A stretch of 64,000 nucleotides of DNA from Geosiphon pyriformis (taxonomy: Eukaryota; Glomeromycota; Glomeromycetes; Archaeosporales; Geosiphonaceae). Below the pieces are notes generated by a model that did not search any database, was not told where the DNA came from, and saw only the letters and a program-made list of their open reading frames with translations. Location: contig JAAOMT010000595.1 in assembly GCA_016748015.1 (NCBI GenBank), forward strand, positions 252,282 through 316,281, given 5' to 3'. The translations under genes were made by a program, and so were the position numbers. The first letter of the stretch is position 1. Each line of letters starts with the position of its first letter. Positions 1 to 64,000 of this stretch are shown here, one piece after another.

Positions 1-3000
1 TTTTTATTTTGTAACTTTAATATAATTTATAAATTTATTATATTATAGATAATTAACTTTAATTGATTTTGTTTATAATATCAACAAATATAATTAGTGC
101 TTGTTTATTATATATATATTTATAATGACTGTAAATATTAAAATATTAATAGATATTTTTTTGTTAATAAAAAAACAATAAGACAGTTACAATAAAATTA
201 AAAATTATTTAAATATTTGTTTTTTGTTAAACTTTATAATATATGTTTTTTGATTAAAGTAGTATTAAAACAAACAATATTACAGCTATTTTTTCTGGCT
301 TTTATAAAAAAAAACAAAAATATAATATTATTTTTTATATAATATATGTTGTTTAAACATAAGTTAAAAATATTTATTATAATTTATTTTTTAATAAATA
401 ATATAAACAACATACAAAAAAACTCTAAGTAAATACAAAGTATATTTTAAGAAATTACTTAAACAATTTTAATAAATAGGTAATTTAAATTCAAAAATAT
501 TTACTTTTTTATTTTTAAATAACTTTAATAAATTTTTTTAAGTCTTATTATAATAAACTTAAAACAAAAACTTTTTATATATATAATTTTATCAATATAA
601 TTTATTTTACTGTTTTTTATAACTAATTTTTTGAATTTGGAGTTTTTATTAGATATTATATTTTTTAATTGCTTTTATTATCTTTTTATTCATATTTTAA
701 TTATTTTATTGATTATTATGTTTACTAATTGTTATTATTTTTTTATTGTAAGTATATATTATATAATTTAGAAGTTAATACCAAAAAAAAACCAATATAA
801 AAGAAATTGCTTTTAATTTTTGCACTAAAACAATTTTTATTGCCAATTTAAGTCCTAAAATTTTTATTAAAATTCATAAATTTTTTTTTGTTCAGAAACT
901 TATTACAAAAAAGATGTATACTGTTTTAAAGAGATTGCAAAAAAGAAAAAAAATGTTAGAACTTTTATTTACAGAATATAATTACAAATTTTTTCATTAA
1001 TATATGTTTTTTTGTTGTTATGTTTTTTACAAACAACTTTGTAAAATTAATAATATTTTGATATCTAAAGTATAAAAAAGTTTTTAGGAAACTTTTAAGG
1101 AAAGTGATTTGAAGAATATTAGTTTTACAGCTTAGTAAAAGTATCTTAACATCAAAAAATTAATTAAAATAAATAAATTATTTGAAATAATTAGAGATTA
1201 GTATTATAATTTAGCAAATAAAAAAACATAAATAAAGTAAAAAATTTGTTGTATGTTTGGAAAAAGCATTAAAACCTGTTCTTGAGAAATAATAAAAACA
1301 ATCAATAATTATTTTTTAATAATAAAATGGTAATATGTAAAAAAATCGAAGTGGTTTTAACTTTACAAAAAAAAACAATTAATGGGTTTTTTGACCAATT
1401 TGTAGTAATAAAATTAAACGTTTTTTTTACTTATTTTTATATATTATTAATGTAAATTAGTGAATTAATTTTGTTGACCAAAATTTATTAGTTTATGTTA
1501 TGTATTGTCGATCAAAAATGGCTAATCACATGACCGGTTTGTCTTGTTTTAAGGACCCCTTTTTAAATAGCAATTAAATTATATTTTATAAGTAATTTTT
1601 AATTTTTAAAAAAAATTAAAGATTTCTTGCTTAGAAATATTTTGCATTAATTAACTATTACTTAATATAACATGGTAAAAATTATTTTAAAATAGGTATA
1701 ATTTATGTTTTTTCTACATATAACTAGTCATCTGTTTAAAATTTTTAAATAGCTTTAAAAATATATTTTTTATTAATTTTAAAACCAAATAAGACAATAA
1801 AAATTATTAATAACAAAATAATTAAATTATCAAAATTTTTTAATATTTGAATATTACAATATTTTATTCAAAAAATATGTAATTTTTAATAAAATATTAA
1901 TTCAAAAATAATTATAATTTATTCATATTTATTAATTGTTTTTGTTTTTTAATTATTTAAATTTTAATGTTAAATTTTTTATATACACAAATGTAATTTA
2001 ATTATCAATTATTTTATATAACTCAAATATTATATAATGCATAAAAAGCTAATCAAAACTACTTTAAATCAAACTTAAATTCTATACTTAATATTTCTAT
2101 TTTATTTATTATGCAATTTAAATAACTACTATTTAGAACTTATTTATTATAAAAAAATGGCTTTTTTATTTATTTTTTGTAATAAAATAACCAAAAAATA
2201 AATAAAATTTAATTAATATGAATGTAATGTTTTTTAAAAATTAAAACTTTTTACAAATATATAAATATTAATTTTAAATATATACTTATTTTAATTAATG
2301 GGTGGTTATACATTGTTTGTATGTGATTTATGTTCAATATACAAAAATTAGCTCATATAAAAAATAGTTTATAGTTAAACTATATTATAAGCTTATATAT
2401 AAAAAATCAAGTAAATCAAAACAAAATCATTAATTATTAATTTAATTGTTTATTTACAAAAAATTGACTAATTTGAATATTATTATTGTAAATTTATAAA
2501 CTCATATTTTATAAAAAATATATTTTTTTGTTAACTTTGAATTTATTTTTATTTAACAAATTTCTGTTGTTAAATCAATTATACAGTATTATTAAATTCA
2601 CAAAGCATTTTATCAATTCAAGAAATAAATATATATTATATTTTGTAATAATACTAAATTAATTAATTTTCAATTTGTTTAGCTCTTTTTTAGCAAAAAT
2701 ATTTATTATAATAAGGTCAATAAATTTTTATTTTTTGGTTTTAGTATTGTTTATAAAATTTATTATTAGTAAAAATTGTAAAAATTAGTTTAGTAGTTTT
2801 TTTGCCTTTTTTTAAAGTTAATAATTTTTATTTTAATTAACTGTTTTTTTATAACTTAAATAAAATTGTTAAATAATAATAATTAATTATTATTAATTGT
2901 ATTTTAGATTAATAGTCAATTTGCAAAGCTTTTAATTAAGCAAAATTTTGATTTTTTTGAGTCATTTGTAATCAACATAATTATTTAATTTTTGGATTTT

Positions 3001-3175
3001 GAAACTTTTATATTAATTTTAATGCAACTTTTGTTGATGTAGCTTTTATAATTTCAAGTATTATCAATATTAAATATTAAGTAAATAAAAATTCACCAAT
3101 ATTTTCATAAAATTAAAAAACACTTAATTATTATAGTTATTAATAATTTGCTTTATAAAATTAAAATTATTTAGC
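1..3175. other. Extremely AT-rich gene desert
   Basis: Almost entirely A and T with short homopolymers and AT palindromic words. I see no open frame of any length on either strand, no splice-bounded exon and no RNA gene. The composition changes abruptly near 3176, where a GC-richer island starts. Confidence 0.8.
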
Positions 3176-4039
3176 AGCTTGAACTTTGAAGGCGGACGCT
3201 CTGGTGGACCAGGGGGCTTTCAGTTTGAATGCGAACCTAGTCACGGAAATTTTCACTTTGTTAATTGGATGATACAGTCATTTCGTACAACATAAGACGT
3301 TATATCAAGCAATTATATGAACAGATTAATTATGTAAACTGGAACTTGGACCGTTTTGTTTCACGCGTTGTCAGTTCGGTTTTGACCTCTGTCGATTGGG
3401 ACAGGACTCTGAAGGTATGACACACTGATGGCCACATGGCCGCTGGTTCTCGAGTGCCTCTACTGCACGTGTTCGCACGTACGTGATGAAGGCAGTATAC
3501 GGAAAAAGGACCCTGCAATTAGATGCCTTAAGTGTGGTGAAGTGGAATGCTCAGATCACGTGCTTGAATGTGTTTTTGACTAGGAATCTTGAATAAAAAT
3601 TTTAAATAAATGTTGGAACGCCTGGCGCAATTTGGGTGCCTCCGTTAATTTTACCATCATTTTACAGGACTTAAGACGGCTTAGGGACACCAAAGAGGGG
3701 TTTACGTCGGCTGACTCGTCGCTGGCATACGAGCAACTTGCGAAGGGTATGGTGCCGAAATGATGGTTCAAGGAATCGGTCTCGCGCTTCCGAGACGTCA
3801 AGGTTGCGGAATCGAAAATTGTGTAATTGGTTTCATCTGTAGTAAGGAAACACCGTGAGTTAATCTGGTTGCCGATGGCAAAAATTAGGTCCGACATTGA
3901 GGAACAAGGATTAATTCAGGAGGTGGATTCGGACAGGTTTAAGGATAAGTCCAGTTATGACGCCAGTCACGCGTTCGGTTTGCACAAATGGGCGGCCGGT
4001 GCTAAAATCAGATGTAAATTGGGGAATTTAGAAGTTTAA
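3176..4039 (+). pseudogene. Decayed reverse-transcriptase-like (non-LTR retroelement) C-terminal region
   Basis: This GC-richer island lies inside near-pure AT DNA. Read on plus, it gives long protein-like stretches interrupted by stops. A first piece (3180-3295) is followed by a second in another frame (about 3265-3420). From the ATG at 3431 one reading frame runs to 4039 and is broken by in-frame TAG, TGA, TGA and TAA. The piece at 3431-3580 carries a Cys/His cluster of the form CxxC-x4-C-x2-H-x3-C (CLKCGEVEC..HVLEC), like the zinc-binding tail of many non-LTR reverse transcriptases. The piece after about 3850 includes a Val/Arg-rich helix followed by WLP, as in Glomeromycotina retroelement proteins. 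I see no catalytic RT motif, so only the C-terminal part survives. Family assignment is inference; pseudogene status is well supported by at least one frameshift and several stops. Confidence 0.6.
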
Positions 4040-6060
4040 AATGCTAAAATTTCACGTGCTACAGATTTTGTCGCAAGAGTAAGATAGTGTAGTCCTGACG
4101 GGTTCGGGTGGCTAGTCACATATAGACAGAGTGTGATTCACGTTTACTTTAGGCATGTATACGTACTAATACAGTAGATTACGTTTGGGCTACACTCGCA
4201 TAAGCAAAATTATATACCAATAAATTATATTCAATAGCTTTTTATTTATGCAAATTTACTTCAATAGAAATAAATTATAATATTTATTACAAGAAACTTT
4301 TAACTATTGTTAAATATTTAAAAAAATAATGTCATTATTTAGTTAAACATAATTCAAAATAGTTGTACTTTGTAATCATAAAAGCCTGGATTTTATTATT
4401 ATTTGAATGTTTAATAAAAAAACTTATTTGTTTTTATTATTAACTTTGTAATTAATTTTAATTTTTAAAATACAATAATCAAATCAGATAAATTATAATT
4501 GCAAATATTTTATTTGTTTTTATGAATATGAATAAAATATTATTACAACTAATAAAATTTTATTTTTAATTAAACAGCTTAGCACCTAATTTAATTCAGC
4601 AATTAAATAATTTTAATAAATTAAATAATTATATTAATTCAAATTTGAAAATTAATTATTATGCAAAAAATTTCTAAATGTTTTTATAATAGTTCGAAAT
4701 TTCCAGTTTTATAAATTTGTTATGACTTATTAATTATTAAACATTTTAAAAAATAAGAAAACTTTTTAAATTAATTAATTGAAATTTTTGCTTGTTTAAT
4801 TTAGAAATTTTTTAATATATATTTAAAAACAAAAGCAAAAAAAACATTAAAGTTTTATAGATTATTACAATAACAATTAATTTTTATGAATTTTATTTTA
4901 TAATATATAATAAATTACATTTTTTTAAATAAAATTGTTTTTAATTGTGTTTTCTAGTTTTTTTTTAATTACTTAAATTATTTTGAACAAACATCAATTT
5001 TTTTACAGCTTTTTATTTATAAACTAATATTAAACAGAATAAATTAATTAAATTTTTACTTTAATAAATAATAAATAATAAAAATTATTATTTTTACATT
5101 TTTAATTCTGTTTATTTAGTTTATTTTAATAATAATAGCAATTATGTAATTAAATTAAAACTTTTGCAATTAATGTATTTTAAATTTTGAAATATAATTA
5201 ATTAGAAAAAAGTTGTAATTGGTAAATAATTTATAAATTACAATTAATTACAATTAAGAATTGTAATTTTGTATATAAATTATAACTATTGTTAGAATTG
5301 TAATTGCTTTAAAGCTTAATGTAATATTGTTATATAAATAATAATTGGAAAAAATTGAAAAATAAATTTGAATTAAATAAAATAAATATAAATTACAGAT
5401 GTAAATTTATATTAGTGTGGTATATTTTTTAATAAATTAAAAACAAAACAAACAAACAAACAAACAAATAAATAAATATTATTTACATACAAAAAATTGA
5501 ACAATTTTTATTAAATTAAATTGATCAAACAGATTATTAATTAAATAAAACTGGTTTTATTTTCTTAAACTAATTCTAATATTTGATTTAAAAAAAACTA
5601 ACATGCCGTCAATTTTTAATTGTATAATTTATATTAACATACAGTAAAAGTGGTTCTATTGTAAAATGTTTCAGTTTTATGTACATTGATGGTTGGGCCG
5701 CAATAAAAAACACATGTATACATTAATAACATAATTTTAAATTTGGGTGTTTTATATTTTATGATAAAAATAGTTTTTTCTTGACTTTTAAAATTTATTT
5801 TTAATTGTCAAAATCTAATAAAAGTTCTGTCACATTATCGTAGTGATAAGTGGACTATTCAAACTTAAATTCTATTCATAGAATAATAGGTATAACTAGT
5901 CAGATCCTCAAAGAAAAAATGGTTTATGGCCGGTAATTTTTTTAGACATTTACGTTATCAAAATAGAATAAAACTGATGATTTTCCTAATGGGATTTAAA
6001 ATTAAACTATTGGGTTATTTGAAAGATTTTTTTTTGAAATATAAAGAATTCTTCAAATTA
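4040..6060. other. AT-rich intergenic stretch
   Basis: The GC-richer island fades by about 4200. From there to about 5600 the sequence is again almost pure A and T, with a short (aaac)n run near 5444-5468. No coding region, RNA gene or transposon end is visible. The last 400 bases rise in complexity and form the 3' flank of the hydrolase gene on the minus strand. Confidence 0.7.
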
Positions 6061-6088
6061 TTAGCATTCAAAAAAACACTTTCTCAAT

Positions 6089-7535
6089 TTAAATAGAAAC
6101 AGTCTTCTTAATTGCAGGGAAAAAGGATTTTTTTAAATATACAATTTCTTGAATGTCACCAAAAGGAGCCAATACAGTTTTAAGCGCACAAGCTTCCTTA
6201 TTAATCAAACTAGGTTTCCATTGAAGAAAAAGTTCTTTAAGTTTGTTGAGATCTTTTGAAAGAGTTACCGACCCTAACGCTGTTTGATCTAACAATCCAC
6301 GCATTGCCCAAGGTATATAACCGAGAGTCGAGATATTTGTAAAATGGAAATCGACAAATGAGGCTTCTTTTTCAGGTGTGGGTTTTGAGAAATACAGGTA
6401 ATCAACGGCAAGTTCAAAAACTTCATCTTGGTCATGTAAATCCGAGTGACCACAATTTGCGAAACATCCAATCATTACGTCACTTAAATGTGCTAAAAGG
6501 CCTTGGTCTGAGGCACCATGATTTCTTAGACGAACGAGGATTTGAATAAGGTAGCAGAGAAATTCTTTTTGATCGTAGGTTTCATCGTTTACATATACTG
6601 CGCGTAAGATCGATGGGTGATCAATGTGAGAGAATAGGGCGGAATGTAGCTAAGAAGAGAAAAAGATGGAGATTAATTTCAACTCGAGATTCAAAAATTC
6701 ATTAAAGTGAAATTTTTTTTTAAAATCCTACCGGAACAACTTCATCATAGGCAGAGGCAACATAAACAGCTTTAACACCAGCTTTCAAAACCTTCATTGC
6801 ACATTGTCGAAAAGTCATAAATAATTGGGTGCTCGAGTCCTGAAACTCGAATAATTCACTTTGAGATTTATCTTTCAAAAGGTTTCCAAATTCCTTTTTC
6901 ATTTCAATTTTATGTGTAGGGCCTTGATTTATCCCAGCCATAAATAATGTACAAACGCGTTGTTTCGCGGGCTCCAAAATTTTTTTTTCAATTAATCGTG
7001 AAAGGAGAATAGTACTCACTGGGACCCCTTGGGAATGTCCTAGGATAAATACTACATTTGCTTGTTTTAACGAGGTAACCCATTCTTTATTTTCCTCTAT
7101 TTGTTTCATAAAATTCTCAACTCGATCCAAAACTTGACCATATCCTAATAGTGGGATTTTTGTAAATTTTGCTTTGTCGGTTGATTTCAGATTTAGTTTT
7201 TGACGAATAACATTTTCCATGCTTTGGCAGAATTCTGCGGAGGGACCATCTTCTAAATTACTAATGAATCTCGGTGCCCATCCATGTACACCAATTATTA
7301 CGATTGATTTTTGTCTCTCAAGGGGGGCATTTTTTATGGATAATCGTCTTTTAATGTTTACGGTGGGAGTACTAGGGCTGGATGAAAATTTGTTTAGAAT
7401 AAAACGACTTAGTATACTTGATATTTTGGGTTTGCTACCAAGTTTTGCGACCATAATGGGTCTTAAATTAAGCATTGGAGTATCTTCGAATTGTGGGATA
7501 ATCATTTTGATGAAAATGAAGATTTCCAAGGTCAA
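6089..7535 (-). CDS. Alpha/beta-hydrolase (putative lipase/esterase), two exons
   Basis: Predicted exons on minus are 7535-6732 and 6649-6089, joined across an 82-bp intron (donor GTAGGA, acceptor TTAG) in phase 0, giving 454 residues. A VHGW motif sits at residues 83-86, the nucleophile elbow GHSQG at 166-170 (Ser168) and YDEVVP at 263-268, right at the splice join. The second exon opens LHSALFSHIDHP and has GHSDLHD (His336), a candidate catalytic His. VHGW, YDEVVP, SALFSHIDHP and AHLSDV follow a conserved fungal alpha/beta-hydrolase family of unknown substrate. The Ser-Asp-His set looks intact, unlike the two class-3 lipase relatives elsewhere in the window. The first Met gives a short hydrophobic start; a Met at residue 11, 21 or 28 could be the true start. 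There is no clear signal peptide, so it is probably intracellular. Confidence 0.8.
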
Positions 7536-7559
7536 TTAATGAGAAGAGTGAAAGAGAAA

Positions 7560-10500
7560 AGTGAAAAGGAAAAAGGGAAAAAGTGAAAAGTGAATTGGGG
7601 GTGAAAAATGAAATTAATTTTCTTTTTGCCTTTTTGCTCTCTCTATATATGTTTTATGCAAATTAATTTGTGAAGTTCTTAAAACGATATGGTTGGACTC
7701 GTCTTATTTTTGTACCCGCACACACTATAAAAACTCCGGGTTATAATAGTATAATTCAAATTGGGAAATCGCAATGCATAAATCAGCAAACGGAAACTAA
7801 ACTTTATTTGGACCTGAATTAATTTTCAATTTCATTTATCAAATAGCGCAGACATAAATATGAAAAAGGTTTTCTATTCTTGGAAATGCTTTATTATATA
7901 TTTATTTTTAAAATTGACAATTCTCGCCCATTTCTTTTAAATTTCCGATTATACTAAGTTTCTTTTAAGCCTATCTCTAAGAATTTCTTGTATTCTTACC
8001 ATTAATATAAGAAATAATATTTCTTAACAGAAATGAGAATTTTATTATTTATAAACTTTGAATAAATTATTCTTGTGCTTTAATAATACAATTTGAATAA
8101 ATTGAATTATAAATATGCAATTTACAATTGGTTAAAATCTTTTATAAATAATTTGTAAACTTAAAACATAATATTTAAATAATACATTATTTAACATTGT
8201 GAATTTGATAGAAATTACAGCATATGTTTAATATTACTATTCAATAAAAGTTACAGAATAATATACAGTGTGGTGCAAATTTTTTTTTATAAAGACGTGA
8301 AAAAACTCAATTACAACAATTATATATGTAATTTTACTATAAAATTTTTAAAACCTGTACCAAAACTTAAAATTTTCAATTACATTTTTCTTATTTTTAT
8401 TTAAATGCTTTAACTAAGTATGATTTAGTGTTATTTATATACATTAAAAACAAATTTAACGAATTAAGTTAATACAACATTTTTTGGGCCAAGTGGCTTA
8501 ACAAAACCAAAAGAAATGATTTTACAATTTAAAGCCAAATAATCTGAATTTTAATACTTATTGCAGTATTAACAATTAAAAGTTTTCTATTAACACAATT
8601 TTTTTAAGATATGAGTTTTAACAACAATGATATTAAGTATTTTTGGATATTTTCATAATAGTTAGACTAAAGTAATTGAAAAATAAAATATGTTTAATCA
8701 TAATTATATTATTAATTTTATAAACTATATAGCCAAAAAAATTAACCAATTTGTTTTTAAAAGCATTTTTTAAGCAATGTTTTTGAAAAAATTTCATTAT
8801 TGTTTTTTTTAACCAAATAAATTAGTTATTAAAAGTAAATTAACAAACATGAGTTTTAAATAAACAATAAGATTTTTATTAGTTTAAAATTAGTCTAAAA
8901 GATTATTATACAATTATTTTTAATGTCTATTATTAAGTTATTATTAATTAATATTAACATAAAATTTCAGATTTTATAAAATTAATTTTTTATTTTTAAA
9001 ATTTAAATATAATATAATTAAAATTAGAATCAAAAATAATCTAATAATTGAATTTTTAACACATTGTAATATTAAATTAGATTTTGAATAGATTAAGATA
9101 TTTTGATTGTTATATTTGAAATTTTTATTATAAAAGGCTGTTTAATTAAAGAGTAATAAATAACAGTTGTTTTATTATACATAAATAAAAAAAAAGTTTG
9201 TAACATATATATATAATATATTAAATATGCAAATTATTTTACAACAATAAAATTTGGTAAAATTTTTAGCAATATTTTAATAATTATTAAAATTAAAAAA
9301 AATATTTAGAAAAAATAACACTTTTAGTAATATATTTTTACAAATTACTTAACAATTATAATTTTATTAAATAGCTTAAGAGTATTTTTATTATTATCAA
9401 AAAATGTGTTAAATAAAATATTATAAAATACACAACAACAAAAACAAAAACAAAATAAAAAAGTATAACAGATTTTGCAATCTTTAATATAATAAAAAAA
9501 TAATCTAATTTAATTTTGATAATGGTATTCAAGATTTTTTAAAATGTAAATTTTATACAAAACAGTTTAATATTGTTTTTTGTAACTAATTTAAAACTAA
9601 TAAAATTATAAAACAATAAAAAAACAGTTTTAAAATAAGCCAATTTAATTTTAAAAAAAATGATTTTTATTTTATTAATAATCTAATTTGTACAATCTAA
9701 AATATTTTGTATTATATAATAAAAAATTTACCAAAATTTTTTCATGTTAAAATTGATTATTTCAAATCTAAAAAAATATTTCAAAAATTTTATTTTAATA
9801 CAAATTTATTTAAAATATAAATTATTTAATTTTAAAATAATCAAATTAAATTTTTACATAAAACATAACTTTTTTCAATTTTATAAAAAAATAGTCTAAA
9901 CTAATTGCAATTTTTAAAATAACAGTGTTAATATTTATAAAAAAATTTAATTTATTAATAAATATCATTACAATAATTAAAAAAAAAATTGATCATTCTT
10001 ATAAATATAAAACTTAAAAACAAATTAGCAAATATTTTTGTTTCTTAAACAAAGATACAAATAATAATTTCTTTAATTACTAAAGTAAAAATAACAAAAT
10101 TATTATAAGATATTTTTAATAATAATGTATTGTTGCTATTGTTATTTATAACCAGATTGGAATTTATTATTATTATTAAAGTTAGTAAAATAAAATTAAT
10201 AAAAAATTAATATTGAATAAAAACAGTCTTTATATAAAGAAATTTGCTATTAGAATTAATTATAATAATAATTGTTTTTTAACTGTCTTATTTTTTTGAC
10301 TTTTAAAAAATGGTAAACATAATTAAAAAAGATAGTAATTTTATTACTGATTTATTTTTGAAAACACTAAGACTTTTAGTAGTAATTATAAAAATTTTAA
10401 AATTGTTTTTTATTTAAATAAAAACTTGACTGAAAAGAAACTTTTAATTAAAAGTGAAAAAAAGTGTTTTTAAAACAGTTAAAGATTATTTTAATTTAGG

Positions 10501-11130
10501 AAAAATGTTTTTATAATATCTTATTTAGCTGTTTTTATTACTAAAAAGACTTTTTCATTTATTGTTTCTTAGTTATATTATAAAAAAGAGTGAGTGTTTT
10601 TTTTCTGCTCTTATTGTAAACATAAAATTTAAAAACCCAAAATTTTTTTCTTAATTATACAATCAAAAATTTAATGATAAATTTTTTATAATATAAAAAA
10701 ATAAATTTACTTAAAACCATTCTATGAAATAACCTAATAAAATAAATTTTTATAAAATAAAATTATAAGAAATTTTTTAAAAAATGCTCTTATTTATTTC
10801 CTATTAAGAATATATATTTAAATTTTCCTTTTAATTAGATAATTATTTATAAAAAAAAGAATATCTAATTTTTTGTACGTGTAATACAATCTTTGCATTG
10901 ATCTACCCATTCAAATGGAACAAGAAAACAGCCAATCAATTTAATTCAAGCAAGATAAGCTAGCCATAATAGCCATAATACTAATGCGTTTTTTGATTGG
11001 AAAAAGCTTATTCTTATATGCAGCAAAGATAAAGCTAGAGAATGGAAAGGTGCATTAACAAAGCAACAAGTAATTTTTTTAAAATCAACTGCTCCACAAG
11101 CCAGTTAAGATTTGCAAGCATCTTCACGAA
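7560..11130. other. AT desert with one isolated transposon-like terminus
   Basis: Apart from the first 250 bases upstream of the hydrolase gene, this is near-pure AT DNA with no open frame. The only structured item is a Tc1-like terminal sequence near 8266. From about 10870 complexity rises and the sequence becomes the 3' flank of the HMG-box gene. Confidence 0.75.
8263..8290 (+). repeat. Isolated Tc1-type terminal-repeat-like sequence
   Basis: TATACAGTGTGGTGCAAAT, followed by a T run, resembles the outer end of the Tc1 element at 62.2 kb (TATACAGTGTGTTGCAAAA), including the preceding TA. I could not find a partner terminus nearby, so it may be a solo end or a decayed miniature element. A chance match in AT-rich DNA cannot be excluded. 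Confidence 0.35.
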
Positions 11131-11138
11131 ATTCCAAG

Positions 11139-11777
11139 TTATTCATCATCAGAGATCGTTTCTTCACTTTTCATGCGAGTCTTAATTGGATCCAATCATT
11201 AGTTTGATAAAATTTTTCTTTATAAATAATTTTATAAGAAAATACTTACTCCATTATCAGCATTAGCGGCCTTTTCTGATTCATATCGTTGCTTATCAGC
11301 AGCGGCCATTTGCTTGTAGGGCTATAAATTTTGAGGAGTAAAAAAGTTGGTTAAAGTGAAAAGTATTTTGAATTTGGTTCTCCATTAAAAGCGATTGAGC
11401 GTGTAAATTACCTCTTTTTCTTTATCAGATAGCTGTTTCCATTTTTCTGCCACCAATTTACTCACTTCCTCTGCATTTTGATAGCACGTAAATTATTTTT
11501 AAATAAACTATATCAAAAAAGCGAAGACTAAAATAAAAGCTCGTTACTTACTAAAATCTGCCTCAGGATGTTCATTTTTTACTGTTTCACGCTGTTCTTT
11601 CACAAAGAACATGTAAGATGATAGACCACGTTTTGGACCTTTTTCACCAAGAGTTGTAGAACTCTTCTTTGAACGAGTCTCTCTCACAACTTTGGTATCG
11701 GCCACTTGCCTTTTGGCTTTTGTGGTGGTAGCAGCACGTGGCATCTTGGCTGTGGCAGTCTTGGCGACTTTAGGCAT
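11139..11777 (-). CDS. HMG-box chromatin protein, NHP6-like, four exons
   Basis: Predicted exons on minus are 11777-11552, 11470-11412, 11321-11250 and 11180-11139, all with GT..AG ends and consistent phases, giving 132 residues. Residues 1-47 are a basic Ala/Lys/Thr-rich arm. The HMG box runs from PKRGLSSYMFF (about residue 48) through HPEADF, KLVAEKWKQLSDKEKEPY and QRYESEKA, to about residue 117. The last exon gives a short acidic tail ending SDDE. The order basic arm, single HMG box, short acidic tail matches fungal NHP6 and HMGB proteins, which bend DNA non-specifically and assist nucleosome remodelling in the nucleus. The second exon could start two bases later without changing the family. 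The small exons and complete box suggest a functional housekeeping gene. Confidence 0.9.
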
Positions 11778-12059
11778 TAGGTTAGCGATTGTTGGATTAA
11801 TTCTGGAGTTTTTATTTACTGCGGGATTTTCTGGGTAGTTTTGTATTGGAAAATTTAAAGAGTCGAGAAAACTTGCTCTTCTTTTTGTGAAAAATATAAT
11901 TTAGCTCTTTGAAATATTGCCCTTTCAAACAATAGTCTATCAAGCCACAAAGTGAAACAAAAGTCCCAACAAAAAATATTCATAGATCATCAAAAAGACT
12001 ATCCGAAGCAAAATTAAAAGTTTCCCTACCAAGAAATATTTCTTAAATGCCTTAAGTTG

Positions 12060-12404
12060 TGGAGTATTTTAAAAACGCTAACGAAGTCTTGGAGTTGCAA
12101 GGGACAATCAAGAGTTTTCTGAGGTTAAGATATAATTTTAATATTGAAAGTAGGGCAACCAGGCAATAGGAAAAGAAAAAAAAATTGCTACAATATTTTT
12201 TGATTTTTATAGACGAAGGATTAAGTCATTTTATGCGTCATTATGGATTTCCTATTTTTACTATATTAAAAGTCATGATTTTTTTAAGATTCAACAGTCA
12301 CGTTTAAAAAATTTTATGCTTCGTCTGCTGACACATGATTTGGGAATTCCCAATAGCCCAGTTAGTGTTTTGACTGTATTGGCTGAGAGTTGCTTTCGCC
12401 TATA
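12060..12404 (+). pseudogene. Protein-like fragment of unknown gene, probably decayed
   Basis: Two coding-looking pieces can be joined by a GT..AG intron. About 12063-12124 reads VEYFKNANEVLELQG and ends before GTTAAG. A second piece begins after TTTTATAG near 12212 and ends in a TAA at about 12404 (last residues AESCFRL). Within the second piece a second frame also looks protein-like at its start (DEGLSHFMRHYGFP), as if a frameshift occurred there. No start codon is visible upstream. I do not recognise the family. It is either the 3' end of a lost gene or a chance run. Confidence 0.3.
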
Positions 12405-13063
12405 ATGGATGATTAATAGTAAATGACGATTTCGTAAATACATTGTATTAAAGCATGGAAGATGATCTAAATGATGCTTGTTCTACATTCAGAGACAAGG
12501 CTATCTTTGAAATTTTAGTGGCGAGGATTTGACGGGAGATGGCATGGATGTAATAATGACGTCAGTGAACTTCCTTGAATCAAACTGAAGGTAATATTTA
12601 GATATTTGTTTAGGAGAAAATCTTTAAAATGAAATATTCGCAAGTTTCCAATAATTTGTTTTGCGATATTTCATTGGATCATCCCTCACGAAAAAGTCCA
12701 GCTTTTTTGAGGCCATTTTACGAGAATATTCAATAACAGAAATTCGTTAAAATGGAAAAATCAGTGTCAATAATTTATTATTAAAAAAAGCTTTACAGCA
12801 AAAGAAAAAATATGAAATACTTTATTAGAAAATTTTATACAAGTTGATCCTTTTAGGAAAGATATTCCCACAATTTACTCTACAAGTAAGAACTTTCTCG
12901 AGCTTACGAAATTTCAAAGTTTATGTTCAGATATCAAATCCAGATTTATAAATATTTACTGTTGAAAAATTCCTATCGCTTTGTACATTTACAGTATATG
13001 ACCCAAAATGGTCGACAATTCACCTTCGAATTTTCAAAAATCTAGAGCTACATCCCATACTTT

Positions 13064-13528
13064 TTAACAATTGATCCAAGCCCATCTTTTTCTCACTACT
13101 AAATCAGATTCTTTTTCATCAATCTGACCAACAATTTTACCTTGTTGGACTCTTTCTATATGTTCCACAACTCTGGTCAATATCCTCAACAACTTGTCAA
13201 TTGTGGTCAACTTTATCATTCGAATCTGCCATGGAAATACATCAAATGGGGCAATCTTTCCCTTTAATGTTAATAACAATAAATCATTTTCAATTTTGAC
13301 CTCTTGATCATATGTTGAGAGTTTTGGGTGCTTTGCCAGTCGTACGGTAAGTTCTCGAAGAATGAATGGTGTAATTGTTTTTTTGAAAATTTTGGAAACA
13401 CGTGAGAGTTTATGGTGTAGATGGCCGAGTTCGATATTCTGATAGATTTCACAGAGTAATTCTTGAGGAAGAGTTACTAGTGTTGGTGAAATTTGTTTGA
13501 CAATATTCGGACTTTTGTCTGAAGTCAT
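13064..13528 (-). CDS. Short F-box protein
   Basis: A single-exon frame of 154 residues. An F-box-like segment spans residues 15-60: TLVTLPQELLCEIYQNI, then a helix with KLSRVSKIFKKTITPFILREL, matching the LPxELLxxI...LxxVSkxFxxxxxPxLxrxL pattern. F-box proteins bring substrates to SCF ubiquitin ligases through Skp1. It is much shorter than usual: after about 100 residues beyond the F-box it ends in WAWINC and a stop, with no leucine-rich repeats. The downstream sequence in other frames is not clearly coding. It may be a truncated family member or an F-box-only protein. A TATAAATA box lies about 90 bases upstream of the ATG. Confidence 0.65.
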   Translation of the reverse strand: MTSDKSPNIVKQISPTLVTLPQELLCEIYQNIELGHLHHKLSRVSKIFKKTITPFILRELTVRLAKHPKLSTYDQEVKIENDLLLLTLKGKIAPFDVFPWQIRMIKLTTIDKLLRILTRVVEHIERVQQGKIVGQIDEKESDLVVRKRWAWINC

Positions 13529-13618
13529 TTTTAAATTTTTGTTCTAGTTTTTAAGGTTGTTTTCTCTTTTAAATATTTCAATTGAATTTTATTAGCCTAA
13601 AGATTTGAGAGTACATGT

Positions 13619-13626
13619 ATTTATAA
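13619..13626 (-). promoter_or_regulatory. TATA box of the short F-box gene
   Basis: The minus strand reads TTTATAAATA about 90 bases upstream of the ATG at 13528. Position and sequence fit a TATA element, but AT-rich surroundings make chance matches likely. Confidence 0.35.
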
Positions 13627-13629
13627 AGA

Positions 13630-14900
13630 AAAAATCTTTAGATTTATAATGTCCAAGAATTTTTGTGTATCCATTAGGATATTAGTAATACATGTACTTG
13701 CACAAACGGATAAATAATTAATCGTTCCTTCTAGAAACTTTTACTACTCTATGCTGATCTTTCATTTTTTTTGGAATTTTTAAAATTGCATGTTACTAAA
13801 TCAAATTAATGATATTTTAACATACATATAATTTCATTTTTTTTTGTTTGATTGGTCTTCGTATCATATAAACAATTCTTGTCAATAAGTTTTCAAAAAT
13901 ATCAATCTTGTAATAATTTTTAATACAGACAAAAAACAATTTTTTTAAGGCATTTGAGAAAATTCAAAGACATATAATATAAATTTCAAAAGTTTATAAT
14001 TGCAAAAAAATGGGTTTAAAGTATAAAATAAATAGATAAATATTTTTTGTCAAGATCTTACTAATTGAAAAAATGAGATATAAATATATGTATATATTTT
14101 TTACTAACTTTAATAAAATTTCGAATGGATTAAATTTATATGCTAAATGAAAAAATAGAGATGATTTTCTAGTATTATAAAAATTATTTTATAATTTTAT
14201 AATAATTACATTTTAATTATGTGAGTTCATGATTAAAATAGTTAAATATATTTATTTGTAATTAATTACATTTATATTGTATTATACTATATTATATCAT
14301 ATTATATGAAATATATCTATTGTTTAATTTTGACAACATTAATCTTTAGTGTTTTAATAAAAAAATTAATTTTTTATATTTTAGTAATATTTAGAAAAAC
14401 TATAATACTGGTTTTTTATGATAAGAAGTTTTTCATTAAATATTTATGATAAAAACTTAATATCTGAATAATTTATAATAATCAACCAATTGCTATTATT
14501 ATTATTATTATTATTATTATGCAAAATATCATAGTATTTACATGTTATAATATTTCATCACCAAAAAAATATAACAAATTTTTTTAATAACTAAAAAATA
14601 TTAAACCAAACATACCACTTTAGAAAAATTGTTATGCTCATTTTTAATTTTTCTAATTTTAAACCAATTAAAACAAAAATTTTGTTTTTCAAGCTTAAAC
14701 TGTGATCTTATTTAAAATAAAACTTATTGTAGGCACAAATCTGATTATCAACATTTTTAAGAATTCAAAAATAAAATGTTTAAATATTTTGAAAAATCAA
14801 AAAAGAAAAATTCTCCCTGCCCAAGGAAAGAGAGAAATATCAGTCACAATTTAAAATTTTATAATTTCATTCTTCAGGGTTACGATTATTCGTGCAGTTT
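13630..14900. other. AT-rich intergenic stretch with an (ATT)n microsatellite
   Basis: No coding frame or RNA gene seen. A trinucleotide ATT run occupies about 14493-14520. The rest is AT-rich with short palindromic AT words. Confidence 0.7.
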
Positions 14901-14920
14901 TTCATGAAATATCGGACCTG

Positions 14921-16116
14921 TCAACGTCCATTTCTTCTTCTCATTTCTGCTCCGGAAATACAATCCTTTTATTAGGAAAAAATTTTCGACCCCATAAATG
15001 ATTTATAAAGCTTCATTCAATTCGAAACAAAATTTTAAAGGAACTTACTCGATGATCCTTCCAATCCCTAGTCGATATACATTCATATACATTGGGGAAT
15101 GATGGTTTTTCCCAGGAACACATTCACATTGCTCTTGTCTTGGAATCCAATATTCCTTTTTCAGTGAAACATACATAATCTTTTTTTTTCTTCACTTAAA
15201 CCCAAACTAGGTGATAAGGGTGCCCAATCATCAACATAAGTCACTGGGAAAATTCGAAGTCTACTTCTTACATGTTGAACAAATCCAGAGTTTCCAATAC
15301 GTGGCATGCCGAATGTTACGACAATCGGTTTTGAATTTACATTATAATGTTCAAAAAATTCTAAGGCAGCAAATATCACAGAAGCTGTTCGTTTTAAAAG
15401 AGAGAAAACTTAGGTCGCTTAATTTAGGAAATCATTGTAATGAGATTATTATTTTTTACACCACCGCCTCTCCCAAATCCAGTGAATGTAAACAGATGTT
15501 TTAATTCAAGAAAATTTTGATCTTCAGTCAAAACTTTCATTTTTATCCAAAAGGCTTTACTGGCATCTTTTATAAAAAAACGATTCGACATATGCATCTT
15601 GGCCACCAAGAAATAGAAGAGCAATCCAAAGTTTCGGTTTTTATTTTGGTAAGTTGCTTCTCGACCATTAAAAGCAATCACGATTGGCTTTTTTCTGTTT
15701 GATAGCGAAGCACTAAAATTTTGTGGAATTCTAGCTTGAAATTTTTATTCAAGAAATGATTGAGTAGCTTGATTTTGGATTTTAAAACATTAAAAATTCT
15801 TTAAAGCTTAGAATTATTCTGACAGAATGCTTTTTTGGAATAATAGGCACGATTTTGCTAGCATAGTTAGAAATTTGCGTGAATCTATTTGATTTTTTAT
15901 ATAATGACTTTGTCCCGACGATAATTCTCGTCTCCAAAATTTAAGATTCCAAAGCTTTCCGCTTTTTCCAAATTTCGCATCTAAATATCTATTGTTAATT
16001 TTTGTTGAAGTTTCAATTTGCATGTCTTCATTCTTCGAAATACGATTCGCATAATAATATATGAAAAACCACAATGGCACTAAAATGGTTAAATATAGGA
16101 AAAATATTTTATTCAT
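14921..16116 (-). pseudogene. Class-3 lipase-like gene with frameshifts and a substituted nucleophile
   Basis: Predicted exons on minus are 16116-15824, 15712-15462, 15384-15049 and 14965-14921. Exon 1 begins MNKIFFLYLTILVPLWFF, a signal-peptide or anchor-like segment. Exon 2 contains PIVIAFNGRE and ends in the elbow TGFGRGG; exon 3 continues A then SVIFAALEFF. The elbow aligns with TGHSLGGA of class-3 lipases, placing Gly178 where the catalytic Ser belongs. FGMPRIGN and VDDWAP follow as expected. The frame then breaks at a run of A's (15181-15189): the family motif KEYWIP appears only in another frame, and YECIS just before the exon end lies in the third frame. Exon 4 starts DC, as in the intact relative at 39.2-40.9 kb. 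Two frameshifts argue for a pseudogene, though homopolymer sequencing errors could mimic them. A TATAAATAG box lies 65 bases upstream. Confidence 0.7.
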
Positions 16117-16180
16117 TAAAGGCTTATGAACTTAAAATAATGAGATTAAGTAGCAATTCAAATATTGTTTTGAAACGAAA

Positions 16181-16189
16181 CTATTTATA
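16181..16189 (-). promoter_or_regulatory. TATA box upstream of lipase-like pseudogene
   Basis: The minus strand reads ATTATAAATAG, 65 bases upstream of the ATG at 16116. The same TATAAATAG word stands about 50 bases before the DUF4419 gene at 25191. Confidence 0.45.
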
Positions 16190-16814
16190 ATACGGTGCCT
16201 TACCAAAATATTTCAATAAACCATTTCTTTAATTTGTGTTTGCAATATAAATATTCTTAATTATGTTAAATAAGATTAATCTAAATAAGAAAATTTATCA
16301 AAATATTGTTAGAATTATCATTTTTGGTTCATAATAACCACGAAATATGAAATTTTTTTCCTCCCCATGCAATTAACTTTTTTAAAAGTCTTATTAACAA
16401 TCTAATTAAGCTTGAGTCGAAAATGGCCAAGTGTTTAATTTGAAAAAGAAATTGAGAATATATTGAGAATATTTTTATATTTTAAGGTTATAATGATTTA
16501 AATCTTTTAAAATATTATTGATTCTTACTAATCAGAAAGAAATTAGCTTGTAATAATTCTTTAAGGTAAAGAATGCATACACTATATCTTAAATGTGAAG
16601 CTTTATTATGAATATCAGTCAAATACTTCAAAAGCAAATTATTTTATGGTGAGAGCTTTAAATATAATTTAAATGTCTTTAAAGAAAGCCTGGTATTTTA
16701 CGAATATGATTCTTATAGATTTAATTTTTTGCAAATAATGATCTATAGCACAAACACACATTCTGGAATTTCATTCAAAGTTTGTAAAATTAGAAAAAAA
16801 ACCCACCATAATTT

Positions 16815-17571
16815 CTAATAAGCCGTGATATAAAATTTATCACTAAAATTCAAAAAAATACCTCAGAAACAAAATCATTTTTTACCAACTTTTAAAACAT
16901 TTTAAATAAGTTGGAATTACCTATAAATAGTACAATGAGGCCCTTTTAGACCAGTTCCTCCCCAGGTTCTCAAGAAAAAACGAGTAGATCCTTCATTTGT
17001 ACCATACGTAATGAAATCCAAATTATTGGGTATATTAAATTTCATATCGATTTCAGCGATACCAGTCGAGTTGAAATGTTGATTCGGACCGGTCCAAAGA
17101 TCCGTGACCAAACCTTTATCGTGAAAAAGCTCAACGTTCAGGATTTCAACCACTTGAGATTCGTTCTTCTGGTAGGTGAGATGAATTGTTTCTCCTTTTT
17201 TGAAGACTTTACCGCCTAATGGTGTTATCAATTTGAAATCTTGAAATTGGAGGAAAATAAATTATATTTTACTAAAAAATCATATTTTATCATATATTGA
17301 TAAGAATAAATTTTTAGAATATGCATACTTTTACATTGGTTCTCAATAGAATAAAAATCGGCTGCAAGGATTTAGATACAAATTTTAATATCACGAGACG
17401 TTTAATTCCAAATTCCAAATCCCGAATTTATTTTCACAACAAATTACCATTTTTTAACCTCTGAATAGAAGATGCAGCAACATAATTGTTCAATTGAAGG
17501 ACATATATGGCAAAAAAACAAAATGAAAGCAGGAAGAAGAATTTTGGGCTTTGAAATTTTCGATTTAACAT
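16815..17571 (-). CDS. Secreted Kre9/Knh1-like (Ser-Thr GPI family) domain protein, three exons
   Basis: Predicted exons on minus are 17571-17448, 17239-16921 and 16842-16815, with consistent phases, giving 156 residues. Exon 1 (about 41 residues) encodes a signal peptide: MLNRKFQSPK, then FFFLLSFCFFAIYVL, ending AASSIQ. The mature part begins ITPLGGKVFKKGETIHLTY, the hallmark start of the fungal cell-wall Kre9/Knh1-type domain (ITxPxGGxxxxxGxxxxxxW), with Tyr where Trp is usual. It continues VEILNVELFHD.., LWTGPNQHFNSTGIAEIDM and FFLRTWGG. This fold occurs in small secreted or cell-surface proteins; the Kre9 family is linked to beta-1,6-glucan assembly. No Ser/Thr-rich tail or GPI signal follows: the last exon adds only nine residues (DKFYITAY and stop). 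It is therefore probably a small soluble secreted protein rather than an anchored one. Confidence 0.75.
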
Positions 17572-17859
17572 TTTAATAATGGGTTCCTGCTCTTTACTAT
17601 ATTTAGGATGAATAATAATGATTAAATAAATTTCTGCAGATAAGTCTATAGAGAAGAACTTATTTAAATTGAAGTTTATTTTAGTACTTGTTAATCAAGC
17701 GAGGGCTTAAATTGCTTCTTTTATAATTCTTATAATTTTGTTCCTTAAACTTGATGTGCTATGATGATATATTAATGACTCATAAATAGAAACCTATGTC
17801 ATACTAACATAATTCCTATAATCACACCATTTGTAATAATATAGCTTTTTTCACCATTT

Positions 17860-19660
17860 AATTTTCTAGACGGTGGATTAAAAATCGATATTTTTTGTGT
17901 CTCACTAAATAGTTCTGTAAGAACAAAGTATCCAAGTTTGGTGCTATCGGAAGCTAGGAATGGCCGGCTATCCTCGGGATACAGAATTATTGGGGGTTTT
18001 GGGGCACTCGACAGAGTTTAGATCTGTCAGAAGCCAGTAATCGTATAGTCGAATACCGGCCTTGAGTTAAAAATGGCCCACTTAAGTAGTTATTGACTAG
18101 CTATGGCTAAAACAAAATGATCAACTTTTTTTTTGTCAAGTCATGCTATCTTCGCGCGAAATTCATGCAACAGCGTCACGTTAATTGGATGCCTGAATGC
18201 TCCTCTCGACTCCTTTCGAAACTATGCCTTAGACAAGTACAACATTGCCCTTCATCAAGCTATAAAGTGCTGCAAGAATCTGATGAAAAAATGAAATAAT
18301 GGCTGATATGTACATACTCTAAAAAATGCTTTACTTCAAGCGTATTGGAAAAGCAGTATTTTCCCTTACTAGTAAGTGTATTGCGGACTAGACTGTTTGG
18401 TTAAATGAGGAGAGAGCAATCTATTTAATCATTCAAAACTTTTGAAAATTTTTCGTGGCCGCTAATTGTCTATATTTGATAGAATCTGAACCATAAAGTT
18501 ATCCCTCAAACCTAAACGCAAGTTCACAGGTAACTAACACGATCATTCAAAACCCAATATCATCTAAGGCATTATTAATATTTTGACCATTCATCAAACG
18601 TGAAAGTATGCTAAACATTTTGATTATTGTTCTGCAGATAGATGATTTGCTGGGATCAAGGGTATAAATCCAGTCCAGTATGTAAACAAAAGCTGAGAAA
18701 AAGTGCATGAAAGCTTTGGGAAAGTTTAAATGTACTCAATTATTCCGCAATCTGCTAATGAGAAAAATAGGATGTCGATTTTTTGGCAAATATCGATTCA
18801 AAACCAATTATTGGAATTTTGCTAATCACTGATTATGGAAAAACGTATACCCGACAATGAGGGTTGAAAAGAGATTCAACATTGAGATCACCTGCAGTTT
18901 GGAAGTGCCAGAAGGTTCTATCGACTTCGCCACTTGCTGTATAGAAAAATATTCACGTCGAATTTCGTTGGGAGATTGTTTTCTATTTTCGTACTGCTTT
19001 TTTCAAAACCCAAACTTTTCGCAGCGATAGTGACGATTTGGCGACCTTAATTTTCACCTGGTCGTTTAGTTAAACCTGGGGTGTGTACCTTGATATGTAA
19101 AACATATTGCGTGTAGCTAGGAGTGAGGAGAGAATGAGCATCAGAGAACAGCAAAAAGTGGCTCTAGGAAAGTAGGCTAAAGATGTCAAAGTAAAGTTGG
19201 ATGTTCAATGACCATGTTGGATAAGTTGAAGACAATTGGATTTGTATATGAAGGTGAATTCTGATAATTATGTGTGGAAAGTTTGTCATCGTCCTTTTAA
19301 CGTTCCCATTGTGTGGTTTATAATTATTATTTCGGATGAGATCAACAAAAATATTACTGGACTTGGACTCTTTGAAAGATACGTGTGTTGGCTAATTGGT
19401 GGGAACATCTACAAAAGGTTGCTGATAACATAATTGCAGACAGGTTGAAAGATGCTTCACTCATCAATTTGTGTGCTCATAGTTTGGGGGCACCTAGCTG
19501 ATGATAACATTGAGGTCTTGGGATGTTTGAAGTGCGAGAGTCTGAAGATAGTAATTTCAGAAGTAATGAATTTTTGATTCTGCTCTTAACTACGGATGCA
19601 AGACAATATTTTAGTAGATTGCATATTTTTTTAGCTTAATTTGTATGGAAGTTTTATAAT
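17860..19660 (+). pseudogene. Decayed retroelement-like coding island
   Basis: GC-richer than its surroundings. One plus-strand frame from about 17899 to 18296 reads as protein throughout (SLNSSVRTKYPSLVLSEARN early; LIGCLNAPLDSFRNYALDKY late) but is cut by in-frame TAG, TAG, TGA and TGA. Further pieces lie beyond 18300. Near 19390-19495 another frame reads NWWEHLQKVADNII and then CAHSLGAPS. The WW-containing stretch resembles linker regions of Glomeromycotina retroelement polyproteins, but I see no polymerase YxDD box or zinc knuckle. The family is therefore inferred from overall character only. Status as decayed coding DNA is better supported than its identity. Confidence 0.45.
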
Positions 19661-19829
19661 TTATAAGAATACAAATGATATTGATAGTATACGAAATTTC
19701 GGGGACATTCGTATTTTTTTCTTTATATTCTTTCACTGTAAACATAAGAATAAGTTATCTATTATATTAGCCACTAAGTGTTTGCTCTTCAGCGTCCTAA
19801 AATTTCGAGCTGCAGTGTGCACGACATAG

Positions 19830-21540
19830 AAAATTAAGATCTCGTCTATATCCATTGCCAAAAATTATTCATAATAGCGATAAAGATGTTTTTTTATTTG
19901 ATTACCATCTCAATCACATGGGGCATGCTTTCACAAAGTCATAAATATAATTAAGAGGAAAGATGAAATTAATTAAAAAATAGCATTATTAGAGTAAAAA
20001 ATAACCTAACCAATTTACTAAAAATAATAGAAATAAATACGTATTTAAGAAAAAATATAAACCATAATCTTTGTTATTTAATAGTCATAAATTTTAGTTT
20101 AAAAAATAAAATTTTTTTTTAATCATTTTACTATTTAATACTAGTCACGGTAATTTTTTTTAATGAAAAATTATTAATTTGACTGCTATATTTTTTTAAG
20201 TTGTATAGCTAATATTTTTAAAAATAAAAAATTATAGTTTTATTAAGGTTTATTTTTTAAAATTTATACATTAATTAATATTTTTGATAAATTTTATTTA
20301 TTAAAAACTGCTTTTTTATTTTATTTTAAAGATTATAATTAAATAAACAAAACTACTATTGAATTTTTCATTTTGTTAATATATATATTCTGAATTATTT
20401 TATTATTCAATTTTTAATATTACAACATATTTTTCAATTTAAATATTATTAGTAAGTATAGTATAACATAACATAATATAATATAATATAATATAATGTA
20501 ATGTAAAAAACAATACTAAAATATAAATAAATAATAATAACATATTATTATTATTAATTAATATTTTATAAAACAATTTTTTACAGTTCTAGAAGTTTTT
20601 ATTCATATATTTATCAAAAAAGGCAATAAAACTCTACTTGTTAAAGCAATAATTATTGTCTTAATAATTAAATTAATAGCTAATTCTAAAAATAGGAGGG
20701 GAGAACGGGCGAAGAGGGCTCCCACTGGAGACTGTAAAAATGATCAGCTGTTCACCAAATAATTTTTCTGAACAAATATTTCCAAAATAATAGATTGACT
20801 ATTTAATAATCCAGATCTGAATTTAATCAAAAATTTATAAAATATTACTATAAAGGATGAAATTCTATTTCAAATACAAATTTGGTTAGATTAATGCATT
20901 ATAGGTGTGAGATAATAATAGAAAATTATAGTGAATGTATCTTTATTAAGAATTGTATTAAATAAATTTTCAGTTTTTTGTCTTTTAAACATGATATTAT
21001 TTGTTATAATTATTTTAGCCATTATAAAGTCTCAAGGCTTTCAAAATAAAATGATATTTAGCGAATTTTTACAGAAATTTGCACAATTCGCTTAGAAAAT
21101 GGAACATAAAATATTTAATAAATACAGCCCTAGCAGAAAATAATGGGCAAAATTTTCTTTGAATTACAAATTTTTTTTAAATGCAAGATAACTTAATATC
21201 AATGTTATAATATATTTAAAAACTAATATTTATTATGTTCTCTTGCATTTATACAAACTTAGTTTTTAAATTTCCAAATTTATAAATCACGCTCAAATTT
21301 TAATACACATATTGATTGAATCAGCTTAAGACATTTAAGATGCAGTAATTATGTATTACTGTATTTCTTATGTATCACACGAAACCTAAATCGTTTTATT
21401 CTTGTCGCAACTTGTTTGGCATCTTTATTTACTATAGCTACTTAATACGATTTTTAGGAATAAATAATAAATCCGAACCCCGCCTTTAAAAAATTACTTT
21501 TTAAAAAGCTTCTTCTCATAAAGTATTCACATTTTATCCA
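19830..21540. other. AT-rich stretch with a pentanucleotide repeat
   Basis: 19930-20640 is near-pure AT, including an (ATAAT)n tandem run at about 20463-20502. 20640-21540 is more complex and includes a short GC-rich patch (20695-20740), but shows no open frame, no splice-bounded exon and no RNA fold that I can support. Confidence 0.65.
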
Positions 21541-21600
21541 TCCTATACTTTATCCACACCATGGAAATCCTTGTAATTAAAAGAACTCGTCTAGAAGCTC

Positions 21601-21692
21601 ATGATTGTAACGAGTATTATCGGTGGTAAGGACTTTTCAAGCGGTAATAAAGTAGTTGATGAAATAATAAAGAATCCAATCTATACACCACC

Positions 21693-21741
<49 letters not shown>

Positions 21742-22022
21742 GATTGTACTGTTATTTATTATGAATGGATTCCGTGGGAGCGTTTGTCGAATATCAACGA
21801 AATTGCTAGAGGAGGGTTCGGTGTAATTTATAAAGCAACTTATATCGATGGACTAAAGTAAGACTATTTATAATATCAAATTTGCATGCACAGCAGTAAT
21901 TTGTTTTATCATTTAGAATGCTCCCTTGCGACTCTTTCACACTTATTGCATCATGTCCAGAATATTGGTCTCCATTGCAAGAAGAGAATTATTTGGTAGC
22001 TGATTTGTGTTTAGCAAAATAA
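21601..22022 (+). pseudogene. Truncated TKL-type protein kinase N-terminus with poly-Asn tract
   Basis: Exon 1 (21601-21857) encodes a leader, a run of about 15 Asn from an AAT microsatellite (21695-21740), then YYEWIPWERLSNINEIARGG followed by FGVIYKATYIDGLK. The EWIPWE lead-in and GGFGVIYKA glycine loop match the start of kinase domains in the large Glomeromycotina TKL-like family. The next splice (GTAAG to ATTTAG) joins exon 2 (21917-22022), which adds only 34 residues without a VALK lysine, HRD or DFG motif, and then a stop. A working kinase domain needs about 230 more residues, so this is a remnant or a very short gene. The surviving part would bind at most the nucleotide loop. I classify it as a truncated kinase with good confidence for the family. 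Confidence 0.65.
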
Positions 22023-22696
22023 TAAATCTAAAAATTTTCATATTTTTATAATTTAATTTTTCTTTTGTGACGCAAATTTATCCTTATACCATGCATGAAA
22101 ACTTCTCATTCGTTTGGTTTCAGGTATTTATAGTCAATTTCCTCGCGAGTTTTTATCCCGAATACTAATCTTTACTATTCTAAAGATCATGAATTGTTTA
22201 AAATTTTCTTGCCCTTAAAGTAGATTGAATTCAAAAGATCTTAACATGGATTAATTCAGAAATATTATAGTAAGTTTGATGAACTAGCTATTTCTAGTTC
22301 ATATTTAAAAATTCAGGTTTAACAACTTGTAATTTATTGAATTTCTAAACCAAAACAAAATAAAAAATAATTGTGTCATCGATTTAAAAATTTTTTGTTT
22401 ATCAATTTACAAAATTGAAAATCACGACACTCCCCGTATCATTAGAATTTCTTCATAGAATCGATTAAATTAATAACAAAGGAAACCAAACATTATTTAA
22501 ATATCTTTTTAATAAAATTTCCGCAGTATTTACGAGAAAAAGGTTATTTTTTTGATGCCATAAGCGAAGATTATGCCTCTCTTTTTATAGGATATATTTA
22601 ACAGAAATACTGATAAGAGATTTTGACTTATAGTTTTCATTAATTTTGGGAAAAAAAGAAATATTTCGATTAATAAATTTTAATAATAGATATTCG

Positions 22697-23160
22697 GATT
22701 TAACAATATTCCCACTGATATAATAATTTCTTCAAATGTCCATAAGGCTCTGCTACCCAACATATAAAAATCGTCTTTTTAATATGTTTGGTTTTTTCTT
22801 GTGTATCAAAGTCCTGTTTTTGCATAATCATTTCTTGATCGACCTCTCGGGTGTGGGGTTTCCGACTATCCTTGAATGCTTTCTTATTGCATAGATTCTG
22901 GTGATTAGAAGCTACAAAAGCTAAATATATTGGAATTATACTCTTTTTTAAGAACTTTATTGTGTAAATAAGACTTGTAATTCGGTTTTTACTTGCGAAA
23001 AAAATTTGAAAATGAAATTCTGATTGCATATATTTTTAATCTCTTTGTAGACATACTTTTTGGCGTTAACGCAATCCGATACGGTTGAACTTAGCTCATT
23101 ACGAACGGTTAATGCTATGCGTGTTATTTCCTCAATAATTATTGTGCTCATTGTAACCAT
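22697..23160 (-). CDS. Possible two-exon hypothetical gene
   Basis: The frame at 23160-22957 opens MVTMSTIIIEEITRIALTVR. A second frame ending at 22700 reads protein-like from about 22920 (AFVASNHQNL.., KPHTREVDQEMIMQKQ, AEPYGHLKKLLYQWEY). They could be exons of one gene with a donor near 22997 (CAAGTAAA) and an acceptor near 22925 (TTAG), but the phases I tried do not agree, so the model is unresolved. I do not recognise a family. It could equally be two unrelated chance frames. Confidence 0.25.
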
Positions 23161-23340
23161 ACGACACTATCAAAATCTTGATTAATCAAGAAAATTCTCC
23201 AAAAATCACAACGATCCTACCAATAACTGCGAACTTCGCTAGATTCCTTCCCAATTACATTACTTCATGTCCTTACCATAATCACATGAACAGAAGAAAT
23301 TAATTTCCTTACCTTAATTTTCGCATCAATAATTGAAATT

Positions 23341-23860
23341 ATTATATCGTTTTTGATCACTTATGATCCTGAAACTAAAACCCTGTTTAGCACAGCGGAC
23401 ATCCCTAAAAGTTCTGAAGATAATCCCCAACCGTATATCGTTGAGAGAAAACACTTTAAATTGTCTAAGTGGTGGAATTTTGATGTTGAGATTATTGCAA
23501 CCTGGAACTCTACCACCATTTACTGTGATAGCGATCACACAAACGAATTCCACTGGCATTCCAGCTCAAGGTGCTCATAATATGGCTTTCATGCCACCAA
23601 ATAACGATGTTTATTATATGTCATCCGTGCCACCAAATAATGGTGTTCATGATATGTCTTTCGTGCCTATCTCATCAACAACATTTTCCACAACAATTCG
23701 CCACAGATTTCATCTAATCCGAATGACCAAGCACAGCATCAGTCACAACTTTCATCTCAACACCAAATAGTTTCTACCTCAAGTCCACAACTAGCTTTCA
23801 ATCATAGTCATAACTACACCACAAAACCAATAATAAAGTCGTTGATATCGGTAAAAAAAA
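23341..23860 (+). pseudogene. Frameshifted Q/S/N-rich gene of unknown family
   Basis: Three consecutive plus-strand pieces look like one protein split over frames. 23353-23460 reads DPETKTLFSTADIPKSSEDN, then QPYIVERKHFKLS. From about 23458 a shifted frame reads GGILMLRLLQPGTLPPFTVI, then AITQTNSTG. It goes on with two near-repeats of the form MxxxPPNNxVxxMSxVP at 23585-23670. From about 23675 a third frame continues with NSPQISSNPNDQAQHQSQLS and ends about 23850. The low-complexity Gln/Ser/Asn tail is typical of fungal transcription factors, but no DNA-binding domain is visible. Each piece loses coding character where the next begins, which is why I read frameshifts and not introns. Homopolymer errors are less likely here because no long runs sit at the breaks. 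Confidence 0.45.
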
Positions 23861-24111
23861 TTAGAATCTCGAATTTTTTTATTCGAAGCTAATGATGGAA
23901 TTTCTATCTAGTAATGTTTTTTGTAATTCTTTGTAATTTTATTCCATCAATATTTATTATCTTTTTTATAGTTAGACTGGCACCAAAGTTTAACTTTAAT
24001 CATTTTAAGAAAGCAGCAAGCTTTTTAAGTGAGGAAAATATTTCAATTGAACTTAAAAAAACAAAATTTCCGATTTTTTTATTCTCCTTAATTGATATTG
24101 AGTAGTTAATA

Positions 24112-25191
24112 TTAAAATCTGAAGCTATCAGATGTCTTTCTTGGTTCTGGAGAAATAAACCATCCAATTATAGGTGAAACAACAATCTCCATTTCACCTC
24201 CTTCCCAGACACTCTCTTGTCTCGCACCTAAAAATCCTGCCGACATGTTCAAGTCTTCTGCCAATTCCTTCCCAATTAGTTTTAATTTAAATGGAACATT
24301 TACTCTGCCTTCTGGGACTTGATCAACAGCCAAGTAGTTTGTTGTTAATCTGTTTTGTTTTTTATCATATGGGAAAAATGCCGCAATCCATCCTTCATAC
24401 CGACGAAGTTCTCCGGATGCGTATCCTCTAGTTGACATTACTTTACTCCAAAATTCTTTATCGATTTCACCACGATAGGTAGCAACAAATTTCCAAATTA
24501 CGGGTTCTAATCTATCTAACCAGAAATTCATATCAAGCCCAAGTTGTCGAAGCCTGACAACTTTTTCTTGAAGTTTTTGCCAATCTTCTAAGGTTCCAGT
24601 AAGAGTAACTTTTGGAATTCCACATCCACCTCTCAAAGTGTAAGTAAAATATTTTTTCATAGCATCCAGTAAAACAATACGACTAGCGGTGATTGAAGCT
24701 TCGGAACTTGTAGAAAAGTCACAAACTAGCGTTTTAACAAGATCAACTTTTTCTACATTCTTTTCAACTTGGGCCACCAAAAGATTAACAGCTTTAGGCC
24801 AATCAAGGGGATCAACGAAGATTTCCAAATCTTTTTTTCCTTCATGTGCAACAAAGTGTGAACGTAATTGTTCAGCATTGATATTGATATGCTGACTAAC
24901 ACCTTGGGCAATCGTCAACCAAAGGTCATCGGGTGAAAGAGATAGATGTTGATGATAATCGTATGATTGATGAATTGCTTGGAAGAATCCATGAGGTGTT
25001 TTGGTGTATTTCAGCTGTGTAGTTGGACTCTCATAACCTGATTGAGAATAATCAATTGAAATTGAATGGGCTATAGGAAATTTTTCTTTTATCTTTATGT
25101 GTTCAGCAAGTTTGTTTGATTGCTCTATATTGCTATCGATGATCTGAGTACTTCTTGGAAAAGCATTTTGGAGAATTTGAGTATAATTCAT
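24112..25191 (-). CDS. DUF4419 family protein
   Basis: A single-exon frame of 359 residues with normal codon structure throughout. The central part has the hallmarks I associate with DUF4419: HGFFQAIHQSYDYHQHLSLS (about residues 67-86), then PDDLWLTIAQGVSQHININA, LRSHFVAHEGKK, LVCDFSTSS (about 155-163), GGCGIPKVTLTGTLEDWQKL (about 188-207) and a C-terminal GWFISP. DUF4419 proteins are widespread in fungi with no established biochemical role. No signal peptide or membrane segment is visible, so a cytosolic protein is likely. The start Met is preceded by a TATAAATAG box about 50 bases upstream, which supports this start. The family is expanded in mycorrhizal fungi. Confidence in the family is high; function is unknown. 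Confidence 0.88.
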   Translation of the reverse strand: MNYTQILQNAFPRSTQIIDSNIEQSNKLAEHIKIKEKFPIAHSISIDYSQSGYESPTTQLKYTKTPHGFFQAIHQSYDYHQHLSLSPDDLWLTIAQGVSQHININAEQLRSHFVAHEGKKDLEIFVDPLDWPKAVNLLVAQVEKNVEKVDLVKTLVCDFSTSSEASITASRIVLLDAMKKYFTYTLRGGCGIPKVTLTGTLEDWQKLQEKVVRLRQLGLDMNFWLDRLEPVIWKFVATYRGEIDKEFWSKVMSTRGYASGELRRYEGWIAAFFPYDKKQNRLTTNYLAVDQVPEGRVNVPFKLKLIGKELAEDLNMSAGFLGARQESVWEGGEMEIVVSPIIGWFISPEPRKTSDSFRF

Positions 25192-25240
25192 TTTAAGCTA
25201 AAAGGTAAAGCAGAGAAATGGCAAAAAATAAAGAACGGCT

Positions 25241-25249
25241 CTATTTATA
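25241..25249 (-). promoter_or_regulatory. TATA box of the DUF4419 gene
   Basis: The minus strand reads CATTATAAATAGAG about 50 bases before the ATG at 25191, with a short T-rich stretch between. This is close to the expected distance for a short 5' leader and identical over nine bases to the box at 16181. Confidence 0.5.
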
Positions 25250-25708
25250 ATGGGCGAATTTTTTTATGAAATAAAAATATCCAATCAATGAATATCATGG
25301 TTATTGTTACTCTTGTTACAAACAGAGTTTCATTCTGCGCCATAATTTTTATTTATCCTATTTTGCTCTTTGAATAAAATTTATACTTATACATTGGTAC
25401 CACACAACATTCAGATATCGAATAATTTATAGTGTACTGCGATATTAAGATTTAAAAATTTTACAAAAATGGTCAAGTCTTTTATTTAGGCTAAGAAACC
25501 CATTCTCAGTAATTATAAATGAACAAGGTCTCATAATTAAGTTAAGTTCAAGAAACAAAGTTTCTCGTCAGAAAATACTCTTTTATCACCTCTATATCTA
25601 GAAAAATTTGCATCAATTAAAATTTTAAAATTAATGAGAAAATTGATCTAGACTAATAAAAATTCTTGATTTAAATCTGGTTTGAGCAGATAATTCTTTC
25701 TACAGTCT
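25250..25708. other. Intergenic stretch without a recognised gene
   Basis: AT-rich divergent/convergent spacer between the DUF4419 promoter and the 3' end of the RBR-like gene. No ORF or RNA gene that I can support. Confidence 0.6.
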
Positions 25709-26216
25709 TTATATATTAGTGTTTGCAGGCAAACCTTTTTCCCACGTAAATGATTTCCCACAGATACAGTGCATATTATCGCAGCCACCAATTTTTTCGA
25801 TTAAACCCTTACAGCCAGGGCAACGTTTGAAGTTGCAAGAGGCTAAAAATAATTTCGTCTCACATGTTTCAAAGCTTCAGAATAATCAAAAGGTTAAAAT
25901 TGTTTCAACAGTTGTATCCTTAACGACCAGCTAACTAACTAGTTATCTAAATAGGGTGAAATAAATTTTATTGAAATAAAAAAGATCTCGAGACTCACTT
26001 TTGGATATATCGTTTGCTAAACACTGTAGTACATTTTGAATCTGGGCATTTTATATGACTCGCTCCATTTCGCAATTTCGAAACCACATGGCTTTCAACG
26101 CACTTAAAGCAGACATCGCGATGTTGAAAGAACATATGAAAGTCGTAACCAGTTAAGATGAATTTGTGTGTAAGACAGATCTTACATTCTGGAAATAACA
26201 AGTTGTACTGGGTCAT
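25709..26216 (-). CDS. Compact RBR-type (RING-between-RING) protein, two exons
   Basis: Predicted exons on minus are 26216-25999 and 25874-25709, joined by donor GTGAGT and acceptor CTGAAG in phase 2, giving 127 residues. Exon 1 has CKICL, then DVCFKCVESHVVSKLRNG and IKCPDSKCTTVF: a RING1-type CxxC ... CxxC ... H ... CPxxxC set. Exon 2 gives KRCPGCKGLIEKIGGCDNMH, then CICGKSF, the signature of the second RING of RBR ubiquitin ligases (CPxC ... GGCDxMxCxCGxxF). The IBR domain that normally lies between, and a C-terminal Cys cluster, are absent, so the protein has about half the usual length. It could be a minimal E3-like protein or a deletion derivative. The GGCDNMHC motif leaves little doubt about ancestry. 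An alternative larger gene model upstream was not found. Confidence 0.7.
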
Positions 26217-26715
26217 AAAGACGGGGATTTAAAAATTAATTTATGGACGAGATTTAGATTATAATAAATTAATGAGCTTTTAAAAAATCAAAATGTAAGT
26301 TTAAAAGTTTTTCTAGTTTAGAATAGGGTTTATATATAGTTTATAATTTTGAACTTTACTTTATCAACCTTTTCCTACTACATGTATCAATTTTATTGAC
26401 TATTACTAGTAATATATATATATGTAAATATGATAAATATGATAAATTTAATATAAAGGAAAATTTGAAATTTGAAATCATCATTCCAATTTAATGACTG
26501 AAATAAAAAATAAGCTAAACTTTTTGTTATCCTTGAAATAACTTTTAAAAATATCATTTGAAAATCCTTTTTAGGTGCAGTATAAACACTAAACATTCAT
26601 TGCTTACCTAAAATAAATTTTTGTTTGTTGAATATTTTAATAAATAAAAATTTTCATACATTTAACTTATTGAAACTAAAAAGATAATTGAATGAAATAA
26701 TTCTAAATAAAGAAG

Positions 26716-26925
26716 ATGAGATATTTGAATTTTTTGCAAATTAGTTTATTATTGTTTATTGTTGTGTTTACATACCTAAAAATAGCAAATGGGATAATAG
26801 CAGATTTCCAAAAAAAAATAATTATTAGTATACAGCATTTCTCGAAAATTAATAGGATAAAAATCAGGTATGTTAATGGTGATGGGAGAATGGTTATTTT
26901 TAGCTTTGGCTTATTTGATATTTGA
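26716..26925 (+). CDS. Possible small secreted or membrane peptide
   Basis: A 69-residue frame starting MRYLNFLQISLLLFIVVFTY, with a strongly hydrophobic segment at residues 5-19 like a signal peptide, followed by a basic, Ile-rich part ending FSFGLFDI. No family recognised. In AT-rich DNA, Ile/Phe/Leu/Lys-rich frames of this length arise by chance, so confidence is low. Confidence 0.2.
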   Translation: MRYLNFLQISLLLFIVVFTYLKIANGIIADFQKKIIISIQHFSKINRIKIRYVNGDGRMVIFSFGLFDI

Positions 26926-26944
26926 ACAATTTGTGAAAATATTT

Positions 26945-27367
26945 TCATCTGGCTGATATTACTATACCTTTTACAATAAAGTTAACATTTATAAAATTTA
27001 GATCATACAATAATTCCACCCAAGCTTTAATTATAGTTGGAGGAATAGCATATCCAAGCATTGAGATCTTTTGCTCATGTGTAATTCTTTTCAATGTAAT
27101 GAATGTTGACTTGATATAAATTGTTGAAGAAAACTTTTTTATTCTTGCAAAATTTCTATTGACCAATGTAAAAAAAAAACATTATAGGATATGAAAATGT
27201 TTCTATGAAACCTTCGATTTTCGTAAAAAATCTTCTTTAATTAACATACCAAATCGAGCTGAAATTTCATTAAATTTTATCGCAGTGGTAATCTCTTTAT
27301 ATGAAAGACTTCCTAAGATCAGCCCAGAAAATAAACAACTGAAATAATTTTCATGCTGTCGGGTCAT
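26945..27367 (-). pseudogene. Helix-rich fragments, possibly decayed transposase-like DNA
   Basis: The frame at 27367-27203 (54 residues) starts MTRQHENYFSCLFSG and has SYKEITTAIKFNEISARFG, which looks like a helix-turn-helix as found at the N-terminus of Tc1-type transposases (cluster, entry, spacing). It ends in a stop. A second frame, 27166-26945, continues with RITHEQKISMLGYAIPPTII and KAWVELLYDL. The two could be parts of one lost gene. No catalytic domain is visible. I offer the transposase reading only as a possibility. Confidence 0.25.
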
Positions 27368-28021
27368 TCGAAAAAAAGTAACTTCTTTAGTAAGTATATA
27401 TACTTTAAAAAAGTTATTGTATCTTGGTTTTGATCAGAAAAATAAATTACACTAAAAAAAAACATTTATTGAAACTAGAAAAGTCCTTAACGATTGTGAT
27501 GTTTGAAAAAAAGTTTTAAGAGTGAAATGGACGAAACGAAATTTCAGCCACATTGATTATCGATCAATTATCCAATAGTAATAGGCAATCATATTCGACT
27601 CGACACGCAAACGGTTTTTGAACACAAAGTTTCTAATAGGGTATTCATTGGAAAGAGATTTTATTTGTTTGAGCATTTTTTTAGAAGCTCAAGAAAAGAT
27701 TCCTATGTGATAGAACAACCTGAGCTATAATAAATATTTAGTATTACAATTTACATATCCATTTTTGTATCGAAAAATATCGATTTTTTTATTATTAATT
27801 AAACCTCCAATTGATGATTATTTTCTTAAGCTTACCTGCACTTCCTAATCTTACAGCTTTAAATTCTTATATTTATTGCTGAGATTTAAAGAACCATTGA
27901 AACATTAAAAGTCTTTTTGACAAAATAAATAAAGGAAAATTCTTCAATCAAAAAAGTTTAGTATTCTAGAATAAACTTTTATTGACCCAATCAGAAAAAT
28001 AGGAACATGAAACTGAATTGT

Positions 28022-28531
28022 TCAAACTAATGAACCGGCCGCATGGGATCTATCCTCGATTGGTTTAATCTTGAAATTAATCCCCACTCGAGCATTTAGC
28101 GGTGCACGCCAAGTTCCAAATATACTTTGTTTATTTTGCCCGGGTGTTCCGTACAGCGGAGATTGATGATCATGTAAATTTTTTTCAATTGTATAGATCA
28201 CAGTAAACATGAGCTTTTGTAAGGTGTTTGGATCACCCGATTCGCAACACAAGTTAACAGCTTCAACAACACGTTGAAGTGTTGGGTCGTTGTTAATATC
28301 AGAATGTTTTATAAACGCGTAGAGCTGAGGTTGCGATAATTTGGGAGAAGTTTGAGCTGTCATAGGCGATGCAGGTGGCGTCATAGAAGATGTTGGTTGT
28401 AGTGATTCAAAATCAAATAAATTTGAGTCTCTTGCGGGTGAAAGGGGTGGAGATGAACATGTAATTGAGCTTTTTGAAGAAATGGAAGATTCAGAGTTAT
28501 TTATGGATTGAATTGAGAAAAGTGGTGCCAT
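28022..28531 (-). CDS. Orphan protein with Ser/Pro-rich N-terminus
   Basis: A single-exon frame of 169 residues. Residues 1-70 are low-complexity and rich in Ser, Pro and Thr (SSPPLSPARDSNLF, TPPASPMTAQTSP), likely disordered, with several SP/TP dipeptides that proline-directed kinases could use. Residues 71-125 (YAFIKHSDINNDPTLQRVVE, then LCCESGDPNTLQKLMFTVIY) look like a small helical domain. The C-terminus has YGTPGQNK, FGTWRAPLNARVGI and a basic end. No family recognised. Codon use and mixed composition argue for a real gene. A further frame at 28762-28553 on the same strand lies just upstream but has no clear link. Confidence 0.6.
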   Translation of the reverse strand: MAPLFSIQSINNSESSISSKSSITCSSPPLSPARDSNLFDFESLQPTSSMTPPASPMTAQTSPKLSQPQLYAFIKHSDINNDPTLQRVVEAVNLCCESGDPNTLQKLMFTVIYTIEKNLHDHQSPLYGTPGQNKQSIFGTWRAPLNARVGINFKIKPIEDRSHAAGSLV

Positions 28532-28762
28532 TTTTATCTTGTTTTCAATGGGTCAATAGTCTAGATGAAACCTGGATTTTCTGTTAGTTGAGCACTTAAT
28601 TCTTTGATTGAAAATTGTAAAGGTTGTAGAAACTTTGAAATTTTTCTCAAGTTTTTCTGAAGGCAATTTACTTATTATCGCCACTTCTGAATTTGTTGTG
28701 AGGATTTGACCAACTTCCTGGAGCTTCATATTTATCTCAAAAATCTTTTTCGAGTTCATCAT

Positions 28763-30840
28763 TTGTTAAAAAGCAAAATATCGAGAGCTCATCTAAATTA
28801 CGTTAAAGTCTTAATAACAAAGACCAAAAAGATAATACCACCTAAAAAATGTATTCACCTCCTATTTCGGTAACTTGTTTCGAATAGTTTACATCAAAAT
28901 GGAAACACGCAACCAAACCAAGATTGAAGTTACATTGATAATTCTATTTTATTTTTCAAAGTCGCTCTAACGGCAATAATTATTAAAGAGTGGCTTATTG
29001 TTGAATAAAGTTTCTCAATGACCTTTAGTGGCATAGCCAATCTTGTAAGAGGAATTTAAGAGCCAATTAAAGAAATTTATTCTTTTTCGGGACTCAGAAT
29101 TTTACGTTTCGCTCATTAGAGTTTTAATGTGCAAAACGTATAACCGTGACGCAAACCTTATTTAATAATTCAAAGCTAAAAAACTTGATTTGACTGGAAA
29201 ATTAGCTGTGTTATTCAAGTATTCCGGGATATTATTATTAAAAATATTTACTTGGGAGATTTTTATTCCATGATTTTGGTATTTTGAATTTCATGTAACA
29301 GGTTCTGTTTGAACAGCATTAAATTCGAGTAGTTCATATTATTCCAAGAAATTAATTATATCTAACAATTAGCAAAGAAAAAAGCTTCTGAACAAACGAT
29401 ATCCTTTGAAGTTCAAATTGTTTAAATGGAACCATAATTGTTGAATTTTATCCTTATTATTTTCGATAGGCTTTAACATCGAGATAAGCCATAGCAACAA
29501 CAATTAGGTTTTATGATTGCATGTGGTGAATTGGTAATTGTGCTAGCTATCATAAATTCCTTGTGAACTTGATTAATACAATCAAATGAGAGTAAACTTT
29601 AGAGAAGTTCAAGATGATCTGCATGAGTTTGCGGATTTACAAAATTCCAAAAGAAACTTGGGTTGGGTTTCTTTTGATACGCAGCTTCTAGGAGTCTGAG
29701 GTTTATAAATTTAGCTATTATATCAATTTTTTTAATAATCCTTTTTTGTACATTAAATTTCCCTTGATTTTCAGGCACGACTTTGGTTATTTAAAAGGGG
29801 AAATTTATAAAAGGCATTTTAATAACAGACTTTTTACAATTCGATCATTTTCAAAATCCCCCTTTATAATAAATTTGTTGTCCATTAAGATAACCCTTAT
29901 TTGGATGACAACATAGCCTAACTCTGGGCCTTGATGATCAGAGATTGATGGTAACGATAATGTATCCACCAGAGCATTTTTGGGACGGTCTTTAGGGTAA
30001 TTTTCTTGCCTTATGATTTACTATTTCTGACCCTCAAAACGTGGGGATAACAATTTCATCAAACTCACAAGTGAAAAAAGGCTGCGCTTCTACGGATTTC
30101 ACTCTGCAGATACACAATCCTTTGTCTTATGTGCAAAACTGCTTTATTGAGCGGCTGGGCCCTGTCATTCTTATGCTTTGAAGTGAAGACAGCTAGTTGA
30201 ATTTTACGAAATAAGATAATCAAATACAGGATTAATAAAATGCATAAGTGGAACTGTCTGCTTACATTTTGTAGGTTTGCATCTTATAGAGCCAGAAAAT
30301 GTAAATTCGTTGATTTGTCGAGAATATGAACTTTTCTATCAGATATAATCTTGTGCAAATAGGTCCACTTATTATTTCTACACTTTGAAAAGTCCATATT
30401 ATGAATTTAGTTTTATTTTAGACCATTTATCTTGTGTCAATGTGCAAAGGCATTCATCGACGAAATATGAAATTACATAAAAACGGTTCCACTATGATGT
30501 TGAAAATACTGAGTGCAAATCCTAGTGCACCTCATCGCTAATAATTTCGTTTTATATTGACTAATAGCTTCACATTGATGATATTAGTAAAAGCAAAACC
30601 TAACCAACCTCGTAAAGTCTACAAAACTTCAATAGTCGAAAAATTATCAAAATAAAATGTTTCTGTTGAAGCATCATAACTTCAATCTTTTCTTTTCTTT
30701 GATGCTATATACCTTCTTTAAGATAACACAACGTCTTTTGTTATATACCCCATTTATGATATTAAAAGCAAAGCTTTTCAAGCCCATCCATTGCTTCAAG
30801 AGGTGTTTCTAAATAGGATTAGGATACACTTGAGCCAGCA
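28763..30840. other. Intergenic DNA with one decayed coding-like patch
   Basis: Of average complexity but without a supportable gene. At about 30000-30185 the plus strand has a protein-like run broken by two TGA codons (GDNNFIKLTSEKRLRFYGFH, then QSFVLCAKLLY). It resembles the decayed retroelement islands at 3.2 and 17.9 kb. Nothing else structured was seen. Confidence 0.45.
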
Positions 30841-30897
30841 ACATGCCATTAAGAGTTTTCACATGCTGCTATTGCCATAGTTTTTGTTCTTTTTCTG

Positions 30898-31167
30898 GTG
30901 CTCTCTTCTTTATTTAGCTGTTCGCTATCTTTGCATTCTACAGAAGAAGACCGTATTGATGGCAAGAATATTTTGGGAAAGTTCATGATTGTCAGATGTT
31001 TCATTGTTGAAGAGGACCAGAATAGAGGGAAAAGATATATATTAGAGGAGATCGAAGGCAAAGGAGCTGAAATGAAAAATACAACTTCTGAAATCATCTC
31101 GCAATTTGTCTATTCCAGTAAGAACTTAATTCCTGATATTTTAATTTTTATCTTAAATTTTTATTAA
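30898..31167 (+). CDS. Possible short ORF, unknown
   Basis: An 89-residue plus-strand frame with a charged middle (STEEDRIDGKNILGKF, EEDQNRGKRYILEEIEGK). A GTAAGAAC donor-like site interrupts it near 31119, so only the first 74 residues may be an exon. The minus strand has an 82-residue frame over the same bases. No family recognised; real status doubtful. Confidence 0.2.
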   Translation: MLSSLFSCSLSLHSTEEDRIDGKNILGKFMIVRCFIVEEDQNRGKRYILEEIEGKGAEMKNTTSEIISQFVYSSKNLIPDILIFILNFY

Positions 31168-31189
31168 TTCTTTTCCAAAATCAATTAAA

Positions 31190-32120
31190 AAAACTAAATT
31201 TATCTAATAAATAAGAATATATAATATTTTTTGAAATAAATTAAATATGAATAATATTATATATATATATATAATTGAAAATTAGATCAAAAACAAACAA
31301 AAAACAATTTTAAGTAAATTATAAAAGAATAATAACTGATATTGATTAAACTAAAAATTCTGTGTGTTAATTATTTTATATTAAATTTATTGCTAATAAT
31401 TATAAATGTGTATCCATTAAGCATTATGTTTTTTTTTGAATGATTTTATCAAAAATAAGTTCCAACATCAATAAAATGATGATAATTGTACACTTTTTGT
31501 AAAATATGTTTAATTTTATTTTATTTTTTAAGATCTATTTTTGAATTTTATTAGATTATTTATTTTTTAATATAAAATATCAATGAATTAAGTACAAAAA
31601 TTAATTTTAATCTCATTCAATATGATTTTCAATATTTTATCAGAAATATTTGTTAATTTTATTCAATATACATATATTTATGTTATATTGAATAAATTTA
31701 TTTTTTAAACAAATACATTATTTTTATTTAAATTATAACATATAAGTACATTTACAAAGTTTTTTTTATCAATATTTTTCAACAAATTTTCAATCAATTT
31801 ATAATATAATTGAATATTTAAACAACCTTGAAACATTATTCTATAATTTTCAAATTTGAATTTTGACATACTATATTGATTTATTAAAAATGCATTGAAT
31901 TTTTTTTAGAAATATTGTTTTTTTATTAGATTCAAATAATAAGAATTTACCAAATAACTCATTTCTGATTTTTAATAATCCAATTTTGAAACTTTTTTTT
32001 TTAATTTAGTTCAAATGATTTCTTTGTGTGATTTTCAAAGAAATAATTAATTAACATATCATTTATATAGGTCTGAATTTTAATTTATCATTAGAACTTT
32101 CAGTATTTTCTTTATTTTTT
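31190..32120. other. AT desert block
   Basis: Near-pure A and T with an (AT)n run at about 31259-31273; no coding frame or structure beyond AT palindromes. Confidence 0.75.
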
Positions 32121-32139
32121 TTATTTTTATTTTCTTTTA

Positions 32140-32410
32140 ACGAGTGAGGCCCAAATGCCACCTAGCACAATACATCAAACTAAGTGATCTAAAATAGGCG
32201 CAAATCATGCATTTTCTACACGCGACCAGTTACTCGGGCCAATCAGAGCGACACTACGAACCTATCTTAACAGACACTACACTATCAGTACCAGAGAAAA
32301 AACTGCAAAGCTTACGAAAACCAAAACTGACACCATGCGCCTCTGCAATCCCAAGCAACTTAATGACACCATCAGAGAGCAGAGATAAAGGACCACTCTT
32401 TATTTTTGAG
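32140..32410 (-). pseudogene. Small GC-rich decayed coding island
   Basis: About 270 bases of roughly even base composition between near-pure AT flanks. On minus, one frame reads LLGIAEAHGVSFGFRKLCSF, FSGTDSVVSVKIGS, then stop, and continues after stops with CRKCMICAYFRSLSLMYCAR. The plus strand has an unrelated 72-residue frame over the same bases. I favour the minus strand because coding character persists across stops, as in the other decayed islands. A retroelement origin is inferred, not shown. Confidence 0.35.
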
Positions 32411-32429
32411 TATTCGTACAACTGAATAT

Positions 32430-33830
32430 ATAATTACATATTTCGTACAACAATTTGTCTGGTAGGAATATTCATCTTTGTAAATAGTGTGAATAAGAAA
32501 ATATTTTCCGACTGAATTTAATAGTATATTATTAATACCAAGTTGTAATATTACGATAATTTTTATATATAATGTAGTGAGAAAAAAATTACCCATATAT
32601 AGTAACCTTAAGTTCAAAGTCTTTTGTTCGACATCAATCAAAAGAAACCTAAACACCAAGCTTAATCATTTCATTAATTAAAATGATAATTGGTACCATA
32701 ACTATTATCAAATAATTTACTTATAAGTCTAAATAATTAAAATAGACATCTTTTTTTTTGTGTACAACTCTTAAATAAAAAGTAATCAAAATTTTAAATG
32801 TTCAATTTCTTTTGTGTATACAATATTTATATTTGACCAATTTTTGAAAATCATTCTCAGAAAAAAAAAAAAACACTAAATCTGGATAAATTTCCTTTAC
32901 AAAATTACATTTTTGAGGAATTCTTACTTTGAAATTTAATGATGGTAAAGGAACCCTTTTTTTTTTTATTGTTTTCATTGATGTGCAATAATTACTTTAT
33001 CAAAATTAAATAAAAAAATAAAAAATTTGCTTTATTGAACCATAAGTTTAAATGTAGTGAGAAAGCAATTTTGGATTTACGACGATAAGAAGATAATTTA
33101 AAGATTCTGAAGTAACTTTTTTCATTTATTTCAATGCGAGAAAATAATTTTTTATATTTCAAGTGTAAATTAGCTGATTTTAATTTTTGACATCAAAATT
33201 TGGTCTCGCTCTTATAAATATGGAAATTAATTTCGTTCTTTTATTCAGTCTTGAAATTTTATTCAAGCCTAAAAATTATGAAATTATGCATCAAACTCTT
33301 AATAGATTGAAAAATACTGAATTTAAATTTATAAGATCTCAATTTGGTTAGCCTTATGAATTAGGTTTAGCACAACTTTGAACGGAAAGGTATATTTTAA
33401 AAATTCTTTCATAGACAATTATTAAAGTTGTTCCCAACCCATCGTAGGTAATAACCTATTTACATTTATTCCAAATTAAATCGCATGAATCGTTGACAAA
33501 TCAATTTTGTGTTGCGTAAGCGATCATCCGAATTCCTTCTGGATGATTCTTTTCAATGATGTTGATCAATTTATGCATCAGTTATCACACATTCTTAATA
33601 TACGCAAATACTCACGTCACTTAAAAATCCAGGAATCTCCCGTCCAAGTTAAATCCTTTCCCTTTTCTATATTCCCATATTTATTTTCCATGTATATCTC
33701 TTTCCATTGTGAAATCTGGACACAAATAGTTTTTTCAGTTGCAAAAATTGAAATGAAATACATAATTGTGTCGTTAAACCATGAAGAGTACATGATCTTG
33801 AATTAATTGATTATATAACATCCCCTGAAT
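32430..33830. other. AT-rich intergenic stretch
   Basis: No gene that I can support. A 99-residue plus-strand frame at 33507-33806 (MCCVSDHPNSF..) has no recognisable features and probably is chance or 5' flanking sequence of the next gene. Confidence 0.55.
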
Positions 33831-33831
33831 T

Positions 33832-33840
33832 TATAAAAAG
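33832..33840 (+). promoter_or_regulatory. TATA box of the orphan gene at 34.05 kb
   Basis: TTTATAAAAAG. It lies only 20 bases before the first possible Met (33860), too close for a promoter, but about 210 bases before the Met at 34049. This supports the downstream start. Confidence 0.4.
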
Positions 33841-34048
33841 AGGTTGGGCGCGCTTTCCAGTGAAAGAAATTGGTCCAATTTTTTCTGGCATCATTTTTTA
33901 TATAGGAAGATATTTTGGACCCACTACACAATTTGACGAGGAAGCAATCATCATTGAATTCAAGCATCCAAGATACTTAATTTTGGGCCTTTGCTTAAAA
34001 AAAAAAATTTTTTTAAAAACCCCCCAATTTTGCTTGCTTAAAATAGCA

Positions 34049-34891
34049 ATGGAATCTCCTCAGCCTATCTATGATAATTTTGAAATCATGACAATACCAC
34101 CAATTGCTTCTACGTCAATGGAATTAGAATCCTCGGTCATCGTCAATGAGACTATTACACCTGAACCTCTGACTCCAGTATCTTTGATTGAAATCGAAGA
34201 ATCAAATTTGCCAACTGATCTTTTGGATTCTTTAGAACGGAGAAGACTGTTTCGTAAACAAAAAATTGATATTTTATTGCATGAATTTGAGTATCTTGAT
34301 GCAATGATTGACGGAGCAGCCACCTACGTATCATTATGCCAAAAATATGAACAAATATATTCTTTATGGGTCTATGCATACCCACATTTTAACCCATTTG
34401 AACTTAACTTACAAGAAGCAAAAACATGGCGCTTAATCCCGGCTATTTTACTATGTTATAAACATTTTCTCATTCGCAAAAGAGAAAATATGGATTTGCA
34501 AAATTTCGATATGGATGATAGATTAGAAGAAGGGCGAACCTTGCGTTCAATCCCAAAACGAGGGGATAATGATATCGTGAAATTGGTAAAAATTTTCGAT
34601 AGAGCAATGAATATTATTGGGATGTATTCGACAAAATCAATTGAACCTCCATTGAAAAAAGAAAAAAAATTGCGAGAGTTTACTGTTAAAGAATTACGGC
34701 AAGAATGGAAAGAGTTGATTAAAAATTTAAGAACCGTTAGAGATGCCTGGGCGGCTGGTGAGGAAACTGAAATTCACAGTACGCGAGAAAGACGAGGTTG
34801 GAAATGTGAGTTTAGAAGATTAAGAAGGAAAGTTGAGGCTTCTTCTGTCCTTGATTTAGATCTGAATATAAAGAAAAAATGCAAAAAGTAA
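34049..34891 (+). CDS. Orphan helical protein
   Basis: 280 residues from the Met at 34049 (MESPQPIYDNFEIM). The frame is open from 33860, but the extra 63 residues are hydrophobic and include a Lys/Ile homopolymer stretch (KKKIFLK), and a TATA-like box sits at 33832, so the later start is preferred. Residues 1-60 are acidic and Pro/Thr-rich. After that the protein is mostly charged helices: RRRLFRKQKIDILLHEFEYL, SLCQKYEQIYSLWVYAYPHF, EFTVKELRQEWKELIKNLRT. It has a basic C-terminus ending in KKKCKK that could act as a nuclear signal. No domain recognised. Single exon; no frameshift. Likely a lineage-specific gene. Confidence 0.6.
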   Translation: MESPQPIYDNFEIMTIPPIASTSMELESSVIVNETITPEPLTPVSLIEIEESNLPTDLLDSLERRRLFRKQKIDILLHEFEYLDAMIDGAATYVSLCQKYEQIYSLWVYAYPHFNPFELNLQEAKTWRLIPAILLCYKHFLIRKRENMDLQNFDMDDRLEEGRTLRSIPKRGDNDIVKLVKIFDRAMNIIGMYSTKSIEPPLKKEKKLREFTVKELRQEWKELIKNLRTVRDAWAAGEETEIHSTRERRGWKCEFRRLRRKVEASSVLDLDLNIKKKCKK

Positions 34892-36359
34892 TTTTAAAGG
34901 TCAAAGAATATTGAAATGAGTTGTGTAAATGCTGTACATGTACTGTGCATGCTAGAAAAATTCTCGAGTTACACCTAATTAGAAAAACCGAAAATTTTAG
35001 TGACTTGTCATACAACTGATCATCAGCTTTCTTATACAAAGTTAGAATGAATTCTAGAACTTAATTTCTAAATTTGTATAATGATTGACGTAGAGTTAAT
35101 TTTAGCTTTCAGCTGTCATGCTTAAACTAATAAGGCAAGGTTCATGTTCGTATTCTCGTTCGGCTCTTTGCGCAATTATCCGAAGAAAAATTATGTTTGA
35201 TTTCCCATACTTTTTACGAACATTTAACAAAATTAAATTTTAAAAAGGATCTCACCATCTCAATAAATTATATAAATGAATTTTAAATATATTGAAGGAT
35301 AAAGTTTCGCTAGATTAAACTTCTGTTTGAGAAGCAGCCAAAGATTCTTAAAATGATGTATAATGTATGTATGAGATCATCCTGTGTTGGTCTTAAAATA
35401 AGAAACTGGAAAAATGTCCCGATACAATATTTTAAAATATAACCATTTAGTTAATTTTAATTCAGTTGAAAGGATTTTATTAATAGCAAATGAGTCACTG
35501 TAATTTTGTTGTTGATAAACTTAAATTAAGAATGGTTTTTGAAAGAAAGTATGCTCGAGATAGCTTGAAAAAAATTTACTTATTAAAGGGTTTGTAACAA
35601 GAGAGATAAAATTTGTTAATATAAGAATTATTCTTTAATATCAAGAGAACTAGACAAAAATTTTTCAAGATTGAAATGATTGTGATTATCAAGTTCCAAA
35701 CAGAATTTTTCAATATTAGTTTTTATCAATTTCGGCAGAATGACTCATTTATTTTCGAACTCTTAACTATCATGGCTAAAAAAAATTTGAGATTATTTAA
35801 TAAGAAATTGTAAAATAATTTTATATTAAAAATACCAGCCTAAAAATTGAAAAAATACTTAAAAATTACATTCAATTTTAAAAATAAATCAAAATAATTA
35901 AATTTTTTAAACCTTATTTTAAATTAAATTTTAATATTGAACACTTTATCAGATTGATAAGATATTAATTAACGCATCTCTCTCACGTTAAATATTAGTT
36001 TGTTTTTATACGGGTTAAAATCTTTTAAAATAAATAATTCCTAATGAAATTTTAATGCCATGAAATATATTCACCAAAAGGTTTCTCTATAGAGACTTAT
36101 ACTTATTTTAATCGAAAGTAATGAAGCATCAATTTTTTTTAAGATATTTTTTAAATTTTAATCATCCCTAAGTATTTTCTTTTATATCAGTCATCATAAT
36201 TGCCAAATATATTGGAAATATGATAATTTTAAATAATCTTTTTTGATTCAAAATATAGTTAATAATAAGCTGGACAAACGAACAAATAAAAAAACAAACA
36301 AACAAACAAATCTTTTTATCTGGCTAGTAAACTAATATTAAAAGTTTGAATTTTTCTCA
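34892..36359. other. Intergenic stretch
   Basis: No supportable gene. AT-rich with an (AAAC)n run at about 36288-36310 just upstream of the next ORF. Confidence 0.6.
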
Positions 36360-36671
36360 ATGAGTTTTTCTTTTCATTTGAGAGTTTTCATCATCATTAG
36401 ATTTATTATATTTTTCAATTTGACTGGTATGATTCAATACTCGAACGAAGAAATTTCTATTGATCTTTCAAATCGGCTAAAATCTCTAATGCTATACGAA
36501 CCAGGAGTTATTAATTCTGACTATAACTTAAAAATTACACCAGAAACAAGATATCAAAAAAAACCAATACAGCAACAAAATTTTCCGAGAAATATAAAAC
36601 ATTTTCATCGAACTAGAATTCTGCCAATAACATTGATTAAGCCTAATCCAAGTGTTTCTCCGCTTCGTTAA
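36360..36671 (+). CDS. Small putative secreted protein
   Basis: 103 residues. Residues 1-22 (MSFSFHLRVFIIIRFIIFFN) form a hydrophobic signal-peptide-like or anchor segment. The remainder is hydrophilic, with Pro, Gln, Asn and basic residues (RYQKKPIQQQNFPRNIKHFH, then RILPITLIKPNPSVSP), and has no Cys. No family recognised. Length, signal and lack of domains fit a small secreted protein, a class that in mycorrhizal fungi includes candidate effectors, but nothing here shows that role. It could be a chance frame. Confidence 0.4.
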   Translation: MSFSFHLRVFIIIRFIIFFNLTGMIQYSNEEISIDLSNRLKSLMLYEPGVINSDYNLKITPETRYQKKPIQQQNFPRNIKHFHRTRILPITLIKPNPSVSPLR

Positions 36672-37478
36672 ACGAAATCTATCGGCTCATAAAAAAACTT
36701 TTGAGATAATCTTTAATTGTCGACACCATAAAAAAAGTAAACGATGAAAGTATTTTATAAAATTCAGAAACGTAATTATGAAGCTTTTTAAAAAATATTG
36801 TAGATAATTCAAGGTTTAATACTTAAATATAGAATTTCAAAAAGTGAAGCTCATAAGTACCTTGATTTTAATCTATCTAAATGATCGCTTTTTCAAAATA
36901 TAAATATTATGCCAACTATGAGTTAGGATCTAAGTTGAAAATTAAAACCCTTTAGTGTGATCTAGTAGACTTAAATATGATTGTAATATCATTTGATGTG
37001 ATCGATCATGTTGTGCAATTAGAAACTTTACAAAAATTCTAAAGTATTTTTCATTTGTCCTCAAATCTTTAAAAGTTAAGAAGAATAATATAAATAATCA
37101 CAATTTGATTTAGGCTAAATTTTTTTCAAAAGGATAAAATACACATTAATCCTATACTTTTAAAAAGATGTATCAACATTTAATCCCCACCCCAAAATAT
37201 ATTCATATTCAGTCAACTGTGAAAACCAGTCATGTTATCACGATGTCATTTTGATGATCTGTCAAGATTTCAGACCAGCAACCTATTTATTTTCTCAAGA
37301 GGAAAATATCGATGCGTGTTCAGACTTTATAATGTCCAAGTTGGTTTGTCACTACGCCAAATGACCACTTTTGTTAAAAAGTACAACCGAAATGATCGTC
37401 AATTTTGATAAGTCTGATTTTCAACCTTTTTTAATTACAGTTCAGTTGGCGATCACTTAAAAAACCAATATTGATACT

Positions 37479-38627
37479 ATGTCTTCGACAATTCAAAAGA
37501 ATGAAAAAACACCGCCAATATTCAGAGGTTTCCAACGCGAACAATTATCTGGATTTTTTAAACGACTTGAAAGCTCTTTTAAATATCTTTCAAAAGAAGT
37601 CACATCTACTGAAGAAACATTAAATGATGAGCAAATAAAGATATTGGAAATTTATCTCGCATCAGAAGCCAAACGTTGGTACAACAATGTAAATTGGAAT
37701 GATTGGCAAAATGGAAAACCAGGTCCTATAAAGAATTCTATCTCACCAAAACCTGGCAGAGTTCCTGCGACTTATGATCAACGAAAAGCCTGGATGTTTG
37801 AAAACTTCCCATTTCATTCCATTGGCGAAAAATTTCAGTATAAGGATTATTTGAAACAAGGTCCTTTAGAATCACCCAAAAATTTTTATCAAAGAATTGT
37901 TCACGTTTTAAAAGAGAAAGGTTTGAAGGATAATGTCATTTTAGAATCGAGATTTGTTGATGGCCTCTATCCACAATTAAGAATTTATATTCCTCAAATT
38001 ACCACGAAATCTATGAAATTTGCTCAACATGTTGATCGTGTTGACAAACAATTTCATAAAATGTGTCCAGAGAGTGATTTAATTCATTCAAAATCTGATT
38101 ATGGAATTTTAAAATGGACAGGAGTCTTCAGTAATGATTCTCCTAAATCAGATGATGAAAAGTTTAAAAAACTCCCTCCAATGGGTGCAGTCCTTTGCCT
38201 GAAACAAGGATTCGACGAAAGTCCATGGGACTATTATATTCGGCTTGGAGATGCCTGCGAGCACGACGGTATAGATGTTGATCAAAGCCGAAAGCTATTG
38301 TTTTATCGTGGATTAAATGAAAAAGTTCAAGAAGAGGAAAAGGTTTGGAACGCTTCGAACCTTGAAGAACAGGTTGCCATGGCACATCAATGGTGGATGA
38401 AGGATTATTGGAAGAATCGACATCACGAAGCTCATCTAGAGTTTGCCAAAAGCAAATATCATTATGAACAAGTCGAAGAAACAGATTATCAATTTTCACA
38501 TCCTCGCTACAGCGTTCTTCCACTCAATGGGGGTTCAGATGAATTTTTTTACGATATCATGCAACCGAATGTTGACACTAGTCCAACATTTGCCATCGGA
38601 GATCCATCCACTTGTAGTATTTCTTGA
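37479..38627 (+). CDS. Gag/capsid-like protein with duplicated capsid-type motif, no pol
   Basis: A single-exon frame of 382 residues. It opens with PPIFRGFQREQLSGFFKRLE (residues 12-31), the start typical of Ty3/gypsy Gag capsid regions, followed by LASEAKRWYNN (60-70). Residues 125-140 read LKQGPLESPKNFYQRI and lead to RFVDGLYPQLRIYI (158-171). Residues 241-256 read LKQGFDESPWDYYIRL and lead to LLFYRGLNEKV (273-283). Both follow the capsid C-terminal pattern (QxxxESxxxYxxR ... F..GL...). The second half therefore looks like a duplicate of the capsid C-terminal domain. There is no CCHC zinc knuckle, protease, reverse transcriptase or LTR nearby. A single uninterrupted frame suggests retention of a Gag-derived gene. 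An acceptor-like TTACAG at about 37436-37441 could mark a 5' UTR intron. Confidence 0.65.
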   Translation: MSSTIQKNEKTPPIFRGFQREQLSGFFKRLESSFKYLSKEVTSTEETLNDEQIKILEIYLASEAKRWYNNVNWNDWQNGKPGPIKNSISPKPGRVPATYDQRKAWMFENFPFHSIGEKFQYKDYLKQGPLESPKNFYQRIVHVLKEKGLKDNVILESRFVDGLYPQLRIYIPQITTKSMKFAQHVDRVDKQFHKMCPESDLIHSKSDYGILKWTGVFSNDSPKSDDEKFKKLPPMGAVLCLKQGFDESPWDYYIRLGDACEHDGIDVDQSRKLLFYRGLNEKVQEEEKVWNASNLEEQVAMAHQWWMKDYWKNRHHEAHLEFAKSKYHYEQVEETDYQFSHPRYSVLPLNGGSDEFFYDIMQPNVDTSPTFAIGDPSTCSIS

Positions 38628-39160
38628 GAATATTTTCTATTGGATTTATGAATTAGACGACATTGACAATCAATGAATTTCAAAATTTTATACTACTAAT
38701 CTAAGAGTTCTTAGCTTTCAAAATCAAAATATTTGTCAAATATTTGCTACGGGTATATTCTGGAATTGAAAATTTTAAAGCGATTTTAGGTTTAAAGTTT
38801 AGAGCAAACTTGAAATTTTTTTAAATATTAGACTATATACATGAATTTAAAGTAAATCTTTCTTTCCTTTTTATCGATCATACTTGCAAATTGATTTATT
38901 AAAAAAGTTCTTCCGGGTTCATAATTTCCAGAAAGTACGCTATCATGAAAATACTCTAAAACAAAGATGTACATGAACTGCCCATCCAAAAATAATGGTG
39001 ATCAAAGATTCTCTTGAAATAATCCTTGATAAACCTCATGTAGGAAAAAGTTTGGATTATCTGAAATATTATGAAACTCCAAGGATGATGTTTTGAATTA
39101 AAAAGAAAATGTAAAAGTTAGGTTGGAATAATTATCTTTCTTTATGAATCTGATTATAAG
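38628..39160. other. Intergenic stretch
   Basis: Separates the capsid-like gene from the lipase-like gene. No ORF continues from the capsid frame into a pol region, and no LTR-like repeat was noticed. Confidence 0.6.
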
Positions 39161-40936
39161 ATGAATTTGAGAACCCATTTCGATGGATCATGGAGGATGA
39201 GAAATCATGGGGGTAGAACATTGCCAATAGCGGCATTATTGTTCTTTCCCTGGTGCTCACAATTTTTTTCTATATTTATCGATGCTTCCCCAAGTTTTCT
39301 GTTTGCCAAGAGGGAAAGTTCATACGCGGCAGAACAGAGCTCTAATAAATTAAATGAAGGCTTAGTACAAAATTTGTTTTCTCATAATGAAACAATTTGG
39401 TATGATAAATACTATTCCACTGGATTAAATACGGAAAAACCCAGTAGATATGATTTGGGAGATACCTTCGAATCTATGACTCCTATTAACAACAACAATA
39501 TCCAACAGCTTCCCGTGAATGACTTTGAATTTGGTTTAGACCCATCAAGTAATCAAAATTTTATGTTAACCGAACTTGAAACCTCAAGTGAAAACAAGGA
39601 AAAAATTTTTCAACCCTTTAATGATTTCAGCTTGTCTACTGGGCTATCAAGTCAGAATTTGCAAAACAAAGAGGAAGAGTCTTTTGAAGAAATAGTTGAA
39701 ATAACCCCACCACTATTAGATTCAAAAAAATATCAAAATAAACTTTTTCCAGAACAAAGCTCGCGAAAAAAAGTTAGTGAAGGCAAGGAACAATCAGGAA
39801 ATGAGAAAGGCTTATGGGAATTTCTCTTTGGGGATGGTTTTCCTCGTGATACCAAATATCGCCAACGAATAATGAATCCCAACATTCGACGTCTTCTTAT
39901 TACTTTTGGAGACATGACAAAATACGGTTTCTGTTTTGCCATGAGTCGCGGAGTCGCTTATTCTCCCGATCTTTATGGTTAGTTAGTGGACCCAAATATT
40001 TTCATGATCGGTGCTTCATCTTTTAAGGAATTTCACTTTTGAATTTTTCTCTGATAGGACTTTCGGGTTACGATATTGAAAAGAAAGAAATTTATGTAAT
40101 TTTGAGTTACCATGGCAAGGTTGGCAAAAAATTATTTTTCACTGAGGAAAAACCGCCCCCATTCACGGCTTATAAACCCGTAAATGGAAGCGAGATTTTG
40201 TTGAATCAATTATTGTATCAAGAGTTTTTACTTGCACGGAAAAATTTTACACAACAAATTCGACCCTTGATTCAAGACGGCTATACTATACACATAACTT
40301 CATGGGGAGTTGGGGCGGGTAATTTGAACTGATTAAATTTATTGCTAGATTACAAATTTTTTAATAATTTAAAAAATGTTATATTTTTTATTTTTAGCAT
40401 TCGCCGTTCTTTGCGCCTTAGCCATCACAGAGGAATTCTCACAAACAATGGGAAAAGTCAACTTATACACCTTTGGCCAGCCTCGAATTGGGAATGAAAA
40501 TTTTGCGAAATATGTCAACTCCAGGGTTCAAGCATTTCGTGTGACGCGAAAGCATGATGAATGGCCAATAACACCTTCTTTTCAATACGGTTTTGTACAC
40601 CACAATACAGAGTATTGGATTTCCTCGCCTTTTGAGGTGAGAAGACCAAATAAAGGGCCGCTATATATGTGTAATGCAAAATCAGGTGAAGAGAGTCCGG
40701 TAAGTCGGCATTTTTATTACTTTAGGGGTTATTTTTTCTGTTCTATTTTAAATTTAACCTAAACTTTTTCCAAGGATTGTACAAACTCTGAGATTCTCGA
40801 GAGTGGCTATGTATCAGACTCTCATCAACATCCCTTTTTTGGTCTCGATATGAGCGTTATCGATTGCTATCACTATCCGCCACCAACTCCTTTATTCCTC
40901 CAAAATTCCAAGACTGGATTTCTAGGTAATTCCTAA
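39161..40936 (+). CDS. Secreted class-3 lipase-like protein with Gly in place of catalytic Ser, four exons
   Basis: Predicted exons are 39161-39977, 40058-40318, 40398-40699 and 40775-40936, with GT..AG ends and consistent phases, giving 513 residues. Residues 18-45 are hydrophobic (TLPIAALLFFPW ..FSIFIDA), fitting a signal peptide or anchor; a Met at residue 13 could be the real start. Residues 55-245 are low-complexity and Asn/Ser/Glu-rich. The lipase domain follows: YVILSYHG, then the elbow ITSWGVGAAFAVL, where Gly356 occupies the Ser position of TGHSLGGA. FGQPRIGN (385-392), the Asp-containing HDEWP (Asp413) and FVHHNTEYWI (His427) are conserved. The C-terminal exon begins DC and ends in DxSHQHPFFGLDM and CYHY. 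The clean frames argue for a functional gene. Without the nucleophile it probably is not a classical lipase; a binding or signalling role is inference. Confidence 0.8.
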
Positions 40937-41440
40937 ATAGATTCGAAAGACAATATTGGTCATGGAACGGAGAAGTAGTATTCATTCTAGAGATCGATGA
41001 AAAATCTTAATTTTAATTATCTGTTTGCATAAATGTGTAAAGAGTGCATATTTGGCTTATTCCTAAATTAATAATTGCTAAACCGTATTAACTTGCAGTC
41101 GATATCGAATGCGAATAGCCAGTTGATTATTAAATATCTCGAGCTTTTGGAAGTATTTAACATATACAACGCCTATTACCAGTGTACACGAATTTCTTGA
41201 GCAAATTTCATCGTAAAAAAAATTTCTCGTGGATTATTCACTCAAAACTTTTTCTCTCTCTCAATTGTTAAGCTAAAATATAGCGGGGAGTAAAATCCAG
41301 AAACATGTTCCGATTGTTCATGATTCGTGTTTCACAAAATAGTATCACTGCTTTGTAATGCATGACATCTATTTTAGGATTAGACGACCATCCTGACAAT
41401 TGTCATATTTTTTAGTTTCAAAGTTTCCCTTTCATCTTTA
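40937..41440. other. Intergenic stretch
   Basis: Spacer between the lipase-like gene and the first F-box gene. No ORF; a pyrimidine-rich run (about 41250-41265) and an AAATATAG word precede the F-box gene and may belong to its promoter. Confidence 0.5.
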
Positions 41441-42514
41441 TTGATGGCCTCCACGCTCCCTGTATTATGTCTTTACGAAATATTTCATTGTGTTCTTGAA
41501 AAACGGTCCCTTTATTCATGTGCCCAAGTGAGTCGCCATTGGTGTCAAAATGCGATTCCAGTTATGTGGCGTGAACCACTGCCGGTAGAATCAGCAGGGC
41601 CGTTTATTGAGACTTTACTTCGTTGCTTCCCCGAGACCAAATCTGAAAAACCTTTGATGTTCCAATACAGCTATTTTATTAAACAAATCTCTGTTACTTT
41701 ATTTTACAAAGCGATTGTTCAATGGGCGAGAATGAATTGGACCTCTGATCAAGAAAAATCTCCTTTGATTATTTCCAAGACGCTTCATTTTCTATTGCGT
41801 AATTTAATTATTCAGCCGAATGCATTTATTGATCTTGATATTGAATTTGATGAAGAAATTCAGGAAATTATCGACAAAGAAAAAAGCGACTTTCAAACCT
41901 CAGAATGGAATCTTTTTACGCTTCCTGGTGCCGAGATTTCCCTTGGTCATTTGAAATCCTTAACAATCTTTGGAAAACAGAATTTAGAAATTCTTTTAAT
42001 GGCTGGAAAAATTTGTCCTCGGATTGAATCTCTAAAAATTTTCGGAGATCCTCAGCACTTGTTTCCAATATTGCCAAAGTTGGAAAATTTTATTAATCTG
42101 AAGGATTTGCACATTGATAACATGGGATTCTATACTTTATGGGCTGAAGATTATCTCAAAGATCTTGCCAAACAACTGCCTAATACTTTGGAAGGTATAT
42201 ACATTTATGACGACTTAAACTTCTCACCAGATGCTTTAGCGCAATTTTATGAGGGGCTTAAGCATAGAAGTCTTTTATCCTGCTCCCTACCAAACTCAGA
42301 ATGCATCTCTGATAAACATTTAGATGTTTTTGCTGAATATGGGAAAGGGAAGCTGACTATTCTTGATATCGGTGAGGCTCGATATGTCTCGAGGAAAAAG
42401 GCTGACGAGTTACTTGATATGGGCATTATTGTTTATGTGAGAACTTACTGGGATGAGGAAGAATGGGATGAGCAATTTAATTTTTTGACTTATCAATTGA
42501 GATACCCTTTTTGA
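41441..42514 (+). CDS. F-box/LRR-type protein
   Basis: A single-exon frame of 357 residues. It opens MMASTLPVLCLYEIFHCVLE with an F-box: LPVLCLYEIFHCVL, then LYSCAQVSRHWCQNAIPVMW followed by REP (residues 6-50). The remainder has irregular Leu-rich repeats (LKSLTIFGKQNLEILLM, LKDLHIDNMGF, LTILDIGEARYVSRK). This is the layout of the large Glomeromycotina F-box family, in which the F-box contacts Skp1 and the repeats are thought to select substrates of an SCF ubiquitin ligase. The second Met (MASTLP) is the likelier start because the neighbouring paralogue starts the same way. The gene converges with the paralogue at 43.0-44.6 kb; the two 3' ends are 505 bases apart. Confidence 0.82.
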   Translation: MMASTLPVLCLYEIFHCVLEKRSLYSCAQVSRHWCQNAIPVMWREPLPVESAGPFIETLLRCFPETKSEKPLMFQYSYFIKQISVTLFYKAIVQWARMNWTSDQEKSPLIISKTLHFLLRNLIIQPNAFIDLDIEFDEEIQEIIDKEKSDFQTSEWNLFTLPGAEISLGHLKSLTIFGKQNLEILLMAGKICPRIESLKIFGDPQHLFPILPKLENFINLKDLHIDNMGFYTLWAEDYLKDLAKQLPNTLEGIYIYDDLNFSPDALAQFYEGLKHRSLLSCSLPNSECISDKHLDVFAEYGKGKLTILDIGEARYVSRKKADELLDMGIIVYVRTYWDEEEWDEQFNFLTYQLRYPF

Positions 42515-43019
42515 GTACAGAAGATCCCATCGAAGTGACCTGGGTCTGAGTTTTAGAAATCTGTTTTCATTTACTGCAATTTTTATTTCTTGTATTTTAG
42601 AGTATTTATAGAACTTTTTTGACATATATATTATTTAGAATCAAATATTTAATTTTGGGGATTCCTTTTATCTCTTTTAAATTTTTTCATTGATAGTATG
42701 AATCTGAGCCTGAAACTACATAGGAAAATGTTCATCCAAAAGTTCTTTGAGAAATATCCCATATGGAGAATTTAGATTCTTTGGTATTTAATTAGATTAT
42801 GCAAATTCGTATTCTTGAATTGTTGGAACTGTCGACCCATTATTGAATCAGGCATGAATAGATTATTTACTAAAAATGGCATCATTTAATAATAAAATTT
42901 GAGAAAAGACTTGGGCACTGGTTTTTTAATTATATAAACACTATAATGGAATTGAATAATAATTTAAATCAAAAACTTAAAGAGTTCATTTAAATCACGA
43001 AAGTTGAAAATTAATTTTA
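42515..43019. other. Shared 3' spacer between convergent F-box genes
   Basis: AT-rich spacer with no open frame. Both flanking genes end here, so it should hold two polyadenylation signals; AATAAA-like words are too common in this composition to assign. Confidence 0.6.
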
Positions 43020-44552
43020 TCAATTACTAATATCATCTCTCAACTCCCTATAATTGATCTTAATTACTGGTATGAAGATTTTTGCATCTCTAAAAGCTGA
43101 TCTTGTCACATAATAAGCATTGTTTATATTCAGTTCGTACAAATGACTGGCGTATTTTCGCACCACAGCCAAATGTTTATCAGAGAAAAGCGCTGAATTT
43201 GTAAAAGAAAGCCTCTTAAATTTTGCTTCAGTATTTTTGAAAAAGTGCTCCAATGACGCAGGTGAAAATTTTAAATTTAAATCAATTGCTAGGTCTATAA
43301 TTGTGGCTGATAAGATTGAGCCTAAGCGTGGGAGAAATTCCTCAGCTTCAATAGGAGATGTTGACAGTTCCCGTGTGATATGAAGAGTTTTCAAATGGTT
43401 AAAAGAGCGAGCGACCAAAAGGATAGAATCAAGTTCAGGTAATGAACATTCAAAATGGGCTAGATTTACAAGGTGTGTGATATAAGACTTTACCAATTCG
43501 CTAGATGGAAAGCCACCTTTTATAATGACCCACTTTTTGAGACAGTGTCCAGCATTTTTAGCAAGAGCTTGAGCAAAGTTAACGCAGTATGTAGTATTAT
43601 TAATTTCGATACTCTCCAGGCAAGATATTGAATTGGTTTGGATATCTTCTTCCGCAACATCCGCAAAATTCCGACAATCTTGAATTAATAAAAATTTCAA
43701 ATTGACGCATTTCTTAAGTAGTTTGATTAAGGGATATCTGTTAAAATTAAAATCTATGAATTCCAGTTTAGTCAAGGAACTTGAACATTGGTTTAATCCA
43801 TGAAATAAAAGGTTGGGATTGCCATTGAATTCAGCAAGTCCAACATGGCTCAGTTTTTTTTGTACTAATAGGAGGATGCTCAGAGAATCTGCTCGCTCTT
43901 GTGCCACATTTGTGTCTGAATATTGGGAGGAAAGGGTAAGAACCAAGCTTTGAATTTCATGTGAAACCTTAGCAGCTGATAAAAGCATTTGTGGAGGATA
44001 GGCTTCGAGTAAAAACAAAATTTCTAGCTTCCGAAAAGAATTTTCTGCGCCTTCAAACGAAAATACATCCCATGAGCTGTGATCCCAATTATTTTGGTTA
44101 AAAGCGATTGCGTATACAAAGTCACTCGACAACTGTGTAATCTTGGACGAGCAACGAACCAAGTGCCTGCAAAAGGTATTTAAAACTAAATTTTCAGATG
44201 AATTTCCAGCTCTCATTTCACACCAATCAGATATAATCCTTGAGAGGCTTTCAATAGGAAGGTGTCGAAGAAATTTGGTATATGGAAATAGTGGATGTTG
44301 CTGGGCGATTGTTGGTAATCGATTACCAATTTTTTCTTTTTCTTCTCTTGAGAAACAAGCCATTGATATATCGATCAGATGTAAGCAGGATATATTCCCG
44401 CTGATAATTTTAAATGGTTCTTGCCACAACCGATGTATGGCATGTTGACACCAATATCGGTTGATAAAAATGCAAGCGTATAGAGTCGGTGTGTGATTAT
44501 CAAGTGCATCAAAAATTTCGTCAAAGCATAGAGTTGGTAAAGTGGAAGCCAT
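43020..44552 (-). CDS. F-box/LRR protein, long paralogue
   Basis: A single-exon frame of 510 residues. It opens MASTLPTLCFDEIFDALDNH with the F-box at residues 4-50 (LYACIFINRYWCQHAIHRLW, then QEP). Leu-rich repeats follow from about residue 170 to the end (FRKLEILFLLEAYPPQMLLS, LKFLLIQDCRNFADV, LESIEINNTTY, HLKTLHITREL, LYELNINNAYYVTRSAF). The start and several repeat sequences resemble the 357-residue gene at 41.4 kb, including WCQxAI, WxEP and the late YVxR motif. The shorter gene looks like this one with several repeats missing. Expected role: substrate-recognition subunit of an SCF ubiquitin ligase. No frameshift or missing segment. Confidence 0.85.
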   Translation of the reverse strand: MASTLPTLCFDEIFDALDNHTPTLYACIFINRYWCQHAIHRLWQEPFKIISGNISCLHLIDISMACFSREEKEKIGNRLPTIAQQHPLFPYTKFLRHLPIESLSRIISDWCEMRAGNSSENLVLNTFCRHLVRCSSKITQLSSDFVYAIAFNQNNWDHSSWDVFSFEGAENSFRKLEILFLLEAYPPQMLLSAAKVSHEIQSLVLTLSSQYSDTNVAQERADSLSILLLVQKKLSHVGLAEFNGNPNLLFHGLNQCSSSLTKLEFIDFNFNRYPLIKLLKKCVNLKFLLIQDCRNFADVAEEDIQTNSISCLESIEINNTTYCVNFAQALAKNAGHCLKKWVIIKGGFPSSELVKSYITHLVNLAHFECSLPELDSILLVARSFNHLKTLHITRELSTSPIEAEEFLPRLGSILSATIIDLAIDLNLKFSPASLEHFFKNTEAKFKRLSFTNSALFSDKHLAVVRKYASHLYELNINNAYYVTRSAFRDAKIFIPVIKINYRELRDDISN

Positions 44553-47500
44553 GGTTTTTGTATTTTAAAACTACATAATAAATACATGATAAATCGAAGA
44601 TGGAATATATGGTCACAAAGTTTAATGGTGGTTTAATCCGTGTAACGATTAAAATGAGTGATCTTCACCAATTAAATTTTTTTGCAGAGTCACCTTATAC
44701 TTGGATAGGTTTCTGTGACCAAGGTCAAATCAAATACAAGATTAAAGAACAAGACTAAGTATCCTTTTTATTGAAGCAAGCAAAATAATGTAAAACTTTT
44801 TGATATCTATACACAGTTCAATAAGGATAAGTTGTTGGGAGAGAAAATGCCCATTTAATCTTTCAATAGAAGTACACTCGCTTCCAAATATAGACATTAA
44901 CAAAGATTTCCAGAGAGTTGTCCCAATTTGTTAATTTAAATTAAAAATTCCAATCCTATTTGGTATTTGTCCCGATTGTCTTGTAATTAATTGAATATTT
45001 TAATTTTTTGGCAATTAGTTAAATTTAATACAATGCTTTTGTAATAACTATAAATAATTAAAGATAAATAAAATCAAATTGTACATTATTTCTATTTTAT
45101 TTATTTGCATTATTGCAATAATTTTTATCTTTGTTCTTTTTATTAAAAATCACATTAAATGTATTATTTAAATTTTTTTTTATAAATTTTTTTTTGTTTT
45201 CTTACTGCTTTATTTTGAATATTAAATAAAATGAACTTTACAAAACTAAAATAAAAAAATCTTATTTATCTAGTAATTAAAATACAATACAAAAAGATTT
45301 GGATTTTATTATAATTATAATAAACAGTAAAAATTTATACTAAAATATTTTAATTTTGATTAAATAATTTTTTGTTTTTAATCAATTTAGTGTTCTTATT
45401 ATATTTTTTAATTTATTTTTAATAAATGTTTTTTAAAATAAATTTTTATAAAAATTAATAAGTATTTTTTAGACAAATTAGTTTATAGTTTATTTTTTAC
45501 TCATAAAAATAGGATTAAATTATTTTATTGAAATCTTTTTTTGGGTAATTTATAAATTTCAACATAATTTTTCAGGACATTTTTTATAGCTGTTTAATAT
45601 TTTTATTTATTACTTTTCAATATTATTATATATATTTTATAATTATTATTGATCAAAATAATATACTAATGAATAGCAGAAAAGAAAGAAAAGAAAAGAA
45701 AAGAAAAGAATTTAAGCAAATTTCAAAAGAAAATTAATTAATTTTTTTTAAAAAAAATCTGAAAGTTGAAGAATAATCTATAATTGCCAATAAAAAGAAT
45801 AAAGCTGCTATAACTCTATGTCTCAATTGGTGCTTTTTAAAATGCGATAACAGATATTAATTATGTTTAAAAATTATTTATTTAAAAATATAATAAAATT
45901 CTTCAGCTAATTTTACCAAATACAAATAAAAAATAAAATTTAACTGTTATTTTGATTTTTTTATTCTAAAATATTCAGATTCAAAAAGAAGGAAATAAAA
46001 TAATTAAGAAAAAATTAATAGCTTTTTTTCAAATATTTTTACAGTTTTGTAAAAGTCTTGCTTATATAGCTTCTAAAAAAGGCAAAATGACCAAATCAAT
46101 AAATAAGTCAACAATTTATTCAATTATCAGACTATTTATCAAGTCATATTTATTTACTAACATTTTGACAATCTTTCTTTCACTTATTATTAATTATTAA
46201 TCTATTTTGAGTCATTTAATTGATCACATAAAATCTTTTTATAGTTTTTGGTGGATTAACTTTCAAATAATGACCACTTAATTTTTATATTATTTGGTCA
46301 GTGAAAATTTTATTCTCGGTTCTCTTAAAACCCACGACCGAAAGTTAGAAAGCTCAATCTTCTTTGGCTGGTTTTCATCGATGAATTAAAACTAAAAATT
46401 GCTAAGGTCGTAACTTCCCCGGGGAGAATTAAAATAAATTTTTTAAATCAAAAATATAACAAAAAATTATTAATTGATATTAAAATCTATCATATCAAAA
46501 TTTGTATTATTTATAATGAACCTGTTTTGAATAAATTTTTTAAATTAAACAAGGCTGTATGGGCCCTTTTTTATCTCTGAAAGTTATAAAATTATATGAC
46601 TTTCACAAAAATAATATTTTGATTGCCAAAACTTTTTATTTGATTAATGTGATCCTGCGTGTCTATTCATCTATATTTGATAATTAAAATCAATGCAGTC
46701 AACGTTAAAGGCTTTAGGTGAAATATTTGAAGGTTCGGGCCTTTGCTCCCGAACAGTATTTAATATTTCAGCCTGATGTGTTACAGATGACCATATGTTA
46801 ATTTATAATAAATTTAAAAGAATATCAATCAGTTTTTTTTTGTATAACAATGCTCTAAACCTGGACGCTTAATGACTAATTTTCTTTGAGATGAAAAAGT
46901 ATAATTTCTTGTTAGCTTGATATTGTAATCTAGATCTAGCAAAATTCTAACTACAAGTATTTTTTGCTAATATTCTCCCTTCTAAATACTTAATGAAAAG
47001 TCAAGTTTAAATTTTTTTTAAAATCTTTCAACTTTCCCTCTAATTGTTAAAATTTGCATGCTTCAATTCAAATAATAAAACAACTTTTCTTCTTGCATGT
47101 CTAATATAGGTATAATGTCCAATCGTTTGAGATAAGGACATAACGAATTCCCTAAGAACACATGGAAGATGTTTAGATTTTAGTGGGTTAAGTGTTGCAT
47201 TTGAATAAAAACTTTGGTCCAAAATTTGATGTCTATTTTAAATTATTTTCCCATGTGGTAATTTTCTTTTTCTGAAAACTAGCTTTTATTTGGTGAGAGC
47301 CTTTTAATAGGAGCTTTTTCATGTCTCTCGAAAAAGAAAGTTAAAAAACCTCGTGTAAATAAAGTTACTTCAATATGATTGGTTAATCAATCTTTTCTTG
47401 GTAAAATGATGCATGTTTAAATACTTGTCACTAAAGAAAAGCTTGATGAAATTACGATAATTTTATTTTTAAAAAATTAAACAGATGCATGATATTAATA

Positions 47501-47571
47501 ATTCCTAAATCTTTGAAAAATTTGTTTCGTATTCTTTCTAACCTTAAAAGTAGCTTTTAACAATTTTAAAA
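44553..47571. other. AT-rich intergenic region with a pentanucleotide repeat and a GC-rich hairpin
   Basis: 44960-46300 is near-pure AT with an (AAAGA)n run at about 45678-45709. No gene is visible on either strand. Around 46330-46430 there is a patch of higher complexity without an ORF. A hairpin at 46716-46774 is listed separately. A 60-residue minus frame at 47222-47040 shows no features. Confidence 0.6.
46716..46774 (+). repeat. Two-arm inverted repeat (hairpin)
   Basis: Inner perfect arms GTTCGGG (46733-46739) and CCCGAAC (46748-46754) enclose an 8-base loop. Outer perfect arms GAAATATT (46720-46727) and AATATTTC (46762-46769) extend the stem, followed by AGG/CCT pairing with a small bulge. 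The GC-rich inner stem stands out in AT-rich DNA. It could be a structured RNA element, a terminator-like hairpin or a small decayed element. Confidence 0.4.
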
Positions 47572-49214
47572 ATGACTAAAAACAACACTTACAGAAATAT
47601 GGGCAAAGCTTATGAACGCGCAGCAATTAAAAATGAGTGGACTAACGAGGACGGTTCCGTTTTCCCTATATCTGCCGCGAATCTCTTCAAATTTCTTAAA
47701 GTGAGGGCTGAAACTTGTACTCCTCGTACCTTAGAAGGATATGTTTCTGCGATAGCCGGATACCAACGAAGTTATCGTCAGATGGATATAGATTTGGGTG
47801 CCCTCAGATCTGATCCGCAAATTCAGAAGCTTGTGAATAAAAACCCAAAGATTTATCGCAACGGTTCATTTAAAACTGGTAGGAAATTAAAGAAAAACAA
47901 AAAAAAGATGATTGATAAAGTTACTGTCGAATATGAGTACGATGATCCAATGGAAATGTCGATGAATGAAAATGAATACACTAAAGCTCGTGGTATTGTC
48001 TTGAATGATCCTGCTGTTGAAGCGACCGAAAATTTACCTATTCTTGAAGGAAAAGATGTTGGAGATATGGAAGAAGATCCTTGGGATTCTGGTCAAGGTT
48101 AGACTCAACCGCTGGGACTAACAACTTTTTAATAAGAAGGACAATAATTTGATTGGGAAACTTGTTCTAAAACAAGATGCCGAAGGTGAAGATGAAATTA
48201 GCCCTAATGATCAGAGCGAAAGTGCAGTAATTTTGAATCAACAAAACCAAGGTTGGGGAAATATAGAGATTTTTTAATTATTGAGGCCTATTAGTTCTTG
48301 ATTAAGGATGGCATTGCCGCTGGTTGCAACCCAGTTGCAACCAGTTGAAAAATTTTGAAACTCTAAAAAATGCTATCTTTATTCTCATCATATAACAAGG
48401 GGATCAATTGCAAGAAAATATTATGAGTATTTATATACCAACGTAAAACTTAATATTCGGAATTTTGAAAACCAATGAGTCATTAAACTAATGTTTTTCC
48501 AATAGGATCCTTTGATCCCAAATCTATTTCTGGAATGAATATCTTACATGTGGTGAAATCTGATCAAGGTGACTTTATTCTCCAGCTCACTAATATTTGA
48601 TTCGTGCTATATGCTTTAATTCGAAATTTTCAATTTGTCTTATGAAACTGAAGACATGGGTTCGTCGAATATTGAAGGTAACAAAACTCTGTAAACTATG
48701 ATACTTTAAAGTGATGAATTAACGTTGTTTCTCACAATAAATTTAGAACTGCCAAGTGTCCTACCCATTTTCGCAAAGGCAGCAAACGGCACTCAAGTAG
48801 GAGGCTTTTCTTTCAGGTTTATCGTTTTCCTCGGTTCAAAAAATGAATCAATCCTGAATGATTTAATTTAGGTAGAGTTATGTCGCTTTGACCTATTTTT
48901 TCGAATGTCTTTGGCAATTCTTCAAGCTGGATACGTTGGGACTTGCAAATATCATCCCTCTGGTTGTTTTCAAATCGATAAAGAAAGACACATTTTGCTC
49001 ACCGAGTCCATGTTAAAAACGTGGGCCATCTTAACGGTAGGCTTAGCTAAATATTTTGTTCAAAATTCTGGCGACATTTAAATTAGTAATTTATGAAATT
49101 TTAATGCAGGCCACAGATAAATCTATAAATCGAGATGAGTTGCCTGAATTTAAAGAGTTGCCAGAGTTTTGGCATGAAAATGCGGTTTACATTCAACATA
49201 AAAATCGGAAATAA
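47572..49214 (+). CDS. Seven-exon gene with tyrosine-recombinase core-binding-like N-terminus
   Basis: Predicted exons are 47572-48097, 48177-48251, 48506-48568, 48654-48677, 48747-48796, 48872-49036 and 49110-49214. All have GT..AG ends, and phases are consistent (first four introns phase 1, mostly after CAAG or GAAG), giving 335 residues. Residues 10-110 resemble the all-helical core-binding domain of tyrosine recombinases and Crypton-type proteins: AYERAAIKNEWTNEDGS, AANLFKFLKVRAE, CTPRTLEGYVSAIAGYQRSY, QIQKLVNKNP. A Lys-rich block (GRKLKKNKKKMIDK) and acidic linkers follow. The C-terminal part (FFRMSLAILQAGYV, CFQIDKERHIL, MLKTWAIL) lacks the Arg..HxxR..Tyr catalytic set. A DNA-binding role derived from a mobile element is inferred. 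Exon joins after the first are predictions; the recombinase likeness is moderate. Confidence 0.6.
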
Positions 49215-50058
49215 GTAGGTTTGAATTTTATTTTGGTAAGCGTTTCAATAAATCTCGTCAACTTTTTCTCTAATTCTCGTGAGTCGGAAACGCCAATTCA
49301 ATTTTGTAGTTGAGAATTTTTTTTTAGTTTGCAAATCATGATTAATGCATTCCAAAGCATGTGGATCCCCGAAATTTTCACAAAAACATCCAACATTTTG
49401 GTGAAGAGAACGACCAGTTTTGATATCAAAAAGAATTTTCAACACATACCAACATGCGAAAAGCTTGCAATTTAGCCGGGATCAACTATTAGTTCATAAT
49501 CATTTCCATTCAGGAATAGGTTATTAATCTATGATGGCACATTTTAGTTTTTAACGCTTTTTAATGTATCAAGGCCGGTGGTATAAGTAACTTATTTAAG
49601 AAAAATTTTTCCAAAAAATTTGTCAGCTAAATAATTGATTCTTTGAATATTTGTTAAATCATAATAAAATATATTATAATTTGAATGTTTCTCAAAAACA
49701 TTATCATCCATTTTTATTTTTTTATTTTTTAAATATTATAAATTTTAAATTTTAAAATTGATATACAAAATTTGAAATATTTTTCGGCCTTTAAAAAAAT
49801 AAGTTTAAAAGTGGTAATATAATATTGGATTACATTTTAAAACACTAAAAAGTTGAATTAAACTTAAAATAATGATGAAATAAATTTTTCTTTTAAACGA
49901 AAAAAAGTTAATATTAATAAAAATATTTTAAAAAATAGTAATGACCAACAGTTTTTACCTAATTTATTAAATATTAAATAAATAAATAAATATATATATA
50001 TATTCAAATATTCAAATAAAAAAATAGTAATATTATACAAAAATCAAATTGTATTAAA

Positions 50059-50099
<41 letters not shown>

Positions 50100-51450
50100 A
50101 ATAATCAATTAATATTCAAGTCAATTAATTTTAAAAATTAGATACAACAATATTTTTTATATTTTATTCTTTTTATTATTTAAATAATTTAAATAAAATA
50201 AATATATATATTAATCATATGGTACAGAAATTTATACTTTTTTTACCATTATTTTTTTAATCTAATAAAAAAGAGTAAAATAATTCTTGCGATTTCGATG
50301 TCACGATAAAAGTTTTTTTTTTTCTCTTCTCTTTGAATCGTTAATTTTTGATGATTAATAATCTCAAAAAGTTCGTATTTATTCTGTACATATTTAAGGG
50401 GAATTCCCTTTTTTTACCGAAATTTAGTTCTAGATCTTGGTTGAAATGATTTTTTCAAAAAAAAAAAAGAATATTCGATTCAAACCAATTTTTAACTAAT
50501 AAAGTATATTTTGACAAAATAATGAAATTTGAAATAAAAATAACATATTAAATTCGTATTTGTTTGAAAATGGCGTCTTGATTCTTCCAAAGTTTCGGAA
50601 GATCTAAAATGATATATGGATTATATGGATCATATTTTGCTCTAAAAAAAAAAATTTCTTTGTATAATGTTTAATAATTTGGAAATTTTTTTCCCCAAAA
50701 ATAATTTATTAATTAAAAAGCAAGAATAAAATAAATAATTATATGTATGTATTTATCAATAGGTCAAAAAGAATCTAGAACTTTTTTAATGGTCTTTTCA
50801 ATATCGATATCAAGAATCACCCAAAAAAAAAATATTTATGGGATTACGGCTAAATTGGTTTTTAGAATAGATCTAGGATAAATTTAAAGAAGATTTCTCG
50901 TTTCGAAAGTATTTAATTAAAAAAAATATATATTAAGTGAATCAAAGTTTCATCATAAATTATTGTTTATGATGATGGATAGGGATAAAATCTTTTTCAA
51001 GATTAATTTTAGTCAGTTATTCAATTTTCCAGATTCTGTAATAAAGAAATCAGGCTTAATTTATCCCCCGTAAGCCGATAAATTGAGTCTAGACCTTCAA
51101 AAAAAGAAAAATTGTGGAATAAATAATTCAAAGACGCCTAGTTCTATTGCAACGTTTGGATATTTTTGTAAGATTGCAATTAAAATGTACAATAGGAAAA
51201 TGATGGAGACAAAAAAAGACATGAAAGAATTGCGTCTTCTTACATTCTGAATTCTCAAAAAGGAGTCAAACGGCATAAACATTTTTCGAAATTCTTTTTT
51301 TTAATTATTTACACATGAGAATTTTTTGAAATTGATTCTAGATTAATGCAGAAGCAGCAGGCGTATTAAAACAAAACAACCATTTCAAGTGTCGGGTGTT
51401 TTTCTAAATATGAATTACTGAGAAATTGGTTGTTTTCATAAGATTCTTTA
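49215..51450. other. Intergenic, AT-rich, with (AT)n repeat
   Basis: A 66-residue minus frame (49445-49245, with GCFCENFGDPHALECIN) is the only ORF near the 3' end of the previous gene and is unsupported. 49560-50280 is near-pure AT with (AT)17 at about 50061-50094. A 61-residue minus frame at 51282-51097 has a hydrophobic segment but no other support. Confidence 0.5.
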
Positions 51451-51455
51451 TGGAA

Positions 51456-51456
<1 letters not shown>

Positions 51457-51503
<47 letters not shown>
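51457..51503 (+). repeat. Poly-A tract of about 47
   Basis: Uninterrupted A homopolymer following TGGAAC. Its length is prone to sequencing or assembly error. It could be a retroposed poly-A tail, but I see no recognisable element or gene copy immediately 5' of it. Confidence 0.8.
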
Positions 51504-51505
<2 letters not shown>

Positions 51506-52003
51506 CAACCATATTTCTGAGATTCATTGTTGTAACAAATAGAATTCAAAAATGCAAGTGTAAAACAAGAATGAAAGTTTTTATGATAATTACTGTTTCT
51601 TTGCATATATTTCTCAGCAATGGCAAAATTTTCTTTTATGACTTAATTGTGCTCAAGTTTTACCCCACAGTCTTAAGACTAAGCAAAGATCACAAGTTCC
51701 CGGTACTGCAGTTTCGTTAACTGAGCAATTGGTCTAGACTCAAGTTTACACGGAAACACCTGATACAAATCATAACATTTGAAGCCTCGTTTTTTTTTTT
51801 TTTTAATTGTCTTTACTAAGACAATTAAAAAAATCTGTTTTGATGACAAAAAAAATTTTTGGGAAAAAACTTGAGCACAGAAATTTTGTTTTATCTAAAT
51901 AAGTATTATAAATGACTTTTTTACCCTAGACGTGGCTGATTTTCATGCAATGATCTTCTGAGCAAAAGTCTATGCGTCTGATAATTTTGATTCATTTGAT
52001 AGT

Positions 52004-52046
52004 AACATCAACATCAACATCAACATCAACATCAACATCAACAACA
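52004..52046 (+). repeat. (ACATCA)n hexanucleotide repeat
   Basis: About six to seven copies of ATCAAC/ACATCA in tandem, ending in CAACAACATCCC. Confidence 0.85.
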
Positions 52047-52676
52047 TCCCTTAATTGATTTTCGGATCTCCAGGAATTTTCCATCTTCTGCAAGAATTAC
52101 AGAAATGGAGGAATCCTTGTTTGAACCTCTTCTAGGTTTCTACTAGCAATAATTTCAAAATAAAAATTGGTCAAATATTTAGCCTTCTAAAAATAGTAAT
52201 ACCGAATCAATTTCAAGGTTGTTGTTTTTTGTCTCCTTGCCTCTTTCCATTTTGAATCTTACATCAATGTTGATAAGTCAACGATTGTTTCCCAGGGATT
52301 AGGAATTTAAAGCTTGCTTTGAATTATCAAATCAATTAACGAGTAAAAGAATTGAAATTTTAAATTCTAAAGACGAGCAACTCCTAAAAAAAACCCACAC
52401 CAGGCATACCACAACTCGCCAATTGGGTATGGGCTATTAAGTGTTTTTACTTGAGGAACGGTTCGATTTTCAAATTTTCATATCTTTTTGAATTCTTTCT
52501 GGCTGAATTAAAAAACAGAGTAAAAAATTATTTCTTTGCACGTTTCTTCTTTGTTAAATTAAGAATGACAGATTGAGAGTAAAAAGAAGAAGATGTAGTA
52601 CCTGTAGCATGGTAGTTTTGAACGCAAAGACTTGAATGTGGGAAAACTATTAGTGAGATTTGACATCATTACACAA

Positions 52677-52690
52677 TAATAATAACAGTA

Positions 52691-52743
<53 letters not shown>

Positions 52744-52772
52744 GTAATATAATAATAATAATAATAATAATA
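52677..52772 (+). repeat. (AAT)n microsatellite, interrupted
   Basis: Two long blocks of AAT/ATA units separated by AGTAATAT interruptions. Non-coding: stops occur in all frames. Confidence 0.85.
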
Positions 52773-53861
52773 GATATTTCAAAAAGCTTACAATTGTACT
52801 CGTACTACTACTACTAGTTCTATTTAAAATATTCTTTCTCAAAAAAACCTGAATTTTAAAAAAATAAATAAATACTTTTTGGCCTTTTTAGGGAGTTCAT
52901 TCTCGCTCGCTACATTTATTTGACAGGTAGGCCTAGACTCCTCAATGAATTATATATATCAGTTTTATGCAGATGATTGTGATTTTATTTTATTTTTTAA
53001 TCTCTAAAATAAAATTATCTTACCTTGAAATCATTGATTAATCAAAATAAACTTGAGTCATCACGATGACGTTCATAAGTAAAAGCTCTTTGACTTTATT
53101 ATTATAATATACACAATAGAAAACAATGAAAATTATTGATATATATATATATGTGATTCTCCGAATTTAAACGAATCGGGAATTCGGTAATGACCTAACT
53201 AGTATGCTCTTGCCGTTTTTATCCTCATAGCTAATTTATGGGTGGGGGAAAAAGAAAATAATTTTAAATGAAAAGAAGAGGACAGAATAAATTATTTGGA
53301 TTAATTACAAAAATAAATTTTTTTTCCATTAAAAGAATTTATCGTTTTAAAAAAGAAAATCAATTAAAGAAAAAAAAAATTTTTCCTTTATTAAAAAAGT
53401 TTTAATTAATCACGTTTTTTGTAAACTAATCACGAGACAACTATAGATTACTCGATATTCTTGGAAATTAGGTGAATTTCACAAACAAAATTCACATTTT
53501 GATGGAAAAAATCATAAAATGGTGAGTCTAGAACAGACTAAATTGCTGGCGTTATTGTTACAATTGGCGTGTGCTCTTTTTTTTTTCATGGAATATTCAT
53601 GCAAGTTGAATTTAATGTAACACAAAAATACGGTAAAAACCTGGTATTTTAATACTTGATAGATAGAAGGGTAAAATGATTGTAAGCTTATTTGATATCA
53701 AATATGTTGTGGTCAATAATGATATATAATCATTGATAAGGGTATCAATATTATTATAAGTGATCAACTGATGCCTGCATCACTATTTTTTTTGCATAAT
53801 ATGCACAATTGACAAAGGAAAAAATACCAAGGGTCTAGGCAATCAATCAATCATTCATTGA

Positions 53862-53898
<37 letters not shown>
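53862..53898 (+). repeat. (ATT)n microsatellite
   Basis: About twelve ATT units. A Leu-rich frame over it is a translation artefact. Confidence 0.85.
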
Positions 53899-54102
53899 GA
53901 GGAAGTCATGTAAAATGATTCTGATAAATAGAATTTTGAAATTTTTTTTTTACAAATTCACTTCAAATCACGTATTTGATAGGCGATATTTGGTTGGTTT
54001 CAAGGTTTTACTAATATTTTCTGGCATTGATGAACGGGGGATAGATTTTAAAAGAAACGTTTGATAATTTAAAGGCTTCTAAATATCATGAGAAAATCTT
54101 TT

Positions 54103-54215
54103 ATACTATTACTACTACTACTACTATTTGTACTATTATTATTATTATTATTACTACTATTACTATTATTATTATTATTATTATTATTACTATTATTATT
54201 ATTATTATTACTATA
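54103..54215 (+). repeat. Compound (ACT)n/(ATT)n microsatellite
   Basis: Alternating blocks of ACT and ATT units over about 110 bases, differing by the C/T position, which suggests point mutation followed by expansion. Confidence 0.85.
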
Positions 54216-55275
54216 ATAAAAACATCACTATAAAAACTTGACTACTATATGATTCACAATCGTCAATATATGAAAATGAGGGACTTTGATACGTCACTTT
54301 CCTTACCCTATTTTAGATAGATATAGGCCAATCTAGACCGATCCTGAAAATTCGAGACAATAATTGTTGTGTAATATGCAACGCGTGCGTTAGTAGATCC
54401 TTGAGTTGGGGATGCTGGGATTTTCTGTCAAAAAGAGTGATAAGAAAAAATTTTTTGGTTTCACAAGAGAAAAAAAAAACGAATGGATGGGGGAGAATGA
54501 GAAAGATTTTTTTTTTGAAATTTTCAATGTTATAAATCTCATAGAGTAAACAAAATACTTAGTTTATTATGGATAAACTTCATTCAAAAAGATATTCATT
54601 TTTGTAAAAAAGTTTTAGAATTTTTTTTACTAAAATAGACATAATCAGGAAAATCATCATATATTAGCTGAGAATAAAAAACATTTTTTTTTTTTTGATG
54701 GGTTATGGTAAAAAGAAAAAAAATATGGTAACCAGAAATGATTCAATTATTAAAATTGCTATTTTTTGAATTAGTTTTTTAATCGTGGGTATTTGAAATT
54801 CCTTTTCTTTTTTTTTTTTTTTTTAAAGAATTCAATTCAAATAATTCAAATAATACAACTAATATAAAATCCCTACTAATACAACTAAAACAAAATACCT
54901 TTTATGCACTCCTGATTTTTTTTAACATAAAATAATAGAATATCACTTTTTAATATATGATCTCGAAGTGACATGAACAACAATAACAACAAGAACAAAC
55001 ACAAGGTTAACTCCAAAATACAAAATTACACAACAGCATACAGCATTATAAAAAAAAAATACTAAATTCCAAAATAGGAAAAGTTCGACAAGTAAACAAA
55101 CAAAAATTGAGAAATTCAAAAATTTTTCGAATGGTCTCGACCTTTTAATAAAAATTTTTTTTAAGCCCAATTGTATCTAAAGGGGTTATAAAGAAGCCTA
55201 GTCTGTCGAGTTCAAAAAAAATTAGTTTGTAATAATAATCTATATATATTCCTCCTTTTTTCCTCATCATCATCT

Positions 55276-55304
55276 TATTATTATTACTACTACTACTACT
55301 ACTT

Positions 55305-55340
<36 letters not shown>
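55276..55340 (+). repeat. (TAC)n microsatellite
   Basis: About twenty TAC/ATT units with one TTC interruption. On minus it would read as poly-Ser, but no gene context supports coding. Confidence 0.85.
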
Positions 55341-55342
<2 letters not shown>

Positions 55343-55605
55343 TCCCAATTTCTCTTTTCAATAGAGATAAAATAAAAATAAATAATAAAGTAATTATATA
55401 ATTGCATTAAAATTGTAATCAACTACCCCACATTTGATTCACTCACTCATAAAGAAGAAATTTAAAATAAAAGATTGTCTAATTGTACTTTAAATCAACA
55501 ACAACAACAACAACAACAACTTTGCATTTTTTTCACGCGCGCGCGCTCATTCTCACTATCACAATCATCAATCATCGTCATATTTTATTATCAAGAAAAA
55601 AGTTC

Positions 55606-55613
55606 TATATAAA
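55606..55613 (+). promoter_or_regulatory. TATA box of the dienelactone-hydrolase-like gene
   Basis: GTTCTATATAAACTC, about 160 bases before the ATG at 55770. The leader between them contains a (CACACATA)n/(CATA)n microsatellite. The surrounding DNA is less AT-rich than average, which makes this match more meaningful. Confidence 0.5.
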
Positions 55614-55715
55614 CTCTAGCCCGTCCCCCACTCAAAAAAATCAAAATCATCTCTAAAAGTTTATACAATCAAAGGAAAAGCATAAAACTCTTTGACAACT
55701 TGTAACAATTTAACA

Positions 55716-55763
55716 TACACACACACATACACACACACATACATACATACATACATACACACA
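55716..55763 (+). repeat. (CA)n/(CATA)n microsatellite in the leader of the hydrolase gene
   Basis: Tandem CA and CATA units end seven bases before the ATG. The open frame upstream of the ATG (THTYTHTYIHT..) is this repeat and not part of the protein. Length variation here could alter the mRNA leader. Confidence 0.8.
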
Positions 55764-55769
55764 TTCAAA

Positions 55770-56729
55770 ATGACTACAACATACTTCTCACCAACTATAA
55801 CATTACCAGTAATAAAATCAACACACATTTCAGAAGGTGCTTACATAACGATCGGGAATATTGATGCTTACTGTGTCGGTCGAGCAAAGAATAAAAAAGC
55901 CGTTATTGTGGGTCATGATATGATGGGCTTCACTCCTCGTTCCGAACAACTTTGTGATATCATAGCATCTCAAGGCTATCAAGTAGTAATGCCATATCTA
56001 TTTCTTGGTGAATCATATACATTAGAACGAGGGAAACGAGAAACGTAAGTTGAACTTTTAATCAAATCAATGAAAGATATAAACGCTTTATCAATTTCAA
56101 AAAACAAAATACTAATTTGTTTTCCTTTTTTATTTTTACAGAAATCTTGATAGATTCATATGGGTATCACAAGTTGCCCCGATAGAACATCAAAAAAGTG
56201 TAATCGAACAAACTCTTCAATATTTACGAGCAGAAGGGATTGATGACTTTGGTTTCTTTGGTGCATCATGGGGTGGTAAATGCGCCGCATTAGCCTCACA
56301 TAATAAAGCATTCTCTGCTGTAGTATTGGTACACGTACCATGGCTGAGCAACGAAGACTTTATTGATACACAATGTCCAATCGCAATACTAACGCCCGGG
56401 GATTTAAGAGATCTCGTAAGTACTCACTTATTCTTTCCTTCTCTCTTTTTTATTAAAATGATCTCGTATCCATTTTTACATATCACTCACACACACAAAT
56501 TTCTTCTATTCAATCAATCAATTCTTTACAGACACCAATTGTGCAAACACTTAAATCTACAAAACCCTTCGCACGAAAAATTGTACATAAAAGGTTTCCA
56601 GAGGCACGTTACGGATGGATTGGTACTTTTAGTGATTACACAAATCCATCAGTTGCCGAGCAAACGACCGAAGCTATGCGAATAGCGGTCACATTCTTCA
56701 GAGAAAATATTGGAATACGGAATTATTAA
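55770..56729 (+). CDS. Dienelactone-hydrolase-like protein with altered catalytic triad, three exons
   Basis: Predicted exons are 55770-56044, 56142-56415 and 56532-56729, with classic GTAAGT donors and TTTACAG acceptors, giving 248 residues, the usual length for fungal dienelactone hydrolase relatives. KKAVIVGHDMMGFTPRSEQL and GYQVVMPYLFLGE match the conserved N-terminal part. The nucleophile elbow reads FFGASWGGK (131-138), with Ser134 where the family has Cys (GFCWGGK). The Asp region is LTPGDLRDLTP (175-185). The His region, normally GHGF, reads ARYGWIG (208-214), so Tyr210 replaces the catalytic His. NPSVAEQTTEAMRIAVTFF ends the fold. It is probably cytosolic, with no signal peptide. The intact frame and strong splice sites indicate a live gene, but ordinary hydrolase activity is doubtful. 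It sits alone in a microsatellite-rich region. Confidence 0.85.
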
Positions 56730-57593
56730 AAAAAAAAATTCATCCATCCATCCATCAATCCATCCTCAAAACTCTATTAAAATAATATTGATATGAACAT
56801 CAAAAATCATGCATAATATTTCAAAATCTTTTAACATTTTTTCAATCTCTCCCCTCCACTCAATCCCTCTAAAAATCTCAAAACTACGAAAATAATACTA
56901 ATGTATGATTTGTTTATATAAAACTTTGTAATATATGAAACTCATTCTCGACTTATTAGTTTTTCTAATCAGTCGTAAAAAATATATATTAAAAAAATGA
57001 AGAAAAAAAAAATTTTTTATTATTTTTTTGATTCAATCGTCAAACCTTTAAGATAAATTAACTATTCTATAGAATTAAATAGGTATCGAAAGTTGAGTAT
57101 TAATTTGATAGTCGAGAATTAATTAAGGAAACAAACGCATGCCCAACAAACTGGCCTCATGTCACAAATTTTAAAACCAATATTTTCAAAACCCAAAACC
57201 TAACCACAATTGTCGAAAAATCCAAAAGTCAACTGACTCAAATTACAATATGTTCAAAGTTAAAACCTATTTTCATGGGATTAATTATAACGATAACAAA
57301 TAGTTTTTCAGATTTGGACTCGTCACAAGACATAAAAATAACAAGAAAATTTTTAGTTTATTTTCTAATCAAAAAAGATTTTGTACAAAAAGTTTTGTGG
57401 GATGCAATAAAATTTGAATATTTTATCAAACTTGTGTCATTTAATCAACGGAAAAACACATTATGATTGGATATCGTACCTTAAAAGATGTGATAAAGAT
57501 ACATTATATCTAAGGAACTTTACGTGTGCATGAAATAAATGATCCGTTATCCGGTAAAAAAGTTGGCTCATCTAATTGAGAAAAATAAGCCAG

Positions 57594-57674
57594 TATTTGA
57601 TATCTAATTATTGATTGATGATGAATATATTTGATATCTAATAATTGATTGATTGATGATGAGTATATTTGATC
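57594..57674 (+). repeat. Tandem repeat, about 35-bp unit, two copies plus a partial third
   Basis: Units of the form TATTTGATATCTAAT..ATTGATTGAT..GATGA; the second copy carries one extra GATT and one A/T change, and a third partial copy breaks off after TATATTTGAT. Confidence 0.75.
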
Positions 57675-57960
57675 TCATAAGTTTAAAAGTTCCATAATTT
57701 TATCAACCCAATCCAATCCAATCCAATTTAAACCAATATAAGTTAAATCAAAATTTGAGCACAGACTTTTTTCATTTAATAATAAAAATAAAAATAATAA
57801 GAATAATAAAAAATGCATATCATCGATCTCTGCATTTATTATTTTTTTTTTTAAAATCAAATTCAAAAAGTAAATATTTTCAAAATATATAATTTTTTTT
57901 TTCTTTATATGGATATGTCAAACAGGAAAAATTCTTGATAATAACACTTTTTTGCAAATT

Positions 57961-57964
<4 letters not shown>

Positions 57965-57998
<34 letters not shown>
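57965..57998 (+). repeat. Poly-T tract of about 34
   Basis: Uninterrupted T homopolymer; equivalent to poly-A on minus, possibly a tail of a retroposed sequence but without a recognisable body. Confidence 0.8.
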
Positions 57999-58004
<6 letters not shown>

Positions 58005-59560
58005 CTTTGAATCAAGGATCGATTAAAATTTAAAAAAAACAATCATACATCAAATTTTTTTTTTTAAGCTAAATATAAATATATATATATATACATATAT
58101 ATTTATATTAGATATATTAATAAATATAATGGAGTCCAAAACTATTTTAAATAAAAAGATTTACAGAAATCGATCCGTAAATTTTTTGAAATATTTATTA
58201 TAATTATTATTATTATTATTATTATATTATTAAGAATGAATTATTATAAAATTTTAATTTTTTCTAAATTATTTCCATAAATAAAAACTGTTAAATAATT
58301 AATAATAATTTATTTCCAGATGATTTTGTATAATTCGATTCACAAAATTTTTTAGAATTTGAAGATAGAGGAAAAACATGTAAATATTCCATTTTAAAAT
58401 TAAAAATTTTTTTTTTAAAGAAAAAGGATTGGAGAATCAATTATTAAAAAGAAAAAATGATAAGAAGGTTAAAAAAAGATTATACAGCAGCAAAGTATTC
58501 TCTCGATCAGAATCGTAATAAAAATAAAATTTAAAACACCTTCAAACGTTTACATCGAGATGATGATTTTTTGTTTTCAAGGTTTCCTCGAGATTTCTAC
58601 AGCAACTCAAAAAATTAATCTTTTTTGAAATACCCAATAAATTTTCGAAAAAACTTTTTAGAAAAAAACCTTTTTTTAAATATTTCGTAATCACCTCATA
58701 AATCGATCGACTTCTTAAAACTCAAATCATTTCTGAAACAATAAATTTTATTTACAGCAGCAGCATCATAATGTTTTCTCTGAATAATTTTGCCATCGGT
58801 AATGGATGATCTTTTCACTTTCTTTATTGAGATTTGCGAATCGAGAACATATTCAGCTTTGACACATTCTAACCACATTCTATTTTCCGATTTATGATTA
58901 AAAATAGTTAAATTTTATATTTATTAAATATTATATTACAAAATTTTAGAACACAACAATCAATTTCTAGAATCAGTTTACCTATTTGAATTTTAATTAT
59001 TATTAAATGAGGAACAGATAAATATACATTGTATGGGGTATAAAATAATTTTTCTTGAAAGTTTTTACTATTGTGAATTCTTAAATCTATGTTCAAAAAA
59101 TTTATATATTTATTAAATTATTAAATTTTAACTTTTTACTTTATCAAAACTTTTTCTTGTAAATTACTCCGATTTCTTCGAATTTCTAATATTAAATTTT
59201 GTACCATCTAATTAATATGATCACAATTGTGAACACTAGCATTAATATCAAAAATTGCTTGCAACATAACATACACCCTGATAGCATATAAATGAGATAG
59301 CATATATAAAGGACAAGCACAAATCAAGTCGCAAAATTATCACTCGATTTTCCTCCCTATTTTTGATCGCTAAAATATATTTTCCTTTATTCTAGATCCA
59401 AAAAGCCCTAAAGACTTTAATAATTCAATCAATCAATCAAAGCTTTAAAATTTACAAATATTCAATGTGAGATAAAAAACCGAGGGAACCTAATTTTTTT
59501 TAATTTCTTTTCATCATGTTCAAACACTGTTAATCTGTTCTAGGCACCTTTTTATTAAAA

Positions 59561-59609
59561 ATTTAGGATATTAAAAGAAAAATATACAGTGTATAAAAAT
59601 ATCCTAAAT
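59561..59609 (+). repeat. Perfect 12-bp inverted repeat
   Basis: ATTTAGGATATT (59561-59572) and its exact complement AATATCCTAAAT (59598-59609) flank a 25-base loop that contains TATACAGTGTATA. The loop includes the CAGTGT core seen at Tc1-type ends in this window, so it may be a very small decayed element. Confidence 0.5.
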
Positions 59610-60565
59610 GATGTACACTTTATTTTTCGGAAAACTTGTAATGCGTCGATGCCTGGGAAGGATCTTCTTTCTCGTAATTAATTTTGTCATGAATCGGTTC
59701 AATAGAAAAACTCTCAAAAATATAAAAGTTTTACTTTTCTTTGATAAAATTTAGGGAAATCTTATTTCTTTTATTTTATTTTATTTTATTTTATATTATA
59801 TTATATGAATTCTTCAAACAAATCGCCATTAATATAATATATTATTAATTATATACTGCTCTGTTAATCATAAAAATACAAAATACATATAATTAATTCT
59901 ATACAAATAAAAATGGAAATCGGTATCGTGCCAAAACTCAAGTGTTATTGAGATTTTTTTTTATTATGGCCAAAGCTCTATTCGTGTAAATTCGGGATTG
60001 ATGCTATTTATGAATTTTTTTATTTACCATAAATTCCTTTCATCTTAGCAAAAAGCTTCATTCTATAAAAAAAGTCTTTGTAGAATGTAATAGTGGTTTC
60101 ACGTGCTTTTATTATCAATATTTGGTTCATTTTAGTCGAGAAAATTTATTCTTTTGGTTAATAATACTATTACCTTTAGTGATATTCTGGTTTTTATTCT
60201 TAAACAAATACAGCAAAAGATAATTCCATTTTTGAAATCAAAATCAAAATTTTTTCTTTTTTTACCAAGTCTTATCATTTTTTTTTGACATTTAATTTTG
60301 CCAAGTTTTTATCTTTTATTAACAAATTAAAAAAAAAATTATATTGATTTTTGTAACTGTAATATTAATTTTAATATATATGGTATTTAAAAAGTTTTTA
60401 TTCTAATATTTATAATATCAATTTCAAAATAATAATTCATATTTTTAAAAATTTTATAAACAGATATTTAATTTTTTTAAAATTTATTTCATCCAATCAT
60501 TCATTCTCTCATTTCATAGGTTCCTAACTGGGAAATACACTAAATAAAGTCTTGCTTCAAAATAG

Positions 60566-61075
60566 GGTGAGCAAGGTGGCAGAAATGGAAGCAATATCAA
60601 GCACGGAGTTATTGCTCATAATTGGAAAATTTTGGAAACTGTAAAAGAAATTGCCGCTGAAACTGGCAAAAAGTCCAGTACAGGTTAAGGTCTTAAAAGA
60701 AACTTTAAAAGTTATTTTATCGCAATATTTCGTTTTAGTAAATACAAAACTTTGAGCAAATTATTGATCTCATTAAATTGGATCGCCCAAAAACCCACCC
60801 CTCATTGCAGCTCGTAACGTCAAGCAGCTTGAAGAAAACATTCAATCGTTGAACTTCAAGTAAAGATTTTCACCATTATATCATGGTTAATTCAATTGCA
60901 ATAAATTACAGAAACTATATCCTTAAATAACTTTCACTAAGCTTGATGACATTTCTGCTCCTCGAAACTTAGCGTTCCATATGGATATGGAGAACTTTTT
61001 GAAAGGCTTATCGACCCCAAGATAGAAGTGCCAAAAAATTTTGAGCCAATTTTTCATATTAAAAAATTTAGGTAA
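60566..61075 (+). pseudogene. Decayed aldo-keto reductase C-terminal copy
   Basis: Plus-strand pieces match the C-terminal third of aldo-keto reductases. The first reads HNWKILETVKEIAAETGKKS (about 60610-60685), before GTTAAG. The next has SLNWIAQKPTP, then, after a one-base frame change, IAARNVKQLEENIQSLNFK (about 60805-60860), the NADPH-binding signature near the end of the family. The following intron and exon match the minus-strand copy at the window's right end, but about 26 bases around the acceptor and the LTPEQMER segment are deleted. The tail GxxxxKIEVPKNFEPIFHIK and KF then stop at 61075. Deletion, frame change and missing N-terminus make this a pseudogene. It is an inverted duplicate of 63.6-64.0 kb. 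Confidence 0.7.
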
Positions 61076-61199
61076 TAATGAAAAGAAATTATTCTTTCAA
61101 GTTTGTTGATATTAAACTTGGCTACATGTACTGGCTAAAATTAAAATCTGAGCTTTTTATTTAGATTAGTTTTATATGAGAGATTTGAAAAATATAAGG

Positions 61200-62236
61200 G
61201 GATATTTAATTTATTTTTAAATATATAATGACTTTTAATATTTAATATTTTATTTTTTTATCAATTTTGCTTGATTGATAAATAATTTTTTTTAGGATAT
61301 AGTTATTTTCATATTTATTAGTATGACTTTAACTATTAATTTTATAATTACTCAGTAATTAAGTATATATATGAAAATAGCAACAGATCTTTAAGAATTA
61401 GATATCAAAAAAAATTAGTGTCAAATATAATCTTTTCAAATCACAAATATATTTTTATTTATCTTAAAAAATTGAAAAACAATATGTTAAATATTTTATA
61501 TTTGACTATAATAATTTTCAATTAAAAGTATATAAATATTTATTAAGAAATATAAATCAAAATTATTAGTATTTTAATATTATATAATTATATTTATTTT
61601 TTTAGATTAACTTATTTTATTATTTTATTTTATTTTTTTATTACATGTATAAACTTTTATAAGTAATTAATATTTATATATTACCTAAAATAATAGTTCA
61701 ATATAATTATTGAAATATTTTATAGATCTCTTTGTAATAATCATTTTGATTTTTATTCTACATTGCATTTTTAAAATATATATATATATATATATATGAA
61801 TATTTAGCTTATTAACTAGGTAAAATAAAAACTCAATATACATGTTTAACTTTTTGATAGTTTAAAATCTAAAAATATTTTAATACTGCAGAGTACATTT
61901 AAAATTTATTTTCGAAATAATTAGATTTAAAAGTTTGCTACAAAATTACATTGTTCTTGTAATAGAATTTAGTATTAAAGAGAAAATAAATGTACTAATT
62001 TTTTTGTAAATTGGATAGCTTTGAATCTAATTATCAGCATGTTTACTACAATATATGTTTATTTTGTTGTTAACAGATAAAATAAATTTTTTGTTTCCAT
62101 TTCTTCGTTGCCCAAATGATATTAAATATGATATAAAATTATGCTTAACTGCGAATACAAATGAAACAAATACTGTATGAATTATAAAAGTTATATTATT
62201 ATATTGTTTTTAAAGAAAATACAAAAATAGATTAAT
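61200..62236. other. AT desert between duplicated copy and transposon
   Basis: Near-pure AT with an (AT)n run at about 61777-61795; no ORF or structure recognised. Confidence 0.75.
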
Positions 62237-62239
62237 ATA

Positions 62240-62265
62240 CAGTGTGTTGCAAAAAGAATTGGACA
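62240..62265 (+). repeat. Left terminal inverted repeat of the Tc1 element
   Basis: CAGTGTGTTGCAAAAAGAAT then TGGACA; pairs with the right end at 63434-63460. Confidence 0.85.
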
Positions 62266-62376
62266 GAAAAAAATAATCACTGTGCTTTATCCAATGCACC
62301 AAAAGAAATAAATTTTATACCATTAGAAAGCTAAAAAGCACATGATATTCTTTCATCCTTATTCGCAATTATCATC

Positions 62377-63281
62377 TCACAATGGTGTTTCATTGATCCC
62401 ACTAACCCAATTAGGTATAAACTGCTCTAATTCATCCAGATTTTTGGGCATACGCTTCTCCACATTCCTTTTCACAATAGCCCATAAGTTTTCAATGAGA
62501 TTCAAGTCAGGACTATTAGATGGCCAAGCTATAACTTCAGGCATATTCTCTTGAAGAAAGGCTTCGGCTAGACGGCTTGTGTGCTTTGGGTCATTGTCCT
62601 GTTGAAACCGCCACTCATTCCCTAACATTCCTCTTATCTCAGGTAAATGTTCACGAGTAATTTCTACATAGAACTTAGCATCCATTATTTGGGTAAAACA
62701 AAATAAACTTACCTTTTCTTTCTCATAAAAACCACCCCACGCCATAATATTTGTTCGATCTTTTGGTATAGCACGAGTTGGTCGCTGGCCTTTATACCAA
62801 CGTTCTACTGTATTTCGGAATAGACAAAAAGCTGTTTCATCCGAAGAAACAGTTCTTTTCCAAATTATCATTGAGATGTTCTTGAGCCCACTTTACACGA
62901 TTTTCCTTGCGGAGATTTGTGAGCATTGGAATTGCCAAAGGCAAGTCTTTTATATCCATGATTAATTAAATGCCTTTGGATAGTACTAGGAGAAACGTCT
63001 ACATTCTTTTTTGCTAATTTTATTTTCAAAGTCCTCAAAGATATTGAAGAATCTCGACGGAGGTATTGTCCTAATGTTCGTGATGCATCTTTAATTTTTC
63101 GCGGCCGACCATTTCCACCCGCATGCTCCACCATCCCTGTTTTTTTGAGTTTTTTAAGGATATGATAGATAGTTGAGCGTAGTATATTTGTTCGCTGTTT
63201 TATTTCAGTTGAGTCTCGTATCCCTTCATTCCAAAAATATAATACGGTTTGGCGCTGTGTTTCTTGCTTGGAAGGTAGCAT
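62377..63281 (-). pseudogene. Tc1 transposase, split by two frame changes
   Basis: The N-terminal frame (63281-62868) has two helix-turn-helix parts: STEIKQRTNILRSTIYHILK with GNGRPRK (a GRPR-like hook), and ISLRTLKIKLAKKNVDVSPS with TIQRHL. The C-terminal frame (62871-62377) carries the catalytic core: SSDETAF (first Asp), QQDNDPKHT (second Asp) and SPDLNLIENLW (Glu). There are 34 residues between the second Asp and the Glu: a DD34E Tc1 enzyme. The two frames do not connect. Between them a third frame reads AIPMLTNLRKENRVKWAQEH, the expected linker, so at least two frame changes separate the DNA-binding and catalytic halves. The copy is therefore probably inactive, although ends and active-site residues remain. 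Confidence 0.8.
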
Positions 63282-63433
63282 TGTGCAAGGAAATTTCTAA
63301 AAATATCATTAGTAAAACGCGCGAAAAAAATTTATCATATTTAGCCACTTATCTTAACATTCACTTCCTAATTCAACCGCCAAAAACTAACTAAAATTTG
63401 TTAAACTGTATCAAGTTTTGTGATGTGCATTTT

Positions 63434-63460
63434 TGGCCAATTTTTTTTTGCAACACACTG
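63434..63460 (-). repeat. Right terminal inverted repeat of the Tc1 element
   Basis: On minus CAGTGTGTTGCAAAAAAAAA then TTGGCCA; followed outward by TA. Confidence 0.85.
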
Positions 63461-63569
63461 TAATAGAAAAAATTATTCAAAATATTCTTACAAATCAAAG
63501 TAACAAGCTATAAGATAACAAAAATAAAGGTCAATATATATGTAAAATAATTAAAATCTCCTTAAAATT

Positions 63570-64000
63570 TGTCAAATCTCTCATATGAAACTAATGTAGA
63601 TTGTTTTGCAATAATGTGACAATAAAAAACTCAAACTTTAATTTTAGCCAATAAATGTGGCTAAAATTAAGATGAATCTATTTCAATTCTTTTCAAGAAC
63701 AATATAGAATGAATCTAACAAATCACAAAGACTATTTCTTTTCATTATTCCCCGAATTTTTTAATATGAAAAATTGGCTCAAACTTTTTCGGCACTTCTA
63801 TCTTGGGGCCGATAATCCTGTTAAGATGTTCTTTATATCCAAGTGGGAACGGTAACTTCTGAGGAGCAGAAATGTCATCAAGGCGTTCCATTTGTTCTGG
63901 TGTGAGCCTAGTGAAAGTCATATAAGGATATAGTTTTTTGTAATCGATTGCAATCGAGTTAACGTCATGATTTAATGATGAAAATCTTTACTTGAAGTTC
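63570..64000 (-). repeat. Right arm of inverted duplication
   Basis: The minus-strand sequence of 64000-63570 parallels the plus-strand sequence of about 60830-61200, including the reductase 3' coding end, the stop, and about 150 bases of 3' flank (GGCTAAAATTAAA, then TATGAGAGATTTGA). The arms are separated by about 2.4 kb that includes the Tc1 element. Confidence 0.75.
63745..64000 (-). CDS. Aldo-keto reductase, 3' end (gene runs off the window)
   Basis: Only the last exon (63907-63745) and the final nine bases of the preceding exon (64000-63992) lie in the window. An 84-bp intron (donor GTAAAG, acceptor CACTAG) separates them. The join gives NFK-LTPEQMERLDDISAPQ, the typical C-terminal helix start of aldo-keto reductases (LTPEQxxxLDxxS), then KLPFPLGYKEHLNRIIGPKI and a final KKFGE stop. 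Compared with the plus-strand copy at 60.6-61.1 kb this one keeps the acceptor, the LTPEQMER segment and an open frame, so it is probably the functional parent. These enzymes reduce carbonyl groups with NADPH in the cytosol; the substrate cannot be told from this fragment. Confidence 0.75.

Follow-up and report, generated by a model that had tools for sequence, protein, structure and literature searches.

A single-copy capsid-like gene of Geosiphon pyriformis with two MHR-type motifs: a candidate gag descendant kept by the host

How should an intact ORF be understood that resembles the capsid part of a retrotransposon, and seems to hold the C-terminal part of that capsid twice, when nothing else of a retrotransposon is found around it? 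The question is raised by a gene on Geosiphon pyriformis contig JAAOMT010000595.1, in a stretch of 64,000 nt that we analyzed as a whole (here called the window; all coordinates are window positions). It might be the remnant of a dead element, a host gene of unrelated origin, or a gag descendant that the host has retained. The gene and the parts that we distinguish in its product are as follows.

37479..38627, + strand: ORF of the capsid-like protein, one exon, 382 aa, with ATG at 37479 and stop codon at 38625-38627
37515..37808, + strand: N-lobe-like part, residues ~13-110, of which residues 46-78 are matched by a profile of local Gags (40 domains)
37668-37682, + strand: A..WY in the N-lobe-like part, residues 64-68
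37818..38093, + strand: first CTD-like part, residues ~114-205, from end-free global alignment to local Gag C-terminal domains (CTDs)
37857..37910, + strand: MHR copy 1, residues 127-144, fitting the MHR consensus except for I at the F/L place
37953..37967, + strand: FVDGL, residues 159-163, 32 residues past the MHR Q
38166..38468, + strand: second CTD-like part, residues ~230-330, from end-free global alignment to local Gag CTDs
38205..38258, + strand: MHR copy 2, residues 243-260, a complete fit to the MHR consensus
38301..38315, + strand: FYRGL, residues 275-279, 32 residues past the MHR Q
38469..38624, + strand: acidic tail, residues 331-382, pI 4.1, without a zinc knuckle

The ORF has 382 codons and zero internal stops under both table 11 and the standard code, and an open frame of 388 codons would arise by chance with p ~1.5e-15 at the base composition of the flanks or ~1.7e-13 at the ORF's own composition. 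A motif scan of the protein revealed no zinc knuckle (C..C.{3,5}H.{3,5}C), no [DE][ST]G and no [FY].DD. A preliminary description of this DNA had reported a clean frame of 382 codons without zinc knuckle, protease or RT, and our analysis bears it out on start, stop and internal stops (with two code tables) and on the three missing features. We also observed a 119-codon frame antisense to the gene (38167-38523, - strand), whose sub-threshold match to the Pfam family Hepatitis_core (E 0.027, 14.4 bits as against a cut-off of 22.6) is probably due to chance.

The two motifs were compared with the consensus of the major homology region (MHR) in the CTD of retroviral capsids, Q(G/K)X2EX4/5(Y/F)X2(R/G)(F/L)X3H, as it is given in the cited part of PMC4734008. 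Residues 243-260 match the strict consensus, for which 1.7e-4 matches are expected per protein of equal composition; C was scored as hydrophobic by our own choice, and copy 2 depends on that choice at its last place. When I, V, and M were permitted at the F/L place, a relaxation that was adopted after I had been noticed in copy 1, the protein contained two matches. None of 300,000 shuffles of the protein had two such matches, and 92 had one. Both copies keep Q, G, E, and R, and the distance from the Q to [FL]..GL is exactly 32 residues in each; among seven local Gags that were sampled, it is 37-38 (six cases) or 47 (one case). The pattern Q-x3-E-x7-R was found in 0 of the 8 other window proteins tested. 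As for the 40 local Gags, none fits the MHR consensus as it stands, and 24 do so if any residue is accepted at place 2 and K is accepted as well as R.

The two motif stretches pair without a gap over residues 125-163 and 241-279. This upholds the earlier placing of motifs at residues 125-140 and 241-256, said to align position for position and each to be followed by a GL-containing segment; that they represent two capsid C-terminal motifs in one protein was likewise borne out, by the MHR test against shuffles. Over a longer alignment, the two CTD-like copies are 20% identical. Plain Smith-Waterman comparison gave a repeat score of 44; when the second half was shuffled, 174 of 5000 shuffles reached it. 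The best score over split points was reached by 26 of 500 shuffles, a slightly optimistic test because split points were stepped more finely for the real protein than for the shuffles. By plain Smith-Waterman comparison alone, then, the internal repeat is marginal (p ~0.035-0.05).

Is the protein related to Gag outside the motifs? Ty3-type Gags are abundant in the genome (first-look candidates numbered 3109 for PF03732 and 1905 for PF19259, and 150 were scored in each case), and a profile made from pieces of seven local Gags matches Arc (activity-regulated cytoskeleton associated protein 1) in PDB with E 3e-5; our Gag yardstick is therefore a Ty3-type capsid. The profiles of local Gags were built from 40 domains out of 60 fetched Gag loci, the other 20 having no fitting domain by the motif rule, and the set seemingly contains about two Gag families, with some loci included twice. 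Residues 46-78, in the N-lobe-like part, scored only 8.7 bits against the local Gag profile, although no more than 2 of 5000 shuffles scored as high, and the score of the entire protein was beaten by 1 of 2000 shuffles. The same profile reported seven of the eight other window proteins, all with lower scores than the capsid-like protein, and left the eighth unreported.

The two CTD-like parts gave a less even result. With the local Gag CTD profile alone, the score of copy 1 was reached by 358 of 5000 shuffles and that of copy 2 by 93 of 5000. With end-free global alignment to local Gag CTDs, the corresponding counts were 7 of 1000 shuffles for the first part and 15 of 1000 for the second. Expressed as z against 24 of the 40 local Gag CTDs, near-identical ones having been removed, the first part reached 3.25, the maximum among 39 segments of other window proteins being 2.85; the second part reached 2.68, which was exceeded by 1 of the 39 segments and is close to the 2.52 of a non-lobe control stretch of the capsid-like protein itself (residues 161-260). 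Fisher combination of the three segment tests gives 9e-5, but we place the main weight on the MHR test because the segments were picked with the finding in view.

Searches of PDB were carried out with the shared motif and with larger parts of the protein. For the 29-residue shared motif, a Moloney leukaemia virus capsid peptide ranked first, with a weak E of 0.094; 3 of the 15 rows were capsid or Gag by name (the others being 'Capsid protein', E 0.66, and 'Gag protein', E 2.0), and the remaining 12 were unrelated, with beta-glucosidases or -glycosidases making up 10. Three column-shuffled controls of the motif returned six rows, none of them capsid or Gag. A longer profile of the two copies (C1/C2) yielded 4 capsid or Gag rows out of 11 (E 0.63-1.7), which ranked under rows of repeat proteins. 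The N part alone matched ribosomal protein uS14 (E 0.044) and VP1 (E 5.5), and no Gag was among its PDB matches. Kinship with pentatricopeptide repeats, for which PDB rows reached E 1.3e-12, was considered and rejected: the rows are designed repeat proteins, and in the two of these shown the single matches amount to 3-6 bits, no stretch passing by itself. Neither the whole protein nor its pieces matched any Pfam family at E<=10. An AlphaFold2 model from the single sequence, without relatives, had a pLDDT of 31.8 and a pTM of 0.20 and bears on the fold neither way.

The suggestion that the protein is a Gag-like capsid thus stands in part: the MHR, the N-lobe segment, and the PDB search with the motif speak for it, and the lack of any Pfam family at E<=10 and the poor detection of the two copies by the local CTD profile speak against it. 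On these comparisons of sequence, we regard Gag ancestry as very likely and a true second CTD as likely.

Further copies of the gene were sought in the genome (124.7 Mb in 406 contigs). Searches with the DNA, with the whole protein, and with each half of it returned the capsid-like gene as the sole copy at E<=10, and none of the genome's Gags was returned as a match to the protein at that threshold. As a control, the neighboring F-box protein was used as query; with its own locus counted, it retrieved 56 places in the genome at E<=10, of which 24 had an E below 0.001. Because this control finds distant paralogues, the empty result for the capsid-like gene is real at that sensitivity. Membership in a present multi-copy family of this genome was rejected on the same searches, and the proposed check for further elements encoding the same ORF turned up none at E<=10 besides the gene itself. 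Searches of viral and prokaryote contig collections brought up no relative of the capsid-like protein, and none for the genome's own Gags.

The surroundings of the gene, as far as they concern its status, are these.

33860-34888: neighboring 343-codon ORF without a Pfam match
36312..37478, no strand: 5' flank, matching no other place in the genome by DNA search, no LTR
38628..39160, no strand: 3' flank (533 bases), matching no other place in the genome by DNA search, no LTR
39161..40759, + strand: neighboring multi-exon gene, Lipase_3 (PF01764, E 1.4e-11, in the frame 40373-40759), its exons joined by prediction
41441-42514, + strand: F-box-like gene, from an F-box-like match
43020-44552, - strand: gene without a Pfam match that resembles its F-box-like neighbor

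On the 5' side, matches elsewhere in the genome were confined to ~35776-35941 and 36241-36311; the DNA searches with the flanks pass over simple repeats and very common words. Direct repeats of at least 25 nt between 31 and 45 kb amounted to three pairs only, of 26-37 nt and 73-77% identity, with no LTR-like pair among them. One short pair straddles the gene (35645-35681 and 39590-39626), its right copy lying in the first ORF of the lipase-type gene. Repeats of at least 60 nt between 20 and 60 kb were simple repeats and AT-rich tracts only. No Pol domain was detected by Pfam in the ten intact ORFs around the gene that the scan covered. The repeat scans, the flank searches, and the Pfam results agree with the original statement that LTRs and Pol are absent near the ORF. 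Neither LTRs, nor Pol, nor several copies, by which an active LTR retrotransposon would be recognized, were found at the capsid-like gene. Given Gag ancestry, what is found instead, a single-copy, intact ORF without an element, is one of the marks of a domesticated gag.

Composition offers a further, indirect view of how the locus has been treated. The ratio of observed to expected CpG is 0.86 in the capsid-like ORF, 0.58-1.01 in six other ORFs of the window, and on average 0.51 in 31 Gag ORF rows (which hold at least two repeated loci), 3 of which are at 0.86 or above. In codon use the capsid-like ORF is nearer to the six window ORFs (-0.943) than to the Gag ORFs (-1.010), whereas all 31 Gag rows point in the opposite direction, being nearer to the Gag ORFs. 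The 'host' side of these comparisons is six other window ORFs for composition, and eight for the z and motif tests, rather than a proper gene set. CpG methylation in transposons is reported for R. irregularis in the cited part of PMC8647823; if the present host methylates likewise, the high CpG would suggest that treatment of the locus as a transposon has not lasted long. The Gag rows themselves are not uniform: seven have CpG ratios of only 0.08-0.21 and 18 have ratios of 0.51-0.96, and Gag groups of unequal age or methylation history seem to be present. For the proposal that the gene has been kept by the host, the support is indirect, consisting of an ORF that is intact, single-copy, host-like in CpG and codon use, and placed beside host-type genes; retention by the host is on these grounds a plausible reading.

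Three other explanations have to be set against a retained gag with a doubled CTD; they overlap, and their probabilities and that of the best explanation need not sum to one. The gene could be a relic without function: an element that has died may have left a gag ORF which is open by chance and unused by the host. In favor of this, Gag-derived ORFs are plentiful in the genome, as the first-look counts above attest. Against it, with a chance of ~0.08 that a random codon is a stop, an open frame of 382 codons should be short-lived without selection. Moreover, no LTR or other element remnant was found adjoining the gene, and its CpG content and codon use differ from those of most Gag ORF rows. 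We consider a relic improbable.

The lack of a Pfam match, the lack of any returned match to the genome's Gags, and the weak profile scores and PDB E-values would all suit an unrelated orphan gene of the host, encoding a helical protein in which two MHR-like motifs arose by chance or independently of Gag. Such an origin would have to account for one complete MHR consensus and one near-match, for the equal spacing to GL in both, and for the N-lobe-like segment, which stands in its proper place ahead of them; it would have to account as well for the capsids that appear in the PDB search with the motif and are absent from the shuffled controls. We judge it to be quite improbable. No better do we rate the remaining explanation, in which the protein is Gag-derived and has one true CTD, the second motif being degenerate or convergent and no lobe having been duplicated. 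It draws on the z of copy 2, which one segment of another protein exceeds and which is barely above that of the non-lobe stretch, and on the low identity of the copies over the longer alignment, but copy 2 is the better match to the MHR, and the spacing of 32 residues is identical in both.

The explanation that we prefer, and hold to be reasonably likely from the features of the sequence, is that the gene is a stand-alone, decayed and probably host-kept descendant of a Ty3/gypsy-type gag with a duplicated capsid CTD, whose product may still oligomerize; its capsid fold, its domestication, and its oligomerization are presumptive. The order of the N-lobe A..W[YF], the MHR-like motif, and [FL]..GL is that of Ty3/gypsy Gag capsids (Ty3 and the Arc family, in the cited part of PMC6525542), and also that of the genome's own Ty3-type Gags. 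The Ty3 CA is described in the same source as two lobes of one fold, a 'double-SCAN', and in the cited part of PMC5102385 foamy-virus Gag is credited with two such domains as well; by that measure, the capsid-like protein would have three lobes. Whereas the Ty3/gypsy CA is two-lobed, the capsid-like protein has a third, CTD-like segment, and none of zinc knuckle, protease, Pol, or LTR was found with it. With the orthoretroviral capsid it shares the MHR, in full in copy 2 and in all but one residue in copy 1, but carries the motif twice, and the rest of its sequence is not recognizably retroviral.

The nearest precedent is DRT2 of Saccharomyces, a domesticated CA-CTD of Ty1' Gag that restricts its parent element, as reported in the cited part of PMC10951436. 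Both are fungal, Gag-derived genes with a capsid CTD, in our case probably. DRT2, as described there, has a known parent in Ty1' and one CA-CTD, whereas the capsid-like gene is of Ty3-like type, has a doubled CTD motif, and was traced to no parent. The mammalian metaviral capsid genes ARC, PNMA, and RTL are likewise Gag-derived, most of them without Pol and some lacking parts of CA; the cited part of PMC11011659 describes genes with half a CA and genes with a full CA and long extensions, and does not describe two CTDs, in contrast to the capsid-like protein, in which the CTD motif occurs twice. Among the matches listed in our search of the open-access literature, in the parts of the sources available to it, there was neither a Gag with two CTDs nor one domesticated in a mycorrhizal fungus. 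Conditional on the fold, a domesticated Gag with a doubled CTD would be new as a variant.

How might such a protein work? A Ty3/gypsy-type gag ORF would have lost, or would never have possessed, its zinc knuckle, Pol, and LTRs, and would now have ordinary genes as its neighbors and no second copy, its product oligomerizing still by way of its capsid domains. Packaging of RNA by the usual route is unlikely for a capsid-like protein without a zinc knuckle. The Drt2 precedent, together with the MHR, the lobes, and the missing knuckle, favors an oligomerizing subunit that would either interfere with Gag or form a scaffold of its own. In the former case, a subunit with two CTDs and no RNA-binding knuckle could be two-handed, joining Gag assemblies and distorting or capping them; in the latter, it would build its own scaffold or shell. 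A restriction role is tentative and a scaffold role somewhat doubtful, and the choice between them is a guess. Co-assembly with the common elements of today is weakened as a proposal by the misfit of the common local Gags to the MHR consensus and by the lack of detectable overall similarity. In its boldest form, that of a three-lobed capsid protein (N-lobe, CTD, CTD) which is kept by the host and still assembles, whether against retrotransposons or into a particle of its own, the proposal is unlikely to hold in full. If it were true, the second CTD would provide two dimerization surfaces per subunit, with a lattice or cap unlike that of any known Gag.

The best-known domesticated Gag genes are those of animals, DRT2 of budding yeast being the one fungal case that we found, and a single-copy case of Ty3 type in a gag-rich fungal genome would broaden the range of domesticated Gags. 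A protein whose MHR domain is doubled would, moreover, offer a natural means of testing the role of the MHR, because two such domains in each chain should change the way in which a capsid assembles.

Finally, we note several other features of the window, in which 2-kb blocks have a GC content of 14-35% and Rfam and tRNA scans gave no matches. The facing genes at 41441-42514 (+ strand) and 43020-44552 (- strand) are identical to each other at 25% and 35% of positions in two stretches. A 176-aa ORF at 47572-48102 (+ strand) has no Pfam match; its N-terminal part resembles, by eye only, the core-binding part of tyrosine recombinases, and it is possibly a Crypton-type element. An ORF at 62377-62871 (- strand) has a DDE_3 transposase domain (E 5e-14) and is probably a remnant of Tc1/mariner type. 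Long trinucleotide arrays (AAT/ATT, ACT-type) occupy 21693-21762, 52689-52767, 54095-54230, and 55261-55348. An intact ORF of 359 aa at 24112-25191 (- strand) spans the entire DUF4419 profile (E 3.6e-76).
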